From the NCBI GenBank assembly GCA_030386875.1, contig CM059557.1, positions 58,606,514-58,670,513 on the forward strand: DNA of 64,000 nt. The letters run 5' to 3'. The DNA is from Morinoia aosen (lineage: Eukaryota; Arthropoda; Malacostraca; Amphipoda; Talitridae). This document shows positions 1-64,000 of the stretch, in pieces. Numbering within the stretch: the first letter of the stretch is position 1; each line of letters begins with the position of its first letter. The notes beneath the pieces were generated by a model. It saw nothing but the letters and a program-made list of their open reading frames with translations, had not been told where the DNA came from and did not search any database. A program made the translations under genes and the position numbers.

Positions 1-2238
1 AGTCTCTTGTTTACGTTATATTGGATTTGTCGGTCTGAGGTATGAAGTCACAATGGTATATTATACAATAACAACCTCAGTGTGCCCAACTGAGTTCAAT
101 TAGAGTTGAAGAATAGGTGGCACTGAAGAGACCCTTCTGAGACTAATTCTGATACAAGAATGAATACTCCTCTCGGTACGAGCTTATGTAGAAGCTATTG
201 CCGCAGCTATCCTCTAAAGACGTTGGTAGCTAGCCTATGAGTAATTGCCCTTGCCGCTGCTGCTCGGCCATGCTACCCAGAACGATTTTTGTACTGTCTG
301 TGCTGCCGTGGTTAGTCGCCTTTGCTGCTGAGCCCTCGTCGTTGTTGTGGGACATGTAGGCTTCCTACCATCAACACGTGTAGCATAGACCGCTAGTGCT
401 ACTCTACATTGGTTGTGGATGAACTATTTCCTATTTCTATCATGTCTCAAAGTGAACGACGAGCTAACACTCCCAGGTCATGGGATTACTTTTCACTTCC
501 TTTTTTGTTTATTCACATACTTTTAACAATAAAAACACAAGTAAACACGGAAAATATAACCATATGCGTACAGTAATATCCTACCTACTTACAGATTACC
601 CTAACAAAATACACACAACCATAACGCAGAGGTTACCTATACTAGGGATAACCCAGCGTGGCAGCAACCCTAGTGCGACTTCCCCTCAGCAACCACGGCC
701 AACCCAAGTCGGGCTTGCAGGAGTGCAAGGGGAGGGACCGGAGCGCAGCGGTACAGGGGTACAGAAGCGATAGGTGCAAGAGCAATGCCGCAGCTAGCGA
801 TGCCGGAGTGCAACAGGAGCTGCCTGAGCACAGCAGGAGATGCGAGGTGCGGCAGTGGCAGATGCCAGAGTACCGCCGAGGTGCCAGCGTATGGCAGCGG
901 CACTTCCACGATGACAGGACGTCCACGGAAGAATCAGCTGTTGTGAGCTGTCCCTTGGCCCCAAGGTTGTGGCAGACATGACAGAGCTTCGGGTGATGGC
1001 TTTGGTGTCTCCCGTCGGGTTCAACTCCCGCTTTCCGATTGGAGGTTGATTGGAGGTTTGGAGGTCTTCCTGCCAATCCACCACGCATAATAAATAATAA
1101 CTTACAATGATAATACAAGCAATATAGTACATAATTTCTCACTTTTACCTAATTAATAATCAATATCATTTACAATAAATACTTCAATAAATCAAACATT
1201 CTTTTATTTCTCTTCTTTTAATGTGCTTATTACACTTACCCTTGCTTGTTGATGCTGCTATAAACAATTAGCCTGTATAATATTATGCTGCACTTGGAAC
1301 TTTGTCTCTACCAGTTAACAGTAATAACTCTGTTTTGAAACAGAAAAATAGGGGTTAGGGGAATAGGCAGATTGCACCATCTCAAAAGCAAATACGGTTT
1401 AGGAGACTGATGAATCGCCCCATTACATCGTCACCTCTACCTCAGTTGCTGGGAAGCAGGTAATGTCTCCAACGGTCGCAGAGCTATTCTGCTTGGTACA
1501 GCACCGCTTTCTGCTGAGGTTTTGCTGAATTCGCTGATTCGTTATCGGACGTATCGCGAGTCAGGGCAAGCGTCCACCCGTTCTTCGCCGTGATCTGTTG
1601 CCAGCCAAGGCAACCATTATGGTGGGTAATTTCCATGGTACGCAGTTATGTATTAAAGTACACAACACGCTGGCTGTAGGCAGCGAGGTCATGAGCAGCG
1701 TAAGTTGGCCAGTGGCTGCGCTCGTGTGAGGTTCATGTCATGCACGAGGTTCATGGTCATGCGTTTGGTGCATTGACCTTGGTGTTGATAGGCAGTTGGA
1801 CTGCAGCAGTGTTAATCTACGTGACTGTAACGGTCAGAGCCTTGTGCAGAAAGTGGTCCATAGGTTGGGCTTGAGGCAAGGCAGTGAGTGGTTATAGGGG
1901 CTTTGGAAGAAACCACGCAGCAGCTGGGCTGCGGTGCTGAAAAGCACGGTGCCCACCCGCACAAAGCAGCTGGGCTGTGTGCGTTGTGAAGGTAAGAACG
2001 TCTGCAAAGTAGCTGAGCTTTGTTTCCCACACAAACTCCTTATATGATGTCCAGTTTAGTCTTATTTTTTACAAGTTCCTAAAAATCATACCCAAAAATA
2101 AGCATGTTTGTCAGGTTAAGATTTCTGTTGGTAAATATCTGGAAATAGGTCATGCCACTTTACTCACTGTAACATCCATTTCTTATATAAGCTGTTGTGC
2201 TCAAAGTGTAATTCCTGAATTTATTTTGTGAAATTGTT
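1..2238. other. Upstream DNA, no gene recognised
   Basis: No coding region here can be supported. The open frames at about 640-1140 overlap on both strands, show no family motif, and sit in a locally GC-rich patch (650-1030). A 14-base stretch at 1016-1030 resembles a Pol III B box (GGTTCAACTCC), so an old tRNA-derived SINE is possible, but I could not find a convincing A box or tail. Nothing else is recognised. Confidence 0.5.
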
Positions 2239-2593
2239 CCCTCAGGGGGATACAACTTTTGTATCTATGGGAATTAGCGCTCCCAGGGGAAAAATGCGAG
2301 GGCCCGAGCTGAGAGTTAGGTAGGCCTTTTTTTTGTTGAAAAAAAATGTTTTTCGTTATGTTGAGGACCACCTTTTTTCGGTTCACTACTGTCCTGTTTT
2401 TCAGCACCTCTAACTTTCTTCTTCAACTTTTATCTTATTTCATGAACTTCTTTCTTATCTTACTGCTTCTATGTCCTTTTTGCATAGATTCCTCATTCAC
2501 TTATCTCTATACTAAATGGTGCCTTCCTCTCCTCGATACGCTCTTTTTTTGTAGCGGTTAGGGAGGCTTAAACTAACTTATAATCTTAATCTT
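2239..2593 (+). mobile_element. SINE-like retroposon, copy A (full length)
   Basis: This is a member of the commonest dispersed repeat in the window. In order it has a CCCTCAGGGGG head, the dyad GATACAA-N3-TTGTATC, a GGGAATTAGCGCTCCC dyad, the GAGGGCCCGAGCTGAGAG block, a pyrimidine-rich body with CGGTTCACTACTGTCCTG, CATAGATTCC, a GGGAGGCTTAAACTAAC block and a TAATCTTAATC tail. Short open frames inside it occur on both strands and are not conserved between copies, so it is not coding. I found no clear target-site duplication for this copy. Confidence 0.85.
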
Positions 2594-5510
2594 GAATGCG
2601 CAAAAAGTTGCTGCATAGCTAGCCGTGGGTTCCTTTCATATTTCATTGTAATTTTATAACTACATTGAAAAATCTATGGAAAAACACAATACTTTAAATT
2701 TTTTTTTTAAATTTCATGAAAAATAATCTATTGCGAGTGTTAAAACAAGCCCACGTGCAACTATGCAGCAACTTCTTACGCATTCAATGAGATCTAAATC
2801 ATTGCTCTACAATAATAACTTTTGGCGGAGATAGCTTTTGTCGAGAATATGTTCAGAATGATCAAATTTTGCGAATTAAAAATGATAATTCTTGTAATTG
2901 TGTGTAATGTAACAAATTTGTGCTTACGTAAAAAGTTGTGTCTTGAAATATCTCAGAAAATCCCAGCAGCCAGAGGGGTCGCTTCAACATGAATGTTTTA
3001 TGTCGCTTCAACATGTATGTTTTTTACGCCTGTATGTTTTCTTTCAACTCAGCAATGTTAGGAGGCTGCGATAAGGTGCGAGAGCCAAACGATGTATGTT
3101 TACAGTGTGTGTTGTTTCTGGAGGGGACTTTGGCAAATCTTTCATTAGGGCGAGCCCTTGGGAAACCTGAGACGCGCGGAAAAATGCCTACACAAGCGCG
3201 AACAAAGTCGCCTTCTTGTCAAAGATAAATCGACACATAAATCGCGACCCTTGAGCTGCGAGGGTGAACGGAGTAACGGCTTCGAAGGAGCCTGAGCGTG
3301 GGATACAATGAGGCTAAGGAAAAATAAATAAAGACGAACTGCGGGACTACCAATGAGAAGAGATGTGGGCGGTCACTGGCAGGGTCTGAGGATTCTTATA
3401 GGCCGAAGGTGAGAGTGAACAACCCGCGAAGAAAATACGCCAAGGCTCAGGGCGTCTGAGGAACAATGGACAGTTCGACCGGCGAAACCGTAACGTGAGG
3501 TGCAACCAAGAAACGCGGGTGTGTTCACAATAACAAGCGTGCTTAATGCAATAATAAGAAAAGTGGCTATATTGAAAATTATACTAAGTTTCACGCTATA
3601 ATGTAATCCAGGAAGTAACACATATCTCGTTTCACTTGCAGAAAATTTACGTGTTCCCGTCACCACGTTCACAAAGGGGAAATTTATCAAAACATAACAC
3701 ACCGTGGGAGTTATTGATGGAACATGGAGATGCTGCACTAGAAGGGAGGGTAATAGATGCATTTCTTAAAAAAAGAAAGAGTAAAGATAGTGTTGAGATA
3801 AATATTGCGATAATTATTTGTCATTCACACATTGATGCGCTTAAAAAGTAACAAGTTAAATTTTTATCTTTGGCAGGCGGGACGGTTATTCAGTCATACA
3901 TCTGAGGATTGATCAGCTCGAATGAAGGGAATCGACGTGTGAACATGCTGAAACGTAATGAGCAAGATAACGTCCTCACTAGACATTTTCTGAACAGTGC
4001 ATAAGATAGGCCTTTGAACTGAAGCGAGTCGCGGACGAATTTTGTGGTTGAAGTGACCTTCGCCTACTGGGCTGCTGGGGGGCGCTGAGATATTGTAGGC
4101 ATTATTTGTGTTATGTTTGGGTGCATAAGCAATCTGCGGTTAAAGGCTGGCCAGCCAATGTTTCTGTGTAATTATGTGATGTAAGTCATTTGACGTATGC
4201 TATCTGATTCCATTACTTAATTAGCATTATTCCTAACACCATTCATTGTGTGTGCGCTCATTAATGTTTGTATGACGTATAACTGGAAATTATAAATGTT
4301 AAGCATAGTTCATCCTGTGTATCATGCCCCACCATATTAGAAGCGATCAATCGTAACACCAAGGAGGGCGCCCAGAAAATGCGCTGCGTAAGTGGGTCAG
4401 CGATCCCCGGTGAGTACCTTTATTTGTAGTATATGTACTGTAATTGCCGATTATAATTCATTTAATTTGTGTTGTGTATGTAGCCTGGAGGTGTGCCATT
4501 CCTCTATTCCGAGAACCTGATCTTCTTGTTAATGAATTGTTAACAAGGAGGTGAAGGGGCGATTTCTCGTGACACTTTTGAAAATACCCTATTTTTTCCT
4601 TCATATTTCCAGTTATCTTCGTAATTATTTTTAAGAAGGGAAATAGCCTAGATATTCATTCCATATTTATTTTAAAATTACATACGTGGGCCAAATTTAA
4701 AAGATCTAGATTTCATGTAAGAAATGTGGCAGCCATTTTCTTGATTCTGGGTAGACGTCTCCCTTAACCCCTTCCCCAACAATTTTTTTGTTAAAAACAT
4801 TTTCTTTTTCAGACTAATTTTTCATTTTGGTTCTATTTAGTATTTTTGATGCTTGTAATGAAAATAGTTTCTAATTTTTTTTCTTCCCATTTATGTGGTC
4901 AACTGTTTATTTTGGAAATACCTTTGTCGGCAAAAACAAGTCAAATAGTCATTGTCTGATGTCGAGAAATAGTCATTGTCGGATGAACTGGCAGAGTTTT
5001 CAGAAGTAATCAAGCTTCTGAGGGAAGGTTCATTTTTACTAACTTCTGTTGAACTAGACATTTGGGGTGTAACACTTGAAAATGGTACAAAAAAATGAAT
5101 GGAAATGTGGATGCAAATAACATCCATCCAACGTCAATGACTGTCGGAGCAAGTCTAGTAACAATGTCCTTGAAATCTCACAGCTCTACCCTATTGCATA
5201 GCCAGGCGTACAATTTGACAAGAATACCCGTTTCACATGTAGAATGGCTCACAAAGGCTTAAAATTAACAAATATATACAAATGTAGCTGGTTTTTGAGG
5301 GTAAAGTTTTAGACGAGTATACACATTGACGACTGAAAAACGAACATTTTGTGAAAACGTGTATACACGTTTCTGCCGGGGAAGGGGTTAACTTGGTGTT
5401 CATCATGAGAGACCACTATTTGTGGCTTGTATTTTGTCATAGTCATTTCTAATGCAATCTTTTTCTATGAGGAAAAGCTGAAAAAAATCTGGTAACTTCT
5501 GCAGCATCAT
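2594..5510. other. Intergenic DNA, no gene recognised
   Basis: Mostly AT-rich sequence with only short shadow frames. A GC-richer block at about 3050-3530 shows no family motif. Around 4360-4380 the word GGCGCCCAG resembles a retroelement primer-binding site, but no bounded LTR or downstream gag/pol could be found. No coding exon or RNA gene is supported. Confidence 0.45.
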
Positions 5511-5529
5511 TTTTACTATCAGAAAATGC

Positions 5530-5620
5530 AGTATGGCAGTATCGGTCATTTTTACTGGTATCGGTATTGGCAAAATTCGGCCGATACTTTTGCAATACTT
5601 TTCAATAATACGTAATTTAT
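5530..5620. mobile_element. GTATCGG-rich subterminal block of a hAT-like remnant (left)
   Basis: Several copies of GTATCGG or its complement CCGATAC lie within 90 bases. The same motif cluster recurs at 7562-7620 and 8134-8200, and the latter ends in GTATCGGTGCATC. Dense short subterminal repeats next to a TGCACCGATACC-like end are typical of hAT-superfamily elements. I see no transposase between the two clusters, so this may be one internally deleted element or two fragments. Confidence 0.4.
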
Positions 5621-6619
5621 CATGAAAATGAAGGTCGTAAATTGTGAAAGTATAAGTATCTAACCTAATAATACCCGTTGTGTGTTTATTTATATATTTC
5701 TTCATATGTTTGTTTGATGTCCGCTTCTTCAAGAAACATAGGATGTCTGAGTATGCGGTATCATAAATACCAAACATCTCAGTGTAAAATTGAAAGATGC
5801 CCCTTACATGCATTGATATGTTTGAGATTTTATCAGGATAGCTTTGGTTAGGATAGGTTAGGACAGGAAAGGTTGAGTAATGCTCACAGAATTTTTTCAC
5901 GGGTCCTCGTAACCTAATGATGACGTCCATAGAATTTCCACAGGCCCTGCTACGCCATAAAAAACCCTTGGTTTATTTGTTTGGAGTCCACTACTTCCAT
6001 TTCTCTTTCATGCTCATAAATGTAGCCATAATGACCGTATCTGTGATATGAGTTTCACCAATGCGCAAGTACAACAATATTTTTTATTACGGGTACTGCT
6101 ATGATAAATATATTTGTTAGTCATCCACGTCTGCAAAGTATGTTTGAGAAAGGTATTGAATTGTCATTTTTGGCGGGCCGTGCACACTATGTAGTAATCA
6201 AATAAAGAGCCTATTCATACCTAGTAAATTAGTTAACTAACTGTTGAATTACAGCGTTTAATCAGACCCGCTAACTGAATTTACTGCTTTTAATTCTTGA
6301 GTCACGTACGGTCAGTGAGTGAAAGCTATGTAGCATGAATAGTTAAACACAGTAAAAACACAGTAGCAACATAAAATTATTATACTTTTACAACTTGAAC
6401 CTATATAGTTTTACCCAATTTCTATTTCTTAACGTATGTGACAAGCTAACAAAAATCAAACCAAATGAAGAAAGTTGAAGGTGCATTTTGAAGTTTTTGT
6501 AAAATTAATATAGAAGTGGCTGAAAATGCTATTTTAATTTAGTATGTAAATTGCCGTACATTATAAATCCTGCATTTTTCTTCTATTTTAAGATATTTAA
6601 AAAATTCACGAACAATCTT

Positions 6620-7142
6620 ATAATTGGTTGCGTTTTTGTGGATCTTTTCGGTTTTGGGTCCTATAGAATGAAAATGTTTTCTTTTTGCCAAATTGTGTAT
6701 TTTGATATGAAAAACACTGAAATGATAACCATTTTGTGAAGAAATTTTTTATTATGTGTTACTAACCTAACCTAATCTAACCAAGGGTATAATTTCAAAC
6801 ACCTCACTGTTAATCAAGGTGAAAACTTTGGGGACCCTGAAATAGGTGCACACACGCAAATGATTGAGAGTACAAGCATAGTCTAAAAATGGAAAAAAAA
6901 GTCAGGGAGGCACTCACCGACAAATGATGGACTCATATCTATGTGAATTTGCGTGGCAAAAATGTACCGAGAAACCGCAGTATTTGCATAAAATTTTAAT
7001 GCATGTATGCAAATTTCAGGCTTAATAAATAATTTCTTCACAAAATGGTTATCATTTTTGTGTTTTTCACACCAAAATACATATTTTGGCAAAAAGAAAA
7101 CATTAAAATTTGATGGGCCCCCAAACCAAAAAGAGTAGAGTT
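6620..7142. repeat. Imperfect palindrome (foldback), ~120-base arms
   Basis: The segment at about 6625-6755 (GGATCTTTTCGGTTTTGGG through TTTTGTGAAGAAATT) is repeated in inverted, diverged form at about 7022-7140 (AATTTCTTCACAAAATGG through CCCCAAACCAAAAAGAG). The spacer is about 265 bases. A short CCTAACCTAATCTAACC run lies in the spacer at about 6765-6782. It is probably a decayed foldback or TIR element between the two GTATCGG clusters. Open frames within the arms are a by-product of AT-rich inverted sequence. Confidence 0.6.
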
Positions 7143-7561
7143 TGTTCCTGCACACTGTGTGTTAGTACATACGCATACTACTTGCGTTGACGCTGCTATT
7201 TCTGAAACTAAATGCTACATTATATTACTATTTTATGCCTGTAAATGGAGAAAAAATATCATTTTTAATGAATCTAGTCAGATAATAACCTCAGCTGGCA
7301 AATAAAGATTGTTTAACAGTGTTTACTTGTTTGTTCATACATATTGATAATATTATCATACAAAATAAAGTGGAAAGATGACGCAATCGAAAAACTTTAT
7401 GCGGGAAACGAATCAAACGATGTAGTTAACATAGCAAGAGCAGTTGTATCATTCCTAATCAAAAACTTTGTCAATATTGTTATGTTATTAGATATATTAG
7501 TAAATAATTTTATTATAACACCCATGTAGGGCTTATAATGATTTTACTTTGATATAATTGT

Positions 7562-7620
7562 AAAAGTATCAATATCGGTTGTAGTATCGGTCAAAGTATC
7601 TGTATTTTCAAGTATTGGAG
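7562..7620. mobile_element. GTATCGG-rich block, left part split by the solo LTR
   Basis: GTATCGG-type repeats run up to TATTGGAG at 7620, are interrupted by the solo LTR, and resume as GGAGTATCGG at 8134. Removing the LTR and one GGAG restores a continuous GTATCGG array. That shows the LTR inserted into this older element. Confidence 0.5.
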
Positions 7621-8133
7621 TGTAACGACCACGAGCCTGATAACGTTTAGTTACTGGAAACCGACCTGTCAGGATGCCGGCCAGACAGGGAATAGCTACT
7701 CAGGCTTAAATAGCTAAGGCCAGATACGAGGTCAAAGTACAGCACGGACAAGTCAAGAGTATATATTAAAACAGGGGAATGATAATTCACAGAACAGACT
7801 CAGGGCGGGTCTCGCAATAGCAGTCTTTCGTACACGAAACCGTGGCTCTACCGCTGACTGACCACCCTGGCAAAACACCTTAGGCGTTACCCAGTAAAAT
7901 AGGCATAGGAATAGAGCAAGCACTACATGGGGCACTTACAAACATCAGGCAACCCGCTTTATTAGCCTGCTCTCGGAGACAAGTGCACACCATGAAGGTT
8001 CCGACGCAACTGCCTACTCCAGTCGAGCAGCCGCCCACTTTAGCTGCAGCCAAGCAGCAGTAGGACGGAGCTCCATGTGCACGCCAGCGGTACAGTTGCC
8101 GTACACAATACGTAGTGAAGTCTCTTCACTACA
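7621..8133. mobile_element. Solo LTR, 513 bp, with GGAG target duplication
   Basis: The segment starts TGTAACGACC and ends CTTCACTACA, the TG...CA ends of an LTR. It is flanked on both sides by GGAG (7617-7620 and 8134-8137). It interrupts a GTATCGG array that becomes continuous when it is removed. No internal gag/pol or second LTR is present, so it is a solo LTR left by recombination. A 4-base duplication fits some Ty3-type elements, but the superfamily cannot be fixed from the LTR alone. Confidence 0.75.
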
Positions 8134-8205
8134 GGAGTATCGGTATCGGCCAAAAAAATGGGTATCGGTATTGGTATCGGCCTAAAAAGTGGTATCGGTG
8201 CATCA
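8134..8205. mobile_element. GTATCGG-rich terminal block of the hAT-like remnant (right)
   Basis: The block is dense in GTATCGG and TATCGGCC and ends GGTATCGGTGCATCATTAAC, immediately before a 5'-truncated retroposon. On the complement it reads TGCACCGATACC, an end form common in hAT elements. Assignment to hAT is an inference from end form and subterminal repeats, because no transposase is seen. Confidence 0.45.
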
Positions 8206-8381
8206 TTAACCTTGATCTTGTTTCATGAACTTTTTTCTCATCTTACTGTTTTTATGCCCTTTCTGCATAGATTCCACGTTCCCTTAACTCCCTACTAAAT
8301 AGTGCCTTCTTCCTTCCTCTCTTTGGATCTCATTTGTTGTGGATAGGGAGGCTTAAACTAACTAATAATCTAATCTAATCT
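8206..8381 (+). mobile_element. SINE-like retroposon, copy B (5'-truncated)
   Basis: This is the 3' half only: TTGTTTCATGAAC, CATAGATTCCACG, ACTCCCTACTAAATAGTGCC, GGGAGGCTTAAACTAACTAATAATC and the TAATCTAATC tail. The lack of the hairpin head shows 5' truncation, as expected of target-primed reverse transcription. Confidence 0.8.
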
Positions 8382-8656
8382 GTTGAAATAGAATAGGTTT
8401 TTGCAAACCATATATTTTTTGTCCTTTGCTGTCTTGTTTTAAATATCTATTACTTTTCTTCATCTTTTATCTTTTTCTTTACACTTCCTTCTTAACCTAC
8501 TGTTTCTAAGTATAAAGGACCTTTTTTGAAACACCTTGTGAATTAACTCTGCATTCCCTTGACTCCATCTAAATGGTGCTTCCACCCTTTCTATTGTTGA
8601 AAAATCTTTGAGTCTGAAAGGTTTAAAATGTAAAACTAACTTGAAATCCAATTAGT
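8382..8656 (+). mobile_element. SINE-like retroposon, copy C (old, diverged)
   Basis: It starts directly after copy B with GTTGAAATAGAATAGG, a block that lies upstream of the body in full copies. It then continues with diverged versions of the same order: CTTACTGTTTCTA, CCCTTGACTCCATCTAAATGG, AGGTTTAAAATG. It is an older member against which copy B abuts. Confidence 0.55.
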
Positions 8657-9237
8657 ACCACAAGCATAATTACAACTTTGAATGTACATATGATTGAATT
8701 TGCATAGGTTCATATCAGCAATTGTACACCAGCTCCGCCAGCCTTGTTGCTTTCATTTCTCTTTTTTTTTAATTTTTGGCCTTGCTTGCACTCTATGCAA
8801 TTAAAGTTAGTTTCATCACATATTTTCTCATCCTCTAAACAGTTGCCTAATTTCAAAGCCTCAGTTGTGTTACAATGAATCAAAATATGGAACCATTCTA
8901 TAAGGATGTGTTCTGGGCATTTCAGATTGTGCTCTTAATATACAATTTTTTAGTGTCTTGAGGATTTAAAATACAGTACTGTGAGGTGTTCTCAATATAA
9001 AAATTTCAGTTTGAAAGTGACCTGACAAACAGTGACCAAACTTAAAAATCCTAAGCTTGGAAAAAGATCTGTATGCTTTCTGCCAAGTGACTGTTACCAT
9101 TGGCATCATTCAAGAAAAGCAATGTTCATTTGTGAGATTTACGTCTTGTGGATCAGTGTAGCACCGATGGAGTAGACAGTTGCTGGACTTCAGGGGGTAA
9201 AAGTAGAGTGGGAATTGGGGATCATGGCATTTGAACC

Positions 9238-9273
9238 TTTTATATATATATATATATATAAAATATATCCGTA

Positions 9274-9305
<32 letters not shown>

Positions 9306-9308
9306 GTA
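9238..9308. repeat. (TA)n microsatellite
   Basis: Nearly pure TA dinucleotide runs are broken by AAATATATCCG and a few G/C positions. It is a low-complexity tract, and open frames through it are meaningless. Confidence 0.9.
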
Positions 9309-9330
9309 TTCACTAGCTACAGGCAGTTAC

Positions 9331-9690
9331 ACTCCTCAGGGGGATACAACTATTGTATCTATGGGAATTAGCACTCCCAGAGGGACTATGTGAGGGCCCA
9401 AGCTAAAGGTTAGGATAGCTTTCTTTCTGTTAAAATAACATAGGTTTATGTTTCGTAACTGACCATTTTTTTTCGGTTCACTGCTGTCCTGTTTTTCGGC
9501 ACCTACTAGTTTCTTCTTCAACTTTTTCTTGTTTCATGATCTTCTTTCTTAGCTTTCTGTTTCTGTGCCCTTTCTGCATAGATTCCGCGTTTCCGTAACT
9601 CCATACTAAATGGTGCCTTCTTCCTTCTTCTCTTTAGATAGCCTTTGTTGCGGATAGGGAGGCTTAAACTAACTAATAACCTAATCTAAT
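9331..9690 (+). mobile_element. SINE-like retroposon, copy D, with 14-bp target duplication
   Basis: A full-length copy from ACTCCTCAGGGGGATAC to the TAATCTAAT tail. CTACAGGCAGTTAC stands on both sides (9317-9330 and 9691-9704), a 14-base target-site duplication. This defines the element boundaries and shows insertion by an LINE-type target-primed mechanism. Confidence 0.9.
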
Positions 9691-10247
9691 CTACAGGCAG
9701 TTACTACAAACACTGGGAGAATTTCCCCTTAATAACTGTTTAAGGGTTAAGGAGAAGCTAGCTTGTTATTTGGGTAAGGGTTTAAATTAGTTTGCCTGAT
9801 GTTGGGGTTTTGTGGTTGTTTTGTAAGGTTGGTTGTTGGTGTTCCAATGGTCTACTGCTCACTTTCAGGCTCATGGTGAATGGGTGTGTTTTTGTTGGAG
9901 CTGGCAAGTGGGGCTGTGCTGCCCCTTAAGGTCTGGGTGCTCAGCTTTGCCATTCTAGCTTTGAAGGTTGCTATTAGGAAAAAGTTACAGAGATAAGTTT
10001 TTTTCTGTACACTCAATAAGGAAAACTTTACTTTTTGCTCAACATGAAATAAGATCAAATAAAACTTGTCTTGATGTTTAACCAAATCATACAATGCTTT
10101 CCTGCAGTAAGGCCAGGCTAAAATTGTGATGAGCTGGTCTTTTAATAACTTCTAGTATTTTACTACTTAATTGTGCTATTTTTTGAGCAGATGATATTAG
10201 GATAATTATATTCAACTTTGTGTTAGACACATTTTATTTTCCTAATT

Positions 10248-10334
10248 ATGTCTATAGATTTTGAAAATTTTGACAGAAGAGACTGCACAATTATCACCAA
10301 GGCAGTGAAGACTGGAGACCCCCAGAATGTTAAG
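10248..10334 (+). CDS. ASB-like gene, exon 1 (residues 1-29)
   Basis: It encodes [11 protein letters not shown] through GDPQNVK and ends AAG|GTGACT in phase 0. [16 protein letters not shown] is the helix-turn-helix start of an ankyrin unit. A pyrimidine-rich run and TAG at 10257 make a plausible 3' splice site. If it is used, the exon starts at 10258 and the first three codons are intron. Confidence 0.7.
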
Positions 10335-13300
10335 GTGACTCAATGTTGCATGTGTTCTTCAGGTCATTTCAAGCGTACACCAGTTCTTATTTCAATTATC
10401 ATTGGCCTCACTAAATATTTTCCATCATAAACAACACGAGTGTTCCATTTTTGAGTTACAGATGAAAAATTAAGGTAGTTTATTGCTCTTTATCTAAGGA
10501 ATGTAACCAGTAGTTATTTAGCATACAGTTCAATTCAAATTTCTGATATTGGGATCTTTATTTACCAAACCTTTAATTCATGTTCAAATGATTCAGTAAG
10601 TTTTTGTTTCTAATTATAAAACTCAAGGTCTATGCATAGCTATTCAGATACCGTATAGATTGATATTTGTAGTACTGGTCTGGTACAGAGTCCTCCTTTA
10701 AAATTTATGTAATGGCTATTTCATTTTATATTTGTAACACACAATACTTCATTGTTTTAGGTATCATTTCATAATTAAAGGGCCCAACATGTAAAATTAT
10801 TTTGTACTTGTATCAAATACTTGTAGAAAGTGTGCTTTTCTGTTTTGTAAAGTGCCAGGAAATTTAAAAAAATTTTTAGACTGATGGTGAAGATCAATCC
10901 ATGTTGAAGTGTGACAAACATGTCTGAAGAATAGACCTGAAGGAATAGTTCTACATATAGAAGAGTGAAATTGGGATTGATTTGAACAATGATACAAAAT
11001 ATGATTGGATGAGTGAAATGAATGAGGAGTTCATTCAAAATACAGTCGTTCTTTTGAAAACCAAAGAAAAATAAATAAGAAAAAAAAACTTGATATGAAA
11101 CATGTACAGTGGTACCACTAGATACGAGTTTAATTTGTTTCAGAATCGAGCTCGTAAGTCAATCAGCTTGTATCTCAAACGAATTTCTCCCATTTTAAAA
11201 TAACTGAATTTGATTTAATCCGTTCCGGACCTGTGAAAAATCCCAAAACCATTGTAAATTATAAATAAGGAAATGTTTTTAAGTAACAAAAAACATGCCT
11301 AATTAACAAATACATAACAAAATATGAAATAAAGAAAAAAAGAGTTATTTAGCATAATAGTCTTACGTTGGAGACAGACCAGTGCGGCTAAGACTATGGT
11401 TACAGTGGATCCAAATTCGAACGAAAAATTGATCGTCCGAACTCATTCAAAAAGATGCTGCCAGTGTAACCACTTCCTCTGAATTACATTATTTTGATTG
11501 CTCGGACAAACAATTTTTCATCCGAATTTGGATCCACTGTAACCATAGCCTAACAAAGGTGAACGGCAAGGAGGAAAGATGGGTTGGGGATGCAGGCACT
11601 CTAGACAGGTACGTAAACGGCGTTTTAGACGCCAACTTTAAAACTAAAAACTACACTTTTCTTATTCTGAATGAAACATAAAATGTAAAACAATACATTT
11701 AACTTTAACCTTGAACTAAGCTCAACATCTACGTAAATTTAATTATATATCACTTGTTTTTGGCCTTCTTGGCTGCACTTTCTACGCTTTTACTTGTAGC
11801 TCTTTTCAAGAAAAATGTATCTAAAGAACTTTGCTTTTGCCTGCCTTTCAAAATGTTTCGAAAATGTGATAAGTGTCATTGAAGAGTGCAAACTACATAG
11901 TGGGACACTCCAGAAACACGGCTTGTATCTTGGATTTGGGCTCGAATCTTGAATATAAATATGGCGCTCCGGCTTGTATTTCAAAAAACTCGGATGTTAG
12001 GCTGCTCGGATCTTGAGGTACCACTGTATTATATAAACTGGTACAAAAAAAAGGAATACTGATAATTTGCGTGAAAAATCAATGAGTGCAAAAAATTACA
12101 GGAAATAATACATCAGGTGAGAGTAAAGGATGAGATGTACCAAGTTGAAAATCGAAGAAAAAATTATTAATGCAGAATGAAAGATTAAAATGAGTTACAG
12201 TAGTGATGACTTAGCAATAATAATGATAGAAGGTGCAAAATGGTGCATTACTTAATGATTGCGGGGTTGATGATTGTGCATAAATGGCAAGAGCAGTTGA
12301 GAATTTATGCAGTTGGGTTGTTGATAGTGGAATGAAAGACGCATAAAAAGCTATTCAATTTTCAGACCAATGAATTTTAGCTTCAAATTATAAATGAAAT
12401 TGCATATAAAGATAGTGGAAAGTTTTTGAAAATGAGGAAATCTTATGAAACTGGTGATTTTTTCAATATTTTATGAGTTTTATAAGCATGAAAAGGAGAG
12501 GGGAGATGGGAAAGTTTGATTGTCATCTCGATTTGTGTGTTTGATGAAGTGTTGTATGGAAGAGTGAGAGAGTTCCAAATAGATGAAGAAATGTAGTAAA
12601 GTGTGTTTGCATAGGAGGGGGCATGAGAGTTTAAAAAGTCATAAAATAGTAGACATAATGCTTTGGCTTTCATTGAAAATGTAATATTCTCTGATATTCC
12701 TGAAGAATGAGTAAAATATGTGGGTTAGAGGAAATAGAAAATTTGGATTAGATGAAAACTAGGTCATAACAAGGATCTAACTGACATTGTCCTTGATTTT
12801 AATTTTGTTCAGTGCGTACGCTATACTAGTGCCATATGCCTGGCTAATATTGCTGCCTCTCAAGTTTTGAAAAAATTGGGCCATTATGGAATAATTTTTT
12901 GTAATTTTTTAAGTTCTGATTGTTTCATAGATCACTACATAACATCATATTGAAATAGTTTTGTTGCATAACATAAATAGAAATGCATTTTTATTATATA
13001 TTTTAAAATTTTTATGGGGGCAGTATATGTATGCATAATGCTATGCATGTTTAGTTATGCATTTGTTATTTAAACATGCATTGGCATGCAATAGCTGATG
13101 TTATGGATTTGCAGAAAGCCATCTCTGGATTGCGAGCATCAGGAGAGGACATCACAGAGAATCTCTACACCACAGACCGGCAAGGCTACTCTGCCATCCA
13201 TCATGCTGTCCTACAGCCCAGTCCTTCTGTCCTGCAACAGCTCCTTGTATATGCAGGTATTTTATCTTATAAACAATTTTTTTAAACAAACAATTTAAAC

Positions 13301-16300
13301 AATTTATTTACCATAGGTGATGTAGAGGTACAATCTTCAGGGAATCTTAAGGGCACGGTCTGGCGGAGAAAAAAAAGTCCGTCGGTTCTTGATGGATTTT
13401 TTCTAAGATTTTCACAGTGGGTGTCAAATGATGCGGCATTTCTTTTTGAATTCATGTGTTTTTCTCGTAAACTAAATAAAAATATGATTTTCAAAACTGA
13501 AAAAGTGGGTGTTGCGGGAAAATGCCCATCGCCCACAATTTTAGAGTAAAAGAACTGGATAAAAGTTTTCTAGGTAGCTAATTGTCTTGTCTTGAGATCC
13601 GCTGGTATGGTTTTTTGATAATTTGATTTTTTGAATTGAGAGAAATTTTTTTCAAAAAATTGACCATTTTTTCTGTTTTTTCAAATTGTTCTGCTTATAA
13701 TTTTCAACATGATTTGAAATTCAAAAAACTGTACCAGCGTCTCTCTAGGATATTTCAACCACTATTGATTGATATATTTGCCATTCCTGTACCTTCAATA
13801 CTGTGAGAAATTTGCCTCTTCAAAAATCAAAAAGTTAAGTTTTCAGGAGAGCCATTTTTCTAAAATGTTTCTTATTTTCTTTGTATTATTTCTGAACTGG
13901 GAATTTTTTCTAATAAATGTTACACCTAATGTAGATCTTTTCAAGTTCTATTGATTGGTATATTAGCCATTCCTTTACCTTCAAAACTGTGGGAAGAAAT
14001 CTGTATCAAAAAACAATAAATGCAAATTTCAGAACACCAGTTTTAAAAAAAAAATGTTTACTTACATCTACAAACAAATTTTTCTTTTTCAACTATTTTG
14101 CTTGGTAGCTCTTTTTGAGCCCTTTCGAATGATAAATGTGTCATTCTTGTACCTTCAACACTGCGGGAGGTGATATGTTTACAAAACAGCTGATTTGCTG
14201 ATGAATCAGAGCAGCCAGACTCAAAACAAACACTCAGTTAGATCATCATAATTAACACTGAGAGTTAGAATGTTTCATTTGAGTACTAAAGCATTTCAAG
14301 CAAGGCCATGAATGAACTCTTCTGCTATTCCCGTAGAGAAACACTCAATACTGACTCGTAATGAGGGGGAAGAGGGAGGTCACCCATCCATTGACGCGCC
14401 GTGCCCCAAGGTTACGCTAGTGCGCGTCCTTTACCCCGTCTAGAAGATGAACCAATTTACGTACTTGAGAGCAAATTATACCGTTGGATGCGCAAGAAAA
14501 TACTCTATAAGATGAGTTTATAAACCAAAATCCTACCGTTATCCAGAAATAGACCCAGACCGTGCCCTTAAGGAAAACGAACGGTTTATCTTGTAAAATT
14601 TGAAAAATTAATAAAGAATACTTTAGGAGCAAAATAAGCTTGGAGGTATTCACAACATGTTTAGAACATTTGAATGGACGTTTAGAGCCCTAAAATTTTT
14701 GGAATATAACCATATCAACCTCCTCTTTGATTCAAGGGAAATTTCTAAAGAACTTTATTTCTCAAACAATATTACCTAAACACGATTAGTTTTTTGTCCG
14801 ATTAACAATTAACTGGTCTACAAAGTTAAGATCCAGTTTTTTTGATATTGCTTAAAAAAAAAAAATTAAAAAACATTTGAATTTAAAACAGGAAAAAATT
14901 TCAATATTTTTTCTTTATATGGGTATAAAAAATTATCTATTCAACTTATCAAAGAAATACTACTCAGATTTATAGTACTCACCGTGATCTTTACGTTGCA
15001 AAAAAGATCTCTTTCATTAGTGAAAAGCTGTTGGAGAAATTGAGCCGCACAGACAAAAAAAACATGTTCTAAGAAAAGAGCATTCCATTTTTAAAATCAT
15101 TTCTCCCAGTTTTTTGCTTATGGAGAAGATATTTTTTACATTGTAAATATCAAAGTGAGTACTATAAATCTGCAAAGTAATTTTTTGATGTGTTAATTAG
15201 AAATTTTTTTATTGGCATGTAAAGTAATAACTGAAAGTAAATATATTTTGTTTAAAAAATTTAAACACTTCTTAAATTTTTCTTTAAGCAATATCTAAAA
15301 ACTAGATCTTCATTTTCTAGACAAGTTCATTGTGAATCAAACAAAAAAATTGTCTGTATGTATAATATTGGGTGAGAAATCACTTTTTTTAGGAATTTTC
15401 CTTTGAGCAGGGGGGGGGTATAGGTAAATTTTTAAAATTTTAGGGCTCTGAACATCCATTCGAATGTTCTAAACATGTTGCGAATACCTCTAAGCTTATT
15501 TTGGTCTTGAAGTATTTTTTATTCATTTTGAAGTTTCTTAAGGAAAAATTGTTCGTTTCCCTTGAGCTTCTTTGTTCTCTTCTCTTTGTTGCGATAGAAT
15601 TATATAACATTTTCATTGTTGTGTTGAAAATATCCATTTATTTCTATCATAGAAATAAAATTTCATGTTTCTTGCTGTAAGTGCCCCTGTGGATGTCTTA
15701 TAATTTATTAGTTTCATTTTATTTGATTGTTCTAGTTTTTCTTGTTGTGTCAAGTATTGTTTCTTTTGTATTTACTGTGTTAATAGAAGAAATTTCTGCT
15801 TAGCTCCTTATTACATTTGTTTGAATTTGATTCAAGTGGATTGATGTAAGTACTGTGGGGGAGTTTTTTTACTGTGTTCTGTGTGATTTAGAATTACAGT
15901 GTACTGCGTGATTTTGTATAACTTTGTAATGTATGATTTAGAATTACTGATGAGTGAATTTTCAAAATATTTGTTTTTCTATATAGGACATGAAAATTTG
16001 GAAATTTTGTTACATTTCTGTGGCATTAGTGTAAAATCTTTCTTAATTGAATTACTGCATCAATGATTTTGCACCTGTTTTTTTTTTGTAAATGATTGTG
16101 TTAAAGACATTTTAAAATAGTATTTAGTTAGTGGAAAAATAAATTCTTGTTAAACGTTCAGTCATCTTGTCACTAACATGCTGAAAATTTTGATTCACCC
16201 CCATTAGTGCTTGTGAAATTGTTAAATGCACAGTTTTTGGGTTGGTATAATTCTGTACCTTTGCATGATTGATTACTTATTTCATAGGTGTCACTTGTAC

Positions 16301-19300
16301 ATTACAGGCCTGTAAGTATGTATTTGTTCTGATAAATTACAATGTGGACTTTATAAAATTTTTTTTTATAAAAATATCACAATTGTTCATTCTAACTTAC
16401 ATAACTTGACCATGCCTGATCACATCTATTCTAACCTATTCCTTCCTGACTTATCCCAAACTAACCTATCATAATGTAACTCATCATTACATAATCCATC
16501 CTAGCTTGACCCATCCTAGCTTGGCCCATCCTAGCTTGGCCCATCCTAGCTTGACCCATCCTAGCTTGACCCATCCTAGCTTGGCCCATCCTAGCTTGAC
16601 CCATCCTAGCTTGACCCATCCTAGCTTGACCCATCCTAGCTTGACCCATCCTAGCTTGGCCCATCCTGGCTTGGCCCATCCTGGCTTGGCCCATCCTGGC
16701 TTGGCCCATCCTGGCTTGGCCCATCCTGGCTTGACCCATCCTGGCTTGACCCATCCTGGCTTGACCCATCCTGGCTTGACCCATCCTGGCTTGACCCATC
16801 CTGGCTTGACCCATCCTGGCTTGACCCATCCTGGCTTGACCCATCCTGGCTTGGCCCATCCTGGCTTGGCCCATCCTGGCTTGACCCATCCTGGCTTGGC
16901 CCATCCTGGCTTGGCCCATCCTGGCTTGGCCCATCCTGGCTTGGCCCATCCTGGCTTGGCCCATCCTGGCTTGGCCCATCCTGGCTTGGCCCATCCTGGC
17001 TTGGCCCATCCTGGCTTGGCCCATCCTGGCTTGGCCCATCCTGGCTTGGCCCATCCTGGCTTGGCCCATCCTGGCTTGGCCCATCCTGGCTTGGCCCATC
17101 CTGGCTTGGCCCATCCTGGCTTGGCCCATCCTGGCTTGGCCCATCCTGGCTTGGCCCATCCTGGCTTGGCCCATCCTGGCTTGGCCCATCCTGGCTTGGC
17201 CCATCCTGGCTTGGCCCATCCTGGCTTGGCCCATCCTGGCTTGGCCCATCCTGGCTTGGCCCATCCTGGCTTGGCCCATCCTGGCTTGGCCCATCCTGGC
17301 TTGGCCCATCCTGGCTTGGCCCATCCTGGCTTGGCTCATCCTGGCTTGGCCCATCCTGGCATGACCTATCCTGGCATGACCCATCCTGGCATGACCCATC
17401 CTGACATGACCCACGCTAGCTCGACTCGCGCTAGCTCGACCCGCGCTAGCTCGACCCGCGCTAGCTCGACCCGCGCTAGCTCGACCCGCGCTAGCTCGAC
17501 CCGCGCTAGCTCGACCCGCGCTAGCTCGACCCGCGCTAGCTCGACCCGCGCTAGCTCGACCCGCGCTAGCTCGACCCGCGCTAGCTCGACCCGCGCTAGA
17601 TCGACCCGCGCTAGCTCGACCCGCGCTAGCTCGACCCGCGCTAGCTCGACCCGCGCTAGCTCGACCCGCGCTAGCTCGACCCGCGCTAGCTCGACCCGCG
17701 CTAGCTCGACCCGCGCTAGCTCGACCCGCGCTAGCTCGACCCGCGCTAGCTCGACCCGCGCTAGCTCGACCCGCGCTAGCTCGACCCGCGCTAGCTCGAC
17801 CCGCGCTAGCTCGACCCGCGCTAGCTCGACCCGCGCTAGCTCGACCCGCGCTAGCTCGACCCGCGCTAGCTCGACCCGCGCTTGCTCGACCCGCGCTAGC
17901 TCGACCCGCGCTAGCTCGACCCGCGCTAGCTCGACCCGCGCTAGCTCGACCCGCGCTAGCTCGACCCGCGCTAGCTCGACCCGCGCTAGCTCGACCCGCG
18001 CTAGCTCGACCCGCGCTAGCTCGACCCGCGCTAGCTCGACCCGCGCTTGCTCGACCCGCGCTAGCTCGACCCGCGCTAGCTCGACCCGCGCTAGCTCGAC
18101 CCGCGCTAGCTCGACCCGCGCTAGCTCGACCCGCGCTAGCTCGACCCGCGCTAGCTCGACCCGCGCTAGCTCGACCCGCGCTAGCTCGACCCGCGCTAGC
18201 TCGACCCGCGCTAGCTCGACCCGCGCTAGCTCGACCCGCGCTAGCTCGACCCGCGCTAGCTCGACCCGCCTGTCTTGAATCTGGTCTATCCTAACCGGTT
18301 TTAACCTGTGTTATCCTGTCACCTCATCTTGACCTACCCTCACTCAACCCACCCTCACTCAACCCACCCTCACTCAACCCACCCCCACTCAACCCACCCC
18401 CACTCAACCCACCCCCACTCAACCCACCCTCACTCAACCCACCCTCACTCAACCCACCCTTCACTGTGCTGCCCTTTATACTGTACCCTATTCTCATCTA
18501 CTCTACTGTACCCTATTCTTGTGTACTCTACTGTACCCTATTCTCATCTACTCTACTGTACCCTATTCTCGTGTACTCTACTGTACCCTATTCTCGTGTA
18601 CTCTACTGTACCCTATTCTTGTGTACTCTACTGTACCCTATTCTTGTGTACTCTACTGTACCCTATTCTCATCTACTCTACTGTACCCTATCCTTACCTA
18701 ACATAATATATTCTAACCAAATTCAGCACTCTCTAACTCGAGCTAATCTGACCTATTCGGACCTAATAAATTCTAAGTAATCCTGGTACAGTGCTTCCTA
18801 ACTTGATGCCACTTATTTTAACCTATCTCAACATAACCAATTTTAACCAAGGAATTAAGTATAAATTCTTATATATAAATAATTTACACAAAAGTACGTA
18901 CAATTTTTTTATTTAAATTATTTCTTTTTATAAACCTATTACGCCCAATTGTTATTTAACTTGAATTATCTTAACCTAACTCATTCTAGCTAGTCCTATT
19001 ACATCCTTACTCAATCTAACCAAACCTTCACTTCCGTACTTACCTAATGACAGATGCATGTGTAGCAACTTGGAAGTCAGTCAGTTTACTGTCCGTCAAT
19101 TGGCAGAAAAATCAAAACTGCCTGAAGCATTGCATTTTTTGTGTTTCGGCTCATTGTGATGCAATTTAGCTCAATATTCTTTACGGATGTTTACTTTTCA
19201 AATTATTGAATTATTGAAGTGTGATGGATGGTCTCATGATAATACAATGGATTTTGGTAACTCCTGCTGTGTCATTTATTATTTTTGCTTTATAATCCAA

Positions 19301-22300
19301 GTCTTCAGCTTTTCAATGCTCTCCCCTCAGGAGATACAACTATTGTATCTATGGGAATTAGCGCTCCCAGGGGAAAAATGTGAGGGCCCGAGGTGAGAGT
19401 TAGGTAGGCCTTCTTTTTGTTGAAATAAAATGTTTTTTGTTATGTTAAGGACCACCTTTTTTCGGTTCACTACTGTCCTGTTTTTCAGCACCTCTGACTT
19501 TCTTCTTCAACATTTATCTTATTTCATGAACTTCTTTCCCATCTTACTGTTTCTATGCCCTTTCTGCATAGATTCCTCATTTTCTTATCTCCATACTAAA
19601 TGGTGCCTTCCTTCTTCCTCTCTTCGATACGCTCTATTTTTGCAGCAGTTAGGGAGGCTTAAACTAACTTATAATCTAATCTAATCTTTTCAATGCTCTT
19701 GTACTTGTTTTGTCTCCTTAAATTTACATCGATCCATGTTTTGGCCAAATAGTTCGGGAATGTTCAAGGTGCTGTTTTTAAAACTATTTGAAGAGGCAAA
19801 ATTACTACCGATGCAGTATACAGTTGTCCCCGGGATCTGGGCAAGATCTTGAATTATTAGTGACTTCCTCGTGCTTAATTATAGAAAAGCATTGATATGT
19901 GAACATAAGTGATACATGCTTATGAACAGTGTTCATTATAAGCATGTGATTATTTTATCTCCATTTGGATGATGAATGTGAAGTGCACTGTTTTGCAAGC
20001 CTATGTAATAATGAAGAGGCAAGCAGAATTATAACATCAATGCAAGGTTTGTGTAAGAATCCATTTTTATAATGGGAAATGTTTATTGCTTATATGCTGT
20101 AATAATTAGAGCAATAAACATCAATTAGAGCATTAATTGATTTCAAAGTATTTATTGTCTACTTGCCCACACTTGGCACTCTGATGTTTTTGCTGCCCAA
20201 AAACACTTCTGGAAGACTTCTTCTGAAATCGTGTTCATCGCTGTATATTCTAGTTCAATTGTATCCCTCCTCTGATCTCATGTGGGATCTTTTAATAATG
20301 AGTTTTTGCAAGGTAACCGACCAATTGCAAGTTTCTATATTTAAAAGATAGAGAGGTTATCAAATGCTACAATCCCATGACTTACCAAGAACCCTGAGAA
20401 TCCTGTGCTGGACCATGTGCGATGAATGATTTAAAACAATGTCATAATGCAACTGTCAGTTTTTTGCTATCCATAGTTTTGTCTTTCACAACTGCATCGC
20501 AAAGTTGGCTGAGAAGTTAACTAAGCTTTCTTGGCTTTCTGTTATTTCAGTGGATATTTGTGATGCACAATTGTATGAATATGGAAATAGATAACATCGT
20601 CCCCTGTTAACCATACGTGCAATGATGACAGCAGTTCACTGTTAGCTGCGACTAACCCACTCAAAGGTGTAGAAAAGTTCAAGTTTAAGAAATAAGCTTT
20701 TTCCTTCTCTGCTCTCCAGGAAGGAAAATGTGAGGTCCTGAGTTGAGAGTTGGGTAGGGTTTCTTTTTTGTTGAAATACGTTTTTTTGCTTTGTTAAGGG
20801 GCATTTTTTCAGACTGTTGTCCTGTTTTCCACCTCCTCTGACTTTTTCTTCCACTTTTAATTGGCATCACAACCTTTCTTCTTAACCTACTGTTTTTATG
20901 TGCAGAGAATCTTGTGCATTGATTCCATGTTTCTGTAACTCCATACTAAATGGTGCTTTCATCCTTCCTCTCTTAGAGCATCTTTGTATGGTCAGGGAGG
21001 CTGAAACTAACATATAAATCTAATCTAATAATTTTTCTCTGTTGTATATTGTAGTAAAAACCTTGGATCAATTCTTCACATTGAAAAATTCATTGTCGGA
21101 TATTTTTCAGGAGGGTTTTATATGGAGCCACAATGCTCTGTAGAAGTGAAAATGATGATTTGGAAAACTGATAGTTTTAGTGTCATGCATGTGTGATATT
21201 TATTTTGGTGCTGCAAAAAACCATTTAATTTTAATTCTAGGTTTGCATCAAGAATGTGCTGAAGAGACGGTTTTGGTAGCAAATGATTAGGAATGCATTC
21301 TAAGCATAGTTTGGCTGCATGGGGAAGAATATTACTCACAAATAACTCAGCGTATTTATTTGCAGTGTGTTTACTAACTTTTTGGAAGTGTACTGTACAA
21401 ATCAACGTACTGTTAAAAAGAGAAAGCATCTGTTTTACATAATCTTCATCTTTGTATGCTGGGAGTGCACCTATAACAGTGTCTTGCACGTCCAATAATT
21501 CTGTGATTCTTACTCTCATCAAAGAAGTTATGCATCCATGTGGTTGGATTAAAAATTTGGACCATCTCTTTCCTATACAAATATTTCCTCATTAAATACA
21601 GTGGAATTTGGAAAGCTAAAAACAGTGCTTTAATGGTAAATGTAGCAAATTTTTCTTGTGAACCTTGTGCTACAGATGAACGCTGCGTCAACATGGAGAG
21701 TCATGACCGGACCACCGCCTTGCTGCTCCTTTGCCAGCAGTGCAGCTCCTCTCCAGATGAGGTATGTTGCTGTCTTCTTTTGTGTGTCACTTTTTTTGGT
21801 ATTTTGTTCTCTTGGCCTGCACATTTTATGGAATTTGTTTTTTACACACAAGGTGTTTTTTGAAGGTTTATTTTGAAGTCTGCATTAGCTTTGACGTAGT
21901 GTTATCCTTGCTATTCATTCTATTTGTGTTGAAATATACGGTGCGTTTGTAACTCAGTTCTTGCAGGGAGATAAAGTATATGGAACCCAACAACGTGTGG
22001 TTGAGGCCATTGCATTGCTCGTGTGCTGACTGTGCCAGTCCCTATGACAACTTGTATTTGCTCTGTGGGATGTGCAGAGCCTATGTGTTATGTGTTGGCT
22101 GTGGGTCTTGTACTAACTACTTCAGGGTTATCTTTTTCAAGCATCTTTTCGAAGGTCGTTTTTTAAATCATTTATTCTTTATTAGCCTCGAGAATTTCAG
22201 GGTATTGCTGATGTATGTTGACATTGCATATCCTCTCTTTTTTTCTTCAAACATAACTCAATTTTCTTTCTACAAAGCAGTTAGCCATATCAAGCCATAG

Positions 22301-25300
22301 GCGTCTATCTATTTCGCCTAAGATGTTTCCTGTTTTGGGTTGGAACTGCGAAATATCTGTCAGAAGATCTGCGCCCTGAGTGGCGTGTAGGCAGACACAA
22401 ATAATGATAGGTAAGCCTCCAAGGTATGCAATGTCACTAGTTAAGAATTCAATGTTGAAAACAGTAGCATGCAAAGCGGTGAGTGACGAGGGTCGGTTAT
22501 CGGTACTGTCTTCTTGTGCAGACTAAGAAGTTAGCGAGCCTCTTGGCTGCTGGTGCTGACCCTAACCGACCAAAGCAGGACCCATTTTCGCTTCCATTAC
22601 TTTGTGGTAAGTTGCCTGATGTTACGTGTTGCCATTATGTTGCCAGAAATATTGTTTGTTGCTATGGAAATATCCAAGCTAGTGTCGAGTGGAGAACATT
22701 TTGTGAATAATAATAAAATGCTAGAAGAACTAAGGAATTGTAGAAAGAAGGATTGTGATCGTCGCTCATCTGGAATTGTTAAATAATAATTTGACCTTTG
22801 ATACGTCTCTCTCTGTAATTGCTAAGTGTGAGGTATCATGTAGATAATTCTTATTGATTTAAGATAAGTATCTATTTGCGGGTCTCGGAGACTCAACTTT
22901 TTATCTAAGCTATAGTTTGTTACAGAACTGATCAAATTGTGGCCTCTCGTTATCATATGCAGTAGGAGCACTGCTCATGAACGTCGGAAATTTAGCGCAA
23001 TATCTCCTATGTTTTTGAAGCGCTGGCAACTATTGTATGTACAACTACTGCTGCTGTCACAGAGCTGATCAACTTGTGGCCTCTCGTGATCATACACAGT
23101 AGGAGTGCTGCCCATGAACGTCAGAAATTCGGCGCGTTCTCCCTTATGTTTTTGAAGCGCTGGTAACCTTTGAATGTACTGCTACACATGAACTTTGGTG
23201 TGAGAGTGTTGTGCGGTCGCAGTGCTGGAGCGCAAGGGGTGGCAGGCCGCCACCATGCTGCTGGAGGCCGGTGCGCACCCCTGGAAGGTGGACTTCGAGC
23301 ACAGCGGATGGGCGCCTATCTACTTCGCCCTAGTAAGAGGTCTCGCCCATTTGGGCTGTGTGTTCCTTACGGTCTTGAGCATTATCGTCTTAGGTGTTGG
23401 CCATTTTGCATCATGGGTCGTTTACGTCTGTGTGTTGTAAATGCCCTATTACACGGGGCAACTATTGCTCCAAAAAGCAGCGACGGATGCCTCTGAGAGC
23501 TACAGACTGCAGTTGCTGGGCGAGTTTAGGTTTCCGCGCTTGTTAAGAAACCTCGAGCAGCTCAGAGCGACGGAGCACGGAAGCAGTGCTCGACTGACTG
23601 TCGTAGAGCAAGGATGGTTGCGACACCGCCTCCCACTGAGCCAACATAAACTTGGTTCGCCATTCAATAGGTAGTCGAAGAATTTAACACTTTCACTGCC
23701 GCAACTAAGTATTAAGTTCAACACCAAACTCAAATTTTAAGTAAATTTTAGTAAACTATTGTGAAAATACCAAACATGAACTGGATCATGCCTTCATTTA
23801 GCTTTAACAAGTTTTTATGAAAATTGAGTTTACGACTACTGGTCGGTCAGCAGCATTATGAAAATTACCTCCGTGTACCACCGGTGGCGCACGTCGCAGT
23901 CAAAGTGTTAATAAATGTCCTATGATATGGAATGCTATCAAGTGTTATATAAGCAATTAAGTATCAATTTAGGCACATAATTAGTTGTAATTGCTGTACA
24001 AAATAAATCGGAATATTACCATTTACCATACATTCCTGATACGTTTCATTTTCAAATGTTATCACTTTTCCCTCATAATTGAATGTTTATCACGTAGTTT
24101 TTATGATAAATAAAATGGGTACATACACACATATACATACATATACCGGGCTTATCCTCCCTATGGGAGGGTAGCTGACAGCAGGCCACAATCGCCACAC
24201 TTAGGCACTAGGAGGCGAGAGGGGCAGCACTGGCCGCACCTGAACTGCCAAGATCAGCAGCAGCCCAGCACAACCACCTTCCACAGTCAGGCCCGACAAC
24301 CATAGCTGGTTTACCCCGACCGCTTCATTGAGTGCAGCCCCTCCCCCCGCACAGGACAGGTCAACCCCATCACATGCGGACAAATATAAAAAAAAATAAA
24401 GTGGGTAGAAATTTAAAATAATGAGCCATAGGTTTATAAGTTTAAACAGTGTAACGGAATATGATGAAACTATCAAAGCAAAAAAAAAATAGAAAAAACA
24501 TCACTACCTGCCACAGAAGTGAGCGGGAAAAGAACATCGACTCTATGAAGTCAGGTAACTTTATGTGCATTCATTTTAATTTTCTATCATAAGTCGCGGG
24601 TACAAAAATAGGCAATATTTATATTCGGCTTTCAATGATCAAACCATTTAATGTTTTTTAGACTTGAACCTAACTATATTAATACAACAAATGAATGTGC
24701 TTAATTAAGTAATTTGAAGTTTATTTAATTTAGTTCTGTGCCTTGTAGAAACACCAATCATTATATTGATATCCCCTCAAGGGGATACAACTATTGTATC
24801 TATGGGAATTAGCGCTCCCAGGGGAAAAATGTGAGGGCCCGAGCTGAGAGTTAGGTAGGCCTTCTTTCTGTTGAAATAGAAGTTTTTTTTTGTTATGTTA
24901 AGGACCACCTTTTTTCGGTTCACTGCTGTCCTGTTTTTCAGCACCTCTCACTTTCTTCTTCAACTTTTATCTTATTTCATGAACTTCTTTCTCATCTTCC
25001 CCTCAGGGGGATACAACTATTGTATCTATGGGAATTGGCGCTCCCAGGGGGACTATGTGAGGGCCTGAGCTAAAGGTTAGGTAGGCTTCCTTTTTGTTGA
25101 AATGAAATAGGTTTTTGTTTTGTTACGGACCATCTTTTTTCGGTTCACTGCTGTCCTGTTTTTCAGCACCTACTACTTTCTTCTTCCACTTTTTTCTTGT
25201 TTCATGAACTTCTTTCCTAGCTTACTGTTTCTGCGCACCTTGTGCATAGATTCCGCGTTCCCTTAACTCCATACTAAATAGTGCCTTCCTCCTTCCTCTC

Positions 25301-28300
25301 TTGGAACATCTTTGTTGTGGTTGAGGGAGGCTAAAAATTTCTTATATAATAATATATTGAATCAATAGACCCTTCAATCCTATCCATATTCAGAAATAAA
25401 CGACAATAAATACTTCAAGGACATTCAAAAGCTTATAACAGGAACTAAGTTTTGTATACGTTCTTAATGCTTTTCAATTAATGGCAAAATGAAGAAGTCA
25501 CATGCCGCAGTCACTGCGAGCAACAACCTCCCTCTGCAATTGGCAACGCCACACTGGTTGCCTCGTGTGATAGCGCACCCTCAAGTTGCGTCATTGCAGT
25601 TGCCATAGGCGAAGTGTAGCCCCGTGTAATAGGGCCTTAAGATGTGATAATGACGTCGTGCTTCTGAATATCGCTAGTTGCTGTTTTTCATCTCTACTAT
25701 TTCTTGGACTATTTTATTGTTACCTGATTTTTTGAATATTCTGTGATTCAGTTGCTCGATCATCGTACGAATCCAACTTGGTATCAGCCATGGTTGAGCC
25801 AGCTTTTTATATTAAAGTTCTTTCAAAGTTGATAGTCTCAAACGGTTCATCGCGTCATTCACATTGAAATTAATTTGCTGATTTATGCATTCTCTATGTT
25901 CTTATATTTGTTGCACTATATAACTAATCTTGGTATTAATTTTTGATTGCCTATTTAGTTATTAAAATTTTATGCTCCATTACATTTACCCATTTACCCA
26001 GTTTTTTACCCATTTTTCAATGATGTCATTGCTTTATTTAAACTTCGTTTGTTGTTTAAGTGTATGGTATTGTATGCTCAAAAAATTAGCTGAAATGCAA
26101 TGAGACAAAAGATTACCAAACGATTGCTTTGATCTACTTTGATGTCGAGCTAGTTGTCTTGGTACCATGTCATTTTCTCTCCAGGAACGCCTGGACATCG
26201 TGCAGCTCATTTTGAAGAAAGGAGGCTGTCAGTCTCGTCTGCTCCACCAGCTCTTTGGCTACATGCTGCCGCCTATATCTAAAGAGAAGATGATGAAGCT
26301 GTACAGGCTTATCCTTCCTTATATTCCGTGAGTTCAGTGCGTGTTGAAATTAACACATTTACTGCAGTGAGTTAAACTGATGTTTGATGTTATAAATGGC
26401 TAACATTAACTGGGTCTATTAAATACCATTGATTTAAAAAAGGTGGTTAGAAGTTTTTGACCGACCCATCGATGGGTTGTTTTGCCGCAGGAAAAACCTA
26501 AGCGCGACCCACCGGCGGGTGACTATACCCGTTGGTGACATGGCGGTCAGCGAGTGACATTCTGCAGAACTTCATGCGCACACCTAGTTTAGCTCTCCTG
26601 ATGAAGCGACAGCTCTGCTATGGATTAATTTGGACATTTTTCAACATTAAAAGTCGTCTCACAAATGTTAATTACACTCTCTGATAACCTGCAGTGTCCG
26701 TTTACTGGAATTTCTGCGCAATTTTTTGTGGGCAATAGAGTGGCGGTTTCTGTATTGAATATTTTTGACTGCTCTCCCACCTACAGAGATGACGTGGACG
26801 TAGAGCTGCTGCTGATGGCCGCTCGAGAGCCGTACGTGGACATCGTGATAGACATGCTGCCCGCCGTCATGCCCTGCTGCAACGCCGTGGTCGGCCGTAG
26901 CAGCTTGCTGCACTTCCTGCGCTACATGTTCCCTACCCTCACACGGCTCGGTCCGCTCGATCGCAGGAGGTGCGCGCCAGTCTAGTGCTCTAGATTGCTG
27001 CTTTTTTTCAGGTTGCATTTTTTGCTTTGCATAATCCATGCAGAATTTCTGGATGAGATACCGTCTTTTGTGGCAAATGTGGTACCTCTTTCTTGTGTTT
27101 GGGTGTTTGGTCTTTCCTTGTGTAATTTGTGGCACTGCTTTGGATCTTTCTAAATAAACTAGGATTTTCCTTTTTGCAGTTGCTACAGGAAATACTCCTC
27201 TGGCTTGTATTGCGTTCTTTTGTTTTATTCTTATTATTTATTACATCATTTATCACATTATTTGATCAAGTTCCATAAAGTTATGTAGGAAGTTGTTGAA
27301 GTAGATTGGAAATATCCAGTAGTAAGTGTGTGTGTGTTAGCATGAGTAGCTCATCTGTCGGATACAGCCATTGTATCTATGGGAATTAGCACTTCGAGGA
27401 GGAAGATGTGAGGTCCCGAGCTAAAGTTTAGGTAAGCTTTTTTTCAAAATAGAATGGGATTTTGTTTTGTTACGGACCATCCTTTTTCGGCTGACTGCTG
27501 TCGTGTTTTTCAGGTCCAGTTACTTTCTTTTTTTATTTTCATCTTGTTTCATAGACTGTAGTTTTTTTCAACTTACTGTTTCTATGCACTTTGTGCATAG
27601 ATCCTGCGGTCCCGTAAGTCCGTACTAAACGTTTTTCTCCTCTTTGGAATGCCTTTGTTGCGGTTATGGAGGGCCAAATTGACTTATCTGATGCCATTAG
27701 AAAGAAGAAGCTCACATTCCTCATGCTTGCATCTTGTCAGCTCAGCTCACGTTCAGGGCGGCCCTTATGTAATTCACTCTTTTTGATAATCGGAGCTTGG
27801 AAACTATGAAGCTTAAAGAGTTTTACATGATGAATGGTTTATGAAATTTAAAATTTATTGAAATGTGGAATCTAATTTATTAACAATCATAATATATTGC
27901 TTTATAAATCGCAAATTTCATCCCTTAAAATTGGGCACCGCACAAAAGAGCAGTGAGCAAGAGTCGTAGAGCTTTGCTCCCGTGTGATGGAGCAATTAAA
28001 ATAATCGTCCAAACGAATTACAGGAACATAGAGATCAGAAAAGTCCTGGTTAGCACAGGATAAAAATTATGTTCTTTAAATTCAAAGAATTTGGACCACA
28101 AAAAACAAACAATGGCAGAATACGAACCGTTTATAGTAATGCTTTTAGCCTATTAATTTAATTAATAAAGCTAATAATTTGGCATTTTAAGGATTGTTGC
28201 TTTTCAGCCTATAACTTCAACAAAGAAACGTTCAACTTCGCTAGGAATATCTCGAGCGTCGCTGCAATGTGTCCTCAAATGAGGTTTGCATTATCCTCCC

Positions 28301-31300
28301 TCCCCATTATCAGCATGAGAATCAATGGCTGTGCTAAGAAAATTTTTTTCACTGCGATTAATTTCACGTGTCGATGTGTCTTGGCTACATAGGTCTCAAG
28401 ATTTAAATGCTCGTGATTTATCCCTCAGGGGATATGTGAAGGGAAGAATTTACATCAACAAACCTGATACCTCGCAGGAGTGAAAAAGCAATATATTTCA
28501 AGTAGTTAACTGTCTGACTCCAGATGTTTTGGGTAAAATTTTGAGCAGTACCCTTAAAAAAGCGAGTGTTTGTACAATAATGGAGGTTATCTTAAAGATA
28601 TCTTCCATTATCAACCTATAAATTAAATTCTGAACTCTATTGCATTGCTTTAAATCTTAAACTCTTCATGTTTCATAGTACTCATGTTTTCAATTTTCAA
28701 TCAGGGTTAGTAACTTCTGCTCCACCTTGCATCTCTCGGTTGTCTTGAAGGTAAAATTTGAAAATGATCAAAATGAGTCGTTCTTACATCAGAAATTTTT
28801 TTTGTTACCGACCAGTACCCAAAAGCTCAGAAATTGATATAGTTTTTTTGAAGGGAAGGGAATGGAAGAAACGTCTTTAGGGAAATGATAGGTGTATCTT
28901 TTGCTTTATCTGTGCACCTTATATTTCCAGGCTTCAAATGAGTTATTTTTCTTACAGCAGGGATGTTTTTGTTGCAGATTTTTGTCTGCATACCTGAGAA
29001 GTTTGAAGAATAACGTGTTCAGTGTGTGCGACTCAGCGACCACCCTCATGCCCCTCGTGTGGACCTGCCACAGGTGTGTGGTGCGCAGCTAGTTACTTCT
29101 ATATGCTTCGTTTGTTTATTACTTCCAGCATATCTGCTCGAAACTGTATAACTTGTTTTGTGCTTAACTTTCCATATGATTTTGTTAAGCTTTATGCCTT
29201 AGTCTACCAACAGTGATGCCTGTAGAAGCACAAAGCCCGTACCCTCCATCAGGGCTTACTGCTTCAAGCCAGTGTGGCAGTGCAACGTAACTCACTAAAG
29301 CAAGAACAAATTGGTCAAGTAACTGACACTCGATATCACAAGTACACTTCGAGAGTGAGGTCTTGATGCAAGCTGTGCTTCCTTACCTTGAGGGATCCTG
29401 CACGTTGTAACGCTTTCATCCAGTTTCTTTACATAATTACCGCTAACTTGTTCAATTTGGAACTAAGTTGTGGTACATATTCTATGAATTAGTACTTTCA
29501 ATACGTACCAGGTATTAATGACATCAATCTACTTACATTGTGTGATGGCATCAATTTACTCTGGTGTGGGTGTCAGGCTATTGTCAAAAATTCCGACTTG
29601 TGCCTATATAATTTAACCGGAGGGAAAATAATTCTCCTCGCATACCTAAGCTCTCGTATCACAGATACTTGAGTAACCTACTTCCATCTCGAATTTCAAA
29701 ATTTCTCAGCTTGAATTTTAATTCGGCTCTTAACTTTTGAAGCCTGTATTACCAGCGCAACAAACTCCTGAGCTTGCCTTCGTCTCGACTCAAATTTCAA
29801 AAGCTTGAAAAACAGCTCAAATCTTCAAACCTTGTAACCAGATCGGACTCCGAAAATTACCGAATAATATTTGCAACTTGGAAACTGTTGAAAAGCCCTC
29901 GCCTTAATAAAATAATCACTCAGCAACTGACTTCTCTCATATCCCTGAAAAATCAATAAGATTCTCCTGAATAAAAGCCTCGGAGCTTACGGCCCTCAGA
30001 ACCCTAAAATAGGGAAACTATTATCGCTGGCTCCCAAGATATGACCAAGACATTGATGTGCACCAGCCAAAAAATTAAATAATCTATAACTGGCACCCAA
30101 CGCGGATTCGCCAAAACAACTATCTAACTTTTGGCGCCCAAGAGGATACAGCAAAACTAAATATACAACAACAATTTGGCGTCCGATCAAGGGACTGCCC
30201 TAACAAATATCCAACAGTGGGGATCTCAATCTACTCTTCTGTGGGGATCTCAATCTACTCTTCTGTGGGGATCTCTATCTACTCTTGTGTGGTGATATCA
30301 ATCTACTTATGTGATATTTCGGTCATTGTTATAACCTTCAGTTCTTATAAAAGAATATGTTCATTTTATCCATTGATTGTGGGATATATGCTGCCCTCAT
30401 TTGATGCATCTTTTGCGGTCATTCAGTTTTAGGAGTTAATCAATCTTACTCTCGATTAGCAAACACCTGAGCTACTGCGTGAGTACACTTTTTGCAAAAG
30501 CTCTACGTTAATGTTACAATAAATCAGTGAAATGCCCCATTCAATATTGGTCTGAAGGCTTCAATCACTTTTCCACACTTAAATATGTACATTATTGTGC
30601 AGAACGATCAAATGCATGCACTCCAGCTTCAAGCGCCTGTAATAAACATTTGGCATGGTATACTATGCCTCAAAGTTGTCTTGACTAAGTTCTCATTAAC
30701 AAATTTTGGAACCTTAGTTTCTGGGTGACTTGGCGTGGGCTTCTCCCACGTCAGGTTGTTTTCCTCTCCTGGATTTAAAAACTTGTGCTGCTTTTCAAAA
30801 GACGTCCTTGAAGCAACATTAACAATCGGTGAGCATGAAGAACTGATGCATCACATCCGCAACTATCATTACTGGAATTCTGTTGTGAGCAGCCTTTTTC
30901 TATTTTTAAATTTTCACCTCAGTTTCTATTTGAAAAAAAATACTTGTTTCCCTTACTGATTATAAAGCCTTTTTATCCCAATAATATTCGATGCGTCTTC
31001 TACCCTCTTTTCTCAAGAGTCCTCTGCCAGTTACAATAAACTTCACGTATAAACGCGCGCAAAAGTCTGCAGTCAACATTGCGAGGTTGCTACACAGGCT
31101 GCCTTTTTTCTTAATTCGTATTCTTCACTGTAAATTTTAACCCGTGTAGAGTTTTGCCATGCAATGAACCTATTGTTCTGACTTAAGCTTGACGTGTTTA
31201 GTTCTCACAGAAGGTATTTCACTCTTGCAGGAACTGTGTGTAGATGTTTAAGATAGAAATTATCTAACAATTGCTTCCCTAATATGTTTCTATTTTTCTG

Positions 31301-34300
31301 CATTTACTGAATTTATCACAATTCTAAACCGTGAGTTTTTTCAAGGGGCAATTCAGAATATATCGTTACATAACCTGTTTGGTCCTGATGGTTTATTCAA
31401 GGATTTGGTGTGAGAATTTTTTTTTCTTTCCAGCGTGGATTCTCTAAAGATTCTATTAGAAGAAGCGGAGCGCGCCGGCCTGCCCGCCACTGGCTGGAGG
31501 ATGGAGCCTGGTGAACTAGCAGAGCTCTCTGAACATTTGGGGGAAAGACCAGCGTGCTCTTACTGCGTGTGAGTTGTGAGGCTGGGTGTCCGCTGTCCTG
31601 CTCTGTGATCTCAACACCTGAGTACATTTAGCACTTTCTATCATCTAAGCGTTCAGCATACAAAATATATGTCGTACTACACCCACTGGCTTATATTATA
31701 TTAAAAGCACGAGTTTAATGTGTTGTTCCCTACATCATTTGTGTTTCTGACCATGGCAGTTTTCTACACAACTTCGAATTATTGTAGTAATGAATTTGTT
31801 GTAATACGCACTTTTTTGTAGAATTTACTCTCTGTTCTTTTGGAAATTTGTAATGAATAGCCTCTCAACTAATGCTCGTAACTTTGTCTCATCTAATGAA
31901 GCACATCTTTTGCTAGGCGATAACGCAAGTTTATTAAAAATTTTAAAGCAAAGAATAAAATGCTAAACATTTTTGGAACGTTTTGGGATAAATCCCATCA
32001 TCAGCTGAAAAACACGCGATATGAAATAACTGTGATTAGTTACAGACACAAACGGTTCATGAGACTATAATAAATTAAATGGAAATGCACATTGGAAAAG
32101 AACTAGACGTCCCATTCAGTGCTGGTCTATTCTTTAAAATATGCCGTGATTCTAAAATGCGTTCGTCACTAAAATTTGACCCCTGCCCTATGAATGACAA
32201 ATTATTATTTGCGATTATTGAATTACTGTTATCTGCGTGAATACGGATTGCAGAATGGATTGGTTGTCCTAGCCCTGATCCTGTGTGGTAAGCCTTGATC
32301 ATGTGTTCAAATCGTGTGTTTTTCAGCTGATGATGAGATTCATCCCGAAACGTTCCAAAAATGTTTAGAATTTTATCCTTCGCTTTTAAATTTTTGTCTC
32401 ATCTAATACTCTGATCCTAGGTGTGCTGGTTATGACTGCAATTGTGTTATGTTAGTTTGAAGCTAGGGCAGCATTTGTCAAAGCGATGTTGATGTGCAAC
32501 CAAGTTCGAGTGAGTGGGATACTGTTTGGTAAACATGCCTAGTTTCAAACCGAATGAGGACCACTTAATGCTTTTCTTGTTGATATGTTCTTTAACGCAT
32601 CTTAGGACGGAAAGCCGTCGTATCCTTGTGGGTTGACAATGTCGTAAGGTAAGAGGCGCACGTGCGTTGATTTAGAGTAAGTAATACCTAGGCATACCAA
32701 TTTAATTCGTTCCGGGACCTACGTCGTATGTCATACTATTTGTATCTAGAATCATTTATTCCCATAGGAATACATGTAAAATCACTTAATTCGTTCCACA
32801 GCCCAAAAACCTACCTTCCTTTTGCTTAATAATCTTTGAGATCGTACGCTTGTTGCGGCCATACTGCTTAGCCAGATCGTCGCTCACACGTACGAAGTTC
32901 TATGATTTCTTGCTTTACTTCAAATGAAAGCATTACCTTTATCCTATTTTCACCACTACTACCACCACTTGCACTAGCCTTCTTGGGACCCATGATGATG
33001 GAATAATGAAAAAATGAATTTATTTCTAGGGAAACGTAATCTACATATAAACAGAATTATCAAGGAGGGTAAAAACATCTTTCAAGAAGTCATCTTTGTT
33101 AAAAAGTAAAGCTTTCGAGTACTACTACACTCATCATCAGTATCTGAAACGGAAAAGAAACATAAATTTTACATCAGGAATTATAAGAGCAACACATGTT
33201 AGTGAACAAAACTTAATTAAGAACTTGAAGAGGAACAGATGAATCAGTTGCGTTTAATGTTGGTTTAATCTGATGAATGAGGATGCTTTCTAATAATCTT
33301 ATATCTTGTCTACTACTGTGCCCTATAATTTCAAAGTTATTCTGATTGATTGGGTGACCATCTAAATGTGCATGATCTCTGATACTACTATGTAAGGTTT
33401 GGTTGGTAGCTCTACCAGTACGTACGGACATGCCCTTATGCTCTGCTATGCGCGTTACTAAGTGGCGAGTGGTCTCTCCACAATATGTAGCATTACACTG
33501 GCTACATGTATATTTATAAACGACGCAACTTTGTAGAGACTTAGGCATCCTATCAGTAAACCGGAAGTTTTCAGCCCGACTTGAGTTTTTGCGTTCTTAT
33601 TTTTGCCGTAACAGTTTCCCGCTCTCTGTCGTAGAAAAAATTTTCCGTGCAACCATTGAATGTAACCGCAAGGATAAGATGCCAAATTATGATGTGCAGA
33701 AAAAAATTTTATATATATCCGTTAACTATATGTCAAATGCATTAAATCGCTATGTTATGAAGGAATTAAAATTACTACTGTCCAAATATTACCCACAGCT
33801 CAATCCAAGAATTATTTTTCGCAATGGCTTCAGTGTTGGTAGCTTCTTCCGGTTTACTGATAGGATGCCTAAGTCTCTACAAAGTTGCGTCGTTTATAAA
33901 TATACATGTAGCCAGTGTAATGCTACATATTGTGGAGAGACCACTCGCCACTTAGTAACGCGCATAGCAGAGCATAAGGGCATGTCCGTACGTACTGGTA
34001 GAGCTACCAACCAAACCTTACATAGTAGTATCAGAGATCATGCACATTTAGATGGTCACCCAATCAATCAGAATAACTTTGAAATTATAGGGCACAGTAG
34101 TAGACAAGATATAAGATTATTAGAAAGCATCCTCATTCATCAGATTAAACCAACATTAAACGCAACTGATTCATCTGTTCCTCTTCAAGTTCTTAATTAA
34201 GTTTTGTTCACTAACATGTGTTGCTCTTATAATTCCTGATGTAAAATTTATGTTTCTTTTCCGTTTCAGATACTGATGATGAGTGTAGTAGTACTCGAAA

Positions 34301-37300
34301 GCTTTACTTTTTAACAAAGATGACTTCTTGAAAGATGTTTTTACCCTCCTTGATAATTCTGTTTATATGAAAAAATGAAAAATAGCACTAATTATTATTA
34401 AGGAAGAGCCGGTCACTAGAGATGTTTACAGAGTAAAGCGCAACTGTGAGCTGACCTCTCGGTCCCGTCGTGAGTGTTGCTGTGCAGAGCGGACTTAACC
34501 ACGAAACTTTGACGTTGTATGTTGGATTTTTCATTGCGTGTAGAGCCAATAATTTGATCAAATTTCCCGTCGTGTGTTGGAAATTTCGTTTGTTAAAGCA
34601 ATCGTACGACGTAGGTTTGACTGTATTGTAAAGTGGGGATTTGGCTTGGAAGAGAAAGATTGTCAGCGTCAACTGAAACAACTCTTGGATGCCTAATTGC
34701 GAGCACTGTTGGACGAAGACGCGCATACACGATGGAAAATGGTTAAGAAGTTAAATTTCGAGTGCCTAACAAAATCTAATCCTATTTATGTCAGGAGAAA
34801 GATCTAGAAGGCAGGAAAACAAATACCTCATCATCTGAGCAACAGAGAAATGGAAAAGCAAAAATCGAGTTTGTGGAGTGTTGGTTTCTGGGCATTAAAA
34901 AAGCTCTCTGTTATCAAATAGCGACTGGAGACAAAAAATGTATCTACTTTGAAAACCTAAAACGCAAAAAGTCGTGAGTTGATTCAGGACAATAATCCAC
35001 ATAGATAGCAAAATCCAATTGCTTTAGAAGAAAGACAACGGTGTACATTTGGTGGAATCACATTGTGTGCCATAGACCATGAGTCGAAACCTAATTGAGC
35101 GACGAATACCGTTTGCTACTGTGAATTGATCAATTTGAACCATGCATTGATGAAAATCGTTTACATGGACTAAAAGACGTGGAAAAATGATTTGGCAGAA
35201 AGACAACCCCTCATGACTCAGCGGTAGACGCCAGAGGTACCAATTTTGCGTGCCTGCGTACCAGTGAGAGGTACCTGCTTCACCTGCCTACTCACCACCA
35301 GACTTTGGCCCTTCGGGTAACTTTTTGTTTTCATTGATGTCTCGAGCTCTTTCTCAGCAACACTTATACAATTACGATAATGTCAAAAAAGAGTTTGCTG
35401 ACTAGACTACCTCAAATTAAGAAAGATTTTCCTATGAGGGCATCTACAATTTGAAGACGGGTAAAATTTATAGCTAGCAACGATGTATGCTTTGACGAAT
35501 TGGTTACCTTTCTTCAAGGTGCTGTTGCTTTTATCAGAAAAGTAAAAAATTATTAAGTGGCAGATCTAATAAGTGCTTTTTTTCCACAGGCCGCTGTTGA
35601 GGGAAGAGAGCGAGAGCTATGACCTGCTACGTGTGACTGCGTACACAATCTCCACTCTGGATTGCTTCAAGTCAAACTTCTTGATGCTGCTGCGGGCCGG
35701 TGTGTGCATTTATTCTTTATCACTCATTACTGATTTTTAAATGAAATTATGAGCGTCTTTTGATTCTATTTTAATATTATATTTTGTAACAGATTTCATA
35801 ACATCTTGAAACAGTAACTTTTATTTCAGACTGAAAAGAAATGCAAATCTTTCATGTACATAAACAATTTATGGTTCTACGGCCGTGTTCACGACATGCA
35901 AAATTATTTAAGGTGAATGATGTAAGAGTAAATATAGAAATAACTTGAAGTAGGTTACGTAGGTCTCAATGTGTGCCTTACTTGACTTACAAACTCACAA
36001 TCTTGCTGCTGTCACCAACTCGGGCACCGAGTCCCCAGGTATGACAGCATCTGCCTTATCATTTCTTATACGACCTTCCTGGTGCTGTTGACTATAAAAA
36101 TAACGAATTTACATATGACACACATGATCTAGCATTTGTCAACGATGGGTCAGTGTGTTGACGCGCTCTTTGTCTGTGTGCAGGGTATGAGCCGACCCAG
36201 CACACGGTAGCAACATACATTGAACACGCGGGGACCGCCCAAAAAGCATCCCTGTTCTCCATGCCTGACTTCAGTCTGCTGTCCGAGATCTCCCGCAACT
36301 GCTGCGCAACTGGCTCCTGCTGGTTCAGGTTCCTAGTTCTTTGCTTTGTTTTGTTCAAGTTAGTGATGTCTATTTCAGTGAGCTGAATAGTTGTTTGTCG
36401 AAGTGTTTGACCTGCATCTCTGCTTTACTGCTAACGTAGGAAATGGGAAAGGAGGGTAGGAGAGGTTATTGAGAAAATCCTGTTACTCAATGAGCTTGTA
36501 TTTCACTCCCTCCCTTCTCAGTGGGAAACAACTATTTTATCTATGGAAGTTAGTACTTTCAGGGGAAAAGTGTGAGATTTCGCGCTGAATGTTTGGTTCG
36601 CCTTGCATTTGCTTGTATGAAATGTTTTTTGTCGGGCATACTGGTCATCTTTTTTTCGGTTTGCTGCTATTCTTTTTTTTAGCACCGATTACTTTCTTTC
36701 ACTTTTATTTTGTTTCTGAAACTTCTTCCAAACTTTCAGTTTCCATGCAAAGGGTGTGAGTGCACATTTTGTGCATAGATTCATTTTTCCCTCAGTTTTA
36801 TTATACTAAATGGTGCTTACTCTTTGAAATACCTTTGTAGTGGTAAAGGAGGCTTAAAATAACAATGTAATCAAGTTAATTCCCTCCATTTAGGTTAAGA
36901 AGGGCAAATGATTGTAATTGCTAATGAAATGCGCTTGTGAAATAGAGGCGATCGATGGCGATATTGTGCTGACGTTTTCAGGTTTGGTTTATTTTCTTCT
37001 TGACTGACCTTTGTCGTCATCGCTAAGACTTAAAGTTGAGGACAGAAATGCGTGCATCGAGCGTTGGTTCATGGGAAAGTTAAGAATGAATTTGGCATCC
37101 GCTTTATGTGGGGTATTAACTTGTAGAGACGGTGTCAGTGACTTTTTGGAGCAGCGACAACATTTATGCGTGGTGCACAGAGTGAGTTACACTCGTGGTA
37201 ACGCGCTCTCTTCTATATTTTAATTCTACTCATTTCTTTATCAGTTCGCACAACCATGAGCTCAATTTCAGGAATGAGGCAGAGAATATACCTAAGTGTC

Positions 37301-40300
37301 GTCCACATCATGAATTCATTTTACTAGCATGAATTAACCCCATCTATAAAGCGTCGGTGTTGAATAATTCGGAGCAAGAAAATGCATGAATTCACTATAA
37401 ATAATTAATTAAACTTCTTCTTGGGTACTGTTGTAACTGCATCAGCAACAGTCTTCTCTTTATTGCGTTTTATAAAGTTTCCTAAGGAGTGCCTGTGTGC
37501 AATAGACCGAAAAAACGTAAGAAGAGCAGGATGTGCGGATTTTGAACGGAGCCATTGGATTGTCTGCTGGTGGAATAGGTAAACGCTCCGCACGTTGTTC
37601 AGTTTACTGGTAGCGGATGTTACAGAGTGGGAGAGCGACCAAATGCCCATAGAGATGTAGGTCACTCTGGTGTAGATGATCAGCTGTTGTAGATGATGTT
37701 CACAATGGTTCTTCTCTTTTTCTTTGGTTCTTGATGGTTGAGCGTGATCGTAATTAGCACCTCGACTTTGCTTTGCTTTGAAATTCTCTGATGGCTCTGC
37801 CGATCCTCTTCTTAGCTTCTTGTTGCTCTGGCTACTTCTTCGGTTATTATTCTCCGCCGTGTTGAAACACTGACGTAAAATTCAGGTTAATTCTTCATCA
37901 GATCTTTGTCACAAACTTATTCTCTGTAGTCTTCATTGAACAATACTACTACTACTACTACACGTCTTCACAATTCTTCACAAAACTTATGCCGCAAACT
38001 TCTCTTCTTGACTTCTTTAACGATTTTCTTGATAATTACGATTTTCTTACTTCTTGATTATATCTTCTTATTGTCTTACGTGGACTTCGATATCCCCATA
38101 CTGGCCACCACTGTGCGTACCAATACCAGTGTGTGTACCGAGGGATATTGATGCACTGGAGAGCTGCGGCTTCTTACTGATGACTGATGCTGGAGAGTTT
38201 GACAAAATGCGCCACTGAGAGCGTCACACCTGTTATATGTTTGGGAAAAGTGGGTCACAGCGCATATTTGCTGGCTCAGGAAATCAACTTACGGTATATG
38301 ATGAGCAGAAGCATGTCAAAGCTAAAGAATGACCAGGCATTCTGAACCAAAACAAAGGAATGATACTGGTATGAAATGATACTTGAGACCATGGTGTTAC
38401 CGCATATTTCAAAGAAATTAGTATCCCTCGTACAATAGCAAGGTGTAAATTATTGCAATAATTCAATTTCATTATTTTTTAATTGACATACAAAAACAGT
38501 TAAATTTCTAAGATGCACTTAGTCATCTGTTGTTATTTAAGTAGAAAGTTGTGCTTAGCTTTGACCTCTGAATGGTCGTTCTTTGCTATGGGGGACTTGC
38601 CTCGAGGGGGGAGAGACTGTTACTCTACCTCAGCTTGAAAAAGGCTCTCAAAACTTCTTTTCTGCCCACTGTGCTTCTTTCAGTTTTATGTCTTTTTTGC
38701 TGTCTCTTTTATTTTTTTTTCTCTTCCTTCTTGACTTGCTATTGCTATGCACAGGATATTCTGTGTGAGAACACACCTTCTGCATAAAGCCCCTATTTCT
38801 ACAGTCCGTTCTGAATTGTCCCTTCTCTTTGCTTTCATGTCACCGTCGTTGTGATTAGGGAGCTATAAATTGATATTTAATGTAATACTGTTATTGCGAT
38901 CTGATTAAATAACAGTTACGGCTGAAGCATTCCAAGTGAACACTGGCTACAGCATCGTTGCCGTGTTCATGCTCCAAAAATATAGTTTGCGTCAAAAAAG
39001 CACGAGCAAACAGAGCATGATTTACTAAGCCGTGGGTTCATAAGATAGGATAGAAAAATCCAGGCCACAAAGATTTTATGAATGCAATTTTAGTTCGTGT
39101 TTATTTTCCTCTCCACAATTTAGGAAAATAAAGAAAGTGTGGAGCTGTATTGCTGGAAATATATTTCTATACCATAACGCTCCACGAAGGTTCATTTTTT
39201 AAACTATAGTGGGCGGTGCGTCACAGTTGACTGCAAGTGGGTGTTTTTTTGTGCTCTTTTCAGGATGAGGAAGTGTTAGGTTTCCAGTAAGTAACGTATA
39301 GTTCCACAGCCTAGATGTAGGGAGAAATAACGAGAGTGAAATTCTCTTGAAAGTTTACAATTTGCTTAAGAACACCATTAAAAATACTACACTGGCAGCA
39401 CAAACAAAACTTTACAAGTGTAATATATACGTGAATTCCTGAAAAATAGCGCTCCAGGCTAAACAAAAATCTAAGTTGCAAGTTTTTGGCTTATCAGTAC
39501 ACTAGTGGGCGAGGTCGAGGCTGGTAGAGGCAGAGCGATTAGCAAACGTCCACGTAACACTGCGGGACGTGGGCAACTGCTTCTCAAGAGCACACAGGAG
39601 ACTACTTCTTACACTCGCATAGAAGTTTACCCGATTATTTGTAAAACTTGTCTCCCAAAAAAGAAGGAAATTTATTTTTGAAAGAGGAATAGTAATTTAA
39701 ATGACATTAACATTTGAACGACAATTTTTTGTTATTCTGAATAAAATATGTGTGTACGAGCTTAGCTCAAGTTTTCCTAGATCCCCTCAGGGGGATACAA
39801 CTATTGTATCTATGGGAATTGGCGCTCCCAGGGGGACTATGTGAGGGCCCGAGCTAAAGGTTAGGTAGGCTTCCTTTTTGTTGTAATAAAATAGGTTTTT
39901 GTTTTGTTACGGACCATCTTTTTTCGGTTCACTGCTGTCCTGTTTTTCAGCACCTACTACTTTCTTCTTCAACTTTTTTCTTGTTTCATGAACTTCTTTC
40001 CTATCTTCCTGTTTCTATGCACCTTGTGCATAGATTCCGCGTTCCCTCAACTCCATACTAAATGGTGCCTTCCTCTTTCCTCTCTTGGAACATCTTTGTC
40101 GTGGTTAAGGGAGGCTAAAACTTTCTTATATAATAATAATAAAGTTTTCCTAGATCATGGTCAGACAATATAAGCTAGGATAAGTTGGGATAGAAGCGGA
40201 TACAATAGCTTAAGTTACGATAAATTAGGATAGAATTGGTTTTGCTAAATAACGATAAGTTATTTACAGTAACAATCAAAGATGGTATTTTTCATGGGTA

Positions 40301-43300
40301 AGGATGAAGATTGATTGCCTTTTGAAGTTCCTACCACATACATGCGCTCTTGAATTTGCTTGTGTTTTATTTTTGCTTTGACTAATAAGAGTACAGGGTG
40401 ATTATTAAATATGGGTTCTAAAAGAGTCTTTAATAATAATTCCCTCAATTTCGGATGGATTTTATAAAACAAATCATTCATGTAATCCTGAGCAAGAGTT
40501 TCATTTTGATAACATTTGAAAACAGTATTTTTCATGTGCTGCCCCTTTTTCATGTACGAGAAATTGAGAATCTACCCAATTACCCAGCCTGTTCATTAAG
40601 GCGCTGGTGAGATCTTATCATCCGAGTCTTTGGATTTCTACCGTGATGGATGCCTTGAGTTAGTATGGATTTGTAAAATGTTCACGGTAGACTCTTCATT
40701 TTTAAAGAGCTCACCGTGGAGAGCTTACAAATCTATGACAACTCAAGGCTTTAATCGAAGTAGAAATCCAATGAATTGGACAAGATCTCACCAACGTCGT
40801 AATGATTAGCCTAAGCAATCGTGGAAATTCTAGTGTTTCTCAGTGTGGTGTATTGCTACTCCAGGCACGTATTCCTACGCGCGGCCAATCACAGGGCTGC
40901 ACCCGTCAGCGGGTTGCTTGTGTACACATCGTAATTTGTGTTCACGGACGCTTTGGTGTTCCTATGTGTTTATTCTGTTTAGAATTACACATGCGACGTT
41001 TTTTACGTTCTAAGCTGCTCCGTTTGAGTGGCAGGAGGTATTTTGTGGGATCTACTTCCTGACGTATGGAGCGTCGATTGGTGTGCCGGCCTTGGCATTA
41101 TTGTGTTCGCTGCTGCCGAGAGTGGTAGTGCGTGCTTGAGCTTCCGGTTGCGCTCTTGAGTATCCTTGCGAGATACTGGTGTTGTGTTCTTTTCCTTGTG
41201 CTGAGACACAAGCAGGTAGGACCTGTAGGCGTGTTGTGTGCCTGTGTGTCTGAGTGTGTTCAGACTCACCACACTAGCTTGGAGCTAGTGTGTGCTTCCG
41301 TTTCTGCCGTGAAGTGTGCTCGTTTCACGGCAGCGTGTGTTCACACTGGGTGTGCCCTCTGACACACGAGCTCAGGTGTGTGTCTGGCGTCGGCTGTAGG
41401 GGAGGTTCGGAGGCCGACCCGAGCTCTGGGAGCTCGGCTTTGAGATCTTGGGTCTCGGGATTTGCACATCCCACAACACTCAGGATTGCATATATGCTAT
41501 TTTTTTATAAAACAATCCGATATCAAGGGAGTTATTAAAGACTCTTTTAGGACCAATATTTAAAAATCCCCTTGTATATTTAACACGTTAGTTGCGATGG
41601 GTTAAACTGAAGTTCAATATTCAACTTAAATTTAAAATCAAAAGATATAAGCAAATTTGTAAATATCAAACGTTAACTGGGCCTGTTAAATACCATTAAT
41701 TTAGAAAGGTTGTTAGAATTTTTCAAAACGACCCATCGATGGGTCGTTTCGCAGCAAGAAAAACCTAACTACGACCCACCGGTGGGTCGTACCGCAATGA
41801 ATGTGTTAAGTCATTCCCCATCTAAATTTAATGTGCTAGATAGATTAGCAACAAAAAGCTTCTTATCACTGGTTTCCCGCGAGTTCATTTACAAAAATAG
41901 ATGGTGTTGGAACGCGAGTATGTGCTGTTTGTATGTTCTTTAATTGATGTATATTGCGTTGCAGGCAACCGTTCATGATAGACAGCTGCAGGAAGTTGGT
42001 GATGTGCCGTGACGAGTCCAGAAGCCACTCTCCGAGCGTCCTGGCCTTCTTGTACTTGGGGGTCGACATCCGTGACGTCACCTCTTGGTGAGTTGTGCTG
42101 TGGGTGTTTCGCTCTGTGTGTTGTGTTTGTTGGTGAGTTGTGCTGTGGGTGTTCTGTCTGTTCGTGAGTTTTGCTGTGGGTGTTGTCACTTGGTGGGTTG
42201 TGCTGTGGGTGTTGTGTCTGTTCGTGAGTTTTGCTGTGGGTGTTGTCACTTGGTGAGTTGTTGTGGGTGTTGTGTCACTTGGTGAGTTGTGCTGTGGGTG
42301 TTGTGTCTGTTCGTGAGTTTTGCTGTGGGTGTTGGTGAGTTGTGCTGTGGGTGTTGTGTCTGTTCGTGAGTTTTGCTGTGGGTGTTGTCACTTGGTGAGT
42401 TGTGCTGTGGGTGTTGTGTCTGTTCGTGAGTTTTGCTGTGGGTGTTGTCACTTGGTGAGTTGTTGTGGGTGTTGTGTCACTTGGTGAGTTGTGCTGTGGG
42501 TGTTGTGTCAGTTGGTGAGTTGTGCTGTGTGTGTTGTGTCGCTTGGTGAGTTGTGCTGTGTGTGTTGTGTCACTTGGGGAGTTGTGCTGTGTGTGTGTTG
42601 TCACTTGGTGAGTTGTGCTGTGTGTGTTGTGTCACTTGGTGAGTTGTGCTGTGAGTGTTGTGTCACTTGGTGAGTTGTGCTGTGTGTGTTGTGTCACTTG
42701 GTGAGTTGTGCTGTGTGTGTTGTGTCACTTGGTGAGTTGTGCTGTGTGTGTTGTGTCACTTGGTGAGTTGTGCTGTGTGTGTTGTGTCACTTGGTGAGTT
42801 GTGCTGTGTCTATTGTGTCACTTGGGGAGTTGTGCTGTGTGTGTGTTGTCACTTGGTGAGTTGTGCTGTGTGTGTTGTGTCACTTGGTGAGTTGTGCTGT
42901 GAGTGTTGTGTCACTTGGTGAGTTGTGCTGTGTGTGTTGTGTCACTTGGTGAGTTGTGCTGTGTCTATTGTGTCACTTGGTGAGTTGTGCTCTGTGTGTT
43001 GTGTCACTTGGTGAGTTGTGCTGTGTTTGTTTTGTCACTTGGTGAGTTGTGCTGTAGGTGTTGTGTCACTTGGTGAGTTGTGCTGTGTGTGTTGTCACTT
43101 GGTGAGTTGTGCCGTGTGTGTTGTCACTTGGTGAGTTGTGCTGTGTGTGTTGTGTCACTTGGTGAGTTGTGCTGTGTGTGTTGTGTCACTTGGTGAGTTG
43201 TGCTGTGTGTGTTGTGTCACTTGGTGAGTTGTGCTGTGTGTGTTGTGTCACTTGGTGAGTTGTGCTGTGTATTTTGTCACTTGGTGAGGTGTAGAGTTGT

Positions 43301-46300
43301 TGTTGCACTAGCAGCACTATTACCACCAGTTAGTTGGACGTCTCTCAGTAATAAAGAAAAACATGCCAGGCTCTTCCCATGTGTGGCTGAGGGTCATGTG
43401 TTTGGCTGTCAGTTTTGCGTGACCTAAAGTTTAAAAATCTTGTCAAAAATCCGCCTTAATATCTGATTTAAACCAATCCATCAGCTAAGCTGTAAAATGA
43501 CGTGTTTCAAATGCTAATAATATCGATGTGAGATCAATAACCACCCTCAGTGGTTTTGAATTGAATTGGTTCATTACTTGGAAGGGTTTTCATGAAGACA
43601 TATTTCTTAATAATTCAGCTGCGGGTCTGTAAAATCTCTCAAATGATATAATAACTTGTGTTTGAATAACCCCCTGTTCCAGGCTGTGCACCAAAGTAGA
43701 GCATGGCGCCCTGGGGCGAGACATGGTCCAGGTACTGAACTTGTTCGACCCGTCCTGCACCGCGTCCGTCCTGGGCCTCGCCGACCGTCTTCCTGAGCGA
43801 CCGAAGTGGCGGCGTGACTTGCAGTGTGAGTGTTGGGTGTGTTGTGTGGTGTGGTATGGTGGGGAGTTTTGGGTGTGCTGTGGTATGGTGGGGAGTTCTG
43901 GGTGTGCTGTGGTGTGGTGGGGAGTGCTGAGTGTGCTGTGGTGTTGGGTGTGCTGTGTGTGTTATGGTGTGCTTTGATGTGGTGGGGAGTGCTGGGTGTA
44001 CTGTGGCGAGGCAGGGAGTGCTGGGTGTACTGTGGCGAGGCAGGGAGTGCTGGGTGTACTGTGGCGAGGCAGGGAGTGCTGGGTGTACTGTGGTGAGGCA
44101 GGGAGTGCTGGGTGTACTGTGGTGAGGCAGGGAGTGCTGGGTGTACTGTGGCGAGGCAGGGAGTGCTGGGTGTACTGTGGTGAGGCAGGGAGTGCTGGGT
44201 GTACTGTGGTGAGGCAGGGAGTGCTGGGTGTACTGTGGCGAAGCAGGGAGTGCTGGGTGTACTGTGGTGAGGCAGGAAGTGCTGGGTGTACTGTGGCGAG
44301 GCAGGGAGTGCTGGGTGTACTGTGGTGAGGCAGGGAGTGCTGGGTGTACTGTGGTGAGGCAGGGAGTGCTGGGTGTACTGTGGTGAGGCAGGGAGTGCTG
44401 GGTGTACTGTGGTGAGGCAGGGAGGAGTGCTGGCATTTGGTATGTAGTGATGTACTCAGTGAAATTAGGAGTGAGAGCGCCTGAGAGCGATGAAGTGGAT
44501 GTACAAAAGAATACCGACTCTCGTGCAAAATATGCTTTCCACAAGATTTTGAAGCGTGGTCTCTAACAGCCAAACTAAATGATGCTATAACCAATTTGAT
44601 ATTACGCGCAATATGAGTAAATACAGTAATACCTCCGTCATTGCTGTGTTGCGTTCCAGAAACTTGGAGCAATGACGGAAGCAACGCAATAACAAAAACA
44701 TTCCGAGAAAGTGGTAATTTGCGGGTAACTAAGCTATTTACGTGCGGTTCTGGGGTAGGGTTTCTAAATTAGTTCTTATGAAGCTATGTTATGGTCCTGG
44801 AGGTGAAAAACTCGTTTGATATTTTGCAGTTATATCAAATTATGACAAACTAACAAGAATTAACATATTGAACGTTTTTATGTTATCACTGCTGTAAACA
44901 GTGAAATTTTAATAATAACTAATTTATTCATCCTTGTAGTAACTCAACAATGCGTCAATTGATTGGTGGAATGATGGAAGTTTCTTTGCATCCACTTCTA
45001 CTGATGATGCCTTCCTCCCGATTTTTTCAGCCAATTCCAGAAATTCTGCTAAATCCTTCTTCCTTTCATTTGCTACAACTACTTCGTTAGGTAAATCTGC
45101 AGCAAGAATTTCTGTAACACCGCCTTCACTGAAATCATTGTGTGTAGCTACAAATTCATCTACTGAAAGTTTCTGTTCGTGACTGCTTAGGAATTCATTA
45201 ATATGATCTGATGTTAGTTCCGCAAAACCAGCCTCTGTTGCAAGCTCCTTAAAGGCTTCGATGGGCTCTGAATTGTTTGAGTGACAGAGACGGGAAAATG
45301 TTTTGCACTCTGTTCAATTTTAGTTAATAATTTGATAATAAATCTTAGTATTGATGCAGGGATCCTCATAACTCTAGATACCTCCATACTATTCATGCCT
45401 TCATGATGTTTTTTCAACACTTTCAATTTTGTTTTTGTGCCTGTCAGTTTCCTCTTATTTGGGACTTCCGAGTTTGCCTCCAGAACTCGTGTTGATTTCT
45501 TTCGCTTCATTTCGAGGGCAAGAAACCACAAGCTGATAGAAAATTGTACAACCAGTGCGTTGGCCGAAGAGGTGCTGCTTGCTCGGTCATATGGAGCTGT
45601 CTGGCAACTCCATTCTCTGAGCAATAACAAAAGCGCATTCTCAAAAACGAAAGAGCAATGACACAATCTTGCAATAAAGAAAGGCGCAAAGAAGAAAGTA
45701 TTACTGTAATGGTTTCTAAGCTGTAATTTTTTCATTTGCTTGAACTGCAAAAGCTAATTTACCGCGGTAATTTGATCATGTGCCTTGCGTTGCTGCATGC
45801 TGCTGTTGCTTGAGAGCTGCTCTGCTCCAGCCTGCCCAGATCATCGCCTAGTGACGTTGCGGTGTAGCGAGGCGCTGGCGAACTGCTGTGACAATGTTGA
45901 AGGATTCATTAATGAATGTTTATTAATACTCTAGTAAGAATTGTAGCTTTATTTTGTTCAGGTGAAATGCCCAAAGAAAATTTTTTTAGATGATGAATCT
46001 GCCTGCGCAATTCAGCTCGTATTTCCTTGGAATGTATGTTTAATGCTTAATTTTTTTGAAATAAATTAATTGCAAATCATATAAATGAAGAACTCATAAA
46101 AAAAATAACCTTCGTTGCTTCACCAAATGAACCTTTTATTTGCAGTGCCAAGGCCAAGGTGCATTTGAAATGCGTATGTATCTGTCATCTCTTAATGCAG
46201 CACCGATGTTTGTGCATCCTTAAATATCGCTTAAATTCTTTAGAAACTAATCCTGGCTGCATACACTACGCAACAGTTCTGAGCGCAGGTGTTGCGTGAC

Positions 46301-46940
46301 AGGGTGTAGATCGGTACAGAAATGCTATGGTAGAGACTAAAGACGCTCAAGTCTAAACCTTTTAATTATGGAAGTTATAAACGAATTATGCGAGTTATTT
46401 TCCTTAGAAACATTTAATGTCTGAATTTTATCTAGTGCTGAGGTGTGCGTAATGGCTGCTGCCTCTATTTATGTACCCATAGGACATGTACCTTTAAACT
46501 TCTCTTTGCTCTAAGGAATGGTAGCTTTGTGTGGTGGCTGTGCACCAGCACGAATAAGTCATCAATTTAATCATACCAACTCGTGTGATGTTTATCTTAT
46601 CGACCTCACGCTGTCTTGATATCGACCTGACTGTCCGCGCTGTTCAATTTAAGATGCAACTTTGGCTGAGCGGCGGCCGTGCCCTCAGTGCCGTGCTGTG
46701 ATGCTGCCTCGTGCGTGAGCAGGTGAGCCGCTGCCTCTGAAGCACCTCAGCCGGCTGGCGTTCCGCTCAGCGCTGGGCCATTGCAGGATCCAGGAGAAGC
46801 TGGCGAGCCTGGAGGACTTCGTGCCCGCCGCCTTACGGGACTACCTTTGTTTTAAGGAGGAGTTGGAGCGCCTGATGCTCAGTCGCACCCTCGTCCATGC
46901 ACTTGATCTGAGCCTTGACCCATGTTCTCAAGCCAATTAG
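10248..46940 (+). CDS. Ankyrin-repeat and SOCS-box protein (ASB-like), 14 coding exons
   Basis: The coding exons are 10248-10334, 13115-13256, 21676-21761, 22522-22606, 23223-23332, 26185-26327, 26787-26969, 28978-29073, 31434-31568, 35590-35699, 36184-36328, 41965-42087, 43683-43825 and 46723-46940. All 13 introns are GT-AG and all junction phases match, giving 1806 bases: 601 residues and a TAG. Residues ~14-185 hold about five loose ankyrin repeats ([36 protein letters not shown]). Residues ~531-572 form a SOCS box: BC-box [18 protein letters not shown], then a Cul5-box-like [12 protein letters not shown]. Proteins of this layout are substrate receptors of Elongin B/C-Cullin5 ubiquitin ligases; the repeats bind the target. 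Two oddities: the usual BC-box cysteine is serine (S539), and the LPLP motif is reduced to FVPA. The ATG at 10248 is the likely start, but a good acceptor lies just inside it (TCTATAG, 10257), so an upstream first exon is possible. I do not recognise a specific orthologue. Confidence 0.85.
10335..11106. other. Intron 1, left part: no feature recognised
   Basis: AT-rich intronic sequence with only short shadow frames. I see no repeat family or RNA gene. Confidence 0.5.
11107..12026 (-). mobile_element. Tigger/pogo-like DNA transposon, deletion derivative (920 bp)
   Basis: The terminal inverted repeats begin CAGTGGTACC, with diverged inner parts (CACTAGATACGAG left; TCAAGATCCGAG on the complement of the right). 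TA flanks both ends (11105-11106 and 12027-12028), the Tc1/mariner target duplication. On the minus strand near 11745-11870 a degraded transposase C-terminus can be read ([15 protein letters not shown]), resembling the SLDxFF-type tail of Tigger transposases. The catalytic domain is missing, so it is non-autonomous. A second MITE sits inside it at 11391-11550. Confidence 0.75.
11391..11550. mobile_element. 160-bp palindromic MITE nested in the Tigger-like element
   Basis: Inverted repeats of about 40 bases share CTATGGTTACAGTGGATCC followed by AAATTCG near the left end, and the same on the complement of the right end. The unit is flanked by TA on both sides (11389-11390, 11551-11552). It has no coding capacity. 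Its position inside the larger TIR element makes it the younger insertion. Confidence 0.8.
12027..13114. other. Intron 1, right part: no feature recognised
   Basis: AT-rich sequence without recognisable genes or repeats. The acceptor for exon 2 is TTATGGATTTGCAG at 13101-13114. Confidence 0.5.
13115..13256 (+). CDS. ASB-like gene, exon 2 (residues 30-76)
   Basis: Acceptor GGATTTGCAG, donor GCAG|GTATTT, ends in phase 1. It encodes [14 protein letters not shown] through LLVYA, with [12 protein letters not shown] as a clear ankyrin core (G-x-[ST]-A-[IL]-H-x-A). Codon use and GC content stand out against the AT-rich flanks. Confidence 0.85.
13351..14567. mobile_element. TTAA-flanked TIR element (1217 bp)
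   Basis: A 13-base inverted repeat, GGGCACGGTCTGG, is present at both ends and flanked by TTAA (13347-13350 and 14568-14571). TTAA duplication is the hallmark of piggyBac-type insertion, but no transposase remains. Inside, the word CATTCCTGTACCTTCAA and its neighbours recur at 13781, 13967 and 14141, a degenerate internal repeat of about 180 bases. Confidence 0.65.
14566..15570. repeat. ~1 kb foldback (long inverted repeat) in intron 2
   Basis: The left half (TTAAGGAAAACGAACGG, AAAATAAGCTT, ATTCACAACATGTTTAGAAC, GAGCCCTAAAATTTT) returns in inverted order on the right (CCTAAGCTTATTTTG near 15490 and GTTCGTTTCCCTTGAG at 15550-15566). The arms are about 450 bases and imperfect, meeting near 15060. 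Transcribed within the intron, this would form a long imperfect hairpin. It starts at the TTAA that ends the preceding element, so the two may be parts of one larger mobile unit. Confidence 0.75.
15571..16380. other. Intron 2, AT-rich stretch without recognised feature
   Basis: T-rich sequence with some repeated words (ACTGTGTTCTGTGTGATTTAGAATTAC and close variants near 15870-15950). No gene, RNA or bounded mobile element is seen. Confidence 0.5.
16496..17410. repeat. 15-bp minisatellite, array 1 (CATCCTGGCTTGGCC type, ~61 units)
   Basis: About 61 tandem 15-base units. The left end uses CTAGCTTGACCCATC, the middle mixes TTGACC and TTGGCC versions in blocks, and about 16920-17330 is nearly pure CTGGCTTGGCCCATC. 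Since 15 is a multiple of three and the unit lacks stops, long open frames appear on both strands (HPGLA repeats on +, MGQAR on -). They are a by-product of the period. The pure core and decayed edge suggest expansion from the centre. Confidence 0.97.
17411..18270. repeat. 15-bp minisatellite, array 2 (CpG-rich CGCTAGCTCGACCCG, ~57 units)
   Basis: About 57 nearly identical 15-base units, with rare variants (CTAGA near 17600, CTTGC at 17881 and near 18046). Each unit carries three CpG dinucleotides and the NheI word GCTAGC. The unit aligns with array 1 (shared CTAGCTYGACC) but differs by CATC to CGCG, and the switch happens within two units at 17400-17425. The + frame stays open across both arrays (RASST repeats), again because of period and composition. 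Confidence 0.97.
18330..18465. repeat. 15-bp minisatellite, array 3 (CTCACTCAACCCACC, ~9 units)
   Basis: Nine units of a third 15-base repeat, with an internal switch from CCCTCACT to CCCCCACT and back. The period is the same as arrays 1 and 2, and CAACCCACC resembles their CGACCCATC. It is separated from array 2 by about 60 bases of degenerate CTATCCTAACC-type repeats. Confidence 0.95.
18478..18692. repeat. 25-bp minisatellite (CTGTACCCTATTCTCGTGTA..., ~8 units)
   Basis: CTGTACCCTATTCT recurs every 25 bases (18481, 18506, 18531 and on), alternating TCATCTACTCTA and TYGTGTACTCTA. Because 25 is not a multiple of three, all three + frames show shifted versions of the same peptide, which argues against coding. 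Confidence 0.95.
18693..19080. repeat. Degenerate CCTAACC/ACCTATTC repeats flanking the arrays
   Basis: Scattered words such as TTAACCTATC, CTAACCAA, TTAACCTAACTCATTC and TCTAACC at irregular 15-base-like spacing continue beyond the ordered arrays; the same texture lies left of array 1 at 16400-16495. They look like decayed copies of the ancestral repeat. CCTAA is also the complement of the arthropod telomere unit TTAGG, but no clean telomeric run is present. Confidence 0.55.
19323..19685 (+). mobile_element. SINE-like retroposon, copy E, with 14-bp target duplication
   Basis: A full-length copy from CCCCTCAGG to the TAATCTAAT tail, flanked by CTTTTCAATGCTCT (19309-19322 and 19686-19699). 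It is close to copies A and G, including the GAGCTGAGAG/GAGGTGAGAG diagnostic block. Confidence 0.9.
19700..20690. other. Intron 2, no feature recognised
   Basis: AT-rich intronic sequence between two retroposon copies. The open frames are short and without motifs. Confidence 0.5.
20695..21032 (+). mobile_element. SINE-like retroposon, copy F (diverged, 5'-truncated)
   Basis: It starts at the CTCTCCAGGAAGG/AAATGTGAGG block, lacks the hairpin head, and has an insertion near TGTGCAGAGAATCTTGTGCATTG. It ends GGGAGGCTGAAACTAAC and TAAATCTAATCTAAT. The divergence marks an older copy. Confidence 0.75.
21676..21761 (+). CDS. ASB-like gene, exon 3 (residues 77-105)
   Basis: Acceptor CTTGTGCTACAG, donor GATGAG|GTATGT. 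The first two bases complete a codon with the last G of exon 2, giving D. It encodes [29 protein letters not shown], where [11 protein letters not shown] is an ankyrin helix pair. Phase 0 at the end. Confidence 0.85.
22522..22606 (+). CDS. ASB-like gene, exon 4 (residues 106-133)
   Basis: Acceptor TCTTCTTGTGCAG, donor TGTG|GTAAGT, ends in phase 1. [18 protein letters not shown] is the best ankyrin match in the protein (LLxxGADPN). Intron 3 (21762-22521) holds nothing recognisable. Confidence 0.9.
22607..23222. other. Intron 4 with an imperfect direct repeat
   Basis: A block beginning ACAGAACTGATCAAATTGTGGCC at about 22922 recurs at about 23056 (ACAGAGCTGATCAACTTGTGG), both running through GAACGTC and TTTTTGAAGCGCTGG. 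This gives a duplication of about 130 bases. No gene content. The acceptor of exon 5 is GTGCGGTCGCAG. Confidence 0.65.
23223..23332 (+). CDS. ASB-like gene, exon 5 (residues 134-170)
   Basis: Acceptor GTCGCAG, donor GCCCTA|GTAAGA, ends in phase 0. It encodes [17 protein letters not shown], then [20 protein letters not shown]; the first helix pair and GWAPIYFA form an ankyrin unit. The exon is GC-rich compared with its introns. Confidence 0.88.
23688..23907. mobile_element. 220-bp TTAA-flanked MITE (family M1, copy 1)
   Basis: It is flanked by TTAA (23684-23687 and 23908-23911), with end repeats CACTTTCACTGC on the left and CACTTTGACTGC on the complement of the right. It contains ACCACCGGTGGCG near 23878, a relic of the palindrome preserved in copy 3. 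The TTAA target and ends resemble piggyBac-type non-autonomous elements. Confidence 0.75.
24120..24392 (-). mobile_element. LINE 3' tail fragment with (ATAC)n end
   Basis: Read on the complement, it matches 63415-63670: GATGGGATTGACC, GGGGCTGCACTCAATGAAGCGG, GGGCCTGACTGTGG, CTGCTGATC, the hairpin CCCTCCCATAGGGAGG, then a TATGTATGTAT run. At 63 kb the same tail follows a decayed LINE C-terminus, so this is a 5'-truncated LINE insertion on the minus strand. Confidence 0.75.
24774..25350 (+). mobile_element. SINE-like retroposons, copies G and H, partial head-to-tail dimer
   Basis: Copy G begins CCCCTCAAGGGGATAC and stops at CTTTCTCATCTT (about 24998). A complete copy H starts immediately (CCCCTCAGGGGGATAC) and ends GGGAGGCTAAAAATTTCTTATATAAT. 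Copy G lacks its 3' half, and that half is not found after H, so this is a tandem partial dimer rather than a simple nested insertion. H has the CTAAAGG subfamily block and shares its ending with copy L. Confidence 0.88.
26185..26327 (+). CDS. ASB-like gene, exon 6 (residues 171-218)
   Basis: Acceptor TTTTCTCTCCAG, donor ATTCC|GTGAGT, ends in phase 2. It encodes [14 protein letters not shown] (last ankyrin helix), then [20 protein letters not shown]. From here the protein no longer reads as canonical ankyrin repeats but remains helical. Confidence 0.88.
26354..26545. mobile_element. TTAA MITE (family M1, copy 2, decayed right end)
   Basis: It starts after TTAA (26350-26353) with CACATTTACTGCAG and aligns along its length with the copy at 41584: GTTAAACTGA, TAACTGGGTCTATTAAATACCATTGATTTA. 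It keeps two hairpin words, CGACCCATCGATGGGTTG and CGACCCACCGGCGGGTG, each now imperfect. The right terminus and its TTAA are lost in CCCGTTGGTGACATGG. Confidence 0.7.
26787..26969 (+). CDS. ASB-like gene, exon 7 (residues 218-279)
   Basis: Acceptor TCCCACCTACAG, donor AGGAG|GTGCGC, phase 2 to phase 2. It encodes [18 protein letters not shown] through [10 protein letters not shown]. It is GC-rich and strongly codon-biased, with helical amphipathic segments and no catalytic motif seen. Confidence 0.88.
26970..28977. other. Intron 7
   Basis: It contains retroposon copy I. The remainder (27700-28970) is AT-rich with no recognised gene. The pyrimidine tract and TTTTTGTTGCAG at its end make a strong acceptor. 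Confidence 0.6.
27358..27682 (+). mobile_element. SINE-like retroposon, copy I (diverged)
   Basis: CGGATACAGCCATTGTATC preserves the head dyad with a changed loop. GGGAATTAGCAC, GTGAGGTCCCGAGCTAAAG, CGGACCATCCTTTTTCGG, CATAGATCCTGCG and GGAGGGCCAAATTG follow in order. The tail has lost its TAATC repeats. Confidence 0.75.
28978..29073 (+). CDS. ASB-like gene, exon 8 (residues 279-311)
   Basis: Acceptor TTTTTGTTGCAG, donor CCACAG|GTGTGT, phase 2 to phase 2. It encodes [20 protein letters not shown], then [11 protein letters not shown]. The exon can be skipped or included without breaking frame. Confidence 0.85.
29480..30320. repeat. Possible retroelement leader with PBS-like words and a 24-bp repeat
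   Basis: Four words resembling retroelement primer-binding sites occur within 160 bases: TGGCTCCCAAGAT (30029), TGGCACCCAACGCGG (30092), TTGGCGCCCAAGAGG (30130) and TTGGCGTCCGATCAAGG (30176). They are followed by a 24-base tandem repeat, GTGGGGATCTCAATCTACTCTTCT, about four units (30217-30312). Degenerate copies of its ATCAATCTACTT core occur at 29520-29590. No LTR boundary or gag/pol is visible, so the retroelement reading is tentative; the tandem repeat is certain. Confidence 0.45.
30750..30890 (+). other. Cryptic or alternative exon candidate in intron 8
   Basis: Between CTCCCACGTCAG (30753) and GTT|GTGAGC (30890) lies an open stretch encoding [19 protein letters not shown], then [18 protein letters not shown], more protein-like than its surroundings. 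Its length does not preserve the phase between exons 8 and 9, so it cannot be a constitutive exon of the model. It may be a poison exon, a transposon fragment or chance. Confidence 0.2.
31434..31568 (+). CDS. ASB-like gene, exon 9 (residues 311-356)
   Basis: Acceptor with a T-rich tract and CTTTCCAG, donor TGCGT|GTGAGT, phase 2 to phase 2. It encodes [15 protein letters not shown], then [20 protein letters not shown] and [19 protein letters not shown] resembles a degenerate ankyrin second helix. Confidence 0.87.
31937..32392 (-). mobile_element. Penelope-like element remnant (PLE-2) with inverted ends
   Basis: The minus strand at 32075-32302 encodes a decayed GIY-YIG C-terminus ([36 protein letters not shown]). 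This lines up in order with the intact PLE-1 protein 1.7 kb away ([35 protein letters not shown]). Both flanks carry the same inverted sequence (left TTTTTGGAACGTTTTGGG and CATCATCAGCTGAAAAACACG; right GTGTTTTTCAGCTGATGATG and ACGTTCCAAAAATG). The TGATGATG...GAAACGTTCC style of end is typical of PLEs. Confidence 0.8.
33213..33548 (-). pseudogene. Second, inverted copy of the PLE-1 GIY-YIG C-terminus
   Basis: An open frame of 111 codons on the minus strand, identical in protein sequence to residues 93-203 of the + strand fragment. It begins at MPKSLQSC and is cut at the inner end of the left arm, so it lacks upstream sequence. It exists because the arm was duplicated in inverse orientation. 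Confidence 0.85.
33589..34200 (+). CDS. PLE-1 GIY-YIG endonuclease fragment (203 codons)
   Basis: An open frame for the C-terminal part of a Penelope-like polyprotein. Residues ~95-190 form the GIY-YIG nuclease: [18 protein letters not shown] with the Cys-x2-Cys pair typical of PLE proteins, then [36 protein letters not shown] with the conserved glutamate. PLE nucleases nick DNA to prime reverse transcription. The RT domain should precede it but is missing, so this is not an autonomous element. The frame runs intact to TAA at 34198-34200. Confidence 0.85.
   Translation: MRSYFCRNSFPLSVVEKIFRATIECNRKDKMPNYDVQKKILYISVNYMSNALNRYVMKELKLLLSKYYPQLNPRIIFRNGFSVGSFFRFTDRMPKSLQSCVVYKYTCSQCNATYCGETTRHLVTRIAEHKGMSVRTGRATNQTLHSSIRDHAHLDGHPINQNNFEIIGHSSRQDIRLLESILIHQIKPTLNATDSSVPLQVLN
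34740..35589. other. Intron 9, right part; possible tRNA-like box
   Basis: No gene is recognised. At 35212-35240 ATGACTCAGCGGTAGACGCC looks like a tRNA A box region, but no matching B box follows at the right distance, so a SINE or tRNA is not called. The acceptor for exon 10 is TTTTTTCCACAG. Confidence 0.4.
35590..35699 (+). CDS. ASB-like gene, exon 10 (residues 356-393)
   Basis: Acceptor TTTCCACAG, donor GGCCG|GTGTGT, phase 2 to phase 1. It encodes [20 protein letters not shown], then [17 protein letters not shown]. The final [15 protein letters not shown], completed by exon 11, looks like an ankyrin helix and loop. Confidence 0.86.
36184..36328 (+). CDS. ASB-like gene, exon 11 (residues 393-441)
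   Basis: Acceptor CTGTGTGCAG; ends in phase 2. It encodes [18 protein letters not shown], then [18 protein letters not shown]. The chosen donor TTCAG|GTTCCT is weak. A donor 30 bases on (TTCAA|GTTAGT, 36358/36359) has the same phase and would add [10 protein letters not shown]. Both keep the frame, so the exact end is uncertain; I prefer the shorter form because the extra residues look like translated intron. Confidence 0.75.
36515..36880 (+). mobile_element. SINE-like retroposon, copy J (old)
   Basis: CTCAGTGGGAAACAACTATTTTATC is a worn hairpin head. ACTTTCAGGGGAAAAGTGTGAG, TTTTTTTCGGTTTGCTGC, TTGTGCATAGATTC, TACTAAATGGTGC and GGAGGCTTAAAATAAC follow in the family order. It carries a duplicated AAAGGGTGTGAGTGCAC-type insert before CATAGATTC. 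Confidence 0.72.
38590..38905 (+). mobile_element. Possible SINE-like retroposon, copy K (very diverged)
   Basis: The order of weak blocks (TTCTTTTCTGCCC, CTTGACTTGCTATTGCTATGCAC, CACACCTTCTGCATA, TTAGGGAGCTATAAATTG) follows the family consensus. Similarity is low and the head is gone, so the assignment is tentative. Confidence 0.35.
39784..40141 (+). mobile_element. SINE-like retroposon, copy L, with 15-bp target duplication
   Basis: Flanked by AAGTTTTCCTAGATC (39769-39783 and 40142-40156). A complete copy of the CTAAAGG subfamily: CCCTCAGGGGGATACAAC, GGGAATTGGCGCTCCC, GAGGGCCCGAGCTAAAGG, CGGACCATC, CATAGATTCCGCG, GGGAGGCTAAAACTTTC, then TTATATAATAATAATA instead of TAATC repeats. It is the sharpest example for defining the element's ends. 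Confidence 0.92.
40603..40795. repeat. ~190-bp foldback with CTGGTGAGATCTT ends
   Basis: CTGGTGAGATCTTATCATCC on the left is mirrored by GGACAAGATCTCACCAACG on the right. TGGATTTCTACCGTGATGG against CGAAGTAGAAATCCA and CCTTGAGTTAGTATGGATTTGTAA against TTACAAATCTATGACAACTCAAGG continue the pairing. The loop around CACGGTAGACTCTTC...AGCTCACCGTG pairs as well. It is a MITE-like hairpin with no coding capacity. Confidence 0.75.
40844..41478. mobile_element. Solo LTR, 635 bp, with CTCAG target duplication
   Basis: Starts TGTGGTGTATTGC and ends CATCCCACAACA (TG...CA), flanked by CTCAG (40839-40843, 41479-41483). It is GC-richer than its surroundings and has internal direct and inverted words (AGACTCACCACACTAGCTTGG / CTAGTGTGTGC). 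No internal retroelement genes. A five-base duplication fits Ty3, copia or BEL elements, so the superfamily is undetermined. It differs from the LTR at 7.6 kb. Confidence 0.75.
41584..41805. mobile_element. 222-bp TTAA-flanked MITE (family M1, copy 3) with two perfect palindromes
   Basis: Flanked by TTAA (41580-41583, 41806-41809), with ends CACGTTAGTTGCG on the left and CACATTCATTGCGG on the complement of the right. It carries a 24-base perfect palindrome centred on ATCGAT (41726-41749; core ACGACCCATCGATGGGTCGT) and a 22-base perfect palindrome centred on ACCGGT (41770-41791; core ACGACCCACCGGTGGGTCGT). Copies at 26354 and 23688 have decayed versions. It sits in intron 11 just before exon 12. 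Confidence 0.85.
41965..42087 (+). CDS. ASB-like gene, exon 12 (residues 441-482)
   Basis: Acceptor GCGTTGCAG, donor TCTTG|GTGAGT, phase 2 to phase 2. It encodes [20 protein letters not shown], then [20 protein letters not shown]. The last part ([15 protein letters not shown]) reads as an ankyrin-like helix and turn. Translation past the donor stops at once (TGG TGA). Confidence 0.88.
42088..43290 (+). repeat. Minisatellite built from the exon 12 5' splice site (~31-bp unit)
   Basis: Directly at the donor begins an array of roughly 38 units of the form GTCACTTG|GTGAGTTGTGCTG followed by TGTGTGTTGT. The exon end reads GTCACCTCTTG|GTGAGTTGTGCTG, so the unit contains the splice junction and the last exon bases. 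The first few units are irregular (CTGTTC|GTGAGTTTTG variants), later ones are nearly uniform with TGTGTG length changes. Most units keep TTG|GTGAGT, a strong match to U1. Open frames here follow from the lack of stops in some registers. Confidence 0.93.
43683..43825 (+). CDS. ASB-like gene, exon 13 (residues 482-530)
   Basis: Acceptor CCCTGTTCCAG, donor TTGCAGT|GTGAGT, phase 2 to phase 1. It encodes [20 protein letters not shown], then [20 protein letters not shown] and KWRRDLQ. This is the linker that leads into the SOCS box. Confidence 0.88.
43826..44425 (+). repeat. 29-bp G-rich minisatellite at the intron 13 donor
   Basis: It starts at the donor (GTGAGTGTTGGGTGTG), passes through irregular GTGTGGTATGGTGGGGAGT units, then settles into about 15 regular units GGGAGTGCTGGGTGTACTGT followed by GGYGAGGCA (43985-44425). 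The + strand is strongly G-rich. Because 29 is not a multiple of three and the minus strand lacks stops, 240- and 301-codon minus frames (TQHSLPHHS-type repeats) appear; these are not genes. Confidence 0.93.
44624..45706 (-). mobile_element. Tigger/pogo-like deletion derivative (1083 bp)
   Basis: Short inverted ends CAGTAATACC and CAGTAATACT, with TA on both sides (44622-44623, 45707-45708). On the minus strand a transposase N-terminus reads [19 protein letters not shown], then [20 protein letters not shown] and [17 protein letters not shown]. This is the basic leader and CENP-B/Tigger-type helix-turn-helix. A C-terminal acidic segment follows ([24 protein letters not shown]), with the DDE catalytic core deleted. 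It is non-autonomous and decayed. Confidence 0.75.
45709..46722. other. Intron 13, right part: no feature recognised
   Basis: AT-rich, then GC-richer towards exon 14. The acceptor used is CGTGCGTGAGCAG at 46710-46722; the exon then starts GTGAGCCG, itself a donor-like word. Confidence 0.5.
46723..46940 (+). CDS. ASB-like gene, exon 14: SOCS box and stop (residues 530-601)
   Basis: Acceptor GTGAGCAG. GT completes a Cys codon with the last T of exon 13. It encodes [18 protein letters not shown] (BC box, Elongin C contact), then [18 protein letters not shown] (Cul5-box region with the ALRDYL helix), a charged [10 protein letters not shown] helix and a 20-residue tail ending CSQAN before TAG at 46938-46940. 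The SOCS box occupies its own last exon. Ser replaces the usual Cys in L-x3-C. Confidence 0.9.
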
Positions 46941-48376
46941 TAAACACAATTTTTCCCGTTCATGTTAATGAGAGTATTATTATGTCATTTCAAGGTGTAA
47001 ATTTAATATTTTTCAGGTGTATTTTACATTCGGACAAATTCCATGTAACATAGTCATAGAGAAATAAGAATTAGATCAAAATGAAATACTTATTGAACAC
47101 ATGGTGCTTCCAGAAAATCCACGCTATAGGTCTTAATTATTTTTGGGGATTACCTTGACCACTTATGGCTCTCATCTCGTTCAAAGCAGTTTCTCTGCGA
47201 TTTGATTCGATGAATCGGAACTTTTTTCAAGCCCGGAAAGGGTCAAAAATAGCTTTTTGTAGAAGCTGTAAAATAGGTTTTCGCAGAAGCCTGTACTTTT
47301 TTTGATTGCCTCCTAAGTGTCAAAACTGCGACCTTACACTTAATTTTTCATTTTTGTGAGCGGAAAATAGTTACAGGGAGTTATATCTGGTGAAAATGGA
47401 GGGTTATATTAAATTCGGTTAGGTTGCATTGTTTTGGGTCAAAAACTCTTATTTGAATTGAAACTTCAGCAGTTGCTTTGTTGTGATGCAGTAGCCTGTT
47501 TGATCTTCCCATTCTTTGGGCTTTTTTTGTCACACGTTTCTTCTCAGCTTGTCGGACTTTAGCAGGGCTTTTCATAGTACTGCTGAAATTCCTTTTCATA
47601 TTTACAAAGTTTGAAACCAAAATGATGCCATTCATCATAAAATTCGCGAATGATTGTTAACATGTTTATTAAGCACAACTGTAGACCGGACGTAATCTTA
47701 CAATACAGCGAAGCTGAGCAGTCTGATTCTTACAATATTCCGTCATCGGACGCTGGCGCGCCGGTTGTGCAGTTACGCCCAACCGCTTTGACGAATATGG
47801 TCAGGAAAATTTGAGACAGCACCTCGCATTGTTTAATATTGAAAATTTTCAGCATGATTGAAGCATCAACAATTTTTCATGAGTTTTTATTTCGAGAATA
47901 CAGTCACTTTTATGGCTTCAACAGAAGCCTTTATTACATCTATGGTGTGTTACCGTCCTCACTGTCGTTCTAGCAGATACCGGATTTTAAAGTAGTTGAC
48001 GTCGTCGACACAGCCGGCTGTACCGCATTGACGATGTAAATTATCTGAAAACCCGACATAAGGTCGGTAATATGTACACCATTCTCACATTTTCTCGCAT
48101 TGTCTTCAAGTCCAATAATACGCATAGGATTTTTTCGAATGTTATCACTATTCACTTTTCATTTGTTTGAGCTATAATAAGCCTTAAAACTAGCAGAAAA
48201 CTAGTTTCTCTAAATTTGAAGGTACACAAAGCGCTGTGACGAGCACACGTTGCGCCCCAAATCACTCACTACAATAGAACTTCCTACCTCGCGCGAGCGA
48301 GAAGTAGGAAGCACGGCAAAGTGGGCTGTTCGTTTTCTGTCATTTGATTTCATAAAAATTGCCTTTCATCTGAATT
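46941..48376. other. 3' flank of the ASB-like gene
   Basis: No canonical AATAAA was seen in the first ~450 bases after the stop; GAAATAAG at about 47062 and TATTAAATT near 47405 are weak candidates. Otherwise the sequence is AT-rich with no recognised gene or repeat. The start of the next retroposon cluster is near 48377. Confidence 0.45.
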
Positions 48377-49005
48377 TGAGCGGGGGGAAATGTGTGAGAG
48401 CCCGGTCTTAGAGTTAGATAGGCCTTCTTTTTGTTAAAATAGAATAGATTTTTTGTTATGTGACTTATCATCTGTTTCGGTTCACTGCTGTCCTGTTTTT
48501 CAGCACTCACTACTTTCTTTTTCAACTTTTATTTTGTTTCATGAACTTATTTCTCAGCTTACTGTTTTTATGTACCTTGTGCGTAGATTTCACGTTCCCT
48601 TAACTCCATACTAAATGGTGCCTTCATCCTTCCTCTCTTCAATGTGAGGGCCCAAGCTAAAGGTTAGGTGGGCTTTCTTTTTGTTGAAAATTTTTTTTTT
48701 TGTGTTACGGACCATCTTTTTTTCGGTTCACTGCTGTCCTGTTTTTTCTGCACCTACTACTTTTTTTGAACTTTGATCTTGTTTCATGAACTTCTTTCTC
48801 ATCTTACTATTTCTATGCCCTTTCTGCATAGATTCCGCGTTCCTTTAACTCCATACTAATTGGTGCCTTCTTCCTTCCACTCTTTGGATCGCATTTGTTG
48901 CGGATAGGGAGGCTTAATCTAACTAATAATCTAATCTAATCCTTCCTCTCTTTGAACATCTTTGTGGTAAAAGGGGACTAAAACTTTCTTATAATCAATC
49001 AATCA
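48377..49005 (+). mobile_element. SINE-like retroposon M1 with a second copy (M2) inserted in it
   Basis: M1 runs from GGGGGGAAATGTGTGAGAGCCC to TCCTTCCTCTCTT (48627-48639). A 5'-truncated copy M2 (48640-48939, CAATGTGAGGGCCC to the TAATCTAA tail) follows. TCCTTCCTCTCTT is then repeated (48940-48952) and M1 resumes (TGAACATCTTTGTGG to ATCAATCAATCAATC). The 13-base duplication proves self-insertion. M1 has lost its hairpin head. Confidence 0.88.
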
Positions 49006-49330
49006 ATCAGAATTTGAGCAACAGCACTGTTAATATATGTACGTTGGACTACTATAAAAACGGCTAAGAAAAGCCAACATGTACAAAATTAATCTAATTT
49101 ATATTCATGTGTGCTGTGCGTTATAAACAGTACATAAAAACAATTTTTTCTTGACTAAAATATAATAAGTGTTAAAATGTAAGAATACGGAATCGGTATT
49201 TGGTATTAGTGTGAAGTGCTCACATAGAACAAGGTAAAAAACGGCTACGAATTTTTTCCGTACTTTGTATATATTGTTAAGCTTCGTATATTAAGACGTA
49301 AAACTGTGTATGGTTAATAAAAATGCCTCT
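49006..49330. other. No feature recognised
   Basis: AT-rich sequence between the nested retroposons and the Tigger-like pseudogene. Confidence 0.5.
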
Positions 49331-50740
49331 CCCTCGACCATATGGGGTTCAATTTCTTCAATTAAACTCGTCAGTTTTTTCGCACATTCCATTACTCTAG
49401 ATAGCTTTTCTAAATATTCTACACGTTCGCTCGTACCACTTTCTTACTCTTCGAAAAAGAAATTACTATTCTCAGTATCATCATGAGCAGCAGTATCACG
49501 CTCCATTGGTCGGAGTTCTACATTCGTCACCTCTTCATTATGCGAGAGCAAAAGAGCATGCACGTCTTCAACACCAATATTTTCAAAGCCAACTGGTTGA
49601 ATTAGTTAAATAGTTTTCAGATTGGTTTAATCTGCGATTTTTTGACAAGTTACACTATCCGAACTTGTGTTCATTCAGGCCACAATTTTTCCCAGCACCG
49701 TTCATTGCAGATGTGGGCACGGATTTCCATACCAGACTAATAATATGCACGGCTGTCTTAATGCTGAACATCTTCCAGTATGACCCAATATTTACGTCAC
49801 CAGTAGTCTCACCCACAAGCTGTTCCACTGATAGTTTCAAATATTGAGCTTTAAGTATTATTATTACGCAAAAATCCATAAATTCGTTTAGATTTGGAGG
49901 ATTACCTAGAGAGTCGTCTAGTACTAGTAGGGCTCTATTGTCTTGGATTTGCTCTTTATTATTTCGTTCATATACTTTACACTAAGAAAACAAAATATGA
50001 AGAAAAACACCGAGAAAATGTTACTGCTCAAGTAACTCAGGCTTTTCAATTACTATGACGAATCATAGGTGATGTTTCCTTGTCTAGAATCTTTATAATC
50101 CTCTAGGATACTCGGATCGATAGATTAATACCGGGTTAAATTTGACATCACCGTTTGCGTTACCACATAGCAATAAAGTTATTCAACCCTTATGTGCTTT
50201 AAATCCGGAAGCATTCATTTCTTTCTAGTTATGAATATTCGAGTCAGTATTTTCTAACAAAATCAGCTCTTTTCGTTAACGTTAAAAACTTGCTTCGGAA
50301 ATTAATTCTTGTCAGACATGTTACTGTCAAAAACACGAACAAACCGAGGTACAGCATGGTTATCTGCAGTGGCTGCTTCACCATGTAGTCTATGTTTTAG
50401 CTGCAATCTTTTTTTGAATTTATGAAACCATTTTCTACTAGTGTTTTAAATGTTGAATATTAGCTCACATGATCATAAATTTTCGGTTTTAGATCTTCAA
50501 AGAGTAATTTTGCTTTAATCTGAATCTTATTACTATCCAGCGGAATACCTTTCTTTCTTTGGTCTTGTCCCCAAGTGAATAGAAGCGTTCCTGTTTTGCA
50601 AAAAAGTGATCGACGGGGACGAAAAACATTTTTTGCTACTTCTGTGGAAGTCGAACACGGGTAGAAACAAAATAAGAGAACGCTAAAACGCTTTCTTACT
50701 TCGTCTTCATTTTTCTTGATATTACGCAAGTTGATTCGGG
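49330..50740 (-). pseudogene. Tigger-like (DDE, CENP-B-related) transposase pseudogene
   Basis: Read right to left: near 50640-50450, GTLLFTWGQDQRKKGIPLDS matches the CENP-B-type second HTH (WxxxQRxxGIPL). After a frameshifted stretch, near 49950-49890, RALLVLDDSLGNPPNL matches the second catalytic Asp block (ALLxLDNAPGHP) with D-S-L-G-N replacing D-N-A-P-G-H. At 49850-49680, SVEQLVGETTGDVNIGSYWK and TSAMNGAGKNC match the C-terminal YWK...MNGxWK block. Stops and frameshifts break it throughout, so it is inactive. Confidence 0.75.
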
Positions 50741-53700
50741 CAAGTTTTCTGTAGCAATTTCCTTCATTCTGTTTCTATGCATTTATTAATAATTAATTTA
50801 GTTTCAATGCTAATTTTTTAAAAACTATACTTCTTATTTCTCACAATGGTGCTATTTTAGCTTAACTAAATCACTCATTAAGACGGAGGCTGTAATAAAA
50901 ACAAGCCTCCTTTCGTTTCTAAACGTGTGACATGTGGCAACGTTTCCCTAGAGTCCTCTAAAACCTAGTGCGTCACTGTACAAAGTAGATTTTTACGGAA
51001 AGTAGGATGTTTTCAGACAAAAATAAGTATGGAATATGAAGCGCGCAAGTTTATATGGTGCGAAGTAGAAAGTTCTACTTTACTATACGACTGATCAATC
51101 ACTGTGTGTGAAGTGCTAGGCGGTCCTGTCGTGAATCGAGGAATTGAATCCCAACCGTGTCGAAAATCTATTTCATCGTGAACTTAGATTTCATTGTAGA
51201 AGCTATTTTTAGTAAAGCAAACTCCCTCAAAGGGTTGTACCATCACATGTAACTTTGCGTAGTGGATAAATGAACGCTCTATAAGTTGTGATAACATGTC
51301 ATTACGTGAATCATTTTGAAGATGTTAATTTGCCTTTCAAATACTCATATGTGTTAGAACTATATAAATGTGCGTAGAAAATTCAACCTTTGGATTTTTG
51401 CGCATCCATTAATGTTTGAATTCATCGTGGAATGACACCAAAGGTAGTTATATGCTAAGGGCTGTTAGAGATGATATTGAGGTCGTTCAACATCACATTC
51501 AATACGCGGTGTGGGCTGCTTTACACTCGAGCGCTGTAGATTCTAATGTGCAATTGTTTTTTGTATTATGCGTGTAAAAACTAGACGACATTCATGCCTT
51601 AGCTTACTTCGAATGAAGAATAAAGGTCTCCGGAAGAAGGACAATAATTAGGCAATTATTGTATGGAATTTATTCCATTTTTATAATCGTACTGTTAACG
51701 TTCCTCAAGGGGTGATTTAATCCATTTACGATTCGCTGGTGCTAAAGTTTGCGAATTGTAAGGGAAGAAATCATTCCTGTTCTAGCTTAAAAAGGTTGAT
51801 CACTTGACTGAATGTAAAATAAGTTCAGTCGTTTCAGTATGTAATGGAGAATATACTTTCTGAACAAACTGGAATTTTGACTGTTCCCTTTACTAAGATT
51901 AACTGGCGTCAGAAATTGCTTGAAACTTATTTTAAAAATATTTGTGGTTCTTTTTGTACTTCAGTGGTCAAGGAACACATAATGGACTTGATGCCGGTTT
52001 TTCGTGCTGAGGTGCTGGTCCCCATCCTACTCGTGTCCTCGCAAACTGTTGCTTTTAGTAGAGCCGCTTTAACTTCGCAAGATAATTCTGATTGTAATCA
52101 TCCTAACATTAATAATTGATAATCACTATGACAGACAGAAACGACAGAGGGGAGGTTGATGCACATGACGTGTCCTAAGTTAATTGATTTAATTTTCTCC
52201 CATTTGTTTGGTTACTTGTTCAGGGCGTGTTACTTCTTGTACGTTGCCAGATTTGCACGTTCCGAAACTTATATGCTGTTATTGTTATAAACTTAATGAA
52301 TTTTTTTATGCATCAAGTACAAAATCTTGAGCAAGGATTGAGTATTATTTGAACTTCTAAAGATTTGCAATGCTATTCCGAAATTTTAAAAATTATTGCA
52401 AAACTTGAGAGTGAAAAAGGTTGTTTGGTCAATTATCATATTGGAGACAGGCAGGCTTCGTTGGAAGGTGTAGACATTTTGAAGATGCCCTCAGAACCAT
52501 ACTTCATTTGAAACTTTAAAACCAAGAATATTTCACATGAAGTACTCATCTTTAATCAGCAAACGTTTTGAAATCTTTCTTCATCATCAATTCAATTTTT
52601 AAATAATTACATATCTCGAATAAAAGACCAAACTAAAGTGAATGAGAGACATTGAAAGATAACAATAAAATGTGAAAAATGTAAGTGAGCGGGTAATAAT
52701 AAGGTTGCTATCAATTGACCATTTGCAAGGAATATGAGTTATTCGTAGTGTTCAGGTTAGGCTTTCGTTCATAAATATGTTAAGACTAGAACCCTGAGGT
52801 CATTCAAGGTTATAGCTGAATTTAAAGTTTTATAATCGGTTGCAGGTGGGGAAACGATGCATATTGAGCACGACTGCTCACTTCAGAATTGCACGAGTAA
52901 GCTGGTTGAATCCTAGTAAGGAAGTTCTTACCCTATGCTCTGCCACTAGGGTATAGAAATTTCGTGATGTCATACCGACGTACGACTATTGCACTGCACA
53001 CAACTCAGAAAGTAAACCAGAGACTGGCAGAGAGGCTCGCTTTTTAATAGGAAACGTATCCTTAATGGATGCTACGTTAAAACGAAAAAAAACATTATTC
53101 TCTCCGGGAAATTCAATGTGTACCCGTTAGCAGGTCGATGGGATAGAGTTCGTGAGCTGGGACATTTCGAAAACAGGCGGGCCATGATATGATTCAGATA
53201 TCGCCATTGGAGTACTCAGGGCTGTCGTTGAGGTAACCACGAAGAATGTAAAATGCTTAGAATCTGGCTTCACGATTTTTACTAATATTCCAAGAAACCG
53301 TAAGGCACCTGGCAGTGGATGGCATTAGTAGCTCAAAATCGGATTTAAAATTGCGTGCAAGCAGCGAGAACGGAAAAAATAGTGCGAGCAGGTTCAACAT
53401 GAAACTGTTCGTGTTGTCAGCACACGATGCGAGTGAACAAATGGTCTAGCCGAAGAGATAGGAAGTTTATTACTAGGTGAATGTCTTGCCAATAACGACT
53501 TTACACCTTGAACAGATCCCCCCCCCCCCCCCCATCTGAGAAAGATGAAAAATACGATTGCACGATATCATTTACCTCGTGTGATAAGTTATTTCTTAAA
53601 AAGTTCTCAAAACAGATGAAATGTCATCTATCTATACCGGTACGTGAACGAGCAATTTACCTTGTGGTACACAAATGGTCCAATACTCGGTGAACGTGTC

Positions 53701-54014
53701 ATAATACCTGATATAACTCCGAATAAAATTGAAATACACGGATGAATAGGGCTGTGTTCGTTAGAAAATGTATGCTTGTTGTTAATTTCGGTCTTTGTAA
53801 AGGTATCGCTCGCAGAAGACCAAACAAGTGAGGACGTTGCCAAAAGGAAATGCTAGCGGACTGTAAGTCTGTAAGTCATTGGTATACAGATTAAACCGGT
53901 GAGAACCGGTAATGATTTTAATTTGCAGGGTTCTAATCGTAGCGCGCGTGTGCGGGTGAATACTAATACCAGTATTACCGTTTCTAATTATTTGGTGACA
54001 TTTGCATTCCATTG
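50741..54014. other. Intergenic DNA, little recognised
   Basis: No gene is supported. Near 52560-52580 AACGTTTTGAAATCTTTCTTC followed by ATCATCAA resembles a PLE-type end on the complement but has no protein remains. A pure run of about 18 C lies at 53517-53534. The open frame at 51844-52119 has no family motif. Confidence 0.5.
53517..53534. repeat. Poly-C tract (~18 C)
   Basis: A homopolymer of cytosine in otherwise AT-rich sequence. Its length is likely to vary or be misassembled. Confidence 0.9.
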
Positions 54015-55191
54015 CGAATCTCCGTAGGGATACAACTATTGTATCAATAGGAATTAACTCTCAAAAGGGAAAAGTGCTAGGACGCGAGCTGAGAGTTAGG
54101 TAAGCCTTCTTTTTGTTGAAATAGAACGTGCCTTTTATTTTTTTAAGTACCGTCTTTTTTTTCGGTTCACTGATCTTCTGTTTTTCAGCACCTTCAACTT
54201 TCTTCTTCAATTTTTATCTTGTTTCATATCCTTCTTTCTCAACTTACTGTTTCCATGTACGTAGGACCCTGCGCAGGAGCACGCCTTGTGCATAGATTCC
54301 ATGTTCCCTTCACTCTGTACTAAACGTCAGTGGTTGCCGCGATAACTTTTTTTCAACTTGCGATAACGATAGAACGATAATTTTCCCCTAACCTGCAATA
54401 AACAATAAACGATACAAAATTTCAAAACCCAACCTGCGGCAAGCGATAAACGGTAAAACGATAGCGATAAATTGTTTTTTACTTGCGATAACAAAAGCGA
54501 TAAATGATAAGTACCTTTATTTAGTTGAAATATTAAAAAAAGCATACAAACTATTTTTCCACAGTGAAAATTAATTAAACTAAACAAAAACTGTCACTGG
54601 AACCAGTCTATGGCCTACAAGTTCTATTCCACATAAGTATCTCTCTCTGAGTCAGACTCTCCCTCCTCAAGATAGCATCCAGGAGCTACATGTTTCCCTT
54701 GGTGAAGACCAGTTTCTCAAACCTGTCGCTGGTCATGCTTGCACGCTTGGGCCTGATGACGTCACCAGCAGTGCTGAACATGCGCTCCAGTGCTGAACAT
54801 GCGCAGCTGTGATTGGCCAGCTACACACAGACACACACACACACACACACTTGGCAGCTCTCATATGAGGTATTTCAGGTCTGAAAACGTCAGGCGGGCT
54901 GAAGTGACTATTGCCGTCGTGCAAATTTTTTTAATTTTTACAAAAGTCGTCTTTGAATTTATCGTTTATCGTTCCTAATTTTTTGGGACTAGCGGTAAGT
55001 GAATGAGCAATTATTTTACAAAACTATGCAATAAAAGATAAACGATAAAAGGTTTGACCTTAGCGATAATTATCATTTATCGTTTATCTCTCATTTTATC
55101 GCACGCGGCAACCACTGCTAAACGGTGCTTACATCCTTCCTCTCTCTGAACATCTTTGGTGTGGTAAGGGAGGCTGAAATTAATTTCTAAT
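54015..55191 (+). mobile_element. SINE-like retroposon, copy N, split by a hAT element
   Basis: The left part (54015-54327) has TAGGGATACAACTATTGTATC, GAATTAACTCTCAAAAGG, GCGAGCTGAGAGTTAGG, the pyrimidine body and a duplicated insert before TTGTGCATAGATTCC. The right part (55118-55191) resumes at CTAAACGGTGCTTACATCCTTCC and ends GGGAGGCTGAAATTAATTTC. The break falls in the ACTAAATGG block of the family. Confidence 0.85.
54328..55117 (-). mobile_element. hAT non-autonomous element, 790 bp, with 8-bp target duplication
   Basis: Inverted ends CAGTGGTTGCCGCG, flanked by CTAAACGT (54320-54327) and CTAAACGG (55118-55125): an 8-base duplication with one mismatch, diagnostic of hAT. CGATAA/TTATCG words crowd both subterminal regions, as in hAT ends. 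On the minus strand at about 54690-54785 the transposase C-terminus is still readable (ERMFSTAGDVI, PKRASMTSDRFEKLVFTKGN), the hAT dimerisation block. The catalytic part is deleted. An (AC)n run lies at 54831-54850 and AGTGCTGAACATGCGC is doubled. Confidence 0.9.
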
Positions 55192-56830
55192 CAGTCAATT
55201 GCGTTGTGAGTGGTAAGATAACATCTCTTGTTACTGGTGTAGCGCCCAAAGCCTCGTAACATTATACATGTTCTTAAAATCGAAGTATATATGAGAGAAA
55301 TATGAAATAAATTATAAATAGCTCCATTCCTCGCCTGATATAAGAATTTGTCTCGGGGCCGGGAAAGATACCAGAACGTGCAAGAACAAAAAGAAAGAAA
55401 TGAAAAGCCTTTTATTTCCAAGAAAGTTGGTGCATGAAATGTATTACAACACATTGGCTTCTAAAACTTTTCTAATATGAATCCATAATTGACAGACAAA
55501 CCACATTAGGGTGACACTAGCTGGATCTGGGGATAATTAACTATGAAAATTTATTTTCTGGGATAGTTTATACAAGCTATACAACCAAAATCACCTTCTG
55601 AAGGAAAGCATATCTGTCATACCTCCTGCATCATTTGACGGTTCCAAGCAGTCAAACCTCAGCTGCAGCACCACAACCACTTGCGCCTCATCTCAATGAG
55701 CGCGGCATCTTCACAGCTCTGCGTCACAGACAAAGATCAGAATTGTCCATCATCGATAGGGACACTAACGCCACTTTCATAAGTAGTACGCGACAGTAAA
55801 TAAACTGTAAGCGTTCTGTTAGGACCTGGAATTTCAAGTAGTGTAGTTTTTAATAACAAGGAATCCTGTTTAGGCATTTCAAGCACTGCAAACTCTTCTT
55901 ATTCTCCAAATGATATGCTCGATAATACTCGCGCACAAACTGATACTGGGAGTAAAACACCCCAGAGCGTAAGCTACAAGGATGAAGAAAAAAAAATACT
56001 TTTACTTCTTTCAATGGGTACTTGCACCCACTACAAATAATTCACGAAATTATTAATGATCTGTCTCATACAGTAGCATTTTTCCACAAATCATTAAGAC
56101 AATGTGTGCCTCCAAGCCCGTCGTCGATTTTTTTTACTGCATCAAACATTCAAATCATAGCCGAGGGACTTTTTCCTTTAAATTCACATAAAAGTTCTCA
56201 GGACCTTGCGCCTATGATACGTGCCAGTATTTCTCCTTATGTCGACTCCAATTGTCGAGAACCTTACGATACTTTACTTTCACTTTAGCTGACGGACACT
56301 GTCTCCTCCACGCAATAACGACACAGCTTGCATCACAACAAACCTTGCAATGGAATTATCTATCGGTGAAGGAAACATCATAACTGAGAGCTCTAGGAAC
56401 AAAGACCAGAATGCAAAATACGTTGACAAAAACAGTGGAAATTTCAAACTACTTATCGATGAATACATCGATAGAAAAGTTTTCGATCATGGAGTTGAGG
56501 ACCTCATATCCCAAATAATTTCAAATGTGATGAGAATACCAATTCACATATTTAATGTAGACAAATATTTTGATGAATTGTCCTCCGGTGAGCATGCATC
56601 GGAACAGGACCACTACAGCGTCCTTGTAAAATTGCGTAATGTTAACATTGTCTTTCTTACTCCCATTGTTTGACTAAATAACATTGATCAAATTGAATCC
56701 TCACCTAAAACCGAGATCACAATTAGCGATTTAAGCAAAAATGAACAAGAGGCCAAGCCAATACTAAATACTCCGCTAGACCTAGCAAATGCAATAACTC
56801 GAATAAACAACTGCCTATAAAAATGAATAA
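55192..56830. other. Sequence upstream of LINE endonuclease, possibly LINE ORF1 region
   Basis: No gene is firmly identified. The + strand frame at 56350-56673 (ELSIGEGNIITESSRN, VEDLISQIISNVMRIP, VDKYFDEL) and the short stretch ISDLSKNEQEAKPIL before the endonuclease are in the position and orientation of a LINE first open frame. They show no zinc knuckles or other diagnostic motif that I can see. Confidence 0.35.
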
Positions 56831-56837
56831 TGTAAAA

Positions 56838-57305
56838 AATGCGTACAAATGCTCGCAGTCTCAACAAAAAAATAGATGATATAAGGGTAATGTTGATTAC
56901 TAGCGACACCGACATTCTATGCGTATCTGAAACGTGCTTTAAATAATGAGTCGATAGTTCATAGTTAAACATAACAGGCTACACATTGTACCATTATATG
57001 ACGGAGTTAAGAATAAGAAAGGTTGCGGTTCATGCATTTTTAGATCTGACCAATAACAACAATCAGCTAAGCAAAATATTGCACGGACTTAATCTCTCGC
57101 AAGTGATTCAAGAACCAACGCGCGTTACTAACACTTCCAAAACTCTTCTACACCAATATAGCGATAGCAAACAATCCCCTATAGCAGTACTCGGCAGAGA
57201 TTTTACCGTCCATTTCTGATCACCATTCGGTAGAATGTCTAATCAATATTGCAACAGACAAACGAAAATTTTGTTACATAACCTATTATCTAAAATATGG
57301 ATTCA
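56838..57305 (+). pseudogene. Non-LTR retrotransposon endonuclease (APE-type), broken
   Basis: NARSLNKKIDDIRVMLITSD, then TDILCVSETCFK, matches the N-terminal block of LINE APE endonucleases (N-x-x-S, then the catalytic E-T-W region, here ETC). After an internal deletion and frameshifts, ILHGLNLSQVIQEPTRVTN and, in another frame, SISDHHSV match the C-terminal blocks with the SDH motif. Several stops break it. It is the 5' part of the element whose RT lies at 62.8-64 kb. Confidence 0.75.
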
Positions 57306-57309
57306 AGTT

Positions 57310-60300
57310 TGGTTGACTGGTCTCTCAGAGTACTCCTGGCACTGTCCTTTATAGACGTTTTTGAGTCAATTTTTCACTTGGTTTCAGTGAGGTAGAGCTA
57401 TTGAATATCATGGTAAAAGAGAGATAAGATATGAAAGATGTATTATTAATGATTCGAGTAATGAGAATATTTACTGAAAGTAATAATGACAATCAATGCT
57501 ATTTAACTTTAATTTACATATATAACATCATTTAGCTGGTTTTCGTAACTCCGAATGTTCGTAACTCGGGTGTTCGTACGTAGGGAAGCCAGAACTTCCT
57601 TATCAAACGTACTGATGCAGTTGAATTGCCGCAACAAATCTGCTTCAACTTCAACATTAACTTCCATGTATAACACTTTTGCCTGATGCTAACATCTTGC
57701 AACTCTTTACCAGTAGGAATAGATTTATTCTTTGATTTTACGCATGAAATTCCTAAGAGAACTAAAAATTCTTTACGAGGAGCACCAGATTTTGTTTGAT
57801 TTTATAAAGTTATCACCTTATAGCAGCTTAGACTAATGGAATCAATGGTTGTTACTAAAATAATGCAAATGCATTCTCTTATTTTTCAATTTTTTGTTTT
57901 GAATTGTTAAGTGAGCTACATGAGTAATTTGGTCCTCAACTTGATGATAAGAGTATAAGTGCTGTATGACATCAGACCGCAGAATGAGTCAAAACATATG
58001 TTGATAGTGTTCATCTCGTACCACTATAAATATTCCAATCATCAACAAAATTCTACCCATAACGCAAAGAACAATAGATAAATAAAATTTTCTCAGTATT
58101 AACAGCATTTGAACAGGGATAAGGTTTTCGCTCCTCACTATCGTGAATGAACCCAATTCATCAATTCGCCCATGTATAAATCTTCTTTCTTTCTTTCTTT
58201 CTTTGCCTTCTATAAAATTATACGTTATTGTACAAAGATAATACTGGTATGTATTTTTTCACTCGCTCAGTATTTTTCTAGAAACGAATTAAACTTGGCA
58301 CGAACATACAATTCCCCTGTATGCTGCATGTATTTCACTTTATCATTCCGCCTCGATGGCAATATATCCAATCATAAAAATTTACTCATTTGGGACCGTG
58401 GTTTATAAATTTGCTGATAATTGAGACAGACGACGTTGATATTTTTCCTGCTTGATAATAACTTTGATCGTGTTGCTCGGAGCCCTATAATTCGAGGACG
58501 CCTACGAAAGTACCAATGTTGGCAACTGCGATGACTCACAGGAATGAATTATTCATTGAAAGATATGGTCATCAAAATATCTGGACGACGCCTCATAAGA
58601 AAGTACCGAAGAAATAACACCTTGTAGGCTTGAATTTGGGAGTGTGAGCAATTTTCTCCGTGTATCATTTATTGGGAGCGCTCAACGAATGACGGCGACC
58701 GAGTCCGGGACGTGACTTTCTGTGATTGATGTCCGTCATCTTGGGTTGTAGTTCTATTCATTTTATATTTCTTTTTAAACATCAAATAATGTTATTTATT
58801 AATACATATGTATCTATATGTCTAGTGTTCTCGATGTTCATAGGCTTCTAGTCATCCTCGATTTGTCTGTTATACTCTTCGTCAGTTAGTTGAAAAGTTC
58901 GTGACATTTTTGTTCATAATCTTTGGTAATCAGAATCAAGCCCTTTCTTGGAATAACATGTTCACTGATCATAAAATTTCATCGTGAAAACCCTACTAAA
59001 TACAAGAGCAGCATACTGCAGACATAAAAAACATTAAAAACTTCCAGTTAGTAATTACTGTAAGTTTGAAAGTCATCCAAAGAAGGTTTGGTAATTTCTT
59101 CACTGAGGTCTATCATTTAGTTTCAGTCTCCACCAATATTAAGTCTTAAGAAATACTTTCCGAATAATTTCCATTTGAATCTAAAGTTTTAAGAAGTACT
59201 AGAAAAGAAGTTCCTGCATTACCTCGCATCGAAATAATACATTACACTTATCCAGCACGGCCAAATCAACTCGATACTTAAAGTGGTTCAATGGCATGAA
59301 AAGTCTTTTATCAGCCTAATCATTTGAATACTTAACTTTCGTTGAATTACGGGCAGAGCTATTGAAGTTTCAATCACATTTAAGGTTGAAGGCTCGCACT
59401 CTTCACTGAGAGGACGTGAAGCAAAAGTAATCATTTTGTTTATAGCAAGATGTCATTTTTGTCTTTGATGTCCCACGCGTGTTTAAAAGCGAGTATTTCC
59501 ATGCGGGGGCTTAACTTTGAACCAAAGTAAAATTTCATTTTTTCAATTAACAGTGAGGTATTTAAATCATTGGTTATACAAAAACTACCAAATTTCCCCC
59601 ATAAACTCATCTGAACTTCATTTATGTACTGCGCAAACCTGACTCTGATTCGAATAATATATGCATTGTAGCTGATGAACAAAACAATAAGGTTTCACAT
59701 TCGTTTCTACTACTTATGTACGACCTCATATTTTAGTTAGGTAAATATACCTTAGGTTAAGTAAGGCTGATGCATTAATCTTTTCTTAGCATTTTCTTCA
59801 TGTTGAGGTCTAGTCTCCTCGAAGTTCTCGATGGATCCAGTTTAGTTGAATGATTTTCGTTGCTTTGTTGAGCGCGCATTGCTCAGATTTGTGTTAATGA
59901 TTTTGCGGGAATATTTCGGTGCAACTGAACATTTCATTTAAAAACGTCCGTACTTTCAAGCGGAGAAAATTTTTAACGTAAAATAACTATATATTTTAAC
60001 GCAAACAGGGTAAAATATCAGTTCAGAATAATAAAAGGACGTTTCTAAAGTGGGGGATATGATTTACTTTTACGAGGGATGATACCAATTTCTCAAAGAA
60101 TACACGGGACAAAAATGAAGATATACATCGAGTGAAACGCTGTAATTTGTACCGGCTTGGTTCTAAACGAATTGCAGCTACGTAGAATTGTGATGGAAAC
60201 CCATTTACAAATTTCAAGTTTGAAACGCTGAATTTTTTTGAAGTAGGGAGGGAGGGGGCTGAGTGCTAGCTTTTATCACCCAATCTACAGTAAGTATGGT

Positions 60301-61075
60301 CCATGAACCGATCTAGAACTCATTCCTTTTTGAAACTCGTTTCCGTAAATCTTGTTGCAGTTTTGTTGTTACAGTGTCGCCAGAACTTTCTTTGGATCCC
60401 CTGTATACTCGAAGACTCAGAACTAATAATCCAATCCAGAACCAATATCAATAATCCCGTCGAGGGAAATGAAAACTTTCACGAGGGCTCAAGCGCTGGA
60501 CTGTATCAGAGTGCAGACTGAATGAAGCCCATAATCCGTACATTGGAAAACTTCATCAATTCGTTCTTTAGAAGATGACGTTATTGTATCTGCTGGACGA
60601 CCGTCTGTAGTAGGCAGTAGTACTGGACCGAGCGTCTGTTTTTCAACATTCGCGAATGGGAATATATTGTTCTGATATTCGAGAATGCGGATGTTTACTC
60701 AGTGTTATACATCTCAAGTATTTGACATTTTATTCGCATAGTTGTTTGAAGTTTGGAGTCCTGTAACATGGACTATTCTACTTAATTTTTTTATTGGAAG
60801 AGTTTAACCGTAGAAAATTGAACTGTAAAAAGTCATTTAAATTTTTTACGTTTCCAGGATGCGAGATGATGACGACGAAAGACTTCTCTACTATTCCACT
60901 CTTACAACTAACATGCATCCCACCAATCTCTTTCCCCAGCCACCGCCCATTGAAAGAGGATTATTTAGTAGATTAGTAAGAGTTGAATAGTGTTATTTGT
61001 CATGGTTGCTGCTAATGTCTGTTGGCATAGCTGGTCCCTTCATCGTCACTGCTTGCTGCTTGCAACGTGACTGCA
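57310..61075. other. 3.8 kb segment separating two LINE parts, unidentified
   Basis: The LINE is collinear on both sides, so this is probably one or more insertions, but I find no TIR, LTR or duplication that bounds it. TTCGTAACTCCGAATGTTCG and AACTCGGGTGTTCGTACG at 57545-57590 look like a transposon end. A (CTTT)n run lies near 58182-58204. No coding region is recognised. Confidence 0.4.
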
Positions 61076-61077
61076 AA

Positions 61078-61262
61078 AGCACGTATGACAACCAATCAAA
61101 AACGGCGAATTACTTTAACACTTTCTTCTCAGAAGTTGGCGAATAGGTTTTCAATGAAGTGTCTAGGACAGTTTCAGACACATCTACTGGTGTTAATCTG
61201 AGCGATGTTTCACTCCCAAATACTAAAAAAAATGGAGACCAAAGCGGGTTTGCGAAATAGAG
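61078..61262 (+). pseudogene. LINE linker between endonuclease and RT
   Basis: NQSKTANYFNTFFSEVGE, followed by NEVSRTVSDTSTGVNLSDVS in the same strand, matches the I-A-x-x-F-N-x-[FY]-F-x-x-[IV]-G block that precedes RT in Jockey/CR1-type elements. A stop follows GE. Confidence 0.65.
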
Positions 61263-61279
61263 ATACGAAAAGTCTTATA

Positions 61280-62460
61280 CACCTTTTCTCGTTTTATAAC
61301 CACATTCTTTCAAAATGTTCCGACGAACTGCAAATTCAACGACGACGAACCATTGAATATAACAGGGAATAGAAATATAGAGACAGTGTCGCGAAAAATA
61401 GCAACAACGACAAATTATAGCGACACCAGGCAAAATGAATGACAGTGAAACTATATATCAAAACAAAAAAACAATGTGTAGTGACAGAGTCGGTTTATTG
61501 AAACAACGTTCAAAAAGGATAACAATTACACAAAAAATAGTAACGTACGTATATATTATTGTAACAAATTAAAAATTTCTGACAGAGTTTTTTATAAGTA
61601 CAATAAACACTAAAGTAGCATATAGCGTAGTACACGATGCATATTCAAACTATGCATACAAAATTATCGATAATTACAATAAAGAATGAACATCATATGT
61701 ATCACACGTGAACCGGCCACGTCAGGGTTGTTTTGGAAAATTCCAGTACATACTTCCCGGTCAGATATTATATCATCCATTGACCGGAAAGTAATGGAAT
61801 GTACATACTGTATGTAGTCCCATATGTATTATTGTCGGGTGGCATTGATGCTCCCGAAAGTGAAAATATCGAATATCGAAATCCCGAATATCCAAATCCC
61901 AAAAATCAAAATCCCGAATGTTGTAATCAGGGTTGCCAACTGGCATGTACAGTATGTATTTCATTGCCGAATATGGTAGGGAATTAGATATTCGAGATTT
62001 TGATTTCTGGGATTTTGACGTTCGGGATTTCAAGGTGAACCCATTATTTTCACTTTTTTTAATATGTTAGTGTAAAAAAAAAGATTTCTCTCGTCAATAG
62101 GGTTTAAAAGATGTTGTTACATCTTATGACTCTTCGTTACTATTTTTTGCATCTGTTACATTATTTAGAACCTGTGATACTGGCTATTTGAAGCATTGTT
62201 ACAAGATTTGACTATTTGTTAAAGAAAATGATCGTCTGTTGCAACATTCTGAGAGTGTCATACAATTTGAAGCAACGTTACATTTATTTGTCACTGTCAC
62301 TACATTTTGCATCTGTTATCAATTTTGCAGCATCGTCACTAGATTTGAACTGGATGTTGTTATATTTGAGCCACTGTTATTAGTTTTTATTCGCTGTTGT
62401 ATGATTGTGCAAACTGTTGCTATATTGTTTTGACGTGTGGTTATAAAACGAGAAAAGGTG
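61280..62460. mobile_element. TIR element, 1181 bp, inserted in the LINE
   Basis: Perfect inverted ends CACCTTTTCTCGTTTTATAA followed by CCACA, flanked by TA (61278-61279, 62461-62462), as for Tc1/mariner-type insertion. Short words (TGTTAC, TGTCAC, ATTTTTTGC) recur about every 20 bases inside the right half and in inverted form inside the left half. A smaller inverted repeat lies at 61830-62030 (AATCCCGAATATCC / GACGTTCGGGATT). The LINE reading resumes directly after it. No transposase is seen. Confidence 0.8.
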
Positions 62461-62462
62461 TA

Positions 62463-62615
62463 CTCACTAAAAAATACTTAAGCGACAAGACATAATAGCA
62501 TTAGCCTACAATATATAAAAGACATCTTCTCTGTCACAGCACCCCTGATTTGTTTGATAATAAACAACGGCATCTACGGATGCTTTATTTCCGATTTAAA
62601 GCCTGATGCATATCA
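62463..62615 (+). pseudogene. LINE fragment just before RT
   Basis: QYIKDIFSVTAPLICLIINN with GI following matches the stretch before the RT fingers of Jockey/CR1-type elements (xxPLxxLINxSxxTGxFP). It continues at 62837 with KFPDQWK after a SINE-like insertion. Confidence 0.55.
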
Positions 62616-62639
62616 CCTTGTACATTGGATTTTTAAATG

Positions 62640-62832
62640 CCTTATAACTAACACCAGGACATTTTCCCCCGGTCAAGACCGGTACCCATGTCAGACACCT
62701 GGGTAGAGTGGGGTATAGTGTTTGGAATTTTTCCCCTATACCCAACAGAGAAAATCGCCACCAGCGCCAGGACTCGAACCCTCGTTTGCCTGGCTGGTCC
62801 TAAAGCCACACGGCTATGACGTAAAAACATCT
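62640..62832 (-). mobile_element. tRNA-derived SINE-like insertion (minus strand)
   Basis: On the complement, GTGTGGCTTTAGGACCAGCC is followed about 30 bases later by GAGGGTTCGAGTCCTGG, a perfect Pol III B box (GGTTCGAGTCC) with an acceptable A box region. It lies exactly in the gap between two collinear LINE pieces. No A-rich tail or duplication could be fixed, so the boundaries are approximate. Confidence 0.6.
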
Positions 62833-62836
62833 ATAG

Positions 62837-62989
62837 CCATGAACAAGTTTCCCGATCAATGGAAACTATCCATTATTAAGCCATTACATAAATCTGGTGA
62901 TATCGATAGAGCGTCAAACTACAGACCAATCAGTCTCCAGCCTGTTGTGTCCAAAATATTAGAAAAAGAAATAACACACCATCTACATT
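62837..62989 (+). pseudogene. LINE reverse transcriptase, N-terminal part
   Basis: MNKFPDQWKLSIIKPLHKSG, then DIDRASNYRPISLQPVVSKI and LEKEI, are RT motifs 0-2a of Jockey/CR1-type elements (P-x-x-W-K-x-x-x-I-x-P-x-x-K-x-G-D, then NYRPISL). It is interrupted at 62990 by a younger LINE tail. Confidence 0.88.
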
Positions 62990-62991
62990 AG

Positions 62992-63670
62992 CAGAATCTT
63001 GGGGTTTGAGGGCAGCTGAGAGGAGGAAGTTGGTTGCGTTTGAGATGAAGTGTTTGGGGAGCATGTATGGAGTAACAAGAAGAGATAGGATTAGGAATGA
63101 GTTGGCTAGGGGGCAGACGGGTGTTGTCAAAAAGTAGAGCAGGCGGGTGGATTAATTAAAGAGTGCTTGGATGGTTTGGGCATGTTTAAAAAATGAATGT
63201 TGAGCGGCTGGTGAAAAAGATTTATACGTTCGAAGTGAGTGGTATTAGAGCGTGAGGTAGACCACGGATGAGTTGGATGGATGGGGTGAAACGTGCTTTG
63301 TCTGAGAAGGGTCTGACTGTGGATGTTGCAAGAGGGATGACTGCTGACAGAAATGAGTGGAAGCAATGCATAAAAAGGCAATTCTATTTTTTTTTGATGC
63401 GGTACTGGAAGCTTGCCCGTGTGTGATGGGATTGACCTTTCCTGTGGGGGGGAGGGGCTACACTCAATGAAGCGGTCGGGGTCAACCAGTGATGGCTGTC
63501 GGGCCTGACTGTGGAAGATGGTTGTGCTGGGCTGCTGCTGATCCTGGCAGTCTGGGGCAGCCAGTGCTGCCTCTCTCGCCTTCTAGTGATTAAGAGTGAT
63601 GATTATGGCCTGCTGTCGACTACCCTCCCATAGGGAGGAGAATCCTGGTACATGTATGTATGGATGTAAT
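62992..63670 (+). mobile_element. Younger LINE 3' end inserted in the older LINE
   Basis: It begins with a decayed C-terminus of a different LINE: ESWGLRAAERRKLVAFEMKC, LGSMYGVTRRDRIRNELA, RGRPRMSWMDGVKRALSEKG and MTADRNEWKQC, a block typical of the end of many arthropod LINE polyproteins. Its 3' UTR follows (hairpin CCCTCCCATAGGGAGG) and a short TGTATGTATGGATG tail. The older RT resumes right after it. The same 3' UTR occurs inverted at 24120-24392. Confidence 0.82.
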
Positions 63671-63671
63671 G

Positions 63672-64000
63672 AAAAATCAGCGCTCGGCTTACTAAACGAG
63701 TCACATCTAGTTCACCGCAATCAATATGCTTACAGAAGAAACGCCAGTATTCAAGACACCCTGCTTAACAAAACAGAAAATTAATACAATGATATGGAAA
63801 AAAATAAACTCTCCTACTATTGCTTGACCTCTCCAAAGCTTTCAACAGTGTTGAGCATAAAAAACTTCTACAAAAAATTTTGTACCTCAGAATTGACACT
63901 CAGTAGTTTGAAAGTTATCTACTAAACCGCTCTCATGCAGTGTGCTTGAATAACAAAATGTCACCATTTACACCAAATGATTTTGGCGTTCCCATATTGA
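63672..64000 (+). pseudogene. LINE reverse transcriptase, continuing past the window edge
   Basis: SHLVHRNQYAYRRNASIQDT matches the RT block [HL]...NQ[FY]G[FY]R...ST.DA. After a frameshift, LLDLSKAFNSVEHKKLLQKI matches the first catalytic Asp motif (DLSKAFDxVDHxxLL), with the Asp of D-L-S-K kept. NRSHAVCLNNKMSPFTPND, then FGVPY, is the next block in which VPQGS would follow. The catalytic F/YADD lies beyond 64000. Frameshifts show it is inactive. Confidence 0.85.

Follow-up and report, generated by a model that had tools for sequence, protein, structure and literature searches.

A minisatellite built on a 5' splice site in a SOCS-box gene of the amphipod Morinoia aosen, and tandem arrays at the intron starts of its kinase exons

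The window, by which we mean the whole stretch of 64,000 nucleotides analysed here, contains one clear gene on the plus strand, whose 12 coding exons (E1–E12) join into a single open frame with a SOCS box at the C-terminus of the product. Exons were placed by the combination of acceptor, donor and reading frame, with every join keeping the frame open; E10, E11 and E12 of this model are exons 12, 13 and 14 of the original prediction, which had drawn attention to a tandem array in the intron after E10. The features on which the following account rests are (a slash marks the splice junction):

21677-21761, 22522-22606, 23223-23332, 26185-26327, 26787-26969, 28978-29073, 31434-31568, 35590-35699 and 36184-36328, plus strand: E1–E9, the upstream coding exons, in one open frame; the 5' boundary of E1 and the start codon are provisional
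41965..42087, plus strand: E10, 123 nt, with acceptor AG at 41963-41964 and in-frame joins to E9 and E11; it ends in GTCACCTCTTG, the exonic portion of the repeat seed
42085..42093, plus strand: the true 5' splice site, TTG/GTGAGT, at the junction that preserves the 12-exon frame; dG -9.2, matrix score 8.35
42088..43292, plus strand: array 1, 39 donor-like units past the true donor, delimited by TRF, unit parsing and genome matches of the unit
43683..43825, plus strand: E11, 143 nt, placed by frame continuity
43826..44424, plus strand: array 2, about 19 units, mostly of 29 bp, delimited by TRF, unit parsing and donor scores
46723..46940, plus strand: E12, the last exon, with the SOCS box and the stop codon

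The SOCS-box assignment is real: the Pfam model SOCS_box (PF07525) matches residues 449-489 of the joined protein with 27.3 bits against a cut-off of 23.5, and ligase activity may be predicted for the product. Residues 28-102 are ankyrin-like, ankyrin repeats being a feature of the ASB subfamily of SOCS-box proteins, and are matched by engineered chains including DARPins (best E 3.8e-7), with Pfam Ank_4 at 14.5 bits falling under its cut-off of 22.7. Outside this locus the genome contains 17 other places that match the SOCS-box exon at 36-55% identity, on contigs C6, C14, C15, C16, C17, C19 and C24 (13 with E < 1e-4, four with E 0.009-0.16); exons of the E12 type apparently form a multigene family, and none of these matches represents a second copy of the array 1 locus. 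Elsewhere in the window, about 2.2 kb upstream of the gene (16496-18691) consists of 15-bp and 25-bp tandem arrays through which long open frames run; an Rfam SNORD36 match lies on the minus strand at 28390-28465, with a score of 32.9 bits just above the gathering score of 30 and an E-value of 0.22; and an inverted pair of open frames at 33213-34200, presumably Penelope-like, shares a common protein stretch resembling the endonuclease end of a retroelement.

Array 1 was resolved by TRF as 39.0 copies of period 31 at 88% matches (42111-43292), and parsing anchored on the donor gave the true site at 42088 followed by 39 donor-like sites, the last at 43284. The spacings between these are mostly of 31 bp (28 cases) or 29 bp (nine), with one of 45 at the very start and one of 22. 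As many as 30 units carry TTG/GTGAGT exactly, the rest being TTC/GTGAGT (five), TTG/GGGAGT (two), TTG/GTGGGT (one) and TTG/GTGAGG (one), and GTGAGT as such is kept in 35 of the 39. The junction from -4 to +21 is identical to an interior unit at 25 of 25 bases, a likeness equalled by 0 of 2000 and 0 of 1000 dinucleotide-preserving shuffles, and the end of the exon, GTCACCTCTTG, stands 3 nt apart from the corresponding part of the unit, GTCACTTG. In the 1.99-Gb genome the unit has 25 matches at up to two mismatches, all of them in the window, against none for the reversed control. Thus, the original prediction of a roughly 38-copy minisatellite seeded by the exon end and its donor, most of whose ~31-base units retain the donor, is borne out, at 39 units. 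The order of unit variants reveals block duplications (BDE twice, JKLK twice) along with an exact 152-nt self-match at a shift of 248, which is the pattern expected from minisatellite turnover. Among the other intron starts of the gene only those after E4 (3/500 shuffles) and E7 (17/500) bear some likeness to this unit. A search for G-quadruplex patterns returned none, and recursive splicing was set aside as a candidate, with AG/GT occurring just twice in the array (43056 and 43287).

The strength of the decoys was gauged by a U1-duplex energy and by a 5' splice site weight matrix. Both scores place 30 of the 39 decoys level with the true donor and none above it; sites scoring that high number 13 in the 23,987 bp of the rest of the gene, i.e., 0.66 per 1.2 kb. 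The claim that the spliceosome faces "equal or better" donors past the true one should therefore read "equal", since no decoy outscores it. Similarly, the donor is better called good than near-perfect, because seven contiguous positions of TTG/GTGAGT fit the U1 consensus, while those at -3 and -2 depart from it. What would follow from the use of any decoy had been rightly foreseen: the frame through the true donor reads ACC TCT TG/G TGA, with a stop straight after a tryptophan (residue 400 of the 519 in the model, numbering from its first methionine), ahead of the exon coding for the SOCS box. A stop codon with exon junctions downstream exposes a message to nonsense-mediated decay, and, since this stop would stand at the E10/E11 position ahead of the 143-nt E11 and a further junction, transcripts using a decoy would probably decay sooner than yield a stable truncated protein.

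A second donor-anchored array, which the original prediction lacked, occupies the start of the next intron, after E11. In 17 of its 19 units GGGAGT stands in the place of GTGAGT, and those decoys are therefore dead; nine units carry GTG/GTGAGG, which scores 7.66 against 6.59 for the true E11 donor. The homology of array 2 to its own junction is weak, since 27/2000 and 42/1000 shuffles score as high. All 15 genome-wide matches of its unit at up to two mismatches lie in the window. Derivation of array 2 from array 1 was considered and rejected, as the unit-to-unit alignment is no better than that of shuffles (189/500 reach it).

The wider occurrence of such arrays was surveyed among kinase exons. 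A kinase family search of the genome gave 135 matches, of which 80 partial, exon-like ones were chosen from the list before any sequence was seen, and 60 of these were taken with 400 bp of flank on each side. Four were dropped for want of a trusted donor (L080, L102, L114 and L119), and a further eight were removed because they nearly duplicate or are related to others in the set (seven with 99.1-100% identity; L085 with 95.0% to L089), leaving 48 exons. Donors were chosen by hand and are the top-scoring candidate save at L088, L092 and L122, none of which is among the positives. With arrays defined by minima of three copies, period 10 and score 70, an array begins no more than 60 bp from 8 of the 48 donors (L086, L089, L100, L104, L107, L111, L124 and L129), against three starts over the other ~340 bp (p=2.6e-5). 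The excess holds at a looser threshold (9 versus 6, p=7.7e-5) and at a stricter one (6 versus 2, p=2.3e-4), and also in counts that dispense with the choice of donor: 8 of 11 array starts are at most 80 bp from the end of the match among 52 exons (p=2.4e-4) and 10 of 15 among all 60 (p=1.1e-4). Clustering at acceptors is weaker than at donors, with 2 of 3 arrays ending within 60 bp (p=0.06; looser threshold 5 of 11, p=0.016; stricter 2 of 2, p=0.02), and array bases amount to 2305 of 20,800 downstream of the kinase exons versus 630 of 20,800 upstream. Thus, on the evidence of this one gene family, it seems unusually common in this genome for minisatellites to start where introns do, and the kinase exons suggest that about one donor in six has an adjacent array. 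The motif of the donor is not itself over-represented, since three GGTGAGT within short distances give 35,311 matches genome-wide versus 36,473 for the reversed control, numbers that point instead to a genome rich in GT-rich minisatellites. Arrays at or near the donor were noticed afterwards at L058 and L063 too and stand outside the test count; at L058 (C1:25351911-25352267, minus strand) the donor side bears about 24 copies of a 38-mer followed by about 32 of a 19-mer, and the other side about 28 copies of a 28-mer.

Copying of the junction itself was assessed at 11 donor-adjacent arrays besides array 1. It is clear in four (L085, 1/1000 shuffles; L089, L111 and L129, 0/1000 each), weak in one, array 2 at the E11 donor (42/1000), and was not found at L086, L100, L104, L107, L124 and L088, where the arrays begin 10-54 bp inside the intron; the class of donor-adjacent arrays is therefore a mixed one. 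The exon end and the donor are both part of the repeat unit in L111, L129 and the related pair L085/L089, which together account for three of the eight survey positives. The exon of L111, which has a 99.3% identical duplicate (L112), encodes WSLGCIFAEM, that of L129 encodes ADWWSFGVLL, and the intron of L129 also holds a longer degenerate copy of the exon with a stop. Because these peptides are conserved kinase motifs, exon sequence was in all likelihood copied into the intron at L111 and L129, and not the reverse. Turnover at a boundary array, a different one from array 1, is shown by L078 and L079, which are 99.1% identical and stand two repeat units apart in copy number at an acceptor-side array.

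A parallel to these structures is provided by the mirages described in amphioxus, where minisatellite-like, length-unstable tandem duplications cross exon-intron boundaries, many of them with intact splice signals (PMC3087553, PMC3902484). The genes concerned are Adh3, the globins BflGb6/BflGb9 and troponin C, with similar duplications in PGBD5, and splicing is seemingly undisturbed where the signals are repeated (PMC3087553, PMC3902484). Array 1 is a mirage in the anatomical sense: as in amphioxus, its unit spans the exon-intron boundary, as the identity at the junction attests, with the donor signals intact, and it comes from the local junction and not from a dispersed repeat, the units of both arrays occurring in the window only. 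It differs from the amphioxus cases in that 39 and about 19 units follow two neighbouring donors in a single gene, with 30 of the 39 keeping the donor exactly, and in that about one-sixth of the donors in this genome have an adjacent array, going by the kinase survey. A minisatellite in the human gene 6-16/IFI6 (1995) reportedly, by the title of the study, supplies several splice donors in one transcript. There, presumably, the use of interior donors keeps the frame open, unlike here, where TGG TGA follows the true junction for every decoy and the decoys are only candidate donors. Also distinct is CeRep25B of Caenorhabditis elegans, an intronic minisatellite near alternative exons that is associated with splicing (PMC4039745): it is a repeat family that recurs at numerous genes and is based on regulatory motifs, in contrast to the local-donor copies of array 1. 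Within the open-licence literature, as far as its accessible portions go, boundary minisatellites were found for amphioxus only, with human 6-16 added by title, and the portions seen of papers on earthworm metallothionein and on Daphnia tandem repeats mention no donor-anchored arrays.

In light of this, array 1 is probably best understood as a mirage, that is, a locus-specific and passive minisatellite that is an extreme member of a class apparently frequent at intron starts here, with the first donor kept in use. We infer the direction of copying at this array: a tandem duplication of the segment spanning the 3' end of E10 and its donor would have seeded it, and it would then have grown inside the intron as single units and multi-unit blocks were duplicated. 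The spliceosome would keep to the first donor through exon definition across the 123-nt exon and through that site being the first transcribed, and the occasional use of a decoy would meet the stop at the true junction, with the message probably removed by decay. We favour a passive array with its first donor preferred because such decay is expected, because splicing is described as undisturbed in amphioxus and because decoys equal to the donor are few elsewhere. The kind of structure is already known, and any novelty would lie in how frequent arrays are at donors here and in the number of intact decoys in array 1. The locus places 31 donors with the same nine bases within 1.2 kb and amounts to a natural experiment in the spliceosome's choice of the first among equals.

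A more far-reaching reading, which we regard as possible though doubtful, is that 5' splice sites act in this genome as hot spots for the birth of minisatellites, where a junction-tied process in transcription or splicing—e.g., an R-loop, or a polymerase paused at a U1-bound nascent site—would copy exon ends into introns again and again, so that about one-sixth of introns start with an array and array 1 came to hold dozens of live decoys that splicing must ignore. Should the frequency at donors hold genome-wide, what has been a curiosity of a few amphioxus genes would prove to be a mutational process widespread at splice boundaries, one that bears on the evolution of introns as well as on gene annotation and assembly.

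It had also been proposed that the copy number of the array tunes the ratio of ligase-competent to truncated product. This would make array 1 a splice switch, with copy number setting the use of interior donors and hence the ratio of full-length protein to protein without the SOCS box. The equality of 30 decoys with the true donor, and the stop that every decoy would bring in before the SOCS-box exon, agree with it, as do the intron of about 400 nt that the last decoy would leave in place of 1595 and the decoys retained by a second gene (L111, below). Against it, transcripts from decoys are expected substrates of decay by the general rule given above; the amphioxus mirages are described as normally spliced; array 2 has lost the GT at the matching place in most of its units; and nine other donor arrays hold only 0-4 decoys as good as the true donor in their first 400 nt. 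In eight of these nine, decoys near the strength of the true donor are few; the ninth, L111, has nine at 8.4-9.1 versus 10.0 for its true donor, so that a second gene retains live decoys and array 1 is extreme, yet not the sole case. That common donor-anchored arrays should have few strong decoys fits tolerance over a dedicated switch, and the tuning claim is unsupported and in our judgement very unlikely to be true.

Less likely still, array 1 might act as a platform for U1, with dozens of unspliced sites blocking premature cleavage and polyadenylation (telescripting) or retaining the transcript in the nucleus. Telescripting is known from human, mouse and Drosophila (PMC5499120), and both the retention of GTGAGT by 35 units and an AATAAA at 43350, ~58 bp past the array, would suit such a role. 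A single AATAAA is, however, no more than chance may yield; the intron with array 2 is longer (2897 nt) and has three AATAAA, yet array 2 has mostly lost GTGAGT, with nine units keeping GTG/GTGAGG; and four of the nine other donor arrays are without any site above 4.1 in 400 nt. There is equally little to be said for a common GT-rich minisatellite that came to abut the exon by chance, or for an assembly error: the genome is indeed rich in such arrays, but the exact 25-nt identity at the junction, the confinement of the unit to this locus, the heterogeneous variants and block structure of the units, and the over-abundance of arrays starting at donors in a separate set of exons, the kinases, all go against both. 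The least probable reading takes array 1 as a record of recent intron creation by AG/GT duplication, a model put forward for the amphioxus globins (PMC3087553); for the array 2 intron, matches of E12 begin at residue 94 in 16 of 17 genome places and at residue 90 in one, which suggests that this intron position is old, though with moderate force, since the start also coincides with the conserved domain and four of the 17 matches have E > 0.005. In preference to all of these we retain the passive minisatellite with its first donor in use.

The genome searches brought up certain features of the assembly as well. The two contig ends inspected carry no telomere-like array in 2 kb each. A DEAD-box search returned 52 matches, mostly near-whole domains in long open frames, and 39 of these, with open frames of 249-1161 residues, fall within 55.2-72.6 Mb of contig C27, where three kinase matches likewise stand in open frames of 420-597 residues; this segment has the appearance of another genome, from an intron-poor and perhaps fungal eukaryote, that was scaffolded in with the rest. 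Seven pairs of kinase matches are 99.1-100% identical over ~1 kb aligned (e.g., C6:47.14/62.15, C17:70.0/72.1 and C1:37.10/37.45 Mb), and others, such as the pair at C2:33.43/37.47 Mb, have equal scores; recent duplications or unmerged haplotypes would explain such near-identical pairs.
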